Assembly: GCA_027624075.1 (NCBI GenBank)
Contig: JAQBUH010000003.1
Span: forward strand, 88,569-152,568
DNA length: 64,000 nucleotides
From: Chloroflexota bacterium
GTDB taxonomy: Bacteria > Chloroflexota > Dehalococcoidia > Lucifugimonadales > Lucifugimonadaceae
Direction: 5' to 3'
Positions 1 through 64,000 of this stretch are shown piece by piece. Position 1 is the first letter of the stretch, and every line of letters begins with the position of its first letter. The notes beneath the pieces are model-generated. The model had not been told where the DNA came from, did not search any database, and was given only the letters and a program-made list of their open reading frames with translations. Position numbers and translations under genes: made by a program.

Positions 1-786
1 AAGGCTATGGAGATCGCCATCGAGAAGGCTCGTGAGTCAGGCTCCGGCATTGTCAGCATCCGCAACTCCGGCCACCTCGGCGCCGCCGGTTACCACGCCA
101 TGATGGCGGCGAGGCAGGACATGATCGGCTGGTGCATGACCGCCGGCGGCAAGTCTATGGTCCCGACGTTTGGCGCAGAGCCGCAGCTTGGCACGAACCC
201 GATCGCGTTTGCCGCTCCCGCAGACAAGGAGCCGACGTTTATGTTCGACGGGGCGATGACGTCCATCGCGGGGAACAAGATCGGTCTCGCGAACCGGCTG
301 GGACGCCCGCTTGGAGCAGGATGGGTCGCGAACGAGGACGGCACCCCGAACATGGAGGGCGGCGCTGCGAGTTCGTTCGCGGCAAACTCACTGCGCACGC
401 AGTTGCCACTGGGCTCGACGCGCGAACTGGGCTCCCACAAGGGCTACAGCCTCGGCGTTGTGGTGGACATCCTGTGCGGGCAACTCTCGTTTGCGCCAGG
501 GTTCTCGACGCTGGCGCTGAACAGGCGCGCTCATTTCGTCGCCGCATACAGCGTGGACGCGTTCGGCGACGTGGCCGAGTTTAAGGCCAATATGGACGGC
601 ATGCTGAAGGGCCTGCGTGAGACGAAGCCTATGCCGGGCCACGACCGGGTTTACTACGCCGGTCTGCCTGAGTATGAGGAGGGGATCAAGCGCGGCAGGG
701 ATGGCGTGCCATTGCACCCGGAGGTGGTGGACTGGTTCAGGAGCATCTGCGCAGAGTTCGAGATTCCGTTTGACCTGGTTAAGTGA
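1..786 (+). CDS. Malate/L-lactate dehydrogenase family oxidoreductase (5' truncated)
   Basis: This is an NAD(P)-dependent 2-hydroxyacid oxidoreductase of the Ldh_2 family (malate, L-sulfolactate and ureidoglycolate dehydrogenases). The segments GHLGAAGYHAMMAA, PTFGAEPQLGTNPIAFAAP and GSHKGYSLGVVVDILCGQLS are typical of the family, including the His near the N-terminus and the glycine-rich cofactor loop. The frame is open from base 1. The ATG at 7 is therefore not the true start, and roughly 80-100 N-terminal residues lie outside the window. The substrate cannot be read from the sequence. It ends convergently with the GMC operon about 150 bp away. Confidence 0.85.
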   Translation, partial: KAMEIAIEKARESGSGIVSIRNSGHLGAAGYHAMMAARQDMIGWCMTAGGKSMVPTFGAEPQLGTNPIAFAAPADKEPTFMFDGAMTSIAGNKIGLANRLGRPLGAGWVANEDGTPNMEGGAASSFAANSLRTQLPLGSTRELGSHKGYSLGVVVDILCGQLSFAPGFSTLALNRRAHFVAAYSVDAFGDVAEFKANMDGMLKGLRETKPMPGHDRVYYAGLPEYEEGIKRGRDGVPLHPEVVDWFRSICAEFEIPFDLVK

Positions 787-938
787 GGCTGCCGCTGTTG
801 CGGTGACGACCCCTTTCGCTCCAGGTGGCCGGAGGGGGCCGCCGCCGGAGTCTTCGACAGGCCGCGGCAGCCGCGACCTGACCAGACGTGTGCGTCTCGG
901 AGGCTTCTTCTGGATGCGCGGGAGAGCCTGGCGGCCGG

Positions 939-1409
939 CTAATCTGGCGCCTGTCGCCAGAATGGCTCGCGTTTCCGTACGGTGTCCAGAATCGACTCAT
1001 CGAACGGCGGAAGCGTAAAGCCAAGCGGCTGAAGCGGCCCTGTCCGCCAGCCGATGCGGGCGTGAACCTCTGGGCGGCTGTAGTAGGAGATGTAGACCAC
1101 CTCCAACACGTTAGCGAACTCCTTACTGAGCGATTCTTCGATCTCGCGGATCGCCTCGTCCTGCTGCTCGCCGCTCAGCGCCAGGAAACCGCCCTCCGCC
1201 TCCACCGACATGTCCATCGTCAGCGCGTCCAGGAAGCGCACGAGGGACTTGCGGTACCTGTCGTGCTCAGACGCAATGCGCTCGATCTCGTCAAGCAGGC
1301 CCATCGTCCCGGCGCCCGGGAGATCATCGACCGGCGGTATCAGCCGGTCCATTACGACGCGCATGTTGCGCCGGTCTGAGTCGGTGAGCGCGCCCTGCTT
1401 TGTCGGCAT
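939..1409 (-). CDS. Gluconate 2-dehydrogenase subunit 3 family protein
   Basis: A small protein of about 156 aa resembling the gamma subunit (subunit 3) that accompanies membrane-associated GMC dehydrogenases. The N-terminal stretch LTDSDRRNMRVVMDRLIPP, a helical middle and the conserved YYSRPEVHARIGWRTGPLQPLGF segment near the C-terminus support this. The start is the ATG at 1409, with GAGAGG just upstream; the tracked TTG start lies inside that ribosome binding site. It lacks the twin-arginine signal peptide seen in many family members. It is the last gene of a run after two GMC flavoproteins and probably serves one or both of them. Confidence 0.8.
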   Translation of the reverse strand: MPTKQGALTDSDRRNMRVVMDRLIPPVDDLPGAGTMGLLDEIERIASEHDRYRKSLVRFLDALTMDMSVEAEGGFLALSGEQQDEAIREIEESLSKEFANVLEVVYISYYSRPEVHARIGWRTGPLQPLGFTLPPFDESILDTVRKREPFWRQAPD

Positions 1410-1479
1410 TTTCCTCTCCAAATTCAGCTTGATCTGTCAGCGTTACCGGTATTGGCCTGCATCTGAACGATTCAGGCGC

Positions 1480-3084
1480 TCAGCGTTTCAGGTCGCTTCT
1501 CTCTCTGCAGATGTAATCCGCAGCGCGCAGCGCGACCGCCTGGATCGTAGGCGTCGGGTTGACCCCGCCGCCCGTCACAAACGCGCTGCCGTCGATGACG
1601 AACAGGTTATCGGCGTCGTGCGCCTGGCAGTTGCCATCGACAACCGACCGGCCCGGGTCCTCACCCATCCTCGCCGTGCCCATCAGGTGCCATCCGGCGT
1701 TGACACTTTGAGCGGTTTCGATCACCCGTGTCGCCCCCGCCTCGAGCAGGGCCGTCCTCGCCTGCCTCACACCGTGGGCAAGAAGGCGTTTTGAGTTTTC
1801 ATCCAGCCTGTATTCGACCAGCGGCGCCGGAATTCCGAACCTGTCCCTCCGGTCCGGGTCCAGCGTGACACGGTTCGTTTCGAGCGGCAGGTCTTCGCCG
1901 ATAACACCGAGCCCGCTCATGTTGCCAAAGCGTTCTATGAAGTCTTGATGGTGACCGGCGCCCCACGGAACGCCGCCAACGGCAGTCGACGCAGGGCCTG
2001 TGCTGCGCCCCATCTGGAAGGTGTAGCCGCGCACAAACCCGCGGGCTGGATCGGTCTCATAGAACTGCTGGGACATGATGATGTTGGCGATGGGGCCTTT
2101 GTAGGCAGGCTCGTTCTTTGGGAATACCCCTGACGCGCCGGCGTAAACGTGGAACATGAGGTTCTTGCCGACAAGGCCGGATGAGTTGGCAAGGCCGGCG
2201 GGATGCGACTCTGAGGCTGAGTGCAGCATCATTCGCGGGGTGCCGATACCGTTGCATGCGAGGATTACCGCGTTTGCGGGCTGCCACTGCGCATGACCTT
2301 CGGCGTCGAAGTAGTTGACGCCTGTGACGCGGCCGTCGCCGCCGGTGACGACGCTGTACACCGTCGACTCGGCTCGCACCTCTGCGCCAAACTCGACCGC
2401 CTCCGGCAGATACGTCACGTCTGTGCTGGCCTTCGCCATGCGGCTGCAGCCCCAACCCACAGGTCCGCAGTTGTTGCAGGCCAGTCTTCCACGATAGGGC
2501 TGGGAGTTCACATGGCTGTCAGACGGCCACCAGTGCCAGCCGAGCCGGTCGAACGCCTTCGCCATCCGGTCGCCATCAGGGCCGAGCGGCAGCGGCGGCA
2601 TCTGTCGGGGTGAGCGGTCCGGGTTCGCAGGGTCCCCCGATATGCCTGAGCAGCCCATCATGACGTCGTTCTCGTCGTAGAAAGGCTCAAGGTCCCAGTA
2701 GGTGATCGGCCAGTCGTCTGCGACGCCGTCCAGCGTCCTGACGCGGAAGTCAGAGGGATGGAAACGTGGGACGTGGGCGGTCCAGTGGATGGTGCTGCCG
2801 CCAACGGCGTTGAACATGAGCACCTTGATCGCAGAGGCGTCGTCATTCACGCTGTAGTCGGCCAGCCCCTGGCGAATGTTGGGGTGATACGCCCACGACG
2901 TGCGGGTGAGCTCTTCCCAGTTCGCCTTCGTGGCGGGGTGCTTCGAGTGGTCAACCCACGGCCCCTGCTCAAGGCAGACGACTTTAAAGCCGCTCTTTGC
3001 GAGCCGCCATGTTGCCGCCGCGCCGGACGCGCCAGAGCCAACGACCACAACGTCTACAGCCTCGTGCGATGTGACCACTGGCAT
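1480..3084 (-). CDS. GMC-family FAD-dependent oxidoreductase (second of a pair)
   Basis: A glucose-methanol-choline flavoprotein of about 534 aa, like the large subunit of gluconate 2-dehydrogenase. The N-terminal dinucleotide fold GSGASGAAATWRL is followed by EQG. The C-terminal GMC domain carries WHLMGTARMG, with the catalytic His, and NPTPTIQAVALRAADYI. The start is the ATG at 3084, whose A is shared with the TGA stop of the upstream paralog (TGATG), so translation is probably coupled; the track's TTG one codon earlier is less likely. It is expected to oxidise an alcohol or sugar and pass electrons on through a partner. The substrate is unknown. Confidence 0.88.
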   Translation of the reverse strand: MPVVTSHEAVDVVVVGSGASGAAATWRLAKSGFKVVCLEQGPWVDHSKHPATKANWEELTRTSWAYHPNIRQGLADYSVNDDASAIKVLMFNAVGGSTIHWTAHVPRFHPSDFRVRTLDGVADDWPITYWDLEPFYDENDVMMGCSGISGDPANPDRSPRQMPPLPLGPDGDRMAKAFDRLGWHWWPSDSHVNSQPYRGRLACNNCGPVGWGCSRMAKASTDVTYLPEAVEFGAEVRAESTVYSVVTGGDGRVTGVNYFDAEGHAQWQPANAVILACNGIGTPRMMLHSASESHPAGLANSSGLVGKNLMFHVYAGASGVFPKNEPAYKGPIANIIMSQQFYETDPARGFVRGYTFQMGRSTGPASTAVGGVPWGAGHHQDFIERFGNMSGLGVIGEDLPLETNRVTLDPDRRDRFGIPAPLVEYRLDENSKRLLAHGVRQARTALLEAGATRVIETAQSVNAGWHLMGTARMGEDPGRSVVDGNCQAHDADNLFVIDGSAFVTGGGVNPTPTIQAVALRAADYICRERSDLKR

Positions 3085-4691
3085 CAACCCTTCAGGTCGG
3101 TTCTCTCTCTACAGATGTAGTCAGCCGCGCGCAACGCTATCGCCTGGATGGTCGGAGTCGGGTTGACCGCTCCGCTCGTGACGAACACGCTGCCGTCGAT
3201 CACGAACAGGTTGTCGACGTCATGCGCCTGGCAGTTCCCGTCGACAACTGACCGCTCAGGGTCGTCGCCCATCCTCGCTGTGCCCATCAGGTGCCACCCG
3301 CCAGCGCGCAGCATCGGGTTCGCCTCGGTGCGGTGGGCGCCTGCCGCGAGCAGGACACGCTCTGCGTTGCGGATGCCGTGGTCAAGCAGCCGCCGAGTGT
3401 TATTTGAGACCCTGTAGAACACCTTTGGCGCAGGGATTCCGTTCGAGTCTTTAATCGCCCGGTCGAGTTCCACCCGGTTACGCTCCTCCGGCAGGTCTTC
3501 GGAAATGACGGCAAGCAGGCTCGACTTTCCGAAACGCTCGGCGAACTCCTCGTGATGCCCTTCGCCCCACTTGACCGGACTGATCGCAAGGCCAGTCGCC
3601 GTTTTTGCGGGGCCTGAGCTGCGGTTCATCTGGTAGGAGTAGCCGCGGACGAAGTCACGCCTGGCGTTGGTCTCGTAGAACTGCTGGGAGATGATGATAT
3701 TGCCGAGCGCTCCCTGGTATGTGCTCGGCTGAGGATCGTCGAAGAACCCTGTGACCATTGCGTACGGGTGGAACATCAGGTTCTTGCCGACCAGGCCGGA
3801 CGAGTTTGCGATCCCGTCCGGGTGACGCTTCGACTTCGACAGCAGCATGAGCCGCGGCGTGCCGATGCCGTTCGCCGCGACGATGACGCCCCTGGCGGAC
3901 TGGTGGTGCTCTATGCCTTCCTCGTCGTAGTAAGAGGCGCCGTTCGCCCTGCCGTCCTGGTCCACCGTGATCTTGAAGACGCGTGCGTTGGTCCGCACCT
4001 CGACGCCGTTCTTGATCGCCTCTGGCAGATACGTGACGTCGGTTGAGCCCTTCGCCTTCTGGTAGCAGCCGAGACCGTTCGGGCCGCAGTTGTTGCAGGC
4101 GTTCCGGCCTCTATACGGCTGGGAGTTGATGTATGAGTCGGAAGGCCACCAGTGCCAGCCGAGTTTGTCGAACCCGCGGGCGATGCGCTCGCCGTCAGGA
4201 CCAAGCGGCAGCGGCGGCATGGGACGGGGAGAGCGCGGCGGGTTAGCTGGATCTCCGGCGATCCCTGAGCACCCCATCCAATCATCGTTCAGGTCGAAGT
4301 ACTTTTCGAGGTCGAAGTAAGAGATCGGCCAGTCGTCCGCAACACCATCCAACGACCTGACCCGGAAGTCGGACGGGTGGAAGCGAGGCGTGTGGGCGGT
4401 CCAGTGGATAGTGCTGCCGCCAACCGCGTTGAACATGAGCGGCGCAATGTCTGACTCGGTGTTGTTGACCGGGTAGTCCTCCGGCAGGCCGCGGATATTG
4501 GGGTCAAACGCGAACGTCGTGGCTCCCTGGAGTTCCCAGTTGGCGTGGGCTGCAGGGTACTGCTCAGGCCGCTGCCACGCGCCCTGCTCCAGGCAGACAA
4601 TCTTGAAGCCCGCCTCAGACAGACGCCACGCGGCCGCTGCCCCGGAGGCTCCCGTGCCGATGATCAGGATGTCTACCGGTCCTGTCGCCAT
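3084..4691 (-). CDS. GMC-family FAD-dependent oxidoreductase (first of a pair)
   Basis: A 535-aa GMC flavoprotein, colinear with and clearly paralogous to the next gene; both have Cys-rich CNNCGP segments and the same C-terminal architecture. FAD-binding GTGASGAAAAWRL occupies residues 12-24, followed by EQG. The catalytic-domain motif is GGWHLMGTARMGDDPERSVVDG, with NPTPTIQAIALRAAD at the end. It is the promoter-proximal gene of the GMC-GMC-subunit 3 run. There is no obvious signal peptide. The two paralogs may form a heteromer or act on different substrates; the sequence does not decide. Confidence 0.88.
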   Translation of the reverse strand: MATGPVDILIIGTGASGAAAAWRLSEAGFKIVCLEQGAWQRPEQYPAAHANWELQGATTFAFDPNIRGLPEDYPVNNTESDIAPLMFNAVGGSTIHWTAHTPRFHPSDFRVRSLDGVADDWPISYFDLEKYFDLNDDWMGCSGIAGDPANPPRSPRPMPPLPLGPDGERIARGFDKLGWHWWPSDSYINSQPYRGRNACNNCGPNGLGCYQKAKGSTDVTYLPEAIKNGVEVRTNARVFKITVDQDGRANGASYYDEEGIEHHQSARGVIVAANGIGTPRLMLLSKSKRHPDGIANSSGLVGKNLMFHPYAMVTGFFDDPQPSTYQGALGNIIISQQFYETNARRDFVRGYSYQMNRSSGPAKTATGLAISPVKWGEGHHEEFAERFGKSSLLAVISEDLPEERNRVELDRAIKDSNGIPAPKVFYRVSNNTRRLLDHGIRNAERVLLAAGAHRTEANPMLRAGGWHLMGTARMGDDPERSVVDGNCQAHDVDNLFVIDGSVFVTSGAVNPTPTIQAIALRAADYICRERTDLKG

Positions 4692-4739
4692 CAGATCGTC
4701 TCCAGTCAGACCGGGTATCGTGCGGTCAGGTTACCTGCG

Positions 4740-4766
4740 CCCAGTCGGCCCAGTCGGCCCAGTTCG
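4740..4766. repeat. 9-bp tandem repeat, about three copies
   Basis: Three units of CCCAGTCGG, the last imperfect, lie in the intergenic region between the divergent GMC operon and the OsmC gene. Similar 9-bp arrays occur elsewhere in the window, inside genes as well as outside. Confidence 0.6.
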
Positions 4767-4848
4767 CGGCGGCTAACATAACACCCGGCACAGTCCGGCC
4801 GCAGCAGGGTGCGTGCGGCAGTGTGTGAAGATTCGAGAGGTGCGTCCC

Positions 4849-5277
4849 ATGTCGACAGTTTCGGTAAAGAGCATTGAGAACCTGCAGGTGCGTGTGGAAC
4901 TGGGTAACCACTCGCTCCTGGCAGACGAGCCGCCCGGAGTTGGAGACGGCAAAGGGCCATCGCCGTATGACCTGCTGCTTTCTGCGCTCGGAAGCTGCAC
5001 CGTAATGACGCTGCTGCTCTACGCAAGGCGCAAGGAGTGGGCGCTACGGGATGTCGAGGTAGACCTTGCGCATGACCGGGTGTACGTTGAGGATGTCGAG
5101 GGTGCGGAGGAAGACGGTGCCGTGCTCGAACAGTATTCGCTTGATATCCGCCTTATAGGCGACATCGACGAGGCGCAACGTGAGCGCCTGGCGTACATTG
5201 CCACGAGATGCCCTGTACGCAGGACGCTCACCGGAACGCCACACTTCAAAGAGACTGTGACTGTGGTTGCCGGGTGA
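4849..5277 (+). CDS. OsmC family protein
   Basis: A 142-aa OsmC/Ohr-superfamily protein, thiol peroxidases that reduce organic hydroperoxides in the cytoplasm. The two reactive cysteines are visible: GSCTVMTLLLYARRK in the middle and CPVRRTL near the C-terminus. The PYDLLLSALGSC context is typical of the OsmC subgroup rather than Ohr. The start is the ATG at 4849, preceded by GAGAGG at 8-nt spacing; the tracked GTG at 4813 has no such site. It is divergent from the GMC operon, and a stress-protective role is likely. Confidence 0.88.
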   Translation: MSTVSVKSIENLQVRVELGNHSLLADEPPGVGDGKGPSPYDLLLSALGSCTVMTLLLYARRKEWALRDVEVDLAHDRVYVEDVEGAEEDGAVLEQYSLDIRLIGDIDEAQRERLAYIATRCPVRRTLTGTPHFKETVTVVAG

Positions 5278-5357
5278 GGCCGGAGGCCTGGCCCCGGACA
5301 GGCGGTGACGGGCCGTTGGCCGCAATATTCGCCGGGAGGCGCATTTAGTGGCGCGGG

Positions 5358-5780
5358 GTGCCCCGCCAACAGGTACAGAACATGCTGAACGGTGTACTAG
5401 CCGCGTACGGGATTATCCTGGCCTCGCTACCGATACCGATCGTCCACTTCATTACGTTTCCCGTGGGACCGTTCGTGGCGGGCTTTATCGGTGGAGGCAT
5501 CGCCAGGGCGGACGAGGGACGCGTTGTCGTCTTCGGACTGATCGTCGGAGGGCTGGCGTTAATACCGGCGGCGGTGCTGCTCGTGCTGGCGCTTGCGGCG
5601 GATGTTAAGTTCCCTGTGCCCACAGGGCTGGTGATAGTTGCGGCTGCGGCGCTTGCGCCTTACACGTGGTTCGGCGTGACCGTTGGCGCGCTGGTCAGCT
5701 ATCTGGTTCGAGAAAGGGAGCGCAAGAGCGCCGCGGATTCAGCGGGGTCAGACCGGGCAGGTGGCTCAGCGGACCAATAG
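5358..5780 (+). CDS. Small integral membrane protein, function unknown
   Basis: I do not recognise a named family. The protein is up to 140 aa with three or four hydrophobic segments: residues about 10-35 (VLAAYGIILASLPIPIV), 36-50 (glycine-rich FVAGFIGGGIARA), 58-83 and 88-118. A charged tail RERERKSAADS follows. The FVAGFIGGGIA stretch recalls DUF5518-like membrane proteins, but this is only a resemblance. The start is uncertain: GTG at 5358 or ATG at 5382, neither with a strong ribosome binding site. The 3' end overlaps the convergent UspA gene by 15 nt. Confidence 0.6.
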   Translation: MPRQQVQNMLNGVLAAYGIILASLPIPIVHFITFPVGPFVAGFIGGGIARADEGRVVVFGLIVGGLALIPAAVLLVLALAADVKFPVPTGLVIVAAAALAPYTWFGVTVGALVSYLVRERERKSAADSAGSDRAGGSADQ

Positions 5781-6752
5781 AGCACTGTCTTGAGGCGCCA
5801 TCTGCTTCCGGATACTCTTCTCCCTGGCCCTGGCTACCGAGGCTTCCGGCACGACTATCAGCGGGCCTCGGCACTGCCGCAGGAAGTTGTCTCCGTCACT
5901 GCCCCTGATCAACCTGCCGAGACCGGATCGCATGTGGGAGCCTGCCACGACCCAGGAGCCACGCTCCTGGAGCTGCCTGCGGGCGACGCCGATCACGCCT
6001 CCCATTACGTTTTCAACCTCCGCACGACAACCCTGGCCGCGTAACTCCTCTGCAAGCCTCTCTGCCGCTATCCGCTCCGGCGTGACCGTGTCAATGCTCT
6101 TCGCGCCGCCAGACTCTTTGACTGCCGGGGTATTGAGGAGCAGCACCAGCCTGGAGTTGAGCGCCATCGCGAGCGCAGACGCGACCGGCATGGCGGTCCG
6201 GGAGGTCCCGCCGCCACGTACCGGAACGAAGATCGTCTCCGGGTGAGGAGGCATCGAGCCGTTCAGCCTGATGTGCGCCCGGTTGATCAGGAATAACGGT
6301 CCCGCAGTCAGTCTCCATAGATCGGTGGTGGCGTTTGCCTGTATGCCGCGCACGACCCTCGGGCGTGTGTGCGCCGCCAGGAGCGTCAGTCCGAACTTTC
6401 CGGTTGCGGCACGGTATGCGATCAGCGCGGCGGCGTTTCCGGTGCCGACGTTCCAGCGGGCGTTGAGTCCGTGCGGCTTCAACCTCGTCTTCACCTCATC
6501 AAGATAGGCGGTCGCAAGGTGGGAGCCGCGGTCGTGCTGCGCGTCCGGATAGGGCAGGTGTCCCGGCCTGCCGATCTGCACAGGGTGCATCGGCTGGAGA
6601 CAGTGGAAGAGGTTGATCTCACCGCCGAGACGCCTGGCGATTATGGCAGCGTACGGCAACGCCTGCTCTGACTCGTTTGAGCCGTCGAGAGGCACCAGGA
6701 TACGGTCAAGCCGTAGTGATCGTGCTCGACTCAGTACCTGCTCAGAAGCCAT
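5766..6752 (-). CDS. Universal stress protein, two tandem UspA domains
   Basis: A protein of about 328 aa with two UspA folds. The first opens with ILVPLDGSNESEQALPYA (about residues 15-145) and the second with TIFVPVRGGGTSRTAMPVASALA (about 190-310). The second ends in VVAGSHMRSGLGRLIRGSDG followed by PLIVVPE, a degenerate form of the ATP-binding G-2x-G-9x-G(S/T) signature. Tandem Usp proteins bind nucleotides and are usually linked to stress or energy limitation. The start is the ATG at 6752, preceded by GAAAGG. A TTG at 6797 would add 15 residues. Confidence 0.82.
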   Translation of the reverse strand: MASEQVLSRARSLRLDRILVPLDGSNESEQALPYAAIIARRLGGEINLFHCLQPMHPVQIGRPGHLPYPDAQHDRGSHLATAYLDEVKTRLKPHGLNARWNVGTGNAAALIAYRAATGKFGLTLLAAHTRPRVVRGIQANATTDLWRLTAGPLFLINRAHIRLNGSMPPHPETIFVPVRGGGTSRTAMPVASALAMALNSRLVLLLNTPAVKESGGAKSIDTVTPERIAAERLAEELRGQGCRAEVENVMGGVIGVARRQLQERGSWVVAGSHMRSGLGRLIRGSDGDNFLRQCRGPLIVVPEASVARAREKSIRKQMAPQDSALLVR

Positions 6753-6985
6753 CTGGCCTTTCGGGGGCGCAGGGACCCTTATGTCTGGAACGGTCAACTG
6801 TTCCTGTTCTAGGTCTTGTTAAAGGCGTAGACCGGCCCGGTCCAGGGCCAGCCATATCATTCAGTTCTGCCATGCAACAAGGCAATACATCAACGAGTCA
6901 CGGGCGTCACGGCTACCAGTATCACCCAGGTGTAGTGAGTGTCGCGTGTGGAGACCGCAAATTTCGAGGGTTTAGCCAGGGTGAT

Positions 6986-7996
6986 TCAGGCTTTCCGGGC
7001 GGTTTCTATGGCGAACTCTATCGCCTCTTCCAGTTCACCGGAACCTACGAAGTTTTCAAAGCGGGCGGTAATTCGGCCGTCAGCGCCCACTACGTATGTC
7101 CATTCCTGTGACACCAGTCTCCACTCATCGAGCAGCGGCGACTCTATGGCGCGTGATAGATCTCCCTGTATCTCCCTCGGGTTCTCATACAGGTCGACGT
7201 GGATGAAGTCGGCGTCTGCCGAAAACTGTTCGCGTAGCTCACTCACCACTTCAACCTGCGGCCCGCATACGGCGTTGGTGCAGAAAGCCGGGCTTGCAAA
7301 CACGACCACGAACGGCCGTTCTCTCTCCAGTGCGTCCGCTATCGAGTACCGGTAGAGCTCCTCGTCGCGGAACGATCCTGTTGTCAGCTCAGAGATATCG
7401 CCCACATCGGACAGAGTGCGGTTGCGGCTTGGCGGCGCAGCGTCACCCACGCTGACCGATTGTGGCCGCTCCAGCACCGTGAACCGGACCTCGGCAGTTG
7501 CGGAGGAGCCGTCAGGCCTGGGGACGGTTGCCTCGATAGCCCAGTCGCCTGGCGCGTCAAATGTCACATGCGTTACGTGGGTGCCGCGAGTGCCGAACGG
7601 GAACGGAGAGAAGCGGGCGAGCCTGGTCTCGACCGGGCCCACACGCTGGCCCGTGTTGCCGTCCGGGTACCTGTAGCTTGCAAACTCGATCACAGGGAAC
7701 TTCACGAGGCCCTGAAGGTCGCTGAGCACCAGGGCGAAACGCTGCTCCCCAACGCCGAGGTCGGGTGTTGCGAGCACGGCGTCTATCTCGTCGCTGACGA
7801 CGGTCCATCCGGGAACAGTCACTTCGACCCGGGTGAACCGCTCACTTTCTGGGACTGTGGCGGGGACTGTGGCCGCGGCTGGCGTTTGCTCCGAAGCGGA
7901 CGATCCGCAGGCTGCCGCAACGAGCGCGACAAGGCCCAGCGCGCCGGCCGCAGCGCGTCGCAGCCAGGTTGTGAGATCGCGGTTCGCTGTTCGCAT
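6986..7996 (-). CDS. Thioredoxin-fold lipoprotein
   Basis: A 336-aa exported lipoprotein with an N-terminal signal peptide ending in the lipobox LVAAAC (Cys near residue 30), an Ala/Thr/Pro-rich linker, a beta-rich middle, and a C-terminal thioredoxin-like domain (about residues 205-335). That domain contains FVVVFASPAFCTNAVCGPQV, so the usual CxxC is replaced by a CxxxxC pair. Its ATG directly follows the TAG stop of the upstream thioredoxin-fold lipoprotein (zero spacing), so the two are translated together. A role in extracytoplasmic thiol redox or metal delivery to an oxidase is inferred, not shown. Confidence 0.72.
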   Translation of the reverse strand: MRTANRDLTTWLRRAAAGALGLVALVAAACGSSASEQTPAAATVPATVPESERFTRVEVTVPGWTVVSDEIDAVLATPDLGVGEQRFALVLSDLQGLVKFPVIEFASYRYPDGNTGQRVGPVETRLARFSPFPFGTRGTHVTHVTFDAPGDWAIEATVPRPDGSSATAEVRFTVLERPQSVSVGDAAPPSRNRTLSDVGDISELTTGSFRDEELYRYSIADALERERPFVVVFASPAFCTNAVCGPQVEVVSELREQFSADADFIHVDLYENPREIQGDLSRAIESPLLDEWRLVSQEWTYVVGADGRITARFENFVGSGELEEAIEFAIETARKA

Positions 7997-9181
7997 CTAG
8001 AAGCCGCTGTCGTAGATTCCGAAGGTATAAGCGAACACGGCGAAGCCGTCCGATGTGGAGCTGAGCTTCAGGAGGCGCGTTTTGAACTCCGGCTGCGCCA
8101 CGACACGGTACATGCGCGCCCCGTCTACTACGAAGAAAGAGTTGCCCTCGTCGTCGAACACGATGTCCTCACCGGCCTCGTCAGCGGTCAACGGCTGGTC
8201 ATCAAGCGTTGCGTAGACCCTGAACGGCTCGTCGCCCTGGGGCTGGATAACCACGTTTGCGCTTCGGGACTCCATCAGCAGCGCAATGTAGTCAGTCAGC
8301 TCCTCTGTGTTGCGAGCATGGATCACCGCCTCCGCCGCGTTCTTCCATTCGCCATGCAGGAAGAACTGCTGCGGGAGATACTCGCCATCGTCAACGTAGA
8401 CGCGGGTCGAATCCGGTGAGATGTAGTACTCGTCGTCTCCTGCGTACAGGCCCTGAGGGTGGTAGTTCCGCTCGTAACCGCCATAGATCTCGCGGGTGAT
8501 CCGGTCAGCGGTTGGATCTCGCCGGGCGTTGTCCACGGTCCCCACAGGGATGCCAGACAGATCCCAGCCGGCCTCTTCAAGCGCCGCCCTGATCTCCTCT
8601 TCCGTCTCAATGTAACTGCCTTCGCCGAAGTGCGTGTAGCCGAGACCGTCCGAAGGGGTGAGAAGGTACTTCGCCGGCCAGAAACGGTTGCCAAACGCCT
8701 GCCATGTACGCATATCGCTGTCCAGCGCGACAGGCCAGACAACGCCTTCTTTTTCGACCGCTTGCTGGACGTTTGCCAGCACCTTTTCAAACTCGAACTC
8801 CGGTGAGTGGACGCCGAGGATTACAAGGCCGCGGTCAGAGTACTTCCGGTGCCATTCCTGGAGAAACGGGATAGTGCGGATGCAGTTGACACACGTGTAC
8901 GTCCAGAAATCGACAAGGACCACCTTGTTCTCATCGAGCGTCTGCTGAATGGAGATCGGGTCCGAGTTGATCCAGTCTGCGATTCCTACAACGTCCAGCG
9001 CTGGCCCGGACCTGGTCTGGCTGTTTACCGCGCCGCCGGAACGCACGGTTGCCGACCCTGATGGCGCAGGCGTTGTGGCAGAGGCTGTCTCAGCCGAGCC
9101 GCATGCGACGGCGGCAACGGCCGCAATCGAGGCAGCGGCCGCAACCAGCCGCCGGGATGTAAATACAGGTACCTGGATCAT
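7997..9181 (-). CDS. TlpA/DipZ-like thioredoxin-domain lipoprotein
   Basis: A 394-aa exported lipoprotein (signal peptide with AAVAAVAC lipobox) carrying a redoxin domain at about residues 70-210. The active site is WTYTCVNCIRTIPFL, with CVNC as the CxxC pair. The C-terminal half is a beta-rich module like that of the C-terminal extracytoplasmic part of DipZ proteins. No membrane CcdA/DsbD-type domain is fused or adjacent, so the electron source must lie elsewhere. The start is the ATG at 9181. It is the first gene of the two-lipoprotein pair. Confidence 0.8.
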   Translation of the reverse strand: MIQVPVFTSRRLVAAAASIAAVAAVACGSAETASATTPAPSGSATVRSGGAVNSQTRSGPALDVVGIADWINSDPISIQQTLDENKVVLVDFWTYTCVNCIRTIPFLQEWHRKYSDRGLVILGVHSPEFEFEKVLANVQQAVEKEGVVWPVALDSDMRTWQAFGNRFWPAKYLLTPSDGLGYTHFGEGSYIETEEEIRAALEEAGWDLSGIPVGTVDNARRDPTADRITREIYGGYERNYHPQGLYAGDDEYYISPDSTRVYVDDGEYLPQQFFLHGEWKNAAEAVIHARNTEELTDYIALLMESRSANVVIQPQGDEPFRVYATLDDQPLTADEAGEDIVFDDEGNSFFVVDGARMYRVVAQPEFKTRLLKLSSTSDGFAVFAYTFGIYDSGF

Positions 9182-9401
9182 TGGGCTCGGTGGTGTGAGC
9201 AGACTAGACCTGGCTCACACAGACTAGAGAGTATTGGCGGTGGCCGGCGTTTTCGGGCGTGACGCGGGTCTGGCAGTCTGGCGCCTGATTTCTGCAGAGC
9301 GCTCTAATGAAGTCATACGTGGACTGAGCGGCGATGGCGCTTCCAGAATGTGGAGACAATGTAGAGCCGTAGTCCCGGCTCCGGCCATGCGAGAAGCTCT
9401 C

Positions 9402-10265
9402 TCACGCCTTCTCCCCGGTGGTAATCGGGCAACTGAGATCGTTGCCCCATAGCCGCCACGAACCGTCGAAGTTACGGACAGAGTCAAAGCCAAGCAGCTT
9501 CAGCACCCAGTATCCGTGCGCCGCACGGATGCCGCCCTGTCAATATGTGATCACGTTCTTGTCAGGTGTCACCCCGGCATCAGCCAGCATACGGCGCAAC
9601 TCGTCTGCATGCTTGATGGTTGGCACGTCGCCGCCCGTGTGGAAGTTCAGCCACTCCAGGTGGACCGAGCCTGGTATGTACCCGCCTCGCAGGCCACCTC
9701 GCTTGTTGGACCCGTCCCGCTCACTGTCAGAGCGCACATCGAGGATCACGGTGTCGCGGTCTTCGATCGCCGCCAGCACATCCTCTTTTAAAGCGATGAC
9801 TGCCCGGTTTTCGCGCGGCGTGAACCTGCCCGGTGGCGGTGACGGGACCTCTGTTGTCACGGCGCGGCCTTCTGCAATCCATTTCGGCAACCCGCCGTCA
9901 AGCATCTTTCCCCTGGTGTTGCCGTAGTAGCTGAGCGACCAGAGCAGCCGCAGGGAGTAGAGGCCGCCGTGCGAGTCTGTTGCGACCACGACCGTGTCAT
10001 CGCCGATTCCGAGGCTGGACATCGTCTGTGCGAACTGCTCCGGGCCCTGGATGTGAGTCCTGTCCTCGCCGGAGGTCTTGTAGTAGTTGTCTGCCACGCC
10101 GGCAGCGCCGGGAATGTGCTTCTCGGCGTATTCAGGCGGGTAATTGGTATCGACGATACGCACGTCAGGGTCGCCGAGGTGCTCTGCGAGCCAGTCTGTT
10201 GTCACAAAGAGCGAAGGGTCTGCGTAGCCGCGCTTTTCCGGTGGAGTTATCTGTTGAAGGCTCAT
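9402..10265 (-). CDS. Two-domain rhodanese (sulfurtransferase), candidate selenoprotein with in-frame TGA
   Basis: The tracked ORF stops at 9540 after NVITY, but the same frame continues beyond that TGA for 45 codons as QGGIRAAHGYWVLKLLGF to GDNSC-like ending SCPITTGEKA and a TGA at 9402. This exactly restores a full-length thiosulfate/3-mercaptopyruvate sulfurtransferase of 287 residues. The TGA (codon 242) sits precisely where the family has the catalytic cysteine of the CxGGxR active-site loop. The N-terminal rhodanese domain (about 20-130) is the usual inactive one, with TDSHGGLYSLRLLW. The C-terminal domain (about 150-287) is the catalytic one. A hairpin just after the TGA fits a bacterial SECIS. 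The alternatives are a nonsense mutation or a base-call error. The start is the ATG at 10265. Confidence 0.8.
9512..9530 (-). promoter_or_regulatory. Candidate bacterial SECIS hairpin downstream of the in-frame TGA
   Basis: On the minus strand ATCCGTGC-GGC-GCACGGAT forms a perfect 8-bp stem with a three-base loop, or 7 bp with a five-base CGGCG loop. It begins 9 nt after the TGA of the rhodanese, which puts the apical loop 17 nt after the TGA with G as its first base. That matches the general placement and loop-G requirement of bacterial SECIS elements. It lies within the coding sequence and encodes IRAAHG, so amino-acid constraint could also explain part of the symmetry. Confidence 0.6.
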
Positions 10266-10487
10266 CTGGAACGTTGTCCCTGGTTCTGCGGTGGCGGCGA
10301 AGGTTCTTTGCGGTCAGGCGGCCAATAGGGCGGTCGGGTGGCCAGTCCGGCGGGCCAAACCGATGGTAGCACCCGGAAGGTCAAGTAATCTCTTTGTGAA
10401 AAGGGTCACTACGTGGTAGCTTAATATCTCCGCGCTGCGCCCACCTGAACCGGAGTCCGGCACTCAGCTCCGGAATCTTAAGATCCA

Positions 10488-11765
10488 TTGCAGTACATCC
10501 TCGCAGGCCTGAATATCGACCACGCCCCGGTCGACCTGCTTGAAAAGGTCGCCGTCCAGCCGCACGAGCTCAGGTTGCGGCTGGAAGAGCTCGCACTTCA
10601 CGCAGGCGGCGGAGTGATCCTGTCCACCTGTAACCGAACAGAGATTATCGGCGCCTCGGCAGACCCGGAGACCGGGCTGGGCCAGCTCACTGATTTCCTG
10701 GGGATCCTGGCTGAACGCGCCGGCCGCAGTGTAACGCCGCCTCCCGCACTCAACGGGTCCGTCTATCACATTGTTGGCGATGACGTGATTCGCCACCTGT
10801 TCAGGGTTACCGCCGGGCTCGATTCCCTGGCCATTGGCGAGGCGCAGGTTGCGGGGCAGGTCTCCCGTGCGCTCCAGGCGGCAGGGGAGAGCGGGTCCGT
10901 CGAGCCCATCGTCTCACGCATGTTCCACGCCGCTCTGCGCAACAGCCGGATGATCCGCAGGGAGACCGGTCTTGGCAGGGACAGCCTATCGATCTCATCC
11001 ATCGGCCTTCAACTGGTCCAGCAGCACATCGGCGACCTGTCTGAGAAGACGGTGCTGGTGGTAGGCGCCGGTGAGACAGGCCGGCTTACGGCCCGGACTC
11101 TCAAGCATGTTGGGGTGCAGAGGATCCTGGTGACGAGCCGCAGCGCCGAGCGTGCAAGGCTCGTGTGCGAAGAGTTGGATGGCGAGCCCGTGCCGTTCAC
11201 CGAGATGGCATCCGCTATCAGCGAGGCTGATGTGGTGGTGGCCTGCACCGCCGCAATGGAGCCGGTTGTCGTCGCCAACGATGTCAGGGCTGCGATGAGT
11301 CTCAGGCCGGACAGGCGGCTCACGATACTGGATGTCGGTATGCCAAGGGACGTTGAGCACTCTGCCGGCGATGTGCCGAACGTCGAGTTGTACTCGCTTG
11401 AGGAGCTGCACTCTATCGCGCAAGAGCACCGGCAGAGCCGGGTCGAGGCGGCGGCGCAGGCCGATGCGTTGATCGAACGCGCTGTAGAGCGATTTAAGGA
11501 TCAACTGGTCGGCATCGGAGCAGAGCCTGTCATCCGCACGCTCGGCTCCCGTGCCGAGGCGATGCGGGAGATTGAGTTGGCACGCGCTCTCGGCCAGATG
11601 CCGGACCTGCCAGAGGGCTACTCTGAAATCCTGGATGCCATGTCCCGGGCGCTGGTCAAGCGTATGCTTGCTGACCCGATCACTTATCTTCGCTCAGGAG
11701 TCAGTAAGTCCGCGGCAGAGGACGTCGCCCAGGTGTTCGACCTCGACCTGGACGTAACGGACTAG
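10488..11765 (+). CDS. hemA: Glutamyl-tRNA reductase
   Basis: Catalyses NADPH-dependent reduction of glutamyl-tRNA to glutamate-1-semialdehyde, the first committed step of C5-pathway tetrapyrrole synthesis. The 425-aa length is normal. The catalytic cysteine lies in STCNRTEI (about residue 48). The NADPH-binding domain has VLVVGAGETGRLTARTL (about 185-200). The C-terminal dimerisation helices follow. The start is a TTG at 10488 giving MQYILAGLNIDHAPVD, with only a weak ribosome binding site. hemL follows 118 nt downstream, consistent with a heme-biosynthesis pair. It is divergent from the rhodanese gene. Confidence 0.96.
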   Translation: MQYILAGLNIDHAPVDLLEKVAVQPHELRLRLEELALHAGGGVILSTCNRTEIIGASADPETGLGQLTDFLGILAERAGRSVTPPPALNGSVYHIVGDDVIRHLFRVTAGLDSLAIGEAQVAGQVSRALQAAGESGSVEPIVSRMFHAALRNSRMIRRETGLGRDSLSISSIGLQLVQQHIGDLSEKTVLVVGAGETGRLTARTLKHVGVQRILVTSRSAERARLVCEELDGEPVPFTEMASAISEADVVVACTAAMEPVVVANDVRAAMSLRPDRRLTILDVGMPRDVEHSAGDVPNVELYSLEELHSIAQEHRQSRVEAAAQADALIERAVERFKDQLVGIGAEPVIRTLGSRAEAMREIELARALGQMPDLPEGYSEILDAMSRALVKRMLADPITYLRSGVSKSAAEDVAQVFDLDLDVTD

Positions 11766-11883
11766 AGCGGCGTTTCGCCCCGCGCATATTAGAGTTAACG
11801 TTTGCGAACGGCGTAACTACTCGCGACCCCGGCCGCGAGCCGTACGCGACTTTGGGCCAATCTGTTCTCATGGAGTGTTGCCT

Positions 11884-13164
11884 TTGGACCGCAAGCGTTC
11901 ATCTGAGTTGTTCGAGCAGGCGCAAAAGCTGATCCCCGGTGGCGTCAATAGCCCTGCCAGGGCGTGGAACTCCGTGGGAGGCGTGCCCATCTTCTTCGCC
12001 CGCGGCCAGGGGTCGCATGCGTGGGACAGTGACGGAAACTCATACATCGACTATGTCTGTTCCTGGGGGCCGCTGATCCTGGGGCACGCTCGCCCTGAGG
12101 TGATCAAGGCGGCTCAGGACGCGGCCGCCCTGGGGACCAGTTTCGGCGCGCCGACTGAGCTCGAGGTGAGGATGGCCCGGCTCGTTGTGGATGCGGTGCC
12201 GTCGATAGAGATGGTGCGGTTTGTGAACTCAGGGACAGAGGCGACGATGTCCGCTCTGAGGCTGGCGCGGGCCTACACGGGGCGCAACCGCATAATCAAG
12301 TTTGACGGCGGCTACCACGGCCACGATGACGCTCTGCTTGTCAAGGCGGGTTCCGGCGTCGCAGCGCAGGGCATCGCAACATCCGCCGGAGTCCACCCTG
12401 ACTACGCGGCGGCCACAATGGTGGCCGACTTCAACAGCGTGGAGTCTGTTAAGAGGTTGCTTGAGGCGCACCGCGACGAAGTGGCTGCGATCATCGTTGA
12501 GCCGGTTGCCGGCAACATGGGCGTTGTTCCGCCCGCGCCGGGTTTCCTCGAAGGGCTGCGAGAGCTTGCGACGGCACACGGCGCTCTGCTGATATTCGAC
12601 GAGGTGATCTCCGGATTCAGGGTCGCGTACGGCGGCGCACAGTCGGTCTATGGCGTGAAGCCTGACATCACGTGTCTTGGCAAGATCGTTGGCGGCGGCT
12701 TTCCGGTCGGCGCTTATGGCGCAAGCGAAGAGATCATGCGGACTGTCGCTCCGCTCGGGCCGATGTACCAGGCCGGCACGCTCTCAGGTAACCCTGTTGC
12801 GATGGCTGCCGGCATTACGACGCTTGAACTGCTGAAAGAGCCGGGTGTCTACGAGGGGATTGCAGATACGACAGAGCGGCTGGTGAGTGGGCTGCGGAGC
12901 CTGTTTGCGCAGGCTGAGGCGCCGGCGCAGATCAACAGCGTCTGCGGAGCTTTTACCGTGTTCTTCAATGCCCGTCCTGTGACCGACATGGCGACCGCCT
13001 CAGCGAGCGACATGGACGCCTTCGCACGCTTTTTCCATGCCATGACAGAGCGAGGCGTATACCCGCCGCCATCGCAGTTCGAAGCGTGGTTCGTATCGGC
13101 CGCGCATACGGCGGATGATGTCGAGCAGACCCTGGCCGCGGCGCGGGATGCGCTGACCAGCTAG
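11884..13164 (+). CDS. hemL: Glutamate-1-semialdehyde 2,1-aminomutase
   Basis: A PLP enzyme that converts glutamate-1-semialdehyde to 5-aminolevulinate, acting directly after HemA. Features are LIPGGVNSPARAW at the N-terminus, FVNSGTEATMSALRLAR, FDEVISGFRV and the PLP-lysine segment LGKIVGGGFPVGAYG. I chose the TTG at 11884 (MDRKRSSELFEQAQ), because GGAG lies 8 nt upstream and family members begin there; the tracked GTG at 11875 overlaps that site. The length is about 426 aa, normal for the family. Confidence 0.95.
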   Translation: MDRKRSSELFEQAQKLIPGGVNSPARAWNSVGGVPIFFARGQGSHAWDSDGNSYIDYVCSWGPLILGHARPEVIKAAQDAAALGTSFGAPTELEVRMARLVVDAVPSIEMVRFVNSGTEATMSALRLARAYTGRNRIIKFDGGYHGHDDALLVKAGSGVAAQGIATSAGVHPDYAAATMVADFNSVESVKRLLEAHRDEVAAIIVEPVAGNMGVVPPAPGFLEGLRELATAHGALLIFDEVISGFRVAYGGAQSVYGVKPDITCLGKIVGGGFPVGAYGASEEIMRTVAPLGPMYQAGTLSGNPVAMAAGITTLELLKEPGVYEGIADTTERLVSGLRSLFAQAEAPAQINSVCGAFTVFFNARPVTDMATASASDMDAFARFFHAMTERGVYPPPSQFEAWFVSAAHTADDVEQTLAAARDALTS

Positions 13165-13598
13165 CCACGTCGCTCACAGAGTTCACGCTGTTCACAATCC
13201 GGCACGCCGGGCCGTGCAGGGTGCCCGAGCCTGTTTGCATTCGAGGCGAGTTCCGACTCTTACCTCCTTCCTGACCTGCGCCGCAGCCGTTCGGTTGCCG
13301 CGCCCGGGCCTTTTCCGATCTCATATTGCGCGTTCTCCCTGTGGCGACTGCGGGTACGCAGTTAGTCCAAACGCCCGATAGTTCCCCGTCAAGTCACCGA
13401 TTACGCGTTGAGTGCCGGTGTCCAGAGTGGTGTGAGTGAGCCCCAACCGGTGTGGTGTTGCTGTCTCTCATGCGTTGTGCGTGTGAGCCGGTGACGAGGG
13501 ACCCGGCGGTTGGCAGTTGCGACAGCTTGTACAGGGGGGAGCCCGGGAGCCCGGGCGCCTTGCGAGCGGCACAGACGGCTCAGACAGAGGGGATAGTT
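13165..13598. other. Intergenic region between hemL and the archaellin gene
   Basis: There are 434 bases with no convincing gene. The tracked ORF from 13452 is only an in-frame upstream extension of the archaellin gene. I see a GC-rich dyad GCCCGGGAGCCCGGGC at 13541-13556 and the archaellin ribosome binding site AGAGGGG before 13599. No tRNA, riboswitch or clear promoter was recognised. Confidence 0.5.
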
Positions 13599-14312
13599 AT
13601 GAGTAAGAGGGGAACCGGTTCTCGTGAGCGAGGCATCACGGGGCTAGAGACTTCTATCGTGCTGATAGCGTTCGTGGTGGTCGCGAGCGTGTTTGCCTTC
13701 ACAGTTCTATCTGCGGGTGTTTTCTCTTCCGAGGCGGCCAAGCAGACGATCTTCGCCGGCCTAAAAGAGACCCGTTCACGCCTTCGCCAGAACGGCAGCG
13801 TCTTTGCGTTCAGCGCCCAGGCTGGCACGACGCAGACGGTGTACAAGATGGTGTTCATCGTGTCGAACTCTCTGGCAGGCGAGCCGCTCGACCTGACGCC
13901 GCCGTACACGCAGGACGACAGCGGGCTCGACCCTGACTTCGACGCCACTGCGATTCCTGCGACGATCATCTCTTACGCAGACGAAGACCAGCGCAAGGGA
14001 GAGGTGCCGTGGACGGTGCAGTTCATCGGCAACAACAACGGCGACCTCCTGATGGAGGGCGGGGAGAAGGCAGAGATCACGGTGTGGCTGATGGACCGTA
14101 ACCATGCGATCCTCGAGGTTGACCCGAACGCGGTGCAGGTGATGGACACCTCGACTGCGAACGGCGGTGGCGTCGGCGGGCTCGAGGCAGGCGACGTGCT
14201 GATAGGCAAGAGCACACGATTCGTGCTTGAGATGTCGCCTCAGATTGGCGCCTCGACGACGATCCAGCGCTCCATCCCGCCTGGGCTGCGGCAGGCGATG
14301 AACCTTAACTAG
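13599..14312 (+). CDS. Archaellin (archaeal-type flagellin) family protein
   Basis: A 237-aa protein whose N-terminus is a class III (type IV pilin-like) signal: the basic SKRGTGSRERG is followed by ITGLETSIVLIAFVVVASVF. This is the hallmark of archaellins (FlaA/FlaB, PF01917), which are processed by a prepilin peptidase and assembled into a rotating archaellum. Family resemblance continues through SSEAAKQTIFAGLKETRSRL. The C-terminal beta domain includes GEVPWTVQFIGNNNGD. The start is the ATG at 13599 with AGAGGGG upstream. No other archaellum genes (motor ATPase, platform protein) are nearby, so it is a solitary structural gene here. A pilin-like adhesin is the alternative. Confidence 0.85.
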   Translation: MSKRGTGSRERGITGLETSIVLIAFVVVASVFAFTVLSAGVFSSEAAKQTIFAGLKETRSRLRQNGSVFAFSAQAGTTQTVYKMVFIVSNSLAGEPLDLTPPYTQDDSGLDPDFDATAIPATIISYADEDQRKGEVPWTVQFIGNNNGDLLMEGGEKAEITVWLMDRNHAILEVDPNAVQVMDTSTANGGGVGGLEAGDVLIGKSTRFVLEMSPQIGASTTIQRSIPPGLRQAMNLN

Positions 14313-14464
14313 CGGGCTGCGGACCGACTGCCGCCACCCTCCTGCCAGCCCGGATGTGTAGCGCCCTGTAATGGGGCGCCAACGGGCCGGCCGCACGGGA
14401 CGCAAAGTAAGGCACCCCCCTCGGCGATTGCGTCCGGCGGTCCGGTTCCCGCTGCAACTCAAGA

Positions 14465-14498
14465 TGCGCCCTTCCCGGTGAACTCCAGGGAGGGCGCA
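14465..14498. terminator. Bidirectional terminator-like hairpin between archaellin and pgpA
   Basis: TGCGCCCTTCCC and GGGAGGGCGCA pair around an 11-nt loop with one bulged T. The element lies between the convergent archaellin and pgpA genes. There is no long T-tract on either side, so it may act as a barrier or processing hairpin rather than a classical intrinsic terminator. Confidence 0.5.
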
Positions 14499-14507
14499 TT
14501 GCGGTTT

Positions 14508-14966
14508 CTAAAAGAAGATAAGCCGGATCGCGTTCAGGACCACTGCTCCGAGTACACCGGCTGCGACATCGTCGAGCATCACGCCAAGCCCGCCGTGGAC
14601 CTGCTCCAGTCTGCGGATCCCAAGCGGCTTCAGGATGTCAAGCACCCGGAACAGGAAGAAGCCCGCCAGCAGCCAGCCCCAGGTGGCCGGTAGAAACGCC
14701 ACAGTGACCCAGACACCGACCCATTCATCTATCACGACGCGCTTGGGGTCAGGGTCTGCCCTGGTCCCGGCTTTCTCGGCGGCCCACACGCCGGCCAGGG
14801 CCGTCACCCCGATCATGGCGAAAAACCACGGCGAGTCACCGGTCCCTGCGAACGGCAGCGCCCAGTAGAGCAGCAGCGCCGCGGCGCTGCCGGCTGTGGC
14901 CGGGGCTATTGGCCATAGGCCTGAGCCGAGACCGGTTGCAACGAGTTCGACGGGAACGCGCCTCAA
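14508..14966 (-). CDS. pgpA: Phosphatidylglycerophosphatase A
   Basis: A membrane enzyme dephosphorylating phosphatidylglycerophosphate to phosphatidylglycerol. Signature segments are ATGLGSGLWPIAPATAGS at the N-terminus, VVIDEWVGVWVT, FRVLDILKPLGI and GGLGVMLDDVAAGVLG, with about four hydrophobic helices. The tracked ORF is 206 aa, but its first 54 residues look like non-coding translation. I place the start at the TTG at 14966 (RRVPVELVATGLG), giving 152 aa, close to the family norm. It lies downstream of the coiled-coil gene and is separated from it by a strong terminator. Confidence 0.85.
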   Translation of the reverse strand: MRRVPVELVATGLGSGLWPIAPATAGSAAALLLYWALPFAGTGDSPWFFAMIGVTALAGVWAAEKAGTRADPDPKRVVIDEWVGVWVTVAFLPATWGWLLAGFFLFRVLDILKPLGIRRLEQVHGGLGVMLDDVAAGVLGAVVLNAIRLIFF

Positions 14967-15090
14967 GTATGTGCAGTCTCCGTGTGCGATGTTGTCGGAA
15001 ATCACCGCCGGCCGCCGCTGGACAGAGCGTGATTCCTGGCGATTTATAGCAGGGCGATCTCTGGCGAACAGACTACGCCTCGCCCCAAAC

Positions 15091-15122
15091 GAAAAGGCCC
15101 GCCGGATCAACTCCGGCGGGCC
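15091..15122 (-). terminator. Rho-independent terminator after the coiled-coil gene
   Basis: On the minus strand GGCCCGCCGGA-loop-TCCGGCGGGCC forms a perfect 11-bp stem with a 5-nt loop, directly followed by TTTTCGTTT. It lies 22 nt past the stop of the coiled-coil gene and would end the rsmD-coaD-coiled-coil transcript. Confidence 0.85.
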
Positions 15123-15144
15123 AGGCACAGGCGACGGGAGCTAC

Positions 15145-15735
15145 TCAGTCACCCACGGCCATATTCTGGGCGTCCAGCACATCGATGCCGGAACGCACCT
15201 GGCCCAGCGTGTCAGCGATCTTCTCTTCGAGCATGAACAAGACCTCACGGGCGTAGTTGTCTGCGCCCCTGCGCCTCTCCGACGCATCCTTCTCCGCCCC
15301 TGCCAGCACCTGGTTCAGTTTTCCCTGGGCCTCCGAGACGATCTTAGTCGCACGCTCCTGTGCGGCATCCTCGATCTCAGTTGCGCGCTCATGTGCCGCC
15401 TTGACGATATCGGAATCGCTCAGCAACTCCTGAGCCTCTTTGTGGGCGGTCTCGATCTGTGATCGGCTCTGCTCTTCGGCCAGTGACCGGATCGTCGTCG
15501 CCTCTTCGTCCGCGTAGGCTCTTATGCGCCGCGCCTCCAACTCCGCCTGCTTGAGGATCGCCTCTTTCTGCCGCAGCACGGTCTGTGCGTCGTTCACCTG
15601 CGCAGGCAGCTCGCCTTTGAGCTCCTCGAGCACTTCACTGATCTTTTCCAGGTTGACCAGCGTGCGTGCAGTGCCGGGCACTCTGCCGCCACTCAACATC
15701 TCCTCGAGCTTGGCTATGTGGTCCATCGATGCCAT
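15145..15735 (-). CDS. Coiled-coil protein of unknown function
   Basis: A 196-aa, highly charged, almost entirely alpha-helical protein with long Ala/Glu/Lys/Arg heptads from about residue 25 to 190. It has the feel of DivIVA-like or ATP synthase b-subunit-like stalk proteins (QAELEARRIRAYADEEA, AQERATKIVSEAQGKL), but no diagnostic domain. There is no transmembrane segment. The start is the ATG at 15735 (MASMDHIAKLEEML) with GGAGG 5 nt upstream. Its position directly after coaD suggests a housekeeping role such as cell-pole or envelope scaffolding. The function is unknown. Confidence 0.75.
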   Translation of the reverse strand: MASMDHIAKLEEMLSGGRVPGTARTLVNLEKISEVLEELKGELPAQVNDAQTVLRQKEAILKQAELEARRIRAYADEEATTIRSLAEEQSRSQIETAHKEAQELLSDSDIVKAAHERATEIEDAAQERATKIVSEAQGKLNQVLAGAEKDASERRRGADNYAREVLFMLEEKIADTLGQVRSGIDVLDAQNMAVGD

Positions 15736-15769
15736 TGTTGCCTCCATCGGCATTTCTGCGCCCGCTTGG

Positions 15770-16258
15770 CTATTGCGAACCGGCGCTCCTGAGCTTTAAC
15801 AGCAGCGGCGCAAGGACGTTTTCAGGGACAAGCCTTGAGACGTCTGCTCCGAGTGCCGCAATTTCCTTAACCCGTGACGAGCTTACGTACTGGTACTCCA
15901 GAGAACTGAGCAGGCATGCGGTCTCCACATCGCCGATGTCCCGGTTCATGAGCGCCATCTCCCGCTCGTAGTCAAAATCGCTGCCGATGCGCAGTCCGCG
16001 GACTATCACTCCGGCTCCGTGCTCCTTTGCGAACTCAACCGTTAGGCCTTCGTAGCCTGTGACCTGCGCGTTATGCACATGGCTCACCGTTTTCCGGAAC
16101 ATCTCTACGCGCTCTTCGCCCGAGAACATCAGCACCTTCGATGTAGTCTGGACGACGGCTACGATCACCTCGTCGAACATCCGTGCGGCCCTTTCAACCA
16201 TGTCTACGTGGCCGTTAGTGACAGGGTCAAATGTGCCCGGATATATCGCCTTCACCAA
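15770..16258 (-). CDS. coaD: Phosphopantetheine adenylyltransferase
   Basis: Transfers AMP from ATP to 4'-phosphopantetheine, the penultimate step of coenzyme A synthesis. A 162-aa nucleotidyltransferase with YPGTFDPVTNGH (the TxGH-type ATP-binding motif), VIVRGLRIGSDFDYE and YVSSSRVKE near the C-terminus. The start is a TTG at 16258 or the GTG immediately after it, 6 nt after the rsmD stop, so the two genes are co-transcribed. The rsmD-coaD order is common in bacteria. Confidence 0.95.
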   Translation of the reverse strand: MVKAIYPGTFDPVTNGHVDMVERAARMFDEVIVAVVQTTSKVLMFSGEERVEMFRKTVSHVHNAQVTGYEGLTVEFAKEHGAGVIVRGLRIGSDFDYEREMALMNRDIGDVETACLLSSLEYQYVSSSRVKEIAALGADVSRLVPENVLAPLLLKLRSAGSQ

Positions 16259-16264
16259 CTCTTA

Positions 16265-16828
16265 TCAGGCTCCCTCGCCCGGCCCGGCGCCGCCGCCTGG
16301 TATTTGCCGGTAGACCGAAATCGCCGCATCGCCGTACCGCCTGCGCGTAACTATGCCGAGCCCCGCCAGAGCGTCAGGCAGCTCCGTCTTGTGGAAGTGC
16401 TCCAGCAGCACAGTCCCGCCTGCGGAGAGAAGACCGTTGCTCTTGAGTCCCTCCGCCAGTGCTGCGAACGGGTCGTCAGCATACGGCGGGTCCGCAAAAA
16501 CAACATCGAACGGCCCTTGCAGGTTTGGGAGCGATCGCAGCACATCGCCGCAAACGACCTTCGCCCGGGCCTCCGCGCCCTGTCTCTCCACCGCCGCCTT
16601 CAGGCTTTCGCAGCGGCTATGGATCTTCTCAACCATCACTAGCCGCGCCGCGCCTCTGCGCAGGGCCTCCAGCCCGAAGCCGCCCAGGCCTGCATAAAGG
16701 TCAAGCACCGCCAGACCCGCAACGCCTTCCGGCCCGAACATCGAAAACAGCGCGGACAGGACTCGTGAAGTGGTCGGCCTGACCTCTCCGCCTCTGCCAT
16801 GGCTCTGCTGGGGATGTCGCCGGGTCAA
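16265..16828 (-). CDS. rsmD: 16S rRNA (guanine(966)-N2)-methyltransferase
   Basis: A SAM-dependent methyltransferase that modifies G966 of 16S rRNA during 30S assembly. N-terminal RPTTSRVLSALFSMFG, the SAM-binding LDLYAGLGGFGLEALRRGA and the catalytic DPPY are all visible. The 187-aa length is normal. The start is a TTG at 16828 with GAGGAG 9 nt upstream. It is the first gene of the rsmD-coaD-coiled-coil transcript and is divergent from lysS. Confidence 0.93.
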   Translation of the reverse strand: MTRRHPQQSHGRGGEVRPTTSRVLSALFSMFGPEGVAGLAVLDLYAGLGGFGLEALRRGAARLVMVEKIHSRCESLKAAVERQGAEARAKVVCGDVLRSLPNLQGPFDVVFADPPYADDPFAALAEGLKSNGLLSAGGTVLLEHFHKTELPDALAGLGIVTRRRYGDAAISVYRQIPGGGAGPGEGA

Positions 16829-17159
16829 ACGCTCGGCTCCTCACCGGACAGACCCGCTCCCGGTCACATGCGCAACCCGGTATCGGATGACCTGCACACC
16901 GCATTATTCATATAGACGGCGGTTGCGAACAATTCACTCCCAGTGCGCGTTTCGGCCATGTTTCCGGCCGAGCCGGTCACTTTGCGGTCAATAAGCGGTG
17001 GAGACCAGCCCGTTTTTCCGGCTGACCGCGGCAGCGGCAGCCCACTACAATGGCAAGTCTTATCCGGGCTAAAGCGTTAATGACTCGACCGGCCGACTTG
17101 ATCTCCCCGGGGCTGCCAGTGCTGACCCGGGGGGAACTGCGGCTTCCTTTGAACAAGCT
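16829..17159. other. Divergent intergenic region rsmD / lysS
   Basis: There are 331 bases without a gene. It holds a candidate lysS promoter (17022-17051) and an approximately 100-nt lysS leader with GC-rich inverted segments (CCCCGGGG, ACCCGGGGGG). An AT-rich patch TATATGAATAATG on the minus strand (about 16906-16918) may hold the rsmD promoter. No structured RNA was recognised. Confidence 0.5.
17022..17051 (+). promoter_or_regulatory. Candidate sigma-70-type promoter for lysS
   Basis: CTGACC, 18 nt, then TACAAT. The -10 matches five of six consensus bases and the -35 four of six. Transcription would start near 17058, about 100 nt ahead of the lysS ATG. Confidence 0.5.
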
Positions 17160-18788
17160 ATGGAAACATCTGACACGGACATACCTGCGCCCGTAGACCA
17201 GCCCGGAGACCAGCCCGGAGTTCAAGTGGACGACGAGCGCGAGCAGCTTGCTGGCGAGCGGCGTCTCATTCACGACAGGCTGGCAAAGATCGAGGCGCTG
17301 CGAGCGCGTGGAATCGACCCTTACCCGCGCAGCTTCCACAGGACGCACCTTGCGGCTGAGGCGATAGCGCTGCTTGAGGCGCTTGAGGCGCTTGAGGCGC
17401 TTGAGGCCGCTGGGGCCGCCGGGGCCGCCGATGCAACGGCAGGGGAGACGGGCGATCACTCCCGGACCGAGCCGGTAACGGTGGCTGGCAGGATCATGGC
17501 GCGTCGCGGCATGGGCAAGGCTTCTTTCATCGACCTCAAGGACGGCTCCGGCCGGATCCAGCTCTTCGCCAGGCAGAACATGCTCGGTGATGACTTTGAA
17601 CTACTCGAACTGCTCGATCTCGGAGACATTGTCGGCGCCAGCGGCCCGGTCATCAGGACGCGCAAAGGCGAGCCGAGCATCGAAGTGACCTCTGTGACCG
17701 TGTTGACGAAGGCCATCAGGCCGTTGCCGGACAAGTGGGCAGGCCTACAGGACATCGAGGCGAGGACCCGCCAACGCTATCTCGACCTGATCTCGAACGA
17801 GTGGGCTATGCGGAACGCACGCCTGCGCCCGGCGATCGTCGCGTCCATCCGCAAGTTCATGCATGCGCGTGGGTTCGTAGAGGTGGAGACGCCGGTGCTT
17901 GTGGCTGTGGCCGCAGGAGCGTCCGCAAAGCCGTTCAGAACGCACCACAACAGCCTGAACCGTGACCTGTACCTGCGAATTGCGACGGAGCTGCCGCTTA
18001 AAAAGCTGCTTGTTGGTGGAATGGAGAAGGTGTTCGAGATCGGCCGCCTCTTCCGCAACGAGGGAGTCGACCATGACCACAACCCGGAGTTCACGACGAT
18101 GGAGAGCTACGAGGCGTACACCGACTATAAAGGCGTGATGGAGATGGTGGAGCAGCTTGTCTCCACCGTTGCGGTTGATGTGACCGGGTCCATGACCCTT
18201 GCCCCGTCAGGAGAGGGCGGAGTAGAGATCGACCTGACGCCGCCGTGGCCAAGGCTCGACCTGCGAGAGACGATCATCAAAGAGACGGGGATCGATTTTG
18301 CCGTGTGCAATGACGTGGAGTCGCTTTCGCAGGCTATGCGGGAGCGCGGCATCCATGTCGAGCAGGGCCTGTCGTGGGGCAGGCTGCTGGACAAAGTGAT
18401 CTCCGCGTCAGTCGAGCCAAAACTCATACAGCCTGCGTTCCTGGTCGACTACCCTGTCGAGATGTCACCGCTTGCGAAGCGGAAGCCGGGAAGCGACGGA
18501 ATAGTGGAGCGGTTCGAGGCGTTTGTGCTGGGGAGCGAGATGGCCAACGCCTTCAGCGAGTTGAACGACCCGGTCGATCAGCGGGCGCGTTTCGAGGAGC
18601 AGGAAAAGCTGCGCACGGAGTTCTCGGACGATGAGACCGACCGGCTTGACGAGGACTTTCTGACTGCGATCGAACACGGGATGCCGCCCGCCGGTGGTCT
18701 CGGGATTGGTATCGACCGGCTGACGATGTTGATCGCCCGTGAAGAGTCGATTCGCGAGGTCATTCTCTTTCCACAGCTCAGGACCTGA
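17160..18788 (+). CDS. lysS: Lysyl-tRNA synthetase, class II
   Basis: Charges tRNA-Lys. A 542-aa class II synthetase with an N-terminal OB-fold anticodon-binding domain (about residues 95-190: VTVAGRIMARRGMGKASFIDL). Motif 2 is FRNEGVDHDHNPEFTTME, and motif 3 is GGLGIGIDRLTMLIA near the C-terminus. The N-terminal region is longer than usual and contains low-complexity DQPGDQPG and LEALEALEALEA stretches encoded by 12-bp and 9-bp DNA repeats. No clear ribosome binding site precedes the ATG at 17160. serS follows 73 nt downstream. Confidence 0.95.
   Translation: METSDTDIPAPVDQPGDQPGVQVDDEREQLAGERRLIHDRLAKIEALRARGIDPYPRSFHRTHLAAEAIALLEALEALEALEAAGAAGAADATAGETGDHSRTEPVTVAGRIMARRGMGKASFIDLKDGSGRIQLFARQNMLGDDFELLELLDLGDIVGASGPVIRTRKGEPSIEVTSVTVLTKAIRPLPDKWAGLQDIEARTRQRYLDLISNEWAMRNARLRPAIVASIRKFMHARGFVEVETPVLVAVAAGASAKPFRTHHNSLNRDLYLRIATELPLKKLLVGGMEKVFEIGRLFRNEGVDHDHNPEFTTMESYEAYTDYKGVMEMVEQLVSTVAVDVTGSMTLAPSGEGGVEIDLTPPWPRLDLRETIIKETGIDFAVCNDVESLSQAMRERGIHVEQGLSWGRLLDKVISASVEPKLIQPAFLVDYPVEMSPLAKRKPGSDGIVERFEAFVLGSEMANAFSELNDPVDQRARFEEQEKLRTEFSDDETDRLDEDFLTAIEHGMPPAGGLGIGIDRLTMLIAREESIREVILFPQLRT
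17373..17408 (+). repeat. 9-bp tandem repeat (4 copies) inside lysS
   Basis: Four head-to-tail units of CTTGAGGCG (the last CTTGAGGCC) encode four LEA tripeptides in the variable linker between the N-terminal helix and the OB fold. The array is immediately followed by GC-rich GCCGCCGGG units. Because the unit is a multiple of three, copy-number change would keep the frame. Confidence 0.9.
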
Positions 18789-18861
18789 GCGAACCCAGTT
18801 GCCATGCTGGCCTGCCCGGCGTGGGCTGGAAGCCGGCCAGCAAGTAAGCCAGCGAAAAACC

Positions 18862-20139
18862 ATGCTTGATCTCACCGAAATCGTCAGGAACACAGAGCGC
18901 GTGCGTGCCGCGCTTTTACGCCGTGGGGAGCAGGACCCGCCCCTCGACCGCATCGTTGAACTGGACACGGAGCGCCGGAGGCTGATCGCCGGGGCTGACA
19001 CGGACCGTGCGACGCGCAACACCGTTAGCAAGCGCATCGGTGATGAGAAGCGCAAGCCGTCGCCTGAAGAGATTGCCGAGATGCGGCAGACCAACGACCG
19101 CATCAAAGCCGCCGAGCAGTCGCTGGATTCGATACAGCAGGAGATTCACGGACTGCTGATGCCTCTGCCCAACCTGCCGCTTGCAGACGTCCCGGACGGG
19201 CATGACGAATCCGGCAATGTCGTCGTCCGCACTTATGGCGAGAAGACAGGTATTCCAGGCGGTCAGGCCCACTGGGACCTGGCGCCTGCGCTGGGAATCC
19301 TTGACATGGAGGCAGGCGCGTCTATCTCAGGCGCACGCTTCTATGTGATGAAAGGCAAGGGCGCTCGCCTCAGCCGGGCGCTGGCCTCGTGGATGCTCGA
19401 CACGCACTCGAACGAGTTCGGGTACACGGAGATTGAGCCGCCGTTGCTCGTGCGCGGCGAGACGATGACAGGCTCAGGCAACCTGCCGAAGTTCAAGGAC
19501 AACCTGTATCGCGACGATGAGTCTGACCTGTGGCTTGTGCCGACGGCGGAGGTGGCGCTGAACGGACTGCACCAGGGCAAGATCATCGAGGCTGACACAT
19601 TGCCGCTCAAGTACGTGGCTCAGACGCCGTGCTTCCGCAAAGAGCACACTGCGGCGGGTAGAGATGTGCGCGGGATCAAACGCGTCCACCAGTTCGAAAA
19701 GGTGGAGATGTTCAGGTACGTAGAGCCGGAAGGGTCTGAGGAGGCGCTGGAAGAGATGCTGGAGCAGGCGCGGACCCTGTGCGAGCGGTTGGGGCTGGCG
19801 CACCGCGTTCTCAAGCTGTGCGCCGGGGATATCGGGTTCCAGTCGGCCAAGACCTTCGACATCGAGGTGTGGGCTCCCGGATCAGGTGAGTGGCTCGAGG
19901 TGTCCTCGATCTCAACATGTGTCGAGTTCCAGGCAAGACGGAACAACACGCGCTACCGGCCGGCGCACGGTGAGCAGGTCCGAATGCCTCACACGCTGAA
20001 CGGCTCCGGGCTGGCGATCCCCAGGGTGTGGATCGCGGTCATAGAGAACGGGCAGCAACCGGACGGCTCGGTTGTGATCCCCGAGGTGCTCAGGCCGTAC
20101 ACCGGGTTTGACCGCATCGATCCGCCCATAAAGGCCTGA
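18862..20139 (+). CDS. serS: Seryl-tRNA synthetase
   Basis: Charges tRNA-Ser and tRNA-Sec. If the window's rhodanese is a selenoprotein, this enzyme would also supply Ser-tRNA-Sec. A 425-aa class II synthetase with the N-terminal antiparallel coiled-coil arm (about residues 1-110). Motif 2 is FRKEHTAAGRDVRGIKRVHQ, and NGSGLAIPRVWIA is motif 3. The start is the ATG at 18862 (MLDLTEIVRNTERVR); upstream tracked sequence is intergenic. It ends convergently 14 nt from the OYE gene. Confidence 0.96.
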   Translation: MLDLTEIVRNTERVRAALLRRGEQDPPLDRIVELDTERRRLIAGADTDRATRNTVSKRIGDEKRKPSPEEIAEMRQTNDRIKAAEQSLDSIQQEIHGLLMPLPNLPLADVPDGHDESGNVVVRTYGEKTGIPGGQAHWDLAPALGILDMEAGASISGARFYVMKGKGARLSRALASWMLDTHSNEFGYTEIEPPLLVRGETMTGSGNLPKFKDNLYRDDESDLWLVPTAEVALNGLHQGKIIEADTLPLKYVAQTPCFRKEHTAAGRDVRGIKRVHQFEKVEMFRYVEPEGSEEALEEMLEQARTLCERLGLAHRVLKLCAGDIGFQSAKTFDIEVWAPGSGEWLEVSSISTCVEFQARRNNTRYRPAHGEQVRMPHTLNGSGLAIPRVWIAVIENGQQPDGSVVIPEVLRPYTGFDRIDPPIKA

Positions 20140-20153
20140 GATAAAAGGTCTGA

Positions 20154-21233
20154 TCAGCCTTCCGGGTAGACGGCGGCCCGCGCGTACTGGCTCGGCCAGT
20201 AGTCGATACGGTCGCCGAGCTCGGCTGCGGCTTGAAGCGGCCAGTACGGGTTCCGCAGCAGCTCGCGTCCCATGAAGATGGCGTCTGCCTGGCCGTCCTG
20301 GAGAATATCCTCCGCCTGCCTCGGCTTCGTGATCATGCCAACTGCGCCGGTTGCGATCTGTGCCTGCTCCCTGATCGCGGCTGCGAACGGGACCTGGTAT
20401 CCGGTGAACGGCGTGAAGGTCTGCAAAGGCGAGTTACCGCCTGACGACGTGTCGATCAGGTCCACTCCGGCGTCCCTCAGCCAGCCGCAGAAGCGGATCG
20501 CGTCGTCCAGGTCCCAGCCGCCGTCTACGTACTCGGTGGCAGAGATCCGGACAAACAGAGGAAGATGGGCGGGCCAGGCGTCACGCACCGCCCTGGCGAC
20601 CTGCAGAGGGAACCGTGCACGGCTCTCCAGACTGCCGCCGTATTCGTCCTCCCTGTTGTTTGAGAGCGGCGACAGGAACTCGTGTGCGAGGTAGCCGTGT
20701 GCGAAGTGGAGTTCCACGACATCGAACCCGGCAGCCAGCGCGCGTTTAGCCGCAGCCGCCCACGCCTCAACGAGCTGCTCGATCTCGCCTGTGGACAGAG
20801 GCCGCGGCACGGCGAGATCTTCACTGAACGGCAGAGCAGACGGCCCGACAGGCTGCCAGCCGCCGTCATCCGGAGAAATCAGCCTCCCGCCATTCCACGG
20901 CTGCGCGGTCGATGCCTTCCTTCCAGCATGCGCAAGCTGCATCGCGGGCGTCGCTCCCTGCGACCGGATGAAGTTGGTGACCGGCCTGAACGCCTCTGCC
21001 TGGTGATCGTTCCAGATGCCTGTATCCCACGGGCTGATCCGCCCTTCGGGGCTGACCGCAGTCGCCTCCGTCATCACCAGTCCCGCGCCTCCGGACGCAC
21101 GCGTCCCCAGGTGCACGGTGTGCCACTGCGTCGGCGCGCCGTCTTCGGCCGAGTACTGGCACATCGGCGCGACGAACAGCCTGTTACGGATTTCGAGGTC
21201 ACGGAGCTTGATGGGCGAAAACAGCTTGCTGAT
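20154..21233 (-). CDS. NADH:flavin oxidoreductase, Old Yellow Enzyme family (apparent ATC start)
   Basis: An FMN-dependent ene-reductase of the YqjM/NamA subgroup, reducing activated C=C bonds with NAD(P)H. Visible features are PMCQYSAEDG, GTRASGGAGLVMTEATAV, HAGRKAS, the FMN/substrate residues in FDVVELHFAHGYLAHEFLSP, and DLIDTSSGGN. The tracked start at 21164 cuts off a conserved N-terminus. In the same frame, SKLFSPIKLRDLEIRNR extends upstream to an ATC codon at 21233. That ATC is preceded by AAAGGA at 7-nt spacing, exactly where family members begin, and no ATG, GTG or TTG lies in that stretch. The start is therefore a non-canonical ATC or a sequence error. Confidence 0.85.
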   Translation of the reverse strand: MSKLFSPIKLRDLEIRNRLFVAPMCQYSAEDGAPTQWHTVHLGTRASGGAGLVMTEATAVSPEGRISPWDTGIWNDHQAEAFRPVTNFIRSQGATPAMQLAHAGRKASTAQPWNGGRLISPDDGGWQPVGPSALPFSEDLAVPRPLSTGEIEQLVEAWAAAAKRALAAGFDVVELHFAHGYLAHEFLSPLSNNREDEYGGSLESRARFPLQVARAVRDAWPAHLPLFVRISATEYVDGGWDLDDAIRFCGWLRDAGVDLIDTSSGGNSPLQTFTPFTGYQVPFAAAIREQAQIATGAVGMITKPRQAEDILQDGQADAIFMGRELLRNPYWPLQAAAELGDRIDYWPSQYARAAVYPEG

Positions 21234-21358
21234 GTCGAGTTCCTTTCGTCTGCTGAACGGCGTGACGTTCGCATGCGCCTGGGCCTGCCCTGCGCGTACA
21301 GGGTCGAGAAGATACCGTTTAGCTGTGAAGCGCTATGTGGCGCCGGTCCAGGGCGATG

Positions 21359-23413
21359 TTAACTCGCACCGGGACCGGCCGGTGCGGCCGCGTCCGGTCC
21401 GCTCAAGCCCTGTCTGTCAGCGAAGCTGATCGCGTAGCTGAGCGATCCCGAGACGTCTGTGGAGATCACGCTCACCGCCACAATGACCTGCTCTCCGGAC
21501 TCCGGCCCGCGCACGGTTACCTGCATAGTGCCATCGCTTGCGACGGGCAAACGTTCCACTGCAGACTCGCCGCCGCTGGCGTCACGGATCACCTGGACCA
21601 GGTATTCGACCGGCCGACGGTCGTTGATCAGGGCGAAGCCATCACTGGTCCAACCGCCGGAGTCGGTGCTGTCGTCTGCCCATCCGATCTCAGCTATCGC
21701 GAAGTCGTCGAAGCATGCGCCCCTGCCGTGGATCGCGTCGTCCGTGATGTACTCGAGCCGCAGGAGAATTTCAGAGCCGGCGAACCGTGTCAGGTCAGCC
21801 ACGTCGCGTACCCAGTTTTCACCGCCGCTGGCGCTATCGCCGGTGAGCCCTGGACCGAACGCGGTGCCGTTCGGGTTTCTGAGTGAAGAGCGGTCCGTGA
21901 GAGAGATCTCCCATGTAGAGCCGCCATCCGTGGATACCGTGACGTACGCATAGTCCCAGTCCTCCTCGATGGAGTACCAGGCCCAGAACTCGAAGCTGGC
22001 CGTCTCAACGTCACGCAGATCGACAGCGCGCGTCAGCGTCGTGTCGATAGAGTCTCCCGCGTTGGTCCACCAGCACGTCTCCCCGGAGTGAGGCTCGGCG
22101 GGGAACACCCTGCCGGCCGGCTCACCCCGGAACCCGATAGCTATTTCGCCGTCGGCCTCCTGGAGCGTGTAGTAGTTCGTGCCGAACGGCCGGACCGAGT
22201 CGCTCACCGTTTCCGGCAACTGCACAGAGGCCGTCCTGGGCCGGTTGGTGTCCCTGTCAGGGTAGGAAAACGCTCCTGACGGATCGTCGACGTAGTTGGC
22301 GACGACCCAGTCGGCGAAGATCCCGGCGGCCGTTGCGCCGTACCCGGACTCGCTCATCACAGCGTCTATCGAGTCGATGCCGTCCGCAGGGTGTTCGACG
22401 ATAGCGCGCAGCGTCTCGCCGCCGCCGTAGTGGGCATAGATGTACTCGAAGAACAGCCCCGCCGCGCCGTAGTTTGGAGACGCATCGAAGATCTCAGGCT
22501 CCCACTGCACGAGCGACGTGTTCGGCTTTCGCAGGAACGATGCGATCGAGCCGGGAGGGAATCCTGCCAGGCCAGAAGCCACCTCTGACATGCCTTCATT
22601 GACCCATGACTCTTCGCTCTCGTCCGCGGCCCAGTGGATCGCGTGTTGAAGCTCGTGCGCGATGGTGCTCAGGTATCCGGCGCCTCCGAGTGTGAGGGAA
22701 TCTGACGAGATGTAGATCACCTCACGCTGGTTGCTGTCCGGCTGGACCTGCACGGGGTATTCATCGATGCCGCTGAAGTAACCGGCGACGCCGGACCTCA
22801 GTCTGCCGTGAAATATGACGATTCGCGGATCGCCGTCTACTCCGGGGCTCCACACATCACCAAGCGTTGTGCTGACGCTGGGCCAGATGGTGGACTCGAA
22901 CTCGATGGCTGCCTGCTGAAGGCGGCCCTGGTCTGGCGCCGAGCCATCTTCAAACACCCAGTAAGCGTGTTCCGAGACGAGGCGCACCTCGGAGTTGACG
23001 GTGACGTGACCCTCGTCCCTGCTTACTCGCCACGAGAGCCTGTCTCCCTGCTGGAGTTCCGGCGGGACCGGTGAGGCGAAGCGCGGGACCGGGCCGGTGC
23101 TGTGCAGTGTGAGTCTGCGTGCCAGTTCGTAGAGATCACGTTCGGGCGGCACGGGGATGATACCGATCAGCGGGTCAGGCGCCAGGTCAGGCAGCGCAAT
23201 TCTTGGCGTTGAGACGGCAGACGCCGTTGGCGCCGCTGTGGCCGAGGCTGTTGGGCTGGCGGTTGCAGATGGCGTTGCAACGGGGCTCGTCACCCTCGTC
23301 GCCTCAATGGCGCGTTCGCCGCCGTCTGAGGCTGTGCATGACGCGATCAGCGCCATGAGCGTGAGCAGCGCGGGGATGATGACCGGGGACAGGTTGCGTC
23401 TGCCTGGCGCCAT
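21359..23413 (-). CDS. Large lipoprotein with HExxH metallopeptidase domain
   Basis: A protein of about 684 aa. A signal peptide with lipobox LIASC is followed by a long Thr/Ala/Ser-rich linker (residues about 25-75). A gluzincin-type peptidase domain has IAHELQHAIHWAADESEE and, further on, NEGMSEVAS, supplying two His and a Glu zinc ligand. A C-terminal beta-sandwich (WAWYSIEEDWDYAYVTVSTDGG) resembles the MAM-like domain of immune inhibitor A peptidases. It is probably a cell-surface protease. The start is the ATG at 23413. It lies 36 nt after pth, at the end of the ligA-orphan-pth run. Confidence 0.78.
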   Translation of the reverse strand: MAPGRRNLSPVIIPALLTLMALIASCTASDGGERAIEATRVTSPVATPSATASPTASATAAPTASAVSTPRIALPDLAPDPLIGIIPVPPERDLYELARRLTLHSTGPVPRFASPVPPELQQGDRLSWRVSRDEGHVTVNSEVRLVSEHAYWVFEDGSAPDQGRLQQAAIEFESTIWPSVSTTLGDVWSPGVDGDPRIVIFHGRLRSGVAGYFSGIDEYPVQVQPDSNQREVIYISSDSLTLGGAGYLSTIAHELQHAIHWAADESEESWVNEGMSEVASGLAGFPPGSIASFLRKPNTSLVQWEPEIFDASPNYGAAGLFFEYIYAHYGGGETLRAIVEHPADGIDSIDAVMSESGYGATAAGIFADWVVANYVDDPSGAFSYPDRDTNRPRTASVQLPETVSDSVRPFGTNYYTLQEADGEIAIGFRGEPAGRVFPAEPHSGETCWWTNAGDSIDTTLTRAVDLRDVETASFEFWAWYSIEEDWDYAYVTVSTDGGSTWEISLTDRSSLRNPNGTAFGPGLTGDSASGGENWVRDVADLTRFAGSEILLRLEYITDDAIHGRGACFDDFAIAEIGWADDSTDSGGWTSDGFALINDRRPVEYLVQVIRDASGGESAVERLPVASDGTMQVTVRGPESGEQVIVAVSVISTDVSGSLSYAISFADRQGLSGPDAAAPAGPGAS

Positions 23414-23449
23414 ATTTTCCGTGGTCCTTGGAGTTAAGCGGCGCACTAA

Positions 23450-24085
23450 CTAGTTGTTGAACCGGTTCATGGCGCTTTCCAGGCCATCAAGTATCGCTGT
23501 CTCCGCGGCATCTGCGGCGCGAGTGGCCGCGTTCCTCACGACCTCACGCTCCTTCGGGGACATCCGCCCCAGCACGTAGTCGATCTGCTCACCGGAGCCG
23601 GCAGGGCGGCCGACGCCGATGCGTATCCGTGCGAACTCTTCGGTTGCGAGCGTTGCGATGATCGATTTCATGCCGTTGTGTCCACCCGCGCCACCCTGCT
23701 TACGAATACGTACTGTTCCGGGCTCAAGGTTCAGGTCATCATAGATTACGATCAGGCGGTCAGCCGTGACATGGTGCTTTCGCATCAGGTGACGCATTGC
23801 GTCACCGCTTCGGTTCACGTAGGTCAGCGGACGGGCGAGCAATACGCGCTTTCCGCCAGGCTCGATTTCGGAAACCTCCGAACTTGCGCCTGACGCCTTG
23901 AACTTGCCGCCGCCTCGGGCTGCCAGGTCATCAAGCGACCACCACCCAACGTTGTGCCTGGTGTCCCGGTACTTCGGGCCTGGGTTGCCGAGGCCGGCCA
24001 CGAGCCACTCGACGGGCTTGCGCGCGCCGCCGGAGCCGCGTGGAAACAGCTTGTGTATGAGGCTAGACGCGTCCAAGTCAGTCAT
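23450..24085 (-). CDS. pth: Peptidyl-tRNA hydrolase
   Basis: Hydrolyses peptidyl-tRNA released from stalled ribosomes. The signature GLGNPGPKYRDTRHNVGWW includes the catalytic His. RPLTYVNRSGDAM, IYDDLNLEPGTVRIRKQGGAGGHNGM and RIRIGVGRP follow. The 211-aa protein has an N-terminal extension of about 27 residues before the family start. It overlaps the 3' end of the 672-aa orphan gene by 8 nt, implying translational coupling. Confidence 0.95.
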   Translation of the reverse strand: MTDLDASSLIHKLFPRGSGGARKPVEWLVAGLGNPGPKYRDTRHNVGWWSLDDLAARGGGKFKASGASSEVSEIEPGGKRVLLARPLTYVNRSGDAMRHLMRKHHVTADRLIVIYDDLNLEPGTVRIRKQGGAGGHNGMKSIIATLATEEFARIRIGVGRPAGSGEQIDYVLGRMSPKEREVVRNAATRAADAAETAILDGLESAMNRFNN

Positions 24086-26096
24086 TCCCGCCAGGCGAGT
24101 CGTTGGATGGCGAACCGCTGGCGAACCTCTTCAGGAACCTCATCACGCCGTCATCGAGGACGTGCGAGATCGCGGTCAGGTCGGCGATGGAGTTCATGTG
24201 TATCAGCTTACGCAGTTCGTCCTCACGCTGTCCTGAGAGCACGCGGGAGACGGCAATGTCGCTCAGCCGGACACTGCAGGCTTGAAGCATCTCCTCGATC
24301 TGGGCGATCCGGGCCTCGACCTCGTCCTCATCGCTGAGCGAGCCCATCCTCACTCCGCAGTCGCCACAGTAAGGCCGGTCTTGCAGCGCCAACTCATCCT
24401 CGCGTTTAGCGCAAGGCTCTACGCTCTCCTTCAGTTCTTCCCACAGCGCTGGGAAATCCGGGTCAAGGATGCCATCCAGCTCCTGGATAGTCGTCAGTTT
24501 CCGGACCGCCACCTGCTGGAGGTCTGCCCGTCTGATCCGCCTGGCAAGCTCCAGGTCTGCGCTCCTGCGTTGGGCATGGTGGGACCTGTAGACACCTGTA
24601 TAGCGGCGCTTCCACTGTTGGAAATCGTGGAACACGGGCGCTGCGGGAGTGCGGTTCGCCAGGATATCCAGCACATCGAGCCTTGCAATGAGTAGTTCGC
24701 CGTCTGTTGCAAGGGCCTGATCGGCTCGACCGAAGTCAGCCGATATGACGTAGTCCCTGGCTGCCTGAACGTCCACAACATCCTCGCAGAGTGTGCGAAG
24801 GCGGGACGATTCGGTCACCGCACGGGTGAATTCTGCCGCATCTGGAAAGGCCTTAACCGCGGCGGCGTAGAACGCCTGCCAGCCTGATTCCCCCAGCACC
24901 GGCATCAGGCGCCTCATCGTCTGGACTGACGGTAGCGACTCGGCGGCTGAGCCCAACACCGAGTTGAGCGTGTGCAGGGTCAGGGCGTTTCGAGACTCTA
25001 ACGTCTCTATAACCTGTTTCAGTTGCGTTTCGATCTGTGAATCGGGGGTGCCGTTTGCGATCGGTGTGGCAGGCGGAAGCAGGGTCCGGATGTACGGCAG
25101 AGCCGAGTTCCAATCCCCGGTCTGCCGGTCACTCAGCCAGTCGATGACATAGATGCGGTCCGGGTCATGCGTTGCGGCGCTGAGAGAGTGGCTGTCGATT
25201 CGCAGGTTGCTGGCCGTGCAGGCTATTAGGAGCGCAATCTCTCCGTTCTGTATGCGGATGAACGCCGCCACCAGGATGGACGCGAGGCCCGGTGGGAGAC
25301 GGTGGCGCCGGAGCAACAGGGCTCGCAGAGCATCGCCATCGGCCGCGCCGTTCTTTCCGTCAGCCAGCGACCGGACCGCCTCAATGATCTGATCGAGACC
25401 TGCGCCAGAGGCCACTTGCAGGCGCCTGTCCAGATCGGCGTGCCAGGTAAGATCGCCGCTACTCGAAATGCGTGAGAAAAGAACCCTGGGGGGCGACACA
25501 TCCAGCTCGAAGCCGGCCTCACCGGTGTGGGTGAACATGCCTGCCGCAAGTGCCTCGACCCAGGTGGCAGAGTCGTCTCCGATGAAGATAGCGTCGCTTG
25601 TGATCGCCGCCTCGTTTTCGGACGAAGTCACGATCTGCCCGAGCCGCCACCGTTCGGCGAGCAGGCCTGCGATGCTGCGTTGCGCGTCTGACGCCTTCCC
25701 GACCAGCGACGAGGCAAGTGCCTGCAGCCCTGAGTCGGTGGACGTGACATAGCGCTCACGAATCTCGTTCAGCCTTCCGATCTCTCGGCTGAGTTGCGCG
25801 AACTCTTCCGATCCGTTGCCGGGCTTACCGCGGCCCGGCACTGCGATTGCGATGTGCCTGTCTGTGACATCGGTACGGTCAACTCGTTGAGCTTCGGAGA
25901 GCAGCACGAGCCGGAACATGACCCGTTCCGGCAGTAGAGCGCCAAACCAGGGCTGCCAGAGATCGGCGAAGATCACCTCGCCAGGATAGTCAAAGCCGTT
26001 GATGGTGACCGAAACAGGCTGCGGCCTGTCCACAAACGCTCGTGCCAGCGATATGCCGTCCCTGTCCGGGATTGCGGTCGACGCCGAGTAGGCCAT
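24078..26096 (-). CDS. Unrecognised 672-aa protein between ligA and pth
   Basis: I do not recognise a family. The protein is soluble-looking, with no signal peptide or membrane segment. The N-terminal third is mixed alpha/beta (PQPVSVTINGFDYPGEVIFADLWQPW). The middle is helix-rich (residues about 110-450). The C-terminal 150 residues are helical with a YCGDCGVRMG half zinc-ribbon (two Cys, with further Cys at CAKRED and LQACSVRL). No Walker A, nuclease or methylase motif is visible. Its large size, the single CxxC and the helical tail recall C-terminal parts of phage-defence ATPases such as DUF6079/BREX-type proteins, but this is a weak impression. It is 29 nt after ligA and overlaps pth by 8 nt. 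Confidence 0.7.
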   Translation of the reverse strand: MAYSASTAIPDRDGISLARAFVDRPQPVSVTINGFDYPGEVIFADLWQPWFGALLPERVMFRLVLLSEAQRVDRTDVTDRHIAIAVPGRGKPGNGSEEFAQLSREIGRLNEIRERYVTSTDSGLQALASSLVGKASDAQRSIAGLLAERWRLGQIVTSSENEAAITSDAIFIGDDSATWVEALAAGMFTHTGEAGFELDVSPPRVLFSRISSSGDLTWHADLDRRLQVASGAGLDQIIEAVRSLADGKNGAADGDALRALLLRRHRLPPGLASILVAAFIRIQNGEIALLIACTASNLRIDSHSLSAATHDPDRIYVIDWLSDRQTGDWNSALPYIRTLLPPATPIANGTPDSQIETQLKQVIETLESRNALTLHTLNSVLGSAAESLPSVQTMRRLMPVLGESGWQAFYAAAVKAFPDAAEFTRAVTESSRLRTLCEDVVDVQAARDYVISADFGRADQALATDGELLIARLDVLDILANRTPAAPVFHDFQQWKRRYTGVYRSHHAQRRSADLELARRIRRADLQQVAVRKLTTIQELDGILDPDFPALWEELKESVEPCAKREDELALQDRPYCGDCGVRMGSLSDEDEVEARIAQIEEMLQACSVRLSDIAVSRVLSGQREDELRKLIHMNSIADLTAISHVLDDGVMRFLKRFASGSPSNDSPGGND

Positions 26097-26125
26097 CTTG
26101 TTCTCCGTCCTTACCGGACAGCGGC

Positions 26126-28243
<2,118 letters not shown>

Positions 28244-28351
28244 TCACCGCCGCAGAACCGGCCGGGAGATATACTCACTCTCATTGACAGACACTGGCCC
28301 GGCGACTCTTGCGCCGGGCACTTTCACCGCCAAGTTGCACAGGCCTGAGCC

Positions 28352-29722
28352 ATGGCAGAGACCAGACCGTTCCGCGGCATTCGCTATACCCACGCGCCAT
28401 CCGAAAAACCCGGCGGCGCGGGTGACCTTGCGCTCAATCTCTGCCCGCCGTTCGACGTGATCACCCAGGAGCTGCAGAAGGAGCTCTACGAGCGGTCTCC
28501 CTTCAACATCGTCCGGCTTGAGCTTGCGCGGCGGGGGCTTACTGAAGACCCTTATCTCTCCGCGGCTGAGACGCAGCGGGAGTGGATGGCGAGCGGCGTT
28601 CTGCGCCGGGATGAAGAGCCGTCTGTGTACGTGACCGAGGAGACCTTTGAGTTTGCGGGTCAGAGACTGGTGCGCGGCGGCGTAATAACAGCTGTCAGGC
28701 TGGAGGAGTACGACCGCGAAGTGGTGCTTCCTCACGAGAACACGCGTACGGAGTGGGTCAACGACCGTGTCAGGCTGATGGGCGCAGCGCAGGCGAACTA
28801 CAGTCCGCTGTTGATGGTCTACCGCGACGATATGCGTTCCACTGTTGGCGGCATAGTCCGGGCGGTGGCGGGCGGCCAGCCGACGTTGAGCGTCAAACCG
28901 CCGGACATGTCTGCGCTCCGCATGTGGCGGGTAACCGACCCCGGCACTCAGCAGGTCATCTCGGACTCACTTGCGGACTCGCAGCTCTTTATCGCTGACG
29001 GCCATCACCGCTACGAGGCGGCGCTACGATACCGCTCGCTGATCCGCAGCGGCCGTGAAGTGGGACATAACGAATCGATCAACTACCGCATGGTGTTGCT
29101 GGTGTCTGTGGATGAGCCGGGCCTTATCACGCGTGGCTATCACCGGGCGATTGTGAAGCCGGCAGAGGACGAGCTGGGTGAACTGAAGCGGCTGCTGCGG
29201 ACTCTGTTCAACCTGGAGCCGTGGAGCCCTCAGGCCGGCCCGGCCGCCAGATCGGCCGGTGGATCGTCTGCCAGCCGTCCCGGCGGCTCGTCCGGCGGTT
29301 CAACGAGAGAGATCGCGGTCGCCTTTGCAGACGCGCTCGGCGGCAGGCGGGGTTCAGAGGTCGTGTTTGGCGTGATCGGCCTTGAGCCGGGCTCGTACCA
29401 CATTGCGACTGCGAGAGACCTTGCGCCGGCGCGCGACCTGCTCGAAGACTCCGAGTACTCCCGGCTTCACGACCTGGTGATCAACCCTGCGATAGCCACA
29501 CAGCGTCGGGACGGCGTGGTGGACGTTCAGCACGACCTTGTGCGAGTGCTTGAAAGCGTTCAGAGCGGCGAGGCGGCCATCGCGTTTGCGATGCGCCCGG
29601 TCCCGATGCAGGAGTTCATCGGCATCGTGACGCGAGGCTGGCGGTTGCCACCGAAGGCCACCAACTTCTTCCCGAAGCCCTCGGCAGGCGCCGTGCTGCA
29701 GACTCTCGAAGGAGACCTCTAG
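28352..29722 (+). CDS. DUF1015 family protein
   Basis: A 456-aa member of the uncharacterised DUF1015 family (HTH-containing, found near serine and phosphoglycerate metabolism genes in some genomes). Family-typical segments are RPFRGIRYTHA, NLCPPFDVIT, SPFNIVRLELARR, SQLFIADGHHRYEAALRYR and the C-terminal MPPKATNFFPKPSAGAV-like end (LPPKATNFFPKP). A Gly/Ser-rich insert (SAGGSSASRPGGSSGGS) sits near residue 310. It is divergent from ligA. An aminotransferase gene of the serine-glyoxylate type lies convergently downstream. Confidence 0.9.
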   Translation: MAETRPFRGIRYTHAPSEKPGGAGDLALNLCPPFDVITQELQKELYERSPFNIVRLELARRGLTEDPYLSAAETQREWMASGVLRRDEEPSVYVTEETFEFAGQRLVRGGVITAVRLEEYDREVVLPHENTRTEWVNDRVRLMGAAQANYSPLLMVYRDDMRSTVGGIVRAVAGGQPTLSVKPPDMSALRMWRVTDPGTQQVISDSLADSQLFIADGHHRYEAALRYRSLIRSGREVGHNESINYRMVLLVSVDEPGLITRGYHRAIVKPAEDELGELKRLLRTLFNLEPWSPQAGPAARSAGGSSASRPGGSSGGSTREIAVAFADALGGRRGSEVVFGVIGLEPGSYHIATARDLAPARDLLEDSEYSRLHDLVINPAIATQRRDGVVDVQHDLVRVLESVQSGEAAIAFAMRPVPMQEFIGIVTRGWRLPPKATNFFPKPSAGAVLQTLEGDL

Positions 29723-29771
29723 CCTGCAAGCGGCCGGATCACGTCGATCACCCCGGCAACCGGCGCTCTGT

Positions 29772-30872
29772 CTAACCCCGCATTGCGCGGATGGTCCGGC
29801 CCGCCGCCTCAAGCGCCTCGTCAATGTGCGCCGTCTCCACCCAGCCCATGTGGCCGATGCGGAAGATCTTACCGGTCAGGGATTTCTGTCCGCCGCCGAG
29901 GATCACGTTGAAGTCCTGCCTTACTCTGGCCAGGAACTCCTTGCCGTCAATCCCATCCGGCAGCCTGATGGCCGTGACGGTATCGGACGCGTAACGCTCC
30001 TCAGGGACCAGCTCAAGGCCCAGGGACCGTGCGCCGTCCCTCGTGTGAGATGCGATCTCGTGGTGTCTGTTGAACACGGTCTCGATGCCTTCCGCGACCA
30101 TCGCCTCAAGCGACTTCTCGATGGCGAACATGGCTGGCAGACACGGCGTAAACGGCGGCTGGCCGATCTTCAGATAGTCCTCGTACTGCTGGATATCGTA
30201 GTAGTACTTTGGCGTCGTCGAGCGTTCGTGGGCGGCCCACGCCTTCTTGCTAAACGTGACCATCGAGATACCTGGAGGCGCAATCCACGACTTCTGCGAC
30301 GCTGTCGCGACCACATCGATGCCCCAGGCGTCGACCGCTATCGCCATGCCGCCGGCGGAAGACACAGCATCGACCAGGATGAGAGCGTTTGACTCTTCAT
30401 GGATGGCCTCGCATAGCTCCTGGAGCGGATTTGCGACGCCGGTCGAGCTCTCGTTGTGGGTCAGGATCACGGCCTTGCAGTCGCCCATCTTGCGCAGCGC
30501 CTCGCGCACCTTTCCCGGGTCCGCCGCGTGACCCAGGTCGAAATCGAGCCTGGTGACATCGGCGCTGTACGCCTCGGCGATCTCCCTGAAACGGTCGCCG
30601 AACACACCGACCGAGATGGCCAGCACCCGGTCTCCAGGGGAGATGGTGTTCACCAGCGCCGTCTCCATGGCCCCGGTGCCGGAAGAGGTGATGAAGTAGG
30701 CGTCGTTGGTGGTCATGAACACGGTCCGCAGGTTCGCGGTCATGCGGTCCAGCATGTCCGCGTACTCGGGCCCGCGGTGGTTGATCATCTGGGAGCCGAC
30801 GATCTCCAGCACGTCATCCGGGAGAGGGACCGGACCTGGGATGCGAAGGTTGGGCTGCTTGCCGTTTGTCAC
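29772..30872 (-). CDS. Class V aminotransferase (alanine-glyoxylate / serine-pyruvate type)
   Basis: A 366-aa PLP enzyme. Segments include IPGPVPLPDDVLE, NHRGPEYADML, TSSGTGAMETALVN, HNESSTGV, LVDAVSSAGG and the PLP-lysine loop ATASQKSWIAPPG. The family transfers amino groups between alanine or serine and glyoxylate or pyruvate, typical of C2 and photorespiration-like metabolism. Which donor is used cannot be read. The start is a GTG at 30872. It lies 153 nt downstream of tyrS on the same strand. Confidence 0.9.
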   Translation of the reverse strand: MTNGKQPNLRIPGPVPLPDDVLEIVGSQMINHRGPEYADMLDRMTANLRTVFMTTNDAYFITSSGTGAMETALVNTISPGDRVLAISVGVFGDRFREIAEAYSADVTRLDFDLGHAADPGKVREALRKMGDCKAVILTHNESSTGVANPLQELCEAIHEESNALILVDAVSSAGGMAIAVDAWGIDVVATASQKSWIAPPGISMVTFSKKAWAAHERSTTPKYYYDIQQYEDYLKIGQPPFTPCLPAMFAIEKSLEAMVAEGIETVFNRHHEIASHTRDGARSLGLELVPEERYASDTVTAIRLPDGIDGKEFLARVRQDFNVILGGGQKSLTGKIFRIGHMGWVETAHIDEALEAAGRTIRAMRG

Positions 30873-31025
30873 TTGTGGAATCCTGATGGGGCAGGCCGTT
30901 AGGCGGCGTTAATTTCTGTTTCGATCACTAATTGACGTTTGGGCCAGCGTGAATTTTACGCCGGGATCCCAGCGAGGTCGTCCCGGCGCCACGGCGATTT
31001 GTATTGAATTTCACAGAGCGGTGGC

Positions 31026-32393
31026 TCAGCGCTGGTCAGGCTCAAGCCAGATCAGGTCATGGCTCTTCTTGCCCCGCTGGACCACCATCACCTGGTTGTC
31101 GATGAAATCGGCGTCCGTGAGTGGACGCAGCGGGTCGGTCTCGACGTTGCCGTTGATCTTGATCGCGCCCTGGGCGACAAGCCGTCTCAACTCAGACGCG
31201 GAAGAGACCATGCCGCCGCCGTGCACAGTGACGGCGCTGGCCAGCGTTATTCCATTGTGGAGATCGGCGGGGCGGACCATGCCGTGGCTTGCCTCGGTCA
31301 ACGCGCCGCGCAGTTCCGTTGCCGAAAGTTTGCGGAGGTCGCCGGAAAAGAGAGCGTGCGTCACGCGCCGCGCTTCATCCAGTCCGCGGTCGCCATGCAC
31401 AGCGCTGGTCATCTCCGCGGCCAGGGTCAACTGCGCCTCACGCTCACCCGGCGCCGTCTCTACCGCCTCCTGCAACGCTTCGATCCGCTCACGGCTGAGC
31501 ATCGTGAAGAGCTTGAGGTACGGGACGGCGTCTGCGTCGGCAACGTTGAAGAAGAACTGGTACAGCCTGTACGGCGACGTCTGGTCGGGGTCGAGAGTCG
31601 GCGCTCCGCCAATACTCTTCCCGAACTTCTCGCCTGTTGATGTAGTGATCAACGGGTATGCGAGCGCGTGCGCGGGTAGTTCTGCTGGCTGCATTTTCGA
31701 CGCGGTCCGCTGTTCCGAAGCCGATGCCGCCTGCTGGGCGCCGCCGTGGATGCGGCGGATCAGGTCGACACCGCCGAGGATGTTGCCCCACTGGTCCGAG
31801 CCGCCCATCTGGAACGTGCAGTTCTGCTCCTCGAAGAGGCGCAGGAAGTCGTAAGCCTGCAGGAGCTGGTAGCTGAACTCGGTGAATGAAATGCCGACAT
31901 CCCGGTCCATCCTTGTCCGGACCGACTCACGGCTCAACATCGTGTTTACGGTGAAGTGCTTGCCAACATCACGCAGGAACTCGATCAGCGACACCTTCCT
32001 GAGCCAGTCTGCGTTGTTGATGACCTGTGCCCGGTTGGGGAGCGAGGGCGAAAAGTCCAGGAAGCTCTCAAGCTGGCGCTGGATCCCGGCGACGTTCTCA
32101 TCGATCTGCTCAAGCGTGAGCAGCTGACGCTCTTCGCTGCGGCCGCTCGGGTCGCCGATCATTCCGGTCCCGCCGCCGACAATCGCTATCGGCGTGTGGC
32201 CGTGCCGCTGCATCCGCACGAGCCCCATGATCGGCACGAGGTTGCCGATGTGGAGGCTCTTGGCGGTTGGATCGAACCCGATGTAGCACGTGACCTTTTC
32301 GCGGCTCAGGACCTCCTGCGCTCCCGGAGTCGCCTCCGCAATTGCGTTGCGCCACTGCAGGTCTTCGTAGACGTTGTCGAAATCGTTGCTCAT
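31026..32393 (-). CDS. tyrS: Tyrosyl-tRNA synthetase
   Basis: Charges tRNA-Tyr. A 455-aa class I synthetase with CYIGFDPTAKSLHIGNLVP (HxGN-type ATP site), the tyrosine-binding YQLLQAYDF and GGSDQWGNI, the KMSKS-equivalent EKFGKSIGG, and a C-terminal S4 RNA-binding domain (last about 65 residues). Its start overlaps the ribF stop by 4 nt (ATGA), so translation is coupled. A 20-residue Ala/Ser/Gln-rich insert follows IHGGAQQAASASEQ. Confidence 0.97.
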   Translation of the reverse strand: MSNDFDNVYEDLQWRNAIAEATPGAQEVLSREKVTCYIGFDPTAKSLHIGNLVPIMGLVRMQRHGHTPIAIVGGGTGMIGDPSGRSEERQLLTLEQIDENVAGIQRQLESFLDFSPSLPNRAQVINNADWLRKVSLIEFLRDVGKHFTVNTMLSRESVRTRMDRDVGISFTEFSYQLLQAYDFLRLFEEQNCTFQMGGSDQWGNILGGVDLIRRIHGGAQQAASASEQRTASKMQPAELPAHALAYPLITTSTGEKFGKSIGGAPTLDPDQTSPYRLYQFFFNVADADAVPYLKLFTMLSRERIEALQEAVETAPGEREAQLTLAAEMTSAVHGDRGLDEARRVTHALFSGDLRKLSATELRGALTEASHGMVRPADLHNGITLASAVTVHGGGMVSSASELRRLVAQGAIKINGNVETDPLRPLTDADFIDNQVMVVQRGKKSHDLIWLEPDQR

Positions 32394-33328
32394 ACCGCGC
32401 CGCTCAGTACTTCCCGTGTCTCAGAGACATCCCTGTTCATCTGGATAATAAGAGGCTCGACGCCATCGAACTTCACCTCGCCCCGCAGCCGCTCAACGAA
32501 CTCCAACTCTACGTCATGTCCGTAGAGGTCACCCTCGAAGTCAAGGATATACGCCTCAATCATCCGGGCGCCGCCGCCGAACGTCGGCCTCACGCCTATT
32601 GAGGTTGCGGCCATCCGGCGATCGCTGCAGACGCTGGCGCCGATATTGATTACGGTCGCGTAGATCCCGTCGGCAGGCACGGCAAGGTTGCCTGCGGGCT
32701 TGATATTCGCCGTAGGAAACCCCAGCTCGCGTCCCCGCCGGTCGCCAGGCACAACCTTCCCGTCGATCCGGTACCGCCTGCCAAGCATGCCGGCCGCCGT
32801 CCTCACATCGCCCGCCGCGAGGGACCTGCGGATGGCTGAGCTCGAGACCACTCCACTGGCATGCCGCTCTGCCTCGACCTGAAGGATGCGAATGCCGCGC
32901 TGTCCTGCAAGCGGCGTGAGCGACTCTGCGTCCATCCTGTCGTGTCCGAGCCGCGCTCCCGGACCTGTCACAAGCAGCCTCATATTTGCCGCACGTTTCA
33001 GCATGGCAAGGAACTCTGCCGCCGAGAGACGGCGCAGCGCGTCGTCGAACCTCACCTGCAATACCGAGTCGACGCCGGTCTCGGCGATCAACCTTGTCCG
33101 TTGCTCGAGAGTGGCCAGGTACGTTACCGGCGCGGAAGGGTCGATCACCGCCCGCGGCTGCCCCTTGAACGTGATGGCTATCGAAGCCAGGCCGGCCTGA
33201 GCCGCCTCAGCTTTGAGCGACCTGAGCAGACGCAGGTGGCCGATGTGGACGCCGTCGAAGGTGCCAACTGTGACGGCCGCCGGACGGTCCAGCTTGAGCC
33301 CGGAGAGTTTTTTTACGAGGTCGCTCAT
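32390..33328 (-). CDS. ribF: Bifunctional riboflavin kinase / FMN adenylyltransferase
   Basis: Converts riboflavin to FMN and then FAD. The N-terminal nucleotidyltransferase domain has VGTFDGVHIGHLRLL (residues about 22-36), and the middle has SSSAIRRSLAAGDV. The C-terminal flavokinase domain has GRELGFPTANI and EAYILDFEGDLYG. The 312-aa length is standard. It is relevant here because the window is rich in flavoenzymes (two GMC proteins, an OYE). It overlaps tyrS by 4 nt. Confidence 0.96.
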   Translation of the reverse strand: MSDLVKKLSGLKLDRPAAVTVGTFDGVHIGHLRLLRSLKAEAAQAGLASIAITFKGQPRAVIDPSAPVTYLATLEQRTRLIAETGVDSVLQVRFDDALRRLSAAEFLAMLKRAANMRLLVTGPGARLGHDRMDAESLTPLAGQRGIRILQVEAERHASGVVSSSAIRRSLAAGDVRTAAGMLGRRYRIDGKVVPGDRRGRELGFPTANIKPAGNLAVPADGIYATVINIGASVCSDRRMAATSIGVRPTFGGGARMIEAYILDFEGDLYGHDVELEFVERLRGEVKFDGVEPLIIQMNRDVSETREVLSGAV

Positions 33329-33371
33329 TCTGTTGCGGCGCGCCGTTGAGCCGGTTCCCAGCCGGTGAGGG

Positions 33372-34436
33372 CTATGCCAGCACCCCTGCTGGCGCCTTCA
33401 ACTCTGAGCGTGCCTCTCTCACGAGGCGCTCCGTGGTCTCCCAGTCAACACATGCGTCCGTGATCGACACGCCGTACTCAAGCTTTGAGGCGTCGCCGTT
33501 CGCCTTCTGGCTACCTGCCTTCAGGTGGCTCTCCAGCATCATGCCAACAATGCCGCGGTTACCGCTCGTCCGCTGCTGCAGCACGTCCCGGAACACGACC
33601 GGCTGCCTGCGGTGGTCCTTCCCGGAGTTGGCGTGCGAGCAATCGACTACGATGTGCGGCTCGAAACCTGCCGCCTTCAGAATGCCTGTCGCCCGCGCAA
33701 TTGCAGATGGGTCGTAGTTCGGCCCTGAGGTGCCGCCCCGGAGCACGACATGTCCTCCAGGATTGCCCCTGGTCTTCACTATCGACACCTTGCCGTCCTC
33801 TTCGACGGACAGGAATACGTGAGGCTCCTGTGCCGCCACCATGGCGTCGACTGCGATCTGTATCGAGCCGCCGGTGCCGTTCTTGTAGCCGATCGGCATG
33901 CTCATCCCTGACGCAAGTTGCCTGTGGGTCTGGCTCTCGACGGTGCGTGCGCCGATGGCTCCCCAGCACACGGCGTCTGCAAGGTACTGCGGCGTGATGG
34001 GGTCCAGCCACTCGGTGGCAGTCGGCAGGCCGAGCGCAAGGACGTCGAGCAGGAACTCGCGGGCCATTGTGAGACCGGTCGCAACGTCGAACGTGCCGTC
34101 CAGGTGCGGATCGTTGATGAGACCCTTCCAGCCAACCGTGGTGCGGGGCTTCTCGAAGTAGACGCGCAACACGATCAGCACAGAGTCCTTCACATCATCT
34201 GCGAGCTTCTTCAGCCGTTGGGCGTACTCCAGCCCGGCTTTCGTGTCGTGTATCGAGCACGGCCCGACGATTAGCAGGAACCGGTCGTCTTTTCCGGAGA
34301 TCACGTCGAGTATCTCCTGGCGGCTATTTGCCACCGTCTCCTCCATCCGGGGCGTTAGCGGAAGGCGTTCCAGGAACTGCTTCGGCGTTTCGAGATGGGT
34401 GATGCTTTCGATGTTCAGGTTTCTTATCTGTGGCAT
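33372..34436 (-). CDS. 3-deoxy-7-phosphoheptulonate synthase (DAHP synthase, class I)
   Basis: Condenses phosphoenolpyruvate and erythrose 4-phosphate, the first step of the shikimate pathway. The 354-aa protein matches the AroF/G/H type: LLIVGPCSIHD, FEKPRTTVGWKGLINDP, ATEWLDPITPQYLAD, GARTVESQTHRQLASG, GYKNGTGGS and DCSHANSGKD. It sits in a minus-strand neighbourhood with chorismate mutase and trpA, so the region contributes to aromatic amino acid synthesis. It lies 43 nt upstream of ribF. Confidence 0.94.
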   Translation of the reverse strand: MPQIRNLNIESITHLETPKQFLERLPLTPRMEETVANSRQEILDVISGKDDRFLLIVGPCSIHDTKAGLEYAQRLKKLADDVKDSVLIVLRVYFEKPRTTVGWKGLINDPHLDGTFDVATGLTMAREFLLDVLALGLPTATEWLDPITPQYLADAVCWGAIGARTVESQTHRQLASGMSMPIGYKNGTGGSIQIAVDAMVAAQEPHVFLSVEEDGKVSIVKTRGNPGGHVVLRGGTSGPNYDPSAIARATGILKAAGFEPHIVVDCSHANSGKDHRRQPVVFRDVLQQRTSGNRGIVGMMLESHLKAGSQKANGDASKLEYGVSITDACVDWETTERLVREARSELKAPAGVLA

Positions 34437-34746
34437 GGCTCTGGCTCTCTGTTTACGGACGCATTGGCCCGTTTGGTTGCGGATCAGGTTAGTTCATGTG
34501 AGAGTCACCTGGCCGAAAAAAAACATGGCGCAAGTGAAGGAAGGGGCGGATTGAGGACACGAGATGCGGCGTTTAGCTGCGATACAGGTGCCCGCGCGTA
34601 AAGTGACCTGCATATGAATAGGCGGCGCTGAGAACAGCTACCGGCTCCGGCCGCGTGATATTAAAGACGCCAGCAGTCCGGGACAGCCGGCTTGCGATGA
34701 GGGACGGGATCTGTTGTGACTTGAGAGTAGTCATTACTGCCCATTA
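34437..34746. other. Intergenic region between chorismate mutase and DAHP synthase
   Basis: There are 310 bases with no gene I can support. The minus strand holds an 8-T run followed by CGGCC (about 34515-34522), which could be part of a weak terminator or a promoter-proximal AT patch for the DAHP synthase gene. I see no Trp-rich leader peptide or T-box-like structure. Confidence 0.4.
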
Positions 34747-35115
34747 CTACGCGGATGCAAGGTCTGTGCGGAGTTTAACCGCGTCTTTCAAGTATACGTG
34801 GTTTATATCGGCCTGCGCGCGGTCCGTGTTCCAGAACATAAGAATCCGGATGCAGCTAGATTGTGCTCCCGGCCTGTCAATCTCCACCCCGTTCAGCAAC
34901 GGCACATACTTCCAGCCAAGCGCCTCCCTGGCCGCAACCGCTGGAAACTCAGCGACCAGGTCGGGGCTCGTCGTGAACTGCACAGCGGCCAGGTCCTCAG
35001 AGTCGATCTCGTTCCGTGCGAGCATCGCTCTAAGCAGTTCGGCTGTGGCGTCGATTATCGATTCCCGATCGTTGGTGTCGGCGGTAGTCGCGCCGCGCAC
35101 GCCTCGTACCTTCAT
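34747..35115 (-). CDS. aroH: Chorismate mutase, AroH type
   Basis: Converts chorismate to prephenate. The 122-aa protein is the trimeric AroH-class enzyme: KVRGVRGATTADTNDRESI at the N-terminus, FTTSPDLVAEFPAVAAREALGW, VPLLNGVEIDRPG and the C-terminal HVYLKDAVKLRTDL. The tracked ORF extends far upstream into trpA. I place the start at the ATG at 35115, where family members begin, although an ATG at 35205 overlapping the trpA stop by 17 nt would also be in frame. It probably shares a transcript with trpA. Confidence 0.9.
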   Translation of the reverse strand: MKVRGVRGATTADTNDRESIIDATAELLRAMLARNEIDSEDLAAVQFTTSPDLVAEFPAVAAREALGWKYVPLLNGVEIDRPGAQSSCIRILMFWNTDRAQADINHVYLKDAVKLRTDLASA

Positions 35116-35188
35116 CTTGCCTGTGTCTTCCCACTTGACCCTGATTGGTTTCGGCCGGTCCGCCGCAGTGGCCACCTGCGGGGACGCG

Positions 35189-36010
35189 CTATTTTGCCAC
35201 GACATTGCGGCGTGTGCCCGGCATGAGTGACGAGACGAAGCTGTGGGTGCGTTCGGCCGCCGTCTCCGGATCTCCGTCGGCGATGGCATTGATGAGAGCG
35301 CTGCCAACCGCGGCCCCGTCCGCGTATGTGGCGACCTGCGCGACGTGTTCGGCAGTCGAGACGCCGAAACCGACCGCGACCGGCAGGTCCGTCCTGGCCC
35401 GCACGCGTTTTACCAGTCCCGTCACCCGCTGGTCGACCTGCGTGCGTGCGCCTGTGACGCCCAGCACAGATACGCAGTACACGAAGCCTGAGGCGCGCCG
35501 GCATGCCGCGGCAATGCTTTCGTCCGTCGAGGTGAGAGCCATCAGCGGCGTCAGCGCAAGGCCATGGCGGTCGCACTCGTCCAGCAGCGGACCCGCCTCG
35601 GGGGTCGGCAGGTCCACAACGATGAGTCCGTCAGCCCCGGCGTCCGCAGCTGCGCGGCAGTACTCTGCCAGGCCGAACGCGAGTATTGAATTGTAGTAGC
35701 CCATCAGGATGATCGGCGCCTCAACTCCCTGGGAGCGCGCCTCGCGGACGGCGTCGAGGCATGTCTGCGGAGTGGTCCCGGCCATTAACGCCGCGTGGCT
35801 GGATTTCTGAATGGTGGGACCCTCCGCCAGCGGGTCGCTGAATGGCACTCCAAGCTCAATCACATCGGCCCCGGCGTCTGCGATAGCTTTCAGGATGGGC
35901 ACTGTTGAGTTGAGGTCCGGGAAGCCGCTGGTGACGAACATCACCAGCGCCGAGCGGTTTGCGGACGCCGCCAGGGTGAAAGCCTGCCTGATCTTTTCCT
36001 TGCCGTTCAA
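35189..36010 (-). CDS. trpA: Tryptophan synthase alpha chain
   Basis: Cleaves indole-3-glycerol phosphate to indole, passing it to TrpB. The 273-aa length is normal. DVIELGVPFSDPLAEGP carries the catalytic Glu and Asp, with LMGYYNSILAFG, GLIVVDLPTPEA and VGFGVSTAEHV following. trpB is not adjacent in this window, which is unusual but known. Chorismate mutase follows immediately. Confidence 0.95.
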   Translation of the reverse strand: MNGKEKIRQAFTLAASANRSALVMFVTSGFPDLNSTVPILKAIADAGADVIELGVPFSDPLAEGPTIQKSSHAALMAGTTPQTCLDAVREARSQGVEAPIILMGYYNSILAFGLAEYCRAAADAGADGLIVVDLPTPEAGPLLDECDRHGLALTPLMALTSTDESIAAACRRASGFVYCVSVLGVTGARTQVDQRVTGLVKRVRARTDLPVAVGFGVSTAEHVAQVATYADGAAVGSALINAIADGDPETAAERTHSFVSSLMPGTRRNVVAK

Positions 36011-36096
36011 GTTACTTCTTCTGAGCGCTATGGGTGGAGAGCCGGGTCACGCAGGAGCCAGACAGGACCGCTCGCTGCTCGCGCTTTCGGCGATAT

Positions 36097-37125
36097 TCAG
36101 CCGATATCTTGCCACACCACGACAAGCACAAGTGTGTTGTGGAGCGTGTGCGCGAATATGGCGGGCCAGATCGAGTGGGTCTTAAGGTACACCCAACCGA
36201 ACGCCACTCCCAGCAAGAAAGTGGGGACATAGAGGCCGGGCAGGATGTGAAAGACGGCGAAGACGCCCGAGCTGATCACGATGGCAGGCCATGGTCCAAA
36301 GCGGTTGCGCAGTCCGCCGAGCAGGAAGCCGCGGAAGAATATCTCCTCGACCGCGGGCCCCCAGAGGCCGACAAGCAGCCATGCCACCGCAACGCTGCCG
36401 CCGGCTATCTCGAGCGCGGAAGTGGCGTTGTCCGGTGGCGCGAGCCTCTCGATTTCGGCTACGAGCAGACTCCAGACCACAACGGCGACGTATGCCGCCA
36501 GCCAGGCGCCCAGAGCCGTCAGATAGGCCGTTGGGCTTGCCGGCCGGACGAGGCCGAGGTCTCGCAGTGAGCGGCCGCGCTTGCGGCTGACATAGAGCCA
36601 GGCGGCGCCGAACGGGATGCCGGACAGGATGGCCGATTCGATGAAGTCAGGCGGAAGCCCGAGCAGGTTGGACTCGCCCGCCTCAGACAGGACGTGGACG
36701 AGCACGTTTGCTATGGCCGCGAGGCCAAGCAAGTTCAGGGTGGAGGCCTTTGGCAGCCGGGTCACCACAGCGGTCGTTACGACCAGGGCGAGTGAGACTG
36801 CCGCAATGGCGACCGGCCCGAACAAGGTTCCGGCATCGGCGTTTTCGGCGAGCAGGTCTGCGGACACACCTGCGAAGAGCACGAAGGCGATCGCGGCAAT
36901 GCTAATGCCGATAGCGCCGATCAGGTCTCGGCCGCCCCATTTTTCAACGGGACCACCGGTCAGGAGGCCAGAGTCCCCGGAGTTCCCGGATCCCCCGGAC
37001 TCATGCAATCCCGGCCGACGTGTGGGGCCGTCCTCTCTGGAGGAGGGTGGGCGATAGGATACGGGTGGCTTGTCGAACAGACCCTCGCTCAAAGCCCCGC
37101 CCGGCGGATCTGTTGTTTGCCGCAT
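36097..37125 (-). CDS. CPBP-family intramembrane metalloprotease
   Basis: A 342-aa membrane protein of the CAAX protease/bacteriocin-processing (Abi) family. After a proline/serine/glycine-rich cytoplasmic N-terminus (about residues 1-65) there are about eight hydrophobic segments. The catalytic motifs are EEIFFRGFLLGGLR (EExxxR) and FAVFHI (FxxxH), with a third conserved His near the C-terminus (AHTLHN). The N-terminal SGGSGNSGDSG is encoded by 9-bp repeats. Its ATG overlaps the MBL-fold gene stop by 1 nt (TAATG). The physiological substrate is unknown. Confidence 0.85.
   Translation of the reverse strand: MRQTTDPPGGALSEGLFDKPPVSYRPPSSREDGPTRRPGLHESGGSGNSGDSGLLTGGPVEKWGGRDLIGAIGISIAAIAFVLFAGVSADLLAENADAGTLFGPVAIAAVSLALVVTTAVVTRLPKASTLNLLGLAAIANVLVHVLSEAGESNLLGLPPDFIESAILSGIPFGAAWLYVSRKRGRSLRDLGLVRPASPTAYLTALGAWLAAYVAVVVWSLLVAEIERLAPPDNATSALEIAGGSVAVAWLLVGLWGPAVEEIFFRGFLLGGLRNRFGPWPAIVISSGVFAVFHILPGLYVPTFLLGVAFGWVYLKTHSIWPAIFAHTLHNTLVLVVVWQDIG
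36972..36998 (-). repeat. Imperfect 9-bp repeat (3 copies) in the CPBP gene
   Basis: Three units AGTCCCCGG / AGTTCCCGG / ATCCCCCGG (plus strand) encode the Ser-Gly-Asn/Asp-rich linker of the CPBP protease N-terminus. Confidence 0.65.
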
Positions 37126-37796
37126 TAGCGGTTGTCGCCGGTCCAGGTCACATCCCCGTACAGATCATCGCGGCGCTGGCTCCGGCTGAACAGGTCGAAC
37201 TCCGCCCGTGACTCCTTGACCGTCGTCGACGTGCCGTGGCCGGGAAGGACCACGGTTATCTCCGGCAGTGTTAGCAGGTCCGTCTCGATACTCGCCACGA
37301 GTTGCCTGAACGCCTGCGGCGAGCCGCTCTTGCCAGGTCCGCCGGGGAACAGGGTGTCGCCCGTGAAGACGTGGGGCGTCGCTCCCGGCTGTTCGGACGG
37401 CAACATGAAGCAGGTAGAGCCCGGCGTGTGGCCCGGAGTCGCGATGCAGCGGAGGGTGATGTCGCCAAACGAGAGCAGGTTGCCGTGGGACACGTCCAGC
37501 GTGCCGTGCAACTTCCCTGAGATGGCACTTGCGTCAGCCGCGCCGATGCCAACGGGCGCCTGCGCGTTCGACATCACGTCGTTGAAGCCCTGCAGGTGGT
37601 CCAGGTGGTTGTGGGTGATCAGCACGCCCTGCACACTCGTCCTAGCTGCGGCGCGTATCAGTTCGGCCGGTTGGTCTGGCGTGTCGATAACCACACTGCT
37701 TCCGGTGCGTCTGCACGTCAGCAGGTACGCGTTGTTCTGGAAACCGGAGACGAAGCTCTGGATGCTCCAGAGAGACCCCTCGTAGACGGTGGTCAT
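37125..37796 (-). CDS. MBL-fold metallohydrolase (glyoxalase II-like)
   Basis: A 223-aa metallo-beta-lactamase-fold hydrolase. The zinc motif VLITHNHLDHLQGF gives HxHxDH. Further ligands are likely in CIATPGHTPGSTCF and FTGDTLFPGGPGKSG, and VVLPGHGTSTT supplies the last His. The overall pattern is that of hydroxyacylglutathione-hydrolase-like or persulfide dioxygenase-like proteins. The exact substrate is undetermined. It lies directly downstream of the ftsH terminator and is translationally coupled to the CPBP gene. Confidence 0.85.
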   Translation of the reverse strand: MTTVYEGSLWSIQSFVSGFQNNAYLLTCRRTGSSVVIDTPDQPAELIRAAARTSVQGVLITHNHLDHLQGFNDVMSNAQAPVGIGAADASAISGKLHGTLDVSHGNLLSFGDITLRCIATPGHTPGSTCFMLPSEQPGATPHVFTGDTLFPGGPGKSGSPQAFRQLVASIETDLLTLPEITVVLPGHGTSTTVKESRAEFDLFSRSQRRDDLYGDVTWTGDNR

Positions 37797-37851
37797 ACTG
37801 CGCGCTCACAGGCGGGGATGGAAGACACGGGTTCAAATGTACACAGGTCTG

Positions 37852-37892
37852 CAAAAAGAAGAAACGGCGCCAGAGGTGACGCCGTTTTCTTC
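37852..37892 (-). terminator. Rho-independent terminator after ftsH
   Basis: On the minus strand GAAGAAAACGGCG pairs with CGCCGTTTCTTC around a CACCTCTGG-type loop and is followed by TTTTTGC. It lies 24 nt after the ftsH stop and ahead of the MBL-fold gene. Confidence 0.85.
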
Positions 37893-37915
37893 GTTGCGAT
37901 CTGTTTAAAGCGTGG

Positions 37916-39856
<1,941 letters not shown>

Positions 39857-40018
39857 CTTCGCTTCTTTGACTGGCTTGGCCCGTTGAGCGGGCTGGGTTG
39901 CCGGGCTGAAAGAGTGGATCGCGGCGGGCGTACAGGCAATACTAATCCTATCATGAGAGCAAGGCCCGCCTGCTCTTCCGTCATGGGCTAATACGGCCTG
40001 CACTCAGCCGGAGTTTCG

Positions 40019-40047
40019 TTGAGGTTCTAGTATGAGGTTGGTATAGT
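40019..40047 (+). promoter_or_regulatory. Promoter for the infC-rpmI-rplT operon
   Basis: TTGAGG, 17 nt, TATAGT. The -10 matches five of six consensus bases, the -35 four of six, and the spacing is optimal. Transcription would begin near 40054, leaving a leader of about 130 nt before infC. Confidence 0.75.
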
Positions 40048-40186
40048 TGTCTTCGCGCAACGGTGAAGCGGCGGCGGCCTGTGTGGCGAACAGCCCATTT
40101 TGGCCGATTTCCGGCCTTACCATGTGAGAGCGCAGTTTTCTCAGGCCCACTTCGCCAACTTCGCCAATTTCGGAGGATATGCAGCA

Positions 40187-40792
40187 ATAGCAAAAGATTA
40201 CCGGTCTAACAGACGCATTCGTGCACCTCAGGTGCGTGTCATCCGCGGAGACTCAGGGACCGAGTCTGAATTGATGCGGATAGAAGACGCGCTGGCACTC
40301 GCAGAAGAACTCCAGCTTGACCTGGTTGAAGTTGGTCCAAACCAGGACCCGCCTGTTTGCCGCCTGCTCGATTACGGCAGGTTCAGGTACAGGCAGGCCA
40401 AGAAGGACAAAGAGGCGCGTAAGGCGGCCCGCGGCGCCAGCCAGCAAAGAGAGGTGCGGATGTCACCTGTGATATCGGAGAACGATATCAACTCCAAGAT
40501 CCGCATCGTTAAGGGTCTGTTGGAGGAGGGTGCGAAGGTCCGCGTCGCAGTCATGTTCAGAGGACGGCAGCAGACGCACCCGGAGATCGCGATGAGGGTT
40601 TTGAGGAAGGTTGCCGAAGGGGTTAAGGAGTTCGCAAAGCTGGAGCGGGCTCCGACGATGGAAGGCAGGGCGCTGGCGATCATGCTGGCCCCTGACAAGA
40701 CGCAGATACAGCAACAGCAGCCAAAGAAAGTACAACAGCCCGCAGTGGTCGCTGATGCGGCGGGCACGAATGGTGCAATCGAACATGCCTAA
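40187..40792 (+). CDS. infC: Translation initiation factor IF-3 (apparent ATA start)
   Basis: Binds the 30S subunit and proofreads start codon choice. About 201 aa: the N-domain is AKDYRSNRRIRAPQVRVI...LVEVGPNQDPPVCRLLDYGRFRYRQ and the C-domain is VRMSPVISENDINSKIRI...VMFRGRQ. The family start falls on an ATA codon at 40187, after GGAGG at 40172-40176. The tracked TTG at 40100 adds an unsupported 29 residues, and the nearest ATG (40179) is out of frame and stops after three codons. IF-3 genes in many bacteria use rare AUU/AUC/AUA starts for autoregulation, so ATA is credible. The C-terminus is Gln/Ala-rich. Confidence 0.93.
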   Translation: MAKDYRSNRRIRAPQVRVIRGDSGTESELMRIEDALALAEELQLDLVEVGPNQDPPVCRLLDYGRFRYRQAKKDKEARKAARGASQQREVRMSPVISENDINSKIRIVKGLLEEGAKVRVAVMFRGRQQTHPEIAMRVLRKVAEGVKEFAKLERAPTMEGRALAIMLAPDKTQIQQQQPKKVQQPAVVADAAGTNGAIEHA

Positions 40793-40991
40793 GATGAAGA
40801 CACATAAGGGCGCTCGCAGGCGGTTCCACGTTACAGGGACCGGCCTGGTGATGCGGACTCGCGGGCCCAAGAGCCATTTACGGCGTAATAAGTCGAAGCG
40901 TGTCAAAAGGCTGTTCGGCGGGAAGGTTGAGCTTGATTCGGCCACCTTCTCCCGTCAGATCAAGCACGCGCTGGGCGGCAAAAAAGCCTAG
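40785..40991 (+). CDS. rpmI: 50S ribosomal protein L35
   Basis: A 68-aa basic ribosomal protein beginning MPKMKTHKGARRRFHVTGTG and containing LRRNKSKRVKRLFGG. The ATG at 40785 lies inside the end of infC (8-nt overlap), so translation is coupled. The long tracked ORF starting at 40611 is an upstream out-of-gene extension. Confidence 0.95.
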   Translation: MPKMKTHKGARRRFHVTGTGLVMRTRGPKSHLRRNKSKRVKRLFGGKVELDSATFSRQIKHALGGKKA

Positions 40992-41109
40992 TCTGACCCC
41001 GTTCTGACCCCAGGTATGAACTGGGACTAACTAGACGAAGATATCGATCACGGCACTTTCGCGCGTCAAATGCGCGCAACTGAGCCCGGACCGCACAGGA
41101 GTTTGAGAG

Positions 41110-41469
41110 TTGGCCAGAGTAAAGCCCGGTAAAACCACAAGGCGCCGCCACAAGGCGGTTCTTAAGGCGGCGAGCGGTTATCGCGCGTCACGAAGCCGCC
41201 GGTACAGGGTTGCCAAAGAGGCGGTCATGCACAGCATGGACTACGCCACCGGGCACCGCAGGCTCAAGAAACGGCAGAGCCGCGCTCTTGCCATCATCCG
41301 GATCAACGCGGCCGCCAGCGCTAACGGAATGAGCTACTCGACATTCATTCACGGCCTCAAGCAGGCAGGTGTTGACTTGGACCGCAAGTCGCTTTCGGAG
41401 CTGGCTATTCGAGAGCCGGCAGCCTTTGCACAGGTCGTTGGCGCCGCAAAGGCCGCTGTCAGCGTTTAG
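41110..41469 (+). CDS. rplT: 50S ribosomal protein L20
   Basis: A 119-aa 50S assembly protein: ARVKPGKTTRRRHKAVLKAA, ASRSRRYRVAKEAVMHSMDYA and NAAASANGMSYSTFIHGLKQ. In many bacteria L20 represses its own operon. The start is a TTG at 41110 with AGGAG upstream. The 118-nt spacer after rpmI contains a short GCGCG...CGCGC hairpin that may be regulatory. The stop overlaps the convergent hydrolase gene by 4 nt. Confidence 0.96.
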   Translation: MARVKPGKTTRRRHKAVLKAASGYRASRSRRYRVAKEAVMHSMDYATGHRRLKKRQSRALAIIRINAAASANGMSYSTFIHGLKQAGVDLDRKSLSELAIREPAAFAQVVGAAKAAVSV

Positions 41470-42438
41470 TTCTCACGACCGGGCAAGGCCAACCGTGCCC
41501 CGGCGACCAGGTGCCTGTCAAAGAAGGCCGTTACCCGCGTCACGTATTCGTCCCTTGCCGTTCTGTACGCCTCGAGATGCCCTGCTCCGGGGACTATCCA
41601 GAGATTGTCTGTTGGCTGCTCAGGCTCTCCAATGTCGAGTCCGGCCGCCTTAGCGAGCAGTTTTGCGTGAGCAAGCGGCACGATCCGGTCCTCTGCTCCG
41701 TGGATGATGAGGACCGGCGACTCTGACATCGCGAGGCTCTTTGCCGGCGAGACCTCGCCGATCTCAACACCGTAGACCAGCCGCGCGATTGCACTCATTC
41801 CGGGGTTTGCGAGTATCAGCGCGCGGCCGGCGCCTTTTTGAGCCTGCCGGATCATAAGCCAGAGGTCAGCGAATGAGCTGTCTGCGACCACAGCCGCGGC
41901 TGTGTCCGGCGCCGAGCAGGCCATGAGCGCGACAGCGCCGCCCATCGAGTGGCCGAGAACGCCGGTCCGCCGCCTGTCAGCACCCCTTTCGGTCAGGTAG
42001 TCGAGTGCTCCAAGCAGGTCGAACCGTTCGTAAAAGCCAGCAGAGTTCGTCTCGCCGGTCGAGTCGCCGGATGACCGCATGTCGAACAGCAGCAGACCGA
42101 AATCACGATCTCGGAGGTCTCGGGCCAGACCAAGCAACCCGGTCGTCGGGTCCGCTCTGTTGGCCCCGAAGCCGTGCACCAGCACAATCCCATCGCTGGC
42201 CCATTGCGTCTTGCATGTCCGTGCACCCGGGCGGCGGAATGAGCCAGCCGCGGAGCGTCACCTGTCCGTAACGGGAAGGGAACTCAACCGACTCATACGG
42301 GAGCCCAACGCTCGCAGGGGTGTCTTCAGGGCGCACGCGCATAGACCGCATCAATCCCCACGCCATGAGGGTAGAGATGCTGGTGTATGCGCCTGCCGCG
42401 GCGCCTGCGGCGTAGAGGGTATGGCGTATCCAGCTCAT
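41466..42438 (-). pseudogene. Alpha/beta hydrolase, interrupted by a single-base frameshift
   Basis: Two tracked ORFs, 42103-42438 and 41466-42185, are the N- and C-terminal parts of one hydrolase of about 323 aa. The first part gives an N-terminal membrane anchor (TLYAAGAAAGAYTSISTLMA) and FPSRYGQVTLRGWLIPPPG. The second gives VLVHGFGANRADP, the nucleophile GHSMGG, the acid in IIHGAEDRIVP and His in GAGHLEAYR. Removing one C from the run CCGCCGCCCGGG near 42230 joins them as PPPGARTCKTQWASDGIVLVHGFG. It is either a recent pseudogene, a base-call error or, less likely, recoding. All catalytic residues are intact. Confidence 0.82.
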
Positions 42439-42500
42439 TGGCGGTATATCCAGGGCCTCTGCTCAGGCTGAGCTTCCGGCGGTGGCCAGTCGCGGTCACT

Positions 42501-43397
42501 CTAAATGGCTGAGTCGACCATCACGATAACGAAGAGAGCGGCGAGGTAAAGCAGAGAGAAGCGGTAGAGGCTCCATGCGAACCCCCGCGGCGCTCCGCGG
42601 TAGAGGCGGGCTGCGTAGTAGATAAGTCCTGCTCCAAGTGCGAGGGAGCCTGTCAGGTATATGTATCCGAGCGCCGGCTCGGCCGTGGTGTAGAGGACCG
42701 TTACGGCAACCACCAGCACGGAGTAGAGCAGGATCTGCAGCTTTGTCTGGTAGTCGCCCTGCACGACCGGGAGCATGGGCACGCCTGCCCGCGCGTAGTC
42801 GTTCTTGAGCATCAACGCCAGCGCCCAGAAATGCGGTGGGGTCCAGAAGAAGATGATGGCAAACAGGTACCACGCGGATAGGGTCAACGTGCCGGTCACC
42901 GCGGCGTATCCAACAAGCGGAGGGATTGCGCCGGCCGCACCGCCAATGACGATGTTGTGGACCGTATTGCGCTTGAGCCAGACCGTGTAGAGGCCGAAGT
43001 AGAGCACGGTCCCGAGCATAGCCAGCCCTGCGGCAAGTGTGTTGGTGGTCAGTGAGAGCAGGGTGAACGATGCGATGTTCAGTGCGATGCCGAACATGAA
43101 GGCGTTCCTGCTGGTGACCCTCCGCAGGGCGACCGGTCTCGCCTTGGTGCGGCCCATCCGCCTGTCGAGGTCTTCCTCGAACCACATGTTGAGAGCGCTT
43201 GCGCCGCCAGACGCCAGTGCGCCGCCTAAAAGCACATACAGGATGAGCATGCCGGATGGCACGCCGCGTTCGGCCACAAAGATGCCTGTTGTGGCGGTGA
43301 GAAGCAGCAGAGACATGACGCGCGGCTTCGTCAGCGCAACGTAGTCGCCCAGGATCCCCATCAGTCCGGTCCCGCTCGCCCGTCCGATCGTTGTCAA
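42501..43397 (-). CDS. ctaB: Protoheme IX farnesyltransferase
   Basis: Adds a farnesyl group to heme B to make heme O for terminal oxidases. A 298-aa polytopic UbiA-family prenyltransferase with about eight to nine membrane segments. YVALTKPRVMSLLLLTA lies at the N-terminus, and the Mg-prenyl-diphosphate site is NMWFEEDLDRRMGRTKARP. The start is a TTG at 43397 overlapping the ctaA stop by 4 nt. Together with ctaA it indicates an aa3-type cytochrome oxidase elsewhere in the genome. Confidence 0.95.
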   Translation of the reverse strand: MTTIGRASGTGLMGILGDYVALTKPRVMSLLLLTATTGIFVAERGVPSGMLILYVLLGGALASGGASALNMWFEEDLDRRMGRTKARPVALRRVTSRNAFMFGIALNIASFTLLSLTTNTLAAGLAMLGTVLYFGLYTVWLKRNTVHNIVIGGAAGAIPPLVGYAAVTGTLTLSAWYLFAIIFFWTPPHFWALALMLKNDYARAGVPMLPVVQGDYQTKLQILLYSVLVVAVTVLYTTAEPALGYIYLTGSLALGAGLIYYAARLYRGAPRGFAWSLYRFSLLYLAALFVIVMVDSAI

Positions 43398-44467
43398 TCC
43401 ATTCCTGCCTCTGTCGCTGCCTCCGCCTGGCCGGTTGACCCGGTTTTACCAGCTGAAACAGTCAGCTCCGCGCCTTCATTCCGTGGCACAGGCAACAGTA
43501 TGAGGGATACGACGAACGAAAGGTCAACCCAGAGCAGTGTCGCCAGGCTGAGATGACCTGCCCGCGCCCACTCATCGAACTGGGACCACGGGTTCGCGGC
43601 GCCCATCAGGACCTGGCCGGTCAGAATCACCGGCGCGGCGATTGCCGCAATTTTCAGGGCGGGAGAGGTGTTCGGCATCCGGTAGATCTTGTGGGCTGCG
43701 TAGAAGATCAGGACGGCCGTGACCAGTGAGATGATCCTGTGTATCACATGTATCCACACCAGCTCGGAGCTCGGGATTACCGGCCCGCCGCAGAGCGGCC
43801 ATTCCGGGCAGACCGCGCCCGCGCCGCGCCAGACCGCATAGGCTCCGGACAGAAGCGTGACAAGTGACATCGAAGCCGCCGCCACGCCGAGCTTGAACCC
43901 TCGCCCATGCTCTGGCAGGTAGCTTCGCATTCCCGGGAACGCAGGCCGGTAGGTGGCCAGGACCAGGCCGAAGACCGCCAGGGCAGCAACAACCTCGGCG
44001 CCTCCCAGGTGGAGGGTGCGCCACGCCGGGTCAAGATCGCTCAGCACAACGCGACCGCCGACTCCGCCGACCGCGATGACCAGGAGCAGGGCGGCCGTGT
44101 ACGTGTAGGCAAGGCCTCGCCACTGCGAGTACCTGATCCAGATGATGGCGGTTGAGAAGAGGATTACTGCGCCGAACAGCGTGCCGACAGTCCGGTGGCT
44201 CCACTCGACAATGGCGTGGCCGTCTGACCACGGTGGCACCCAGTTTCCGAAACACTGGGGCCAGTCCGGGCAGCCGTCACCGGAGCCTGTCACCCGGACG
44301 ACGCCGCCGAGTGTGGGTTGCGCGAACGCAAGGATTACCGAGGCGATCAGCAGGATCAGGAGCAGGCGGTCTTTTGAAGGGCTGCGCAGGCTTGTCCGCC
44401 TGCCTGTGCCTCGCTCTGCCTCACCCTGTTCGGAAGGTGTAATGATCGTGCCGGGAGCCTGTGCCAT
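43394..44467 (-). CDS. ctaA: Heme A synthase
   Basis: Oxidises heme O to heme A. A 357-aa protein with eight hydrophobic segments and the CtaA/COX15 signatures RVTGSGDGCPDWPQC, IVEWSHRTVGTLFG and WIHVIHRIISLVTA. Two Cys pairs in outer loops (GCPDWPQCFG and CPEWPLCGG) match the cysteine-containing class. The start is the ATG at 44467. It is the first gene of the ctaA-ctaB pair. Confidence 0.95.
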   Translation of the reverse strand: MAQAPGTIITPSEQGEAERGTGRRTSLRSPSKDRLLLILLIASVILAFAQPTLGGVVRVTGSGDGCPDWPQCFGNWVPPWSDGHAIVEWSHRTVGTLFGAVILFSTAIIWIRYSQWRGLAYTYTAALLLVIAVGGVGGRVVLSDLDPAWRTLHLGGAEVVAALAVFGLVLATYRPAFPGMRSYLPEHGRGFKLGVAAASMSLVTLLSGAYAVWRGAGAVCPEWPLCGGPVIPSSELVWIHVIHRIISLVTAVLIFYAAHKIYRMPNTSPALKIAAIAAPVILTGQVLMGAANPWSQFDEWARAGHLSLATLLWVDLSFVVSLILLPVPRNEGAELTVSAGKTGSTGQAEAATEAGMD

Positions 44468-44727
44468 TTAGGACTGTCACCGCCATTTTTTCTTAAGTCG
44501 CCTGCAGGACCCGGTCAGCGTCGTCCGGGCTGAGCCGCCAGCCTCGCTTTGAGATGGCCGGCTCTGCGGTGGGACGCCAGTTCACACCTGCTTTGCGGAC
44601 TTTGCGAAAAATCTCACAATGTTGGTGGCACACGGAAGTTTACGTCAGCCGCGGTCATTAGTGAAGTTCCGGGGCCGGGGCCTGCGGGAGCGGATCAAAG
44701 CGGAGCGAGGGAGAGCCCGACCGGGCG

Positions 44728-45573
44728 CTAGCCGCGCCTGACAGCGATCAACTCTGCGCTCACGAGTACTCTGCGGTCGTAAACACGCGGCGGCCAGCAG
44801 GTGCACAGCGTGATCTGAGAGTTCTCGGCGGCCGTCAGTTTGAGGTCGTCCTGGTGGACCTGCCTCGTTGAGGTGACGCGGTACATGTACTCGGCTTCGT
44901 CTGTCTCGATGAAGATATCAACCGGGTCGTGGCGGATCTGCTCGGCAACCTCCGGCAACCTGTTGAAGACACTTCCCTCGCCGGTGCCGAAACTCTCCAG
45001 GTGACCGAAGTACCAGCCGTTGTCCAGTTCACCGGGACTGGCGGTCTCCGGGATATAGCCGACCGTGTTGTCCGGCGTCTGATAGGCCCGTTGGTCGCCG
45101 ATGTCCAGCAGTTCGAGCGCCGCAACGAAGGAGTCAAGTCCGATGACCGGAATACGGATACGGGTCGCGGGTGCGCCAGCCGCCTCCGCGGCTATCGGGT
45201 CACCCGATGAGACCGGGGTGAAACCCGGCGGAATCCCCGGGGCGCCGAACGGCATCGCTCCGGCCCGGTCCGGGTCGCTCCAGTAGCGCGGGTTGATCCT
45301 GCCTCCAGGATAGATCGACGCAAACGTTGAGACAGCAGAGCCCGAATCCTGCGGAACAGGGGCGGCGTTCGCTCCGGTCAGCAGCGCGCGGTCATCTACG
45401 GCAACGGCGAAGTTGAACTGGTCTGCGTCTGATCCGGAACGCAGCCGCCAGAAGCCGAACAAGGCTGTTGCCGCGATCAAGAGCACGCCGGCAATCGTCG
45501 CCGCGACGGTGATGTAGCGCCACGGTTGCGAACGCCTGGCGGGGCCGTCAAGTCCAGACGCACGAGATGCCAT
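44728..45573 (-). CDS. Sortase family transpeptidase
   Basis: A 281-aa membrane-anchored sortase: one N-terminal transmembrane helix (VAATIAGVLLIAATALFGFW), a long Ala/Pro-rich spacer, then the beta-barrel catalytic domain from about residue 150. The catalytic His is in GWYFGHLESF, the Cys in TLCTCWPP, and the Arg in YDRRVLVSAEL. Sortases join LPxTG-type sorting motifs to the envelope. No candidate substrate with a sorting signal is visible in this window. The start is the ATG at 45573; a TTG at 45600 would add nine residues. The class (D/E-like) is inferred only from its brevity and single anchor. Confidence 0.85.
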   Translation of the reverse strand: MASRASGLDGPARRSQPWRYITVAATIAGVLLIAATALFGFWRLRSGSDADQFNFAVAVDDRALLTGANAAPVPQDSGSAVSTFASIYPGGRINPRYWSDPDRAGAMPFGAPGIPPGFTPVSSGDPIAAEAAGAPATRIRIPVIGLDSFVAALELLDIGDQRAYQTPDNTVGYIPETASPGELDNGWYFGHLESFGTGEGSVFNRLPEVAEQIRHDPVDIFIETDEAEYMYRVTSTRQVHQDDLKLTAAENSQITLCTCWPPRVYDRRVLVSAELIAVRRG

Positions 45574-45635
45574 GCTGGCTTTGTCTCCGTGTCCGCGCAA
45601 AGTAAACTGGGGCGAGATTTCGAGTGTAGCCGGGT

Positions 45636-45848
45636 CTAACGGGGCCGCTCACGGCCACCGATATCCACCACAGGCTCGTTACGGTGGACCTCGCCGTTAC
45701 GGATCTTCAGGTTGAAGTCGCATTCGGGGTTGTTGCAGACCCATGCCTTGAAATGCACAGCCGCTCCCTGACCGCCAAAATCTGACAGAGGCAACAGCAC
45801 TCCAGCATTGCAGGCTATACACTCAGGCCAGGATGAAGACTCCACCAT
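45636..45848 (-). CDS. Small zinc-ribbon-like protein
   Basis: A 70-aa protein with two Cys pairs, PECIACNAGV and WVCNNPECDFNLKI, arranged like a compact zinc ribbon, and a polar C-terminus. I do not recognise a family. Such proteins are often nucleic-acid-binding or electron-transfer accessories, but no function is claimed. It is 35 nt upstream of the sortase transcript's tracked start region and divergent from tsaD. Confidence 0.6.
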   Translation of the reverse strand: MVESSSWPECIACNAGVLLPLSDFGGQGAAVHFKAWVCNNPECDFNLKIRNGEVHRNEPVVDIGGRERPR

Positions 45849-45960
45849 TTCCTCCGCTTCTAGGCGAGATCGCGCCCGGACTGTCCGGTCAGGGGCGTGC
45901 CGTTAACTGTTGCATGTTACCGCCGTTCTTTCGACGGCGCATGGGAGAGTGCGCACACAG

Positions 45961-47055
45961 GTGATTGTTCTAGGGATCGAAACCTCGTGCGACGAGACCT
46001 CCGCAGGTGTCGTCACAGGTGCCGGAGACGTGCTCTCAAACGTGGTGGCAACGCAGGTTGACATGCACGCCCGCTACGGCGGCATCGTCCCTGAGATCGC
46101 GTCGCGCCAGCACGTCATCGATATCCGCTCTGTAGTGGCGGCCGCGCTCGAAAAGGCGGACGTCACATGGAGCGGTGTCGACGCCATCGCCGTCACGTAC
46201 GGCCCTGGACTCGCAGGGTCGCTGATCATCGGACTCAACTTCGCGAAAGGGCTTGCGGCGGCGACGCGCATTCCGCTTGTCGGCGTCAATCACCTTGAGG
46301 GTCACATATACGCCGCCTGGGCAGACTCGGGCACGACGCCGGACCGGCAGGGTCCAGCTGGCCGCGACCTGCTTGACGCCACCCTAGCGTCAGGAAAGGG
46401 TGTCATGTGCCTGCTCGTCTCAGGCGGCCACACAGAGCTGGTGCTGCTGCGGGGCGATGGCGCATACGGGGAGTTCAAGCTGGTTGGCGAGACAAAGGAC
46501 GACGCGGCGGGCGAGGCGTTCGATAAAGCGGCGCGCATACTGGGGCTTCGCTATCCGGGCGGGCCGGAGATACAGCGAGTCGCAGAGAGCGCCCCGGTGG
46601 GCGCCGGAGGGGTCGAGCCGCTATCACGCTCATGGATGAAGGGCACCCATGACTTCAGCTTCAGCGGGATCAAGACCGCCGTGCTCAACAGGGCGCGCCG
46701 GGAGGGAGTTTACCCTGCGCCGGAAGGCGGAGCGCCGGCAGATGTTGTGGCGTCGATGGCAAAGGCGTTCCAGGACTCGGTGATCGATGTGCTTGTGACC
46801 AAGACGCTGGCTGCCGCCGAGGAGTACGAGTGCGGGGCGGTCGTAGTGGCTGGCGGCGTCGCAGCCAACGGCCCGCTCAGGGCGGCGTTCTATGAAAAGT
46901 CGCCTGTACCTGTTGTGATACCGCCGGTCTCGCTCTGCACAGACAACGGGGCGATGATCGCCGTGGCCGGAGCGAAGCGTGCGATCGCCGGAGGCAGGGA
47001 CGGCTGGAGCCTGGATGTCGAGCCGGGACTCAGGGTGGGCGGCGGCGTAACCTGA
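45961..47055 (+). CDS. tsaD: tRNA N6-threonylcarbamoyladenosine transferase TsaD
   Basis: Transfers threonylcarbamoyl to A37 of ANN-decoding tRNAs. About 364 aa: VLGIETSCDETSAGVV, ASRQHVIDI, the metal-binding VNHLEGHIYA, LLVSGGHTELVLL, GETKDDAAGEAFDKAARILG and NGAMIAVAGAKR. I place the start at the GTG at 45961, immediately before IVLGIETSCDE, because the tracked upstream extension is unlike the family. It ends convergently 34 nt from the next gene. Confidence 0.95.
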   Translation: MIVLGIETSCDETSAGVVTGAGDVLSNVVATQVDMHARYGGIVPEIASRQHVIDIRSVVAAALEKADVTWSGVDAIAVTYGPGLAGSLIIGLNFAKGLAAATRIPLVGVNHLEGHIYAAWADSGTTPDRQGPAGRDLLDATLASGKGVMCLLVSGGHTELVLLRGDGAYGEFKLVGETKDDAAGEAFDKAARILGLRYPGGPEIQRVAESAPVGAGGVEPLSRSWMKGTHDFSFSGIKTAVLNRARREGVYPAPEGGAPADVVASMAKAFQDSVIDVLVTKTLAAAEEYECGAVVVAGGVAANGPLRAAFYEKSPVPVVIPPVSLCTDNGAMIAVAGAKRAIAGGRDGWSLDVEPGLRVGGGVT

Positions 47056-47089
47056 GACGAGACTCCTGGCGCCCTTCGGCTGGCGCCCG

Positions 47090-48151
47090 CTAATAGAGGC
47101 CGGGACTTCCTCCAGGAGGACTGGCATAGCCCCTGCCTGGCACGCCGTTCGCGGAACGCCGCATCTTCTGGACCTCTGCCGCCAGTTCTTCCGCCTCCCC
47201 CATGCGCTTCCCGGACACCGGGCCTTCGACAGCGCCGCCAGCCGTCCCGAATCTGAGCACGAGGCCGGGAGGCCGGAACCAGTAGTCAGCCAGCAGTAGC
47301 GCTGATATTCCGGCGACGACCGCGCCGGCGACGGCTCCGACACTCTCGTTGGTTGTGACCTGCCAGACGGCGATGGCGGCGATCATCCCGATCGTTCCCC
47401 ACCAGGCGCTCCTTGAGTCGCGGGCGCGCCTGCCAAATTCGATTGACGTGATGTCCTCAACCGCGGCAGAGGCGAAGAGCGCGCCATCTCCTGACCTTCC
47501 CTGGAATATGAGCCTGTGACTGGTCAACACAAACCGGCCGTCATCACCTGAGTCGACCTCCCGGACAAGCTGTTCAGACGGCGCAAGGTCGAGAAGCCCC
47601 TTTGGCTTGCCGGGGACGGTTACCGCGGGAGATTGTGCCGGCTGGACCGGCCGGGGCGGCGGCGCGAAGGGACGGACGGACGGCTCACCGGGTGCGAGAT
47701 GGCCGCTGCCAGGAGTCCGAAGAGGGGATGACCGGAGCGGGGATGGCTGGAGCCGGGCAACCTGAGGCACGGTCTCTGGCGGCGCTGATTGCTGTGCCTC
47801 AGGGGCGGCGGTGACGGGAGTTGCGGGCGACTCGGGCAGGGGGTAAGCGGGCTCTGTCAGGTCCGGCCGGATGGGTTGGGCGCCGGCCGGGTCAACATGT
47901 GCCGGGGCGTTTGCCGCCGCACCCGCAGCCGGTCTCCGGAATGTACTCGCATCATATGGTTGCGGAGCGGCTGAGTTTGAGGCGCCGTTCGGTCCGGGTG
48001 AGGAGCCGGTTCTCTCATGTGACTGTTCAATGTGGCGGGCCCGGTCAACGAGTTCGGGTCCCTGTTCTTGCGCAGCCGGCTCCGTCACGCCTTCAGGGGC
48101 CGATTGGGCCAACTCGTCCCGTTTTCCAGGCTCTGGCTTCTCACTTTGCAT
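47090..48151 (-). CDS. Proline-rich protein with PH-like domain and membrane hairpin
   Basis: A 353-aa protein of three parts: a disordered, Pro/Ala/Gln-rich N-terminus (about residues 1-195); a PH-like domain (about 200-250) with LDLAPSEQLVREVDSGDDGRFVLTSHRLIFQGR, similar to bacterial PH-domain (YdbT-type) proteins; and two closely spaced hydrophobic helices (TIGMIAAIAVWQVTT and GAVAGAVVAGISALLLADYW) before a Gly-rich tail. A membrane-associated signalling or envelope role is likely but unproven. It ends convergently with tsaD. Confidence 0.65.
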   Translation of the reverse strand: MQSEKPEPGKRDELAQSAPEGVTEPAAQEQGPELVDRARHIEQSHERTGSSPGPNGASNSAAPQPYDASTFRRPAAGAAANAPAHVDPAGAQPIRPDLTEPAYPLPESPATPVTAAPEAQQSAPPETVPQVARLQPSPLRSSPLRTPGSGHLAPGEPSVRPFAPPPRPVQPAQSPAVTVPGKPKGLLDLAPSEQLVREVDSGDDGRFVLTSHRLIFQGRSGDGALFASAAVEDITSIEFGRRARDSRSAWWGTIGMIAAIAVWQVTTNESVGAVAGAVVAGISALLLADYWFRPPGLVLRFGTAGGAVEGPVSGKRMGEAEELAAEVQKMRRSANGVPGRGYASPPGGSPGLY

Positions 48152-48209
48152 CCGGACATGCTATCGCTTTTCTGTTTATGCCACCTGCGACATTTCACCA
48201 CAAACGTGA

Positions 48210-49716
48210 TCAGAGCAGCGGCAGTTGCCTGTCAGGGTGCTGGGCGGACGTGGCCATGCGGTATATGTGGATCAGGCCCTGCCGGTCTCTCGCTGTCTGA
48301 GGCGTGGCTGACTCCCCGCTCTGGCGGCGCAGACGCAGCAACCTGGACGCCTCGCGGGTGACGCTGTTCGGCTGCAGGAGCGGGTGTGTGGCGAAGAGCC
48401 GCTTGGCGTGCGCCGCGAGGCGTCCGTCCCGGCTGCCAATCGCCAGCGCGTGCACGGCAGGCAGCAGCTGGTTGACCACCGCGTCCGCAGCCCTCGCTTT
48501 TCCAAGAGGACTGACCCTGGGAAGGCTCAGCCCGGGGCCCGCGGGGCTGTTTGCGGTCGAGACCGCAAACACGGACAGAAGCTCGTCCGGCCTGTTGGCC
48601 CTGCGGACGGCGTCTGTGAAGGCGCGTGCCGGCCCACCGGCTTGACTCCACCTGGCCGCCCACGCCGCCGCAGCGATGAGCCTGGTCCGTGGATGATTGG
48701 CCGGACGGCCGTGCCGGGGAGACCATGACGGAGCCGGCCCTCGCAGTTGAGGCGCTCCCTCCGGCTTCGGGCCGAAGCCGCCTGCCCAGGCGAATAGCTC
48801 TGCAAGCGACTCGAGTGGCATCCCGGATACCGCTCGCGCGACGGTCTCCCAGTCGAGCCGGGCCGCAACCTGCCGAAACCCCCTCTTGTTTGCGGGATAG
48901 CCGAGGCACTCAAGCGCCCCCTCCCAGAGCGCCTGGTCGCTACCGCTCGCGGCGATCTGCAGCAGGCTGCCGTGTGACCTGTTCCTGAACCCACTCGTCA
49001 CCCGCGGCGGACATGTCCAGGAACGGGAGCGGCGCCGCTGCAGGTGGGTCAGCGGGACCTGCCGCGCCGGGCAAATCTGCAAGGTACGCCGGACCGCCAT
49101 CTGCGGAACCCCGGTCCGGCCGTCCAGGGACAGTTGTATCCACCAGGCTTCGTTTCAGGAGCAGCAGCGGAATGCGTATGCCTGAGTCTGTCTGAGCCGG
49201 GGCGCCGGTCTCCTCCAACGCCACATGAAGCACGACTCCGTTATAGGCCCGGTCGAGGCCGTGCCCGTGTCCGTGCCAGTCCCCCGACCTGACGTGGACC
49301 TCGACGTCGCCGTGTAGCTGTACGCCGTCGTCCCGCAGCAGCACGGCGTCGCGGAAGTCAGGCCCTGCGCCGTCTGCAGGCCTCCCCGGATAGATGATCC
49401 GGTACCGGTGGCCATCGCGTCCGGTCACTGCCGAGCCGCTCTTGCCGGCCTTTCGCCACGCGGCGTGCAGTATCGTCTCAGGGACTCCAGCCAAACGCCC
49501 GTTGCCGCGTTCCCTGACCGTCCACTGCGAGGCCAACCGCGAAGACAACTCAGGGGACCAGGCGTCTGGCATCCCTGAGCCGTCCGGGCGGCCGCGCAGC
49601 CGCCTGTCTGCCGCGTCGCGCTGACGCCAGCCGCAACGCGGCACGCCGCAGCGCACTGCGACCGTGCTGCCGTGACGGCGCTCGGACGTGCCGTACTCTG
49701 CGGGGGCCTCGCTCAA
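48210..49716 (-). pseudogene. DUF2851 family protein, interrupted by a single-base frameshift
   Basis: Tracked ORFs 48940-49716 and 48210-49100 are two halves of one DUF2851 protein of about 450-500 aa. The first half carries RIIYPGRPADGAGPDFRDAV and LHGDVEVHVRSGDWHGHGHG, the family core. The second carries LLQIAASGSDQALWEGALECLGYPANKRGF. The frames meet near 48980-48990, where dropping one G in GAACAGGTCACACGG gives EQSHGSLLQIAAS. Both halves are otherwise open and conserved, so the break is recent or an error. The DUF2851 function is unknown; members have a nuclease-like look. The start may be the ATG at 49572 rather than 49716. Confidence 0.75.
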
Positions 49717-49746
49717 CTGACTCCTCTCATGCCGCCGTATGCTGAG

Positions 49747-50526
49747 CTACGAGCCCGCCTTGTCTCCGCGGTGTTTGTCAACGAACTCTCGCGCCACGCT
49801 CATCATCAGCTCTGCCGCCCCTGTGCCCGTGCTCATGTCTCCGCCGGCGGTCTTGCCAGCCGCGCGCGCACGTTTTTCTACATCAAGAGTTGCCGCGACG
49901 CGGTCCGGGTGGTCGGGCTGGCCCGGAAACCCGAGCGACGCAGAGAAATCGTGGGGTCCGCCTGTTACGCCGGTCAGTCCCTTGACCGCCAGGATGCCGT
50001 CCAGGTTGTCCCACGCCTGCTTGGACTCGATCTGCGCAACGACGATCATGTTCGCGTTCGACCATTTTGCGAAGCCGAGTTTGCCGCCGTACTGGGCGAC
50101 CAGCTTTTTATCGTCGTTGAACTCCGTGCCGCGCCCGCCGCCCCATGAGCGGTTGCCGTCAGGCGGAAACAGGCATGCGTCTGCCAGCGCCTGCGCCTCT
50201 GCGCCCGAGTTTATGTGCGGGCCTGTCACACCCTGAATGCCACGGTCGAGGTACAGGTTGATCTGGTAAGCGGCGTTGTCCGGCACACGGGCGGTGACGG
50301 ACATGCCATAACCGTTGGCCACACGGCAGATGTCGTCTATCGCCTGCTCGTGGAAGTAGCCGTGCTCGCCGTCCAGGTTGACGGCGTCGAAGCCGACGTG
50401 CGCAGCCATCTCGACAAGCTGGACGGACGGGAATGTGAGCGAAAAGACCAGCCCTTTCCTGCCCTCGCGATTCGCCTTAAGTATCGTGTTCTCAATCATT
50501 TTTCTCTTTTTGTCCTTTTTCTCCAT
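49747..50526 (-). CDS. HpcH/HpaI aldolase family protein
   Basis: A class II-type 2-keto-3-deoxy acid aldolase of about 259 aa. The segments are LVFSLTFPSVQLVEMAAHVGFDAVNLDGEHG, VTARVPDNAAYQINLYLDRGIQGVTGPHINS, VVAQIESKQAWDNLDGIL and GPHDFSASLGFPGQPDHP. The metal-binding Glu (in QIESK) and Asp (in GPHDFS) are present. It cleaves 2-keto-3-deoxy sugar acids or similar to pyruvate plus an aldehyde. The start is probably the ATG at 50526, with an ATG at 50499 as the alternative. It follows an enolase-superfamily dehydratase on the same strand, a pairing that suggests a sugar-acid route. Confidence 0.85.
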   Translation of the reverse strand: MEKKDKKRKMIENTILKANREGRKGLVFSLTFPSVQLVEMAAHVGFDAVNLDGEHGYFHEQAIDDICRVANGYGMSVTARVPDNAAYQINLYLDRGIQGVTGPHINSGAEAQALADACLFPPDGNRSWGGGRGTEFNDDKKLVAQYGGKLGFAKWSNANMIVVAQIESKQAWDNLDGILAVKGLTGVTGGPHDFSASLGFPGQPDHPDRVAATLDVEKRARAAGKTAGGDMSTGTGAAELMMSVAREFVDKHRGDKAGS

Positions 50527-50685
50527 GTCCTGATGGTCGGCAAGTGAATGGCATCTGTGTGCGAAATCACATGTCTGAGGTTGTTTGGCGGACGGTGCGC
50601 TTGCGGCCTTTCGCCGGTGATTGTCCGCTCTTCCACCCTGCAGACGCAACCGGCCAGAGCCGGCTTCGGCCCGGCGTTCGCCCGC

Positions 50686-51843
50686 TCAAATTCCCTTGAC
50701 GCTGCCTCCTCGCGCGTGAACCCTCTCAAGAGGCGGGTGAGCGGCGATCACGTCCTCGTCCAGCTCAAGCCCAAGGCCCGGCGCGTCACCGAGGGTAACG
50801 TATCCGTCCTCCTGTCTCGAAAAGCCGCGACACACCGTGAAGTAGTGCCCGGTGTAGAACTCGGCGTGGTACTCCTGTATCTCGAAGTTGATGATCGAGG
50901 CGTCCAGGTGCATCTCGGCCATTGCGCCGACCGGCGAGCAGACGTTGTGCGGCGCCATCGTGATGTGCTTCGCCTCCGCGATGATGGCGATCTTCTTGAG
51001 CTCCGTTATGCCGCCCGCATTTGCGATGTCTGGCTGCAGCACATCCGCCGCGTGCCGCTCGATGATCTCGGCGAAGGGGAACTTGGTGTAGAGACGCTCT
51101 CCCGTCGCGATCGGGATGTTCACCTTCCTTCGCACCTCGAGAAGCTCAGAGACACGCTCCTCTGAGACCGGCTCCTCGTAGAACAGCGGCCTGTACGGCT
51201 CGAGCCTCTTGCCAATCTGAATCGCGTTCATGACATCGAACTTTGCGTGCGCCTCGACCAGGATGTCCACATCAGGCCCGACGGCGCGCCTCACCGCCGC
51301 GACGCGGTCTTCGGCAAGCTGCGCCTCTTCCAGCGATATCTTGTAGTAGTTGTGCTGGCCGAACGGATCGAACTTCATGGCGGTGTATCCCATGTCCACC
51401 ACCTTCTTCGCCTCGTCCGCGTTCTGCTTCGGCGTGCCCGGATTGGTGTACCAGCCGTTTGCGTAGACGCGGATCCTCTTGCGGTGCGCGCCGCCAAGCA
51501 ACTGGTAGACCGGACGGCCGAGGATCTTGCCCTTGAGGTCCCAGAGCGCGATATCGATTCCCGAAAGAGCGGTCGACGCCAGCCTGCCGCCGCGTGCGTG
51601 CGGGTCGTGATAGAGAGTCGTCCACAACACCTCGGAGTCGAGCGGATCCTTGCCCTTGAGGTACCTTTCGGTCCATGCTGTGATCAGGCCTTTGACCTGC
51701 TCCTCGTCCTCCATCGGGCTGGCGTCGCCGATGCCGGACAGCTCCGGGTCGTCCGTGTTGATCTTGACGATTAGCCAGTTGCGTTGCGCGTTATGGTGCT
51801 GCGCTGAGAACTGCCTGAACTCGACGCTTGTTATCGCTGGCAT
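50686..51843 (-). CDS. Enolase-superfamily enzyme (mandelate racemase / muconate lactonizing group)
   Basis: A 385-aa acid-sugar dehydratase-like enzyme. The capping domain is at the N-terminus. The barrel has MKFDPFGQHNY (catalytic Lys region), metal ligands in LVEAHAKFD, FYEEPVSEE and IATGERLYT, then QPDIANAGGITEL and MAPHNVCSPVG with the catalytic His. The pattern fits the mandelate racemase subgroup, most of which dehydrate aldonates or aldarates. It lies 159 nt upstream of the HpcH/HpaI aldolase, which would cleave the keto-deoxy product. The exact sugar acid is unknown. Confidence 0.88.
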   Translation of the reverse strand: MPAITSVEFRQFSAQHHNAQRNWLIVKINTDDPELSGIGDASPMEDEEQVKGLITAWTERYLKGKDPLDSEVLWTTLYHDPHARGGRLASTALSGIDIALWDLKGKILGRPVYQLLGGAHRKRIRVYANGWYTNPGTPKQNADEAKKVVDMGYTAMKFDPFGQHNYYKISLEEAQLAEDRVAAVRRAVGPDVDILVEAHAKFDVMNAIQIGKRLEPYRPLFYEEPVSEERVSELLEVRRKVNIPIATGERLYTKFPFAEIIERHAADVLQPDIANAGGITELKKIAIIAEAKHITMAPHNVCSPVGAMAEMHLDASIINFEIQEYHAEFYTGHYFTVCRGFSRQEDGYVTLGDAPGLGLELDEDVIAAHPPLERVHARGGSVKGI

Positions 51844-52119
51844 TCCGGCTCCTGACGAGATTGTGAGCGGGGTCTACGGTGGCATCGGACTCACTGTCCG
51901 GCGGCAGTATACGCCGGGCGATGTGCTGCCTTCACCTTTTGTGGGAAGACGGCTGGCAGGCGGCGCAGGCCCGTGGCAGAATCCCGTCAGGCCGCTGACA
52001 GGCATCGGCTACGGAGTGGGTGAAGCGCATTGTTCAGGAGGTCAGGCAATGGGTCCATGTTTCTCAGAAAGCCAGATAGCGCCTGCTGAAGCGCAACTGG
52101 TCAAATACGGGAGTTACTC
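51844..52119. other. Divergent region between the enolase-family gene and the phosphoesterase
   Basis: Short of 300 bases, but it is the regulatory space for two divergent genes. It holds a CGGCG...CGCCG dyad around GCAGTATA near 51900-51917, and GGGAG just before the mini-ORF at 52120. No clear -35/-10 pair was identified. Confidence 0.35.
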
Positions 52120-52152
52120 ATGACCTCTCAGAAAAACAGGCTGCGCCTGTGA
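52120..52152 (+). CDS. Ten-codon leader ORF overlapping the phosphoesterase start
   Basis: ATG ACC TCT CAG through CTG TGA encodes MTSQKNRLRL. It has GGGAG upstream, and its TGA overlaps the GTG start of the phosphoesterase (GTGA). It is a near-copy of the phosphoesterase's own first codons and arose by the 29-bp duplication described separately. Ribosomes could terminate here and reinitiate on the GTG. Confidence 0.5.
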   Translation: MTSQKNRLRL

Positions 52153-52178
52153 CCTCTCAGGAAGACGGGCTGCGCCTG
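52121..52178 (+). repeat. 29-bp tandem duplication at the start of the phosphoesterase gene
   Basis: Two head-to-tail copies of a 29-nt unit beginning TGACCTCTCAG and ending CTGCGCCTG differ at only a few positions (AAAAACAG versus GAAGACGG). Because 29 is not a multiple of three, the first copy is out of frame with the gene and reads into a stop. Confidence 0.85.
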
Positions 52179-53222
52179 TGGGCGATATCGGACGCCCATG
52201 CCGGCACAGACATCAGGTTCGGGCGGCGCAGTCTGGCGGATGCGATCACGCAGTCGGAAGACGCGGCAGGCGGCTTCGAGTGGGACATCGCAGTCAACCT
52301 CGGCGACTTCTCAGGCAACCAGACGCCGCCTGACGACGAAGAGGGGAGACTCGTCTTCGATCAGTACGCGGCTGCCACCAAACACAGGCGAGAGGACTTC
52401 TACGACATCATCGGCAACCACGACTCGTCGCGACATGGCGAGCCGCTTCAGTGGTGGTTCCGGAAGTGGATCGACCCCACGGGCGAGAGCACGGAACACT
52501 CAGGCGTGGACAACGCCCGGCGCAGATACCCGGTCAACGGCACCTGGGAGCACTACTCTTTCGAGGTTGGCAATGTCCTGTTCTTGATGATGGCGGACAG
52601 GAACGACCTCCCGCCCCCCATCGGCCGGGGCGAGCGCGGCGGCTACCCGGCAGGCGCCATCTCGGGCGAGACCTTCGACTGGTGGCGGGAGCAAGTGCGT
52701 GCGAACCAGGGCCGCATCGTCATCTCGTGTCACCACCACATGGTCCAGGGAACGACCGTCGCCTCCGGCCTGAACGAGGGGTGTGACGGGGGCTATCACG
52801 GCCGGATGCCGGACGGCGCGCCGCAGGGCTCTTCGTTCATCTACTTTGTCGATGGCGAGCCGGACTCGGGACGCATCGAAGGGTTTTTCGACGAGACGTT
52901 ACGGGCGACCGGCCGGCCGGCAATCGACCTGTGGCTTGGCGCACACACCCACACGCACCCGGACGACCGCACCGGCGGCAGGTCGCACGTCGAGACGAGA
53001 TGGGGTGTGAACTTCGTGAACGTGTCTGCGCTCACCCGCTATCACGGCGTGCGCAACTCGATACCGATGAGCAGGCTGTTAACGTTCACGGAGGGCTCGG
53101 ACAAGGTGCGTGTGCAGTGCTATCTCCACACATCCCAGTACGCGCCGCAGGGGTTTTACGCGCCGTCGGAAAGGGTGCTGAAGCTCCGCCATTCGTTTGC
53201 GGGAGGACAGGAGACACCGTGA
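52149..53222 (+). CDS. Calcineurin-like metallophosphoesterase
   Basis: A 357-aa phosphoesterase with the five metal-binding blocks: ISDAHAGTD (DxH), NLGDFSGN (GD), IGNHDSS (GNHD), VISCHHHM (H) and GAHTHTHP (GHxH-like). There is no signal peptide, so it is probably cytoplasmic. The substrate is unknown. Its neighbours are catabolic dehydrogenase and hydrolase genes. The start is a GTG at 52149; the original ATG seems to have been displaced by the upstream duplication. An SDR gene follows 37 nt downstream. Confidence 0.82.
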   Translation: MTSQEDGLRLWAISDAHAGTDIRFGRRSLADAITQSEDAAGGFEWDIAVNLGDFSGNQTPPDDEEGRLVFDQYAAATKHRREDFYDIIGNHDSSRHGEPLQWWFRKWIDPTGESTEHSGVDNARRRYPVNGTWEHYSFEVGNVLFLMMADRNDLPPPIGRGERGGYPAGAISGETFDWWREQVRANQGRIVISCHHHMVQGTTVASGLNEGCDGGYHGRMPDGAPQGSSFIYFVDGEPDSGRIEGFFDETLRATGRPAIDLWLGAHTHTHPDDRTGGRSHVETRWGVNFVNVSALTRYHGVRNSIPMSRLLTFTEGSDKVRVQCYLHTSQYAPQGFYAPSERVLKLRHSFAGGQETP

Positions 53223-53259
53223 TGAGGACCCGGTTAAGCGCAAATCGCGGAGGTGGCGA

Positions 53260-54051
53260 ATGCCACGCAACATAAAAGACCTCTTTGACATGACCGGCCG
53301 CACCGCAATCGTCACCGGCGGAGGAACGCACCTCGGCGCCGCCATGGCGACCGCGCTCGGCCAGCTTGGCGCGTCCGTCTACCTCGCGTCACGCCGGGCG
53401 CAGCTCTGCGAAGAGGTGGCCGCAGGCCTGCGCTCGGAGGGGATCGACGCGACGGGACTCGGCTGCGACGCCACAGACGAGCGGCAGGTCGAGAGCCTTG
53501 TGGGCACAGTCATGGCCGACCACGGCAGGCTCGACGTATTCATCTGCAACGCGGGAGGCTCTTTCACAACGTCTTATCCGCCAGACGCTAGCGTGCGGGA
53601 GTTCCGTGACACGCTGGAGGCGAACCTGACCAGCACCTACATCTGCGGACAGGCGGCGGGCAAAGCCATGATTCCGGCGAGACGCGGCTCCATCATCACC
53701 CTCGGCTCTATCGGCGCCACGCTCGCCATGGACATCCGCATCTACAACGAACGCTTCAGGCGTTCCGGCCCGCCGTATCTCGCGGCCAAAGGCGGCGTCC
53801 TGAACCTCACCCGCGCCTTCGCAGCCGAGTACGGCCAGTACGGCATCACGGTGAACTGTGTGAGTCCTGGCCAGATCCCGAAGGACACAACGGACGCCGG
53901 GCAGGTCGAGACCTTCCGCCTGATGAACGCTCTACAACGCACGGGTGTGCCGGACGACCTTGTGGGCGCCGTCGCGCTGCTGGCGTCTGACGCAGGCAGC
54001 TGGATCACGGGGCAGGAGCTCGTGGTCGACGGCGGCTGGTCTATCTGGTAG
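53260..54051 (+). CDS. SDR-family oxidoreductase
   Basis: A 263-aa short-chain dehydrogenase/reductase. The Rossmann motif is VTGGGTHLGAAMA (TGxxxxxG), followed by CNAGG. The catalytic Ser in ITLGSIGA and the YxxxK pair in PPYLAAKGG are in place. VNCVSPGQIP and the C-terminal SWITGQELVVDGGWS are typical of classical SDRs. The cofactor preference is not clear. The start is the ATG at 53260 with GGAGG 6 nt upstream. It probably acts on a sugar or hydroxy acid, given the neighbours. Confidence 0.9.
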   Translation: MPRNIKDLFDMTGRTAIVTGGGTHLGAAMATALGQLGASVYLASRRAQLCEEVAAGLRSEGIDATGLGCDATDERQVESLVGTVMADHGRLDVFICNAGGSFTTSYPPDASVREFRDTLEANLTSTYICGQAAGKAMIPARRGSIITLGSIGATLAMDIRIYNERFRRSGPPYLAAKGGVLNLTRAFAAEYGQYGITVNCVSPGQIPKDTTDAGQVETFRLMNALQRTGVPDDLVGAVALLASDAGSWITGQELVVDGGWSIW

Positions 54052-54567
54052 CGGAGACCGGCGCACACGGGTGAGTCATGCGTCAATCTCCAGGGGAACC
54101 GCGCGGGAGGCATAAATCTGGACAGCCCGCTGGACTCTTGCAGCACCAAATTGTTGCCCTTCCAGCCTGCAAGTCCGCCTCGACTGCCAAGCTCCCAGTT
54201 CTGTGACGCCGGTCGCACCCTGACCCGGCATCTCCGGGCGGCTCTTGCCCGGAAGTGGGTCAGCCCCGGCCAGATTTCCGGTGCGCCAGTGCGCAAGTGC
54301 GGCATAGTCACCGGACATCCGTCGCCGTCGCATTGGGCGATTCCACTCACCACACAGTCTACTTCGGTTATCTTCAAGGTGTTCTCCGGGGTGGCTCGGG
54401 TAGGTAGACTTCTACGAGCCGCAGTTCGCGGCATGGGTGACGCTATCGGCTTGCCCATTAGGACGCTCTTTCCACATCCCCGGTTGTAGCTGTTATCGCT
54501 ATTGCAGCGATACCGGCTCATCCGTGCCGGCGCCAGTTCCAGCCACTATCGAAGAAGGACTCATCGC
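54052..54567. other. Intergenic region between SDR and PIG-L genes
   Basis: There are about 515 bases without a supported gene. The tracked ORFs 54151-54489 (+) and 53742-54521 (-) have arginine/serine/proline-rich compositions typical of non-coding frames. A perfect 7-bp hairpin TATCGCT-ATTGC-AGCGATA lies at 54494-54512. The AAGGA at 54555-54559 is the PIG-L ribosome binding site. The segment is possibly remnant sequence. Confidence 0.5.
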
Positions 54568-55379
54568 TTGTCCAGACGAAAACTTCTCTGCGTGGTCGCC
54601 CACCCGGACGACGAGACCTTCGGCGCGGGCGGCGCGCTTGTCCACGCCGTCGCCTCAGGCGCAGAGGTCGTAACGATCTGCGCGACGCGGGGTGAGGCAG
54701 GCGAGATAATGGAGCGCTCCGGGGCGACGCCTGAGACGCTCGGGTCTATCAGGGAAGAGGAGTACCGGGCAGCGGGCTGCATCATGGGCGTCAGCGAGTC
54801 GATACTCCTTGACTACCGCGACTCAGGCATGGCGGGAACGCCGGAGAACGAAGACCCGCGGGCCTTCATCCAGCAGCCCGAAGAGCAGGTTATTGCAGAC
54901 ATCATCGATGTGATGGAGCGAGTCCGGCCTGATGTGGTCTTAACGATGGACGAGGGCGGCGGCTACGGGCACCCGGACCACATTCTCGCCGCCAGATGCA
55001 CACTCGCAGCCTTCAAGAGACTCCAGGAGGGACGAGCCGCGGACCGGCGCCCTCCAAGCTCTACTACTTCGCTTTTCCGCGCAGCCGGATGAAGGCTGCG
55101 TGGGAGCGGATGGCGGCAAAAGACCCGCAGAGCCCGATGGCGCAGATCGACGCAGACACGCTGGGCGTTCCTGATGAAGAGATCACGCTGACCCTTGACA
55201 CCAGCAGGCACGAGCAGCAACTGCGCGCGGCGTTCGCAGCACACATATCGCAGCAATCACCGCTGGACCGCATGGACGGGGAGGCAGCCGGACAGTTCCT
55301 GCACAGCGCGTCTTTCATCCGCGTCTATCCGCAGCCCGCGGTCGCCGGGGACGAAACCGGTCTATTCGACGGGCTGTGA
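54568..55379 (+). pseudogene. PIG-L family deacetylase, interrupted by a frameshift
   Basis: A LmbE/PIG-L zinc N-deacetylase split into two frames. The first (tracked 54502-55092) has LLCVVAHPDDETFGAGGAL, VTICATRGEAGE and GGGYGHPDHILAAR, giving the zinc-binding AHPDD and HPDH motifs. The second (tracked 54996-55379) continues PSKLYYFAFPRSRMKAAWERM. The shift lies at about 55055-55062, where adding one base to CGCCCTCCAAG restores RRPPSKLYYF. The full length would be about 270 aa, normal for the family. The start is a TTG at 54568 with AAGGA 8 nt upstream. It is a recent pseudogene or a base-call error. Confidence 0.8.
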
Positions 55380-55384
55380 GCCTG

Positions 55385-56620
55385 TCACGCACGCCGCAGC
55401 GCAGGAGACAGCAGTAGCGCTATCAGCATGACCGGTGTGCCGCCAAGGGCGCTTATGACCAGCGCCTCCTCGTTCCCGAGCCAGGCGGCCATCGCCCCGC
55501 CGAACAGCCATCCCAGCGGGAACATATCCATCGATAACACGTAAAGCGCCATCACGCGGCCACGCATCTCTTCGGTCGCCGCGTTCTGGAACATGGTGAG
55601 CGCCGCGTTGACCCAGACCACGCCGCTGAGGCCCATCGTGAACAGCAGCGCCAGCGAAAGCGGGTAGCTCCGCGAGAAGCCGAAACCGACCATGCAGGCG
55701 TCCCACACGAGGCCTGTCGCCAGCATGACCATTGCCCGCCGGTGGTGAGTGCCGAAGACGGTCACTATCGCCGCAGACCCGAGCAGCCCGGCGCCAAGCA
55801 CTCCTCCCATGACGCCGAACCCCTGCGCGCCAACGTCGAGCACCTCTTTAGCGTAGACCGGCATCAGCGGGAAGATCGCCACGGCAAGCAGGTTCTGCAG
55901 CATGACGAGCAGGATCAGCCACGGCAGCGGCTGCGTCTGGCGGACATAGACGAGACCCTGGCGCAACCCTGCGAGTGATGCTCCGCCGGCTGGAGCGGCA
56001 CGGCGCGGCTCCCTGACACGCAGCATCAGCATTGCGCCGCTCAAGTAACCGGCCGTGACAATCCAGAAGACGGCGCCAGCCCCGGACGCCGCAATGACAA
56101 TCCCTGTCAGCAGCGGACCCACCATCTCACCGCTCATGGCAACGAACGAGACCATCCCGTTTGCCTTGCCGAGCCTTTCCCGTGGCACGAGTGACGCGAA
56201 CAGCGCAAAGAAAGATGGTCCGTGCAGCGCCGCGCCGATGCCTACGCCGAAGGCCAGCGCCACGTAGTGCCACGCCTCCGCAACTCCTGCCACCGTGATG
56301 ACCGCGGTGACGGCAACCAGAGTCGCCATCCAGACCATGCTGATGGACAGCAGCAGGCGTCGCGAAAACCTGTCTGCAAGCACGCCTGTGGCGACTGCGA
56401 AAAGGATCACAGGGATGGCGCGAACACCGGCCGCCAGGCCGACCCAGAGCTGTGACCCTGTGAGCTCGAACACGACCCATGACTGCGCTGCCAGCCGCAT
56501 CGTGATGCCGATGTCGAAGATGCCCTGGCTCAGGAGGAGCGAGCGGAAGGGCGCGTCTGAGAGTACCTCGGGAAAATGCGGACGCAGCCGGCGCCGCGAG
56601 CGTGGCGTCGGCTCAAGCAC
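55385..56620 (-). CDS. MFS transporter (MFS_3 type), third of a set
   Basis: A 411-aa major facilitator protein of the EntS/DHA3-like exporter type, with 12 predicted membrane segments. The conserved loop motif is GVLADRFSRRLLL. SFFALFASLVPRERLGKANG and MRGRVMALYVLSMD recur in its two neighbours. The start is the GTG at 56620, overlapping the HAD gene stop by 8 nt; the tracked longer N-terminus overlaps HAD coding sequence. The substrate is unknown. Confidence 0.87.
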   Translation of the reverse strand: MLEPTPRSRRRLRPHFPEVLSDAPFRSLLLSQGIFDIGITMRLAAQSWVVFELTGSQLWVGLAAGVRAIPVILFAVATGVLADRFSRRLLLSISMVWMATLVAVTAVITVAGVAEAWHYVALAFGVGIGAALHGPSFFALFASLVPRERLGKANGMVSFVAMSGEMVGPLLTGIVIAASGAGAVFWIVTAGYLSGAMLMLRVREPRRAAPAGGASLAGLRQGLVYVRQTQPLPWLILLVMLQNLLAVAIFPLMPVYAKEVLDVGAQGFGVMGGVLGAGLLGSAAIVTVFGTHHRRAMVMLATGLVWDACMVGFGFSRSYPLSLALLFTMGLSGVVWVNAALTMFQNAATEEMRGRVMALYVLSMDMFPLGWLFGGAMAAWLGNEEALVISALGGTPVMLIALLLSPALRRA

Positions 56621-57464
56621 CTGTGTCTGTGACCGCTGCCAGAAGGCTTTCGAGCACGATCGCCACCCCGTCGTCATCGTTGCTTGCGGTGTGAAAGCGC
56701 GCCGCTGCCTTCACCTCGGGGATGGCGTTCTCTACCGCCACCGGCCATCCCGTGTTCATCATAAGGTCGACATCCGGCAGGTCGTCCCCAAAACTGATCA
56801 CCTCTGAGAGACGAACTCCGGTTGGCTCGATCAGCGCCGCCATGGCGCCGCTCTTGGTCGCGCGTCCGCTGTGGACGTTGATGAACGAGTTGTCGACGGC
56901 GGGGACGACGGCCGTGCCATGCGCAAGCCCCGCTCGCAGCGCGTCGACAATGGATGACAGGTCGTTGCCAAGGCCGTTTACGGAGACCTTTGCCGGACCG
57001 GCCGCAAGCGCCTCCTCAAGACTCACGATCATGTCAGGAGTGGCTGTGTTGAAAGTCCACAGCTCGTCTGCGTCGCTCTCGTGGCTCACGGCAAACCGCC
57101 TGCCGTCCAGCTCAACCGTCATGCGGCACGATATCGGGCTTGCAGAGACGATGTCCCATGCCAGGCGCGCTTCATCGGCGTCGATGGGGTTCCATGCGCC
57201 GCCTGAGAGAGGGGCACGGCCGACCGCCGCGGCGCCGCTCATGTGGACCAGTGAACATCGCGCCGCGATCTCCGGCCCTGTGAGCACGGAGATAACGCGC
57301 TCCGGCCTGGCTGTCGCTATCACGACCGGCACGCCAGCGTCGATCAGCGCCAGCACTGCGGATGCGGTGCGGCGAGAGAGGCGCGATGCCGAGTTCAGGG
57401 CAGTGCCGTCAAGGTCGAGTGCCACGGCCCGTGGCACGCTGTTCGAGAAGTCTGGGAGGTTCAT
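56613..57464 (-). CDS. HAD-superfamily hydrolase (Cof type)
   Basis: A phosphatase of the HAD IIB/Cof subfamily, about 283 aa. The nucleophile motif is AVALDLDGTALNS, motif II is VVIATARPERV, and the C-terminal motif is VISFGDDLPDVDLMMNTGWPVAVENA. The cap domain occupies about residues 85-190. It is likely to act on a sugar phosphate or similar small phosphorylated compound. The start is the ATG at 57464. It is embedded between two MFS genes on the same strand and translationally coupled to the downstream one. Confidence 0.9.
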   Translation of the reverse strand: MNLPDFSNSVPRAVALDLDGTALNSASRLSRRTASAVLALIDAGVPVVIATARPERVISVLTGPEIAARCSLVHMSGAAAVGRAPLSGGAWNPIDADEARLAWDIVSASPISCRMTVELDGRRFAVSHESDADELWTFNTATPDMIVSLEEALAAGPAKVSVNGLGNDLSSIVDALRAGLAHGTAVVPAVDNSFINVHSGRATKSGAMAALIEPTGVRLSEVISFGDDLPDVDLMMNTGWPVAVENAIPEVKAAARFHTASNDDDGVAIVLESLLAAVTDTGA

Positions 57465-57501
57465 TGGGATGCGTGGTTTCAGGTCTCGACGGGGATCGAG
57501 T

Positions 57502-58815
57502 TTACTCCGGCCGGGAATGGTCCTCGGCAGACCTATCGCCTTTCCACAGCGCCGGCCAGATGGCGACGGCGGCCAACGCAAGTCCGAGTCCGAGCACGCC
57601 GTGCACTCGGATCATCGTCCGCACACCGAACTCCTCGGCCAGCCACCCTCCCATCAACAGCCCGAGCGGAAGACCGTATATTGCGAGGACTCGCAGCCCC
57701 ATGACCCGGCCCCTGAGTTGGACAGGCGCCGCTTTGAGCAGCGCAACCATCAGGGCTACGAATGACGCGCCTGCGAATATGCCCCAGACAAAGAGCAGCG
57801 GCAACACCATCCCGAACGAGACATGGAACGCTAGCGGAAGCGTCAGCAGGTGCCACGCCACCACCGTTATGACCAGCAGCCGGCCCGGGTTGGCTATGCC
57901 AGGATACGCGCCGGTGACCAGCGCCCCCAGGAGCGCTCCGCCGGAAGCCGTCGCCCGCATGACGCCGACGCCGTTCTCGTTTGTGCCGAACAGCTTGTCG
58001 CCCATCACAGTCATCAGCTCGTTCACAAGCGGAAACGCCGTGAACTCTATTAAAAATGCGAAGAACAGCAGTCCCACCAGGAGGCTGTGCCCACGGACGT
58101 AGCTCACACCCTCGGCGATCTGGCTGTAGTAGCCGCGAGATGTGCCAGCGCCTGGCGCTGTGTGAAGAGGCGGCTCAGGCAACGGCGCCGCTCGCCGCGA
58201 CACAAGTGTGGCCGCCAGCGTGGCCGCAACGTACAGCGCAACGACTCCGACGTACGCGGGGCCTAGCCCGAGCGCCGACATCAGTCCGCCGCCCATCAGA
58301 GATCCGATGATCCGCGCCAGGTCCGTCGTCGCTCTGTTCAGCCCCATCGCGTTGTTGATCTGGCTTGCGGGGACGGCGTCCGCAGAGAGTGCCTGGTTGA
58401 CCACGATCCCGAGCATGCGGACCAGGCTGCTGAGGCCGACTATCGCGAATGCATGCCACGCGACAAAGAGATCGGTCAGCACCAGAGTCATCAGGACGGC
58501 GGCAAGCAGAGCGCTCACGCTGCGCGCGAAGATCTGCACCTTCCTGCGGTCGAACCTGTCCACGACCGCGCCGTACAGTGGCGCCAGCAGGGTCCCGCCG
58601 AAGCGTGTGGCCCCGATGAGGCCAACCTGGAGTGGCGAGCCGGTGTCGCTCAGGATGAACCACGCCAGCACCAGGTTTTCCATCTCCGTTCCCCAGAGAT
58701 GGAGCATCTCCGATGACCAGATGAGCCTGAAGTCGCGCTGACGCAGCGCGGCGAACGGGTTTGGCCGCTCATGTCGCGTCACCGGTGTCAGTCCGCTCGG
58801 CCGCTCAGAAGGCAT
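57502..58815 (-). CDS. MFS transporter (MFS_3 type), second of a set
   Basis: A 437-aa major facilitator protein with about 12 membrane segments. N-terminal NPFAALRQRDFRLIWSSEM is followed by the loop GAVVDRFDRRKVQIF. The LRGRVMGLRVLAIYGLPLG stretch parallels its neighbours. The gene ends 37 nt before the HAD gene and starts 7 nt after the stop of the first transporter. The substrate is unknown. Confidence 0.87.
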   Translation of the reverse strand: MPSERPSGLTPVTRHERPNPFAALRQRDFRLIWSSEMLHLWGTEMENLVLAWFILSDTGSPLQVGLIGATRFGGTLLAPLYGAVVDRFDRRKVQIFARSVSALLAAVLMTLVLTDLFVAWHAFAIVGLSSLVRMLGIVVNQALSADAVPASQINNAMGLNRATTDLARIIGSLMGGGLMSALGLGPAYVGVVALYVAATLAATLVSRRAAPLPEPPLHTAPGAGTSRGYYSQIAEGVSYVRGHSLLVGLLFFAFLIEFTAFPLVNELMTVMGDKLFGTNENGVGVMRATASGGALLGALVTGAYPGIANPGRLLVITVVAWHLLTLPLAFHVSFGMVLPLLFVWGIFAGASFVALMVALLKAAPVQLRGRVMGLRVLAIYGLPLGLLMGGWLAEEFGVRTMIRVHGVLGLGLALAAVAIWPALWKGDRSAEDHSRPE

Positions 58816-58822
58816 CGAGAGA

Positions 58823-60151
58823 TCATGTCAGTTTGCGCAGGTCACGGGACGATGCGAACGCGATTATGACGATTGTCATGGCCCCGCCTGCGCCGATAAG
58901 GGTCGCCCCGCGCGTCCCGATCGCAGTGTCGAGAACACCGCCAAGGATCCACCCGAGCTGGAAGATCAGGGCGATCATGAAAAAGATGCTCATCACCCGG
59001 CCGCGCATATGCTCTTCGGTCCGTGTCTGGATCACGGTTGGCACGTTGATGAACCAAACGCCGAACCCCATTCCTATTAGAAAGAGCATGGCGAGCGACA
59101 GCGGATAGGTGTCCGAGAACGCGAAGACGGCCATTGCCACGTTCATGAGCGCCATCGCTCCGAAGATCAGCGCCCCCTTCCACCGCACCTCGCCGGTCAC
59201 CACCAGCAAGAACGAGCCGAGAAGTGTGCCGGCGCCCTGAACGGTGACCATAGTGCCGTAACCGACTTCACCCACATCGAGAATGTTGCGGGCGTAAAGC
59301 GGCGTGACGGCCTGGAATACCCCCGTGAACAGACCGGCAGACGACATGATCAGCAGCCACTTGATCGCGCTGTCATTTTCTGCATAGCGCAGACCTTCCT
59401 TGATCTCCTGGATGACGCTCCGTCGCTCCCGGGTGACCGGCTTGCTGCGGGTCCGTATCAACATAGTGGCCAGGAAACCTGTGCCGTACAGCGCGCCCAA
59501 TAGATAGAAGGCGGCGTCGAGACCGGTCGCAAGCAGGTAGCCGCCGAGCATCGGGCCGGCCACAGTGGCCGTCTGCGAAAGCGTTGTGTTGAGCGAGACT
59601 GCGGCCATGAGGCGCTTCCCGCCGACAACGTCCATTGCAAACGCCTGGCTCGCAGGGTTGTGGAAGGCGAACATCGTGCCGGTCATGAGGCCGATCGGTA
59701 TGAGCTGCCACGCCTGGATCACGCCCGAGGTCACGAGGAATGCGGTCAGGAACGCCATCGAGGCGATGACCAGCTTTGTCATTGCCTGAATCTTCCAGCG
59801 CTCTTTCCGGTCTGCGGCCGCGCCGCCGAGTAACGAGATGGACATGATCGCTATGCCAGGCATGGCGTTGACGATTCCGACCCAGAGCGATGACTTGGTG
59901 AGTTCGAGCACAAGCCACGCCTGGCCCATGTTCCTCACCTGGAACCCGGCGAACATCATTGCGTTGCCAAGCAGCAGGAACTGGAAGTCCCTGATCTTCA
60001 GGATGTCTAGCGCAGAAGACAGCCCTGACTGGCGCGGCTGCATAACAGGCCGCGCCGTACGCTGTACGGGAGACTGCTCTGCCGTGACCGGAGCGGCGTC
60101 GCCGGTCACAGTTCCGGCTCCGTCGGCAGGCGGGTTGGTTTCAGACGCCAT
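58823..60151 (-). CDS. MFS transporter (MFS_3 type), first of a set
   Basis: A 442-aa major facilitator protein. A polar N-terminus of about 55 residues precedes IRDFQFLLLGNAMMF. The loop motif is GGAAADRKERWKIQ, and MRGRVMSIFFMIALIFQLG recalls the neighbours. The start is the ATG at 60151 (MASETNPPADGAG); the tracked 164-residue upstream extension reads antisense-like sequence of the enolase gene and is not credible. It lies 34 nt after the enolase-family gene, in the same run. Confidence 0.87.
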   Translation of the reverse strand: MASETNPPADGAGTVTGDAAPVTAEQSPVQRTARPVMQPRQSGLSSALDILKIRDFQFLLLGNAMMFAGFQVRNMGQAWLVLELTKSSLWVGIVNAMPGIAIMSISLLGGAAADRKERWKIQAMTKLVIASMAFLTAFLVTSGVIQAWQLIPIGLMTGTMFAFHNPASQAFAMDVVGGKRLMAAVSLNTTLSQTATVAGPMLGGYLLATGLDAAFYLLGALYGTGFLATMLIRTRSKPVTRERRSVIQEIKEGLRYAENDSAIKWLLIMSSAGLFTGVFQAVTPLYARNILDVGEVGYGTMVTVQGAGTLLGSFLLVVTGEVRWKGALIFGAMALMNVAMAVFAFSDTYPLSLAMLFLIGMGFGVWFINVPTVIQTRTEEHMRGRVMSIFFMIALIFQLGWILGGVLDTAIGTRGATLIGAGGAMTIVIIAFASSRDLRKLT

Positions 60152-60185
60152 GTGGCGTCGTGGGTTTGAATTAGTAAAGGTCCAG

Positions 60186-61376
60186 TTACCTGCGGACGAT
60201 AAACGGCTCGATCCCGTCTTCGTCGATGTCTGCGCCGATGCCCGGCCGGTCCGGGAGCCTGAACGCGCCGCCAGAGTATCTCCACGCGGTGTCTGAGGCG
60301 TCGCCAAGCTTCTCTGAAAGCCCGCCCTGGAACTCCTGCAGGAACTCAGGTGATGACACGGCGGCGCACTGAAGTGTAGCCGCCTGGAAGATCGAGACGC
60401 CGGTGCCCATGTGTGGAGTTGTGGGAATCCCGGCCTTACCCGCCATGTCTCGCTGCTTGATGAAGTCGGAGATCCCGGTCCTGCCAATGTCAGGCTGGTA
60501 GATATCAAGTGGTTGCGGCTGAGCCAGCCACGGCTCAAGCTGGTAGCGGGTGCGAAAGTGCTCGCCGAGGGCAATGGGAGCTCCCGGAAGCGCAGCCAGC
60601 CTCTGGTGGCCTGCCAGGTCCTCTGGCTGCAGCGGGCACTCAAAGAACCGCACTCCCCGGGACCCGTAACGCTCCTTGGCGATGGCGGCGCCGTCCGCGT
60701 CGCACATCCACAGCGTGTCCACCATCCACTGCTCGAGCTCGGGCGCGCCTCTCTGCAGACCGTCCAGCTCGGCGAGGCCGGCCTTCCAGTCTCCGGTCAG
60801 GAAGATCTTTGCGCCGCGCAGGCCGCTCTCGCGCCACTGGTTGACGTGCTCGACCCGCTCCTCAAGCGTGTTGCGCCGCACGCCCGAAAGATAGACCGGG
60901 ATCTCAGTCCTCGGGCTGTCCGAGATCATAGCCGCGACCGGCAGGCCCTCCCGTCTGCCCAGCGCGTCCCACACCGCTATATCGAGCGCCGCGAGGGCGT
61001 CGAGCCAGTATCCGGACGAGTAGCCGCGACCCCGCTGCGAGTCGTAGAGGAAGTCCCAGAGCGCCGCCGGGTTGCCGAACTCCCTGCCGGTCACCATCTG
61101 GGCGATGATGTTGTCCGCGATGGCGCAGAGCACCTCAGGGCCGATGCCGCAGTTCGCCTCGCCCCAACCGGTTGTGCCGTCGGCAAGCGTGACTTTCAGG
61201 AGCGGCGACTCGACATAACGCGCATACACAGTCTGCCAGCCCCGCTTGAACTCGAACCGCTCTGTCAGCACGTCCCCTTCGTCTGCCCGGTATCCCTCCC
61301 AGTAAGATGCGCTGTTCTTGAACGCGAGGTGTAATGACTCCAGCCGGGTGATGGCGAAGTCAGTTCTAGCAGGCAT
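60186..61376 (-). CDS. Enolase-superfamily enzyme (MR/MLE group)
   Basis: A 396-aa acid-sugar enzyme paralogous in family, not in close sequence, to the one at 50686. Active-site elements are AKIFLTGDWKAG (Lys), WMCDADGAAIA, FFECPLQPEDL and ALGEHFRTR as metal ligands, and TTPHMGTGVS with the catalytic His. It is probably a dehydratase or cycloisomerase of a sugar acid. It heads a same-strand run with three MFS transporters and a HAD phosphatase, which suggests a dedicated uptake or export module for its substrate or product. Confidence 0.88.
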   Translation of the reverse strand: MPARTDFAITRLESLHLAFKNSASYWEGYRADEGDVLTERFEFKRGWQTVYARYVESPLLKVTLADGTTGWGEANCGIGPEVLCAIADNIIAQMVTGREFGNPAALWDFLYDSQRGRGYSSGYWLDALAALDIAVWDALGRREGLPVAAMISDSPRTEIPVYLSGVRRNTLEERVEHVNQWRESGLRGAKIFLTGDWKAGLAELDGLQRGAPELEQWMVDTLWMCDADGAAIAKERYGSRGVRFFECPLQPEDLAGHQRLAALPGAPIALGEHFRTRYQLEPWLAQPQPLDIYQPDIGRTGISDFIKQRDMAGKAGIPTTPHMGTGVSIFQAATLQCAAVSSPEFLQEFQGGLSEKLGDASDTAWRYSGGAFRLPDRPGIGADIDEDGIEPFIVRR

Positions 61377-62163
61377 GATCTCTCTCCGTTAGCAAACATA
61401 CTCAGGCCAGGCGGTCTCTGCAGTTTCCCGTAGTCCCGCGGGCCGAAGACCTGCGCGCTTTGCAGATTACGGGCGTTGCGGGGCACAAAGATTATGTGGC
61501 GCAGGAGTGCTCAGGCCAAGTCCCACCGCTGCCAGCCGGATCGGTACGCCGCCGTGCAGCCGGTCCGGTTGGCAGCCGTCTCCTTAGCGTAATTGATCGC
61601 TGGAATACGGTTACGAACCGGCATTGACGCGTCTGTGTGATCCGGAAACAGCAGATTCCCAAACCAATCAGAGAAATAGCAATCCCTGGGAACCTGCGTG
61701 ACGTATAGAGACAGCACGAGACGCTCCCGCGCGGACACCGTGGCGACTGGGCAGCCGCGGCGGCACGTATAGGCGCCGCAGGCAACGCAAAGCGTGTCAG
61801 TCAGGGGACTGCATGCGCCACCATAGGTATTACTGGCGCCACAGGCAGTCGAATGGTGGTTGAACCTTAGTCTCTCGAATGTTGGACTCGGACCGCCCGA
61901 TTTCACTGGCTGAGGGATGTTCATGAACGTTGACATGGTGTGCGCAGGGTGTTAGCGTCTCGCAACGATCTTGCCGGATTCTGTCTGGCACGGTGGCCGC
62001 GCTCTGGCTGGGATATGCATGGCGGATTTGGCTCAGATGGGTAACCTGCCGTAAGTCCTGGCTCTTACGAGTAAAGCTAAAGGATAGGAGACGGCATGGC
62101 CCCGGGTGCGGATCCGCGGCGGTTGGGGCCTTGGGTTTGATTGCCTGGTATCTGGAGGGTAGT
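61377..62163. other. Long intergenic region upstream of the solute-binding protein
   Basis: There are about 790 bases without a supported gene apart from a possible 14-aa leader ORF. The tracked minus-strand ORFs (61511-61936, 61492-61785, 61830-62300) have no recognisable domain. Features seen are a TTGACA at 61930-61935 followed 17 nt later by TAGCGT, a hairpin CGTAAG-8 nt-CTTACG at 62050-62069, and two successive ribosome binding sites. It is probably the regulatory region for the binding-protein gene. Confidence 0.5.
62096..62140 (+). CDS. Possible 14-aa leader peptide upstream of the solute-binding protein
   Basis: ATG with AGGAG 5-6 nt upstream opens a 14-codon frame (MAPGADPRRLGPWV, then TGA), ending 23 nt before the binding-protein ATG. 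It follows a small hairpin at 62050-62069. It has the layout of a leader ORF, but nothing beyond the ribosome binding site proves translation. Confidence 0.35.
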   Translation: MAPGADPRRLGPWV

Positions 62164-64000
62164 ATGAATTTGATATGGTTTAAGAAGCGCTGGGGACCGA
62201 CGCTTTTGGCGTTGGGCTCCCTGGTGATAATTGCAGCAGTAGCCTGTGGAAGTGACGACGCGACTCCGGCGGCTAACACGCCAGTCACCGCTCCTCCCAC
62301 GAGCGTGCCGCAGGCGACGGCGACGACGGGCGCCGCTCAGGCTGCTCAGGCTGCTCAGGCTGCTCAGGCTGCTCAGGCGCCGGCCACCGCCACGGCAAGA
62401 GCCACACAGGCTCCCGCCACCGCGACCTCGCCTGCGGGTCCTGGAACTGGTCCTTCCGGCTCCCTGGTCTACGGGATGAACACGGTTGAGGCTGTCTACG
62501 GCATCGGATACGTCGGTCCGTACCGCGGAAGCGCAACCAACCAGATAGGTGGAATTGAAGAGAGCTTCTTCGTATTCAAGGACGGAAACGCCCTTACGCC
62601 TGAGCTGGTTGACACGTTTAGCATCGACCCCGCCGGCACGAAGGTGACGATCTCCCTCAAGCAGGGAATCCCCTTCCAGGCGCCGCGCGGGTTTGAGAAC
62701 CGTGACTTCGGCGTCCTTGACGCCGCAGAGGCGGTCGAGTGGTTCAACAGGTCCAACGCGACGACGAACCCGGACTCAACCTACGGAGACGCTGGCGACC
62801 TCGCCGGCATCTTCCTTGAGGCCGTCGTGATCGACGAGTACACGTTTGAAGTAGGTCTGGTCTCCCCGATCTTCTTCTGCCTGCCGATCTCGCAGTTCGG
62901 TTGTCTCTCAGCCGCCCGCGGCCCGCACAAGGTGACCACGGTGGACGACTTCGGTGTTGAGTGGGCACGTGCCCACCACGTTGGGACCGGCCCTTACGTC
63001 CAGGGCGCCTGCTCACCAGGTGACCGCTGCACGATGCACGCGGTTAACTCGCACTGGCGTAAGGTTGCTAACGTCGCTGAGATCACCTCAATTCAGGTCC
63101 CTGAGTCTCAGACGCAGATAGCAATGCTGCGGAACGGCGCCATCGACATGGTCGTGCTTGACTACAAGTTGCTGCCTGACGTCGTCAGTGGATCGGACTT
63201 CCGGTTCATTGAGACGATGCCTGGCGGTTTCGTCGGTCAGTCGATCATCTTCGCCGGTAACCTCTGGGAGGAGTTCCACGCCCGCACCAACGAGCCCCTG
63301 AACCCATGGGACTCGGTTGTGTACGACAAGGACTACCCCTGGTTGGGCGACCCGTGGCAGGTGCAGCAGCCCACCAAGGTGCGCTACACCGACACCGACA
63401 ACCCGGCCGGTATGACAGACATGGAGCAGGCTCGCCTGGTTCGCCTGGCACTCTCCGTCTCCATCAACCGTGACGGTATCAACGACGTCCTGCTCAACGG
63501 CATCGGCACCCCCATCTACTCCGAGTACATGGGACCTGAGTACCCGGGCTGGGACCCGGCCCGGAAGACCGGCGTTTGGGACGTTGAAGGCAACAAGATC
63601 TCAGCCTCGGGCACGGCGCAGACGGTTCCGTGGGAGATCGCAGACGGCGACCTGATCGAGGCGGACAGGCTACTGGCACTGGCCGGCTACCCACTGGTAG
63701 ACGAAAAGCGCCAGGGCTTTGAGAGCCTGACACTCCAGGCCTACGCCGCCGAGGCTGGACCTGTTGGCCTTGAGGTTGCGGACGCCATCATGTCTGACTG
63801 GGCCAGGCTCGGTATCGAGATCGAGGGCCTGATCGAGGACTATGGTGGTGTTATCAGCCCCAGGATGCGCCAGCGCACCCAGTTCCTGCCGGTGCTGAAG
63901 AACGGTGACGTTCACTCCAACGTTTACCCGGTGGACTGGCCGCTGCCGCTGGTTGACACCTCCTCCAGCCGCCCCGGCTGGGGAGTTGGGTTCGAGTCTC
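62164..64000 (+). CDS. ABC transporter solute-binding protein, family 5 (3' truncated by window)
   Basis: A lipoprotein substrate-binding protein of the peptide/nickel/opine (SBP_bac_5) family. The frame is open for 612 codons to the window end; the ORF track omits it because no stop is reached. N-terminal lipobox signal ALGSLVIIAAVACGS is followed by an Ala/Gln/Thr/Pro-rich linker encoded partly by 9-bp repeats, then the binding domain from about residue 98. Family-typical stretches are DAAEAVEWFN, LVRLALSVSINRDGINDVLL and ADRLLALAGYP. The ATG at 62164 has GGAGGG 4 nt upstream. Permease genes are expected downstream. Confidence 0.88.
   Translation, partial: MNLIWFKKRWGPTLLALGSLVIIAAVACGSDDATPAANTPVTAPPTSVPQATATTGAAQAAQAAQAAQAAQAPATATARATQAPATATSPAGPGTGPSGSLVYGMNTVEAVYGIGYVGPYRGSATNQIGGIEESFFVFKDGNALTPELVDTFSIDPAGTKVTISLKQGIPFQAPRGFENRDFGVLDAAEAVEWFNRSNATTNPDSTYGDAGDLAGIFLEAVVIDEYTFEVGLVSPIFFCLPISQFGCLSAARGPHKVTTVDDFGVEWARAHHVGTGPYVQGACSPGDRCTMHAVNSHWRKVANVAEITSIQVPESQTQIAMLRNGAIDMVVLDYKLLPDVVSGSDFRFIETMPGGFVGQSIIFAGNLWEEFHARTNEPLNPWDSVVYDKDYPWLGDPWQVQQPTKVRYTDTDNPAGMTDMEQARLVRLALSVSINRDGINDVLLNGIGTPIYSEYMGPEYPGWDPARKTGVWDVEGNKISASGTAQTVPWEIADGDLIEADRLLALAGYPLVDEKRQGFESLTLQAYAAEAGPVGLEVADAIMSDWARLGIEIEGLIEDYGGVISPRMRQRTQFLPVLKNGDVHSNVYPVDWPLPLVDTSSSRPGWGVGFES
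62335..62379 (+). repeat. 9-bp tandem repeat (5 copies) in the binding-protein linker
   Basis: Five consecutive GCTCAGGCT units (the last ends GCG) encode AQA tripeptides in the linker that tethers the lipoprotein to the membrane. It is the longest of the 9-bp arrays in the window, and copy-number change would alter linker length without frameshift. Confidence 0.92.

Follow-up and report, generated by a model that had tools for sequence, protein, structure and literature searches.

The window is a stretch of 64,000 nucleotides (G000:C5:88569-152568) from G000, a marine MAG of 2.30 Mb that is 89% complete, is distributed over 60 contigs and belongs to the SAR202 clade of Chloroflexota. It contains an intact archaellin gene, whose features are summarized in Table 1. 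The gene is preceded by hemA and hemL and followed by pgpA, a conserved gene, a coaD-like gene, an rsmD-like gene and lysS; these neighbors are bacterial. A promoter and terminator scan at the gene returned no signal exceeding chance.

Table 1 Features of the archaellin locus and of the deletion scar. Coordinates refer to the window unless a contig is named
Feature	Position	Strand	Evidence
hemL, left neighbor	11875..13164	+	PF00202 (aminotransferase III); synteny
69 bases upstream of the archaellin gene, identical to the terminal 69 bases of contig C60	13365..13433	+	
Ribosome-binding-site-like GAGGGG, 6 nt 5' of the ATG	13587..13592	+	read from sequence
Archaellin gene (ArlB-type), 237 aa, intact; ATG at 13599, stop ends at 14312	13599..14312	+	PF01917, TIGR02537, PDB 9i5h, fold match
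Class III signal peptide MSKRGTGSRERG, predicted cut between G12 and I13, E at mature +5	13599..13634	+	sequence
N-terminal hydrophobic/polymerisation helix (residues 13-58)	13635..13772	+	AlphaFold helix 15-58
C-terminal beta domain (residues 59-237)	13773..14309	+	model strands between 62 and 224; Foldseek archaellins
Inverted repeat 3' of the archaellin gene	14464..14499	+	
pgpA, right neighbor	14508..15128	-	PF04608, 132 bits
Scar fusion ORF (Dpp5-like N-terminus and RR2 C-terminus), 152 aa, still open	L235:10435-10893 = G000:C59:28434-28892	-	

The N-terminus of the encoded protein reads MSKRGTGSRERG up to the predicted cleavage site and ITGLETSIVLIAFVVVASVFAF beyond it. With basic residues, a glycine at the cut, a hydrophobic stretch and a glutamate at position +5 (ITGLE), it has the characteristics of a class III signal peptide, and G12, I13, T14, G15 and E17 are invariant across 32 aligned sequences. 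In archaellins in general, prepilin peptidase cleaves after the glycine, and the C-terminal beta domain is exposed on the filament. The Pfam family PF01917 (Arch_flagellin) is matched with 57.1 bits (E 3.5e-15, cut-off 29.5 bits) by residues 12-224, taking in profile positions 1-162 and hence the whole family model. The NCBIfam model TIGR02537 (archaellin/type IV pilin N-terminus) is matched with 29.7 bits, above its cut-off of 20 bits. In a control search of 14 genomes, PF01917 matches were found solely in four archaea. The best PDB chain is 9i5h (E 4.4e-32), followed by archaeal archaellins. The AlphaFold model (pLDDT 81.6) predicts a long N-terminal helix and a beta domain, as in solved archaellins, and archaellins fill all top 15 Foldseek ranks at moderate TM-scores (0.36-0.45 by query length). 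The window gene is a genuine archaellin within a bacterial chromosome, as the first-pass annotation had proposed.

That a bacterial type IV pilin has been mistaken for an archaellin is extremely improbable. The N-terminal helix and the signal peptide type are common to both protein classes, but Pfam, NCBIfam, PDB and fold searches all lead to archaellins and rule out a pilin identity, no bacterial pilin family was matched in the Pfam and NCBIfam profile search, and the genome is devoid of a PilC/Tad platform. The first-pass annotation had named two signs of a pilin, namely missing motor genes and clustering with type IV pilins. The former applies to this genome, but in the phylogenetic reconstruction the protein clusters with the motor-cluster archaellins of close relatives.

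The gene order hemA-hemL-archaellin is also present in genome G047 and in the closed genome of Candidatus Lucifugimonas marina JH1073 (G017, CP046147.1), which belongs to the same family as the window organism. Contamination or misbinned archaeal DNA was ruled out by the bacterial contig and by this hemL-adjoining position in a closed genome. In the congener G004, a single 270-kb contig carries, about 74 kb apart, one archaellin between hemL and mutS2 (copy A) and the arrangement rlmN-SelA-archaellin-luxR-archaellin-pgpA (copy B). The window has a single copy flanked by hemL and pgpA. Its surroundings resemble the hemL-linked side of G004 up to about position 14500 and the pgpA-linked side thereafter, and the sequence comparison indicates that the junction between positions A and B lies there. 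Contig C60, whose last 69 bases recur upstream of the window gene, ends shortly past a second archaellin and a LuxR-like stretch and contains much of the A-to-B interval. This identity is the mark of a collapsed repeat or of a recombination point. On the simplest reading, the hemL-archaellin-pgpA join may have been created by the assembler merging two near-identical copies; the alternative is a true recombination between copies A and B, and the opposite join, luxR-archaellin-mutS2, is found in the congener G006. The existence of the gene is firm, but a single copy between hemL and pgpA may not reflect the chromosome.

In an archaellin tree of 47 rows, the window copy falls into a clade of 20 members (support 100/100) that is free of motor-cluster copies. 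All members are solo copies located outside the motor locus, and they derive from congeners, L. marina, G047, G057 and G071. The clade is nested among archaellins of the same bacterial family and groups with motor-linked archaellins of relatives. Besides the hemL-linked position, the rlmN-SelA-archaellin position is shared by contig C60 of G000, congeners, L. marina, G047 and G057. Since the clade is supported at 100/100 and its positions are common across genera, the window gene is no recent arrival but has descended vertically, and the archaeal transfer predates the genus. The gene is accordingly no evidence of a fresh interdomain transfer, which the first-pass annotation had invoked. The solo copies of a genus cluster together irrespective of their position: constraining the hemL-linked copies of both genera to fall together against the SelA-linked copies costs 39 lnL units (p-AU 0.0003). 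Gene conversion among solo copies would account for this grouping. Silent cassettes converting motor-linked copies were considered as well and are unsupported; the solo copies are set apart in a clade of their own (100/100), and homogenisation is seen only among them.

The PF01917 search identified only three archaellin-type genes in G000. The third encodes a very divergent archaellin-like protein (RGFSAIEVAIFMIAATVVATVSAV...; G000:C4, L005:5533-6396) with 30.6 bits, just above the cut-off. Several response-regulator receiver proteins are encoded in the same contig region, and a partner with 68.5% identity is located at a contig end of G006 (L111).

No motor gene was found near the window archaellin, in line with the solitary position already described for it, or anywhere in the assembly. 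Profile searches of the G000 assembly returned neither a T2SSF domain (ArlJ, type IVa pilus or Tad platform) nor an ArlDE domain (ArlD/E); the ArlDE profile, which also misses Sulfolobus, was not used alone as a motor marker. T2SSE gave a sub-threshold match only. ArlI and ArlJ of G004 had no match in G000. They are present in five of six congeners, with copies 82-94% identical to those of G004 in G001-G003 and G005, but absent from G000 and from G006, whose sole ArlI match is a weak one to its pilus-type ATPase. The G004 cluster is a true arl locus, with 611 bits for the ArlI equivalog (cut-off 550) and 253 bits for FlaH (cut-off 194). When the congener arl-locus DNA (L068:1900-16000), which covers ArlH at the DNA level, was compared with G000, only the far downstream flank was matched. 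The genome-wide search for arl motor genes recommended in the first-pass annotation was thus negative for these queries; the prepilin peptidase it advised looking for is present as one Peptidase_A24 with a bacterial-type N-terminal domain on contig C15. A PilC-like protein of about 400 aa is carried by G001, G002, G004, G005 and G006, and G000 is without any T2SSF protein.

In G004 and G002, the arl locus comprises, in this order, archaellins, an ArlC/D/E-like gene, ArlG, two ArlF-like genes, ArlH, ArlI, ArlJ, a small ORF, a PAS kinase, the regulators RR1 and RR2, and a methyltransferase; the ArlF and ArlC/D/E-like genes, neither of which matched a family model, are named by position. In G000, the methyltransferase side is kept on contig C59, where all that remains of RR2 is a C-terminal piece of ~50 residues. 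An N-terminal fragment of a Dpp5-like peptidase (~105 residues) is fused in frame to this remnant, and the fusion lies well inside a contig of 69 kb. Neither the PAS kinase nor RR1 nor the upstream regulator is matched anywhere in G000. Absence and scar together show that the motor locus of G000 (archaellins, an ArlC/D/E-like gene, ArlG, ArlF, ArlH, ArlI, ArlJ and the adjacent kinase and regulator) is deleted. With ArlI, ArlJ, ArlD/E and any T2SSF platform absent and the arl locus scarred, the archaellum-like filament that the gene had been taken to imply does not follow from it. The scar in G006 is a stub of an archaellin, about 36 codons long, that directly adjoins the small ORF normally following arlJ; both neighbors are in place. 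The scars of G000 and G006 differ, and the losses therefore look independent; judged from these sequences, the motor was probably lost in two separate events within the genus.

The motor could alternatively exist in the organism and be missing from the MAG; the bacterium would then be archaellated and the window gene simply one of its additional archaellins. A completeness of 89% leaves room for this, and assemblies break at archaellin repeats, as illustrated by the 69 bases that C60 and the window have in common. This explanation is nevertheless very unlikely: the assembly includes the downstream arl flank, where the shortened regulator and another gene form a fusion well inside the contig, the kinase is missing together with both regulators close to it, and the same kind of loss is seen separately in G006. 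Other family members without a detected motor keep one to four archaellin genes, some of them broken, although their assemblies may be incomplete.

Two families of repeated sequences were observed in passing. A sequence of ~40-85 bases (query L106:1809-1932) is present in about 50 copies on both strands of G000, probably in intergenic regions (e.g. C10:33240-33307, C41:9099-9179, C48:11411-11494 and C5:6785-6869). G006 has a different recurring sequence, which matches L106:2173-2216.

The window gene is under strong purifying selection, the same as its relatives. Omega on the window tip is 0.062, compared to 0.063 in the background, and a model with omega=1 is worse by 31 lnL units and rejected. 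The neutral share of the synonymous time of the window tip is at most about 4-5%, and a joint test of both G000 copies puts this limit at about 3-4%. As no relaxation is seen on the window tip, the gene was functional until recently, if not to this day. The RR2 remnant, used for an age estimate, has 40 codons and yields a flat likelihood. Decay is found elsewhere, in the sister genus. The solo archaellin of G057 has an omega of 0.245 versus 0.118 (2dlnL 6.1, one of six tests), and broken archaellins were identified in G061 (in-frame stop, L119:6528-6983), G042 (truncation, L087:7473-8072) and also G047 (C19:82972-83163). No ArlI or ArlJ was found in G061, G042 or G047; G047 keeps both its hemL and its SelA solo locus, with low omega.

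Because solo archaellins decay in some lineages where no motor is found, the reading as a relic is favored, which falls short of proof for G000. We consider it likely that the window gene is a recently orphaned leftover, still undecayed in sequence, of a vertically inherited solo subfamily after deletion of the motor. Against this stand the 60 contigs of an incomplete MAG, in whose unassembled part a motor could sit, and the absence of decay, which is also compatible with continued selection. Less probably, the solo archaellin is kept for a motor-independent role, e.g. as a protein that is anchored in the membrane, processed by the one prepilin peptidase left and located at the surface or in the envelope. 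In agreement with such a role, the same solo loci stay intact after two motor losses that look independent, relaxation is lacking on the G000 and G006 tips, the peptidase is retained, and both loci of G047, where no motor was found, have low omega. Such a role is unlikely, however: these genes are decaying in other genomes for which no motor was detected (the stop in G061, the truncation in G042, the raised omega in G057), G000 has no assembly ATPase or platform for any filament, and a recent loss explains the intactness equally well. The broader claim that solo archaellins are now archaellum-independent and selected as membrane or envelope proteins in motor-less bacteria is distinctly doubtful.

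A recently orphaned leftover would have the following history. The solo subfamily would have been inherited vertically in SAR202 (Lucifugimonadaceae) since an archaellated ancestor. For archaellins in general, it is established that ArlI and ArlJ pull the protein from the membrane and that the N-terminal helices pack into the filament core. In motor-bearing relatives, the solo archaellin probably serves as a minor or condition-specific filament subunit that would be cut after G12 by prepilin peptidase, extracted by ArlI/ArlJ and packed via its N-terminal helix. In G000, the bacterial-type prepilin peptidase could perhaps still process the window archaellin, and with no platform found, the product would stay a single-span membrane protein.

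G000 and its sister genome show the reverse of archaellum import: the organelle was deleted, apparently twice, and outlying archaellin genes remain. A lone archaellin gene is consequently no proof of a swimming organelle. G000 offers a setting for asking whether an archaellin acts without its motor; if a role has been retained, a filament protein that crossed domains would have been re-used without its machine.

Archaella in Chloroflexota had been reported before, as the first-pass annotation noted. The archaellum was transferred from archaea into Chloroflexota, its machinery is encoded by 243 Chloroflexota genomes, and a working bacterial archaellum was demonstrated in Litorilinea aerophila in 2025 (PMC12488501). 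For Ca. L. marina (SAR202), archaellum genes were published in 2023, comprising six tandem and six scattered flaB copies (PMC10444878). Finding an archaellin in such a genome thus matches expectation, and there is precedent for scattered copies. The kind of gene is known from close relatives; what is added here are the two deletion scars, alongside which dispersed archaellins persist. No directly relevant report turned up when the literature was searched for archaellins orphaned by motor loss.

The closest counterparts are the scattered flaB genes of Ca. L. marina, which belong to the same family and the same archaellin subfamily (65-68% identity) and share the hemA-hemL-archaellin and rlmN-SelA-archaellin positions with the window genome. 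Unlike the latter, Ca. L. marina retains a motor locus with ArlI and ArlJ. By sequence and fold, the closest solved structure is PDB 9i5h, the bacterial archaellum of L. aerophila, but there the archaellin is encoded in a complete locus and belongs to a demonstrated swimming organelle. Archaeal archaellins (5tfy, 7txi, 8cwm, 8qx4) are alike in N-terminal signature and overall fold, but share only 14-22% identity in fold alignments and come from another domain of life and another gene context.
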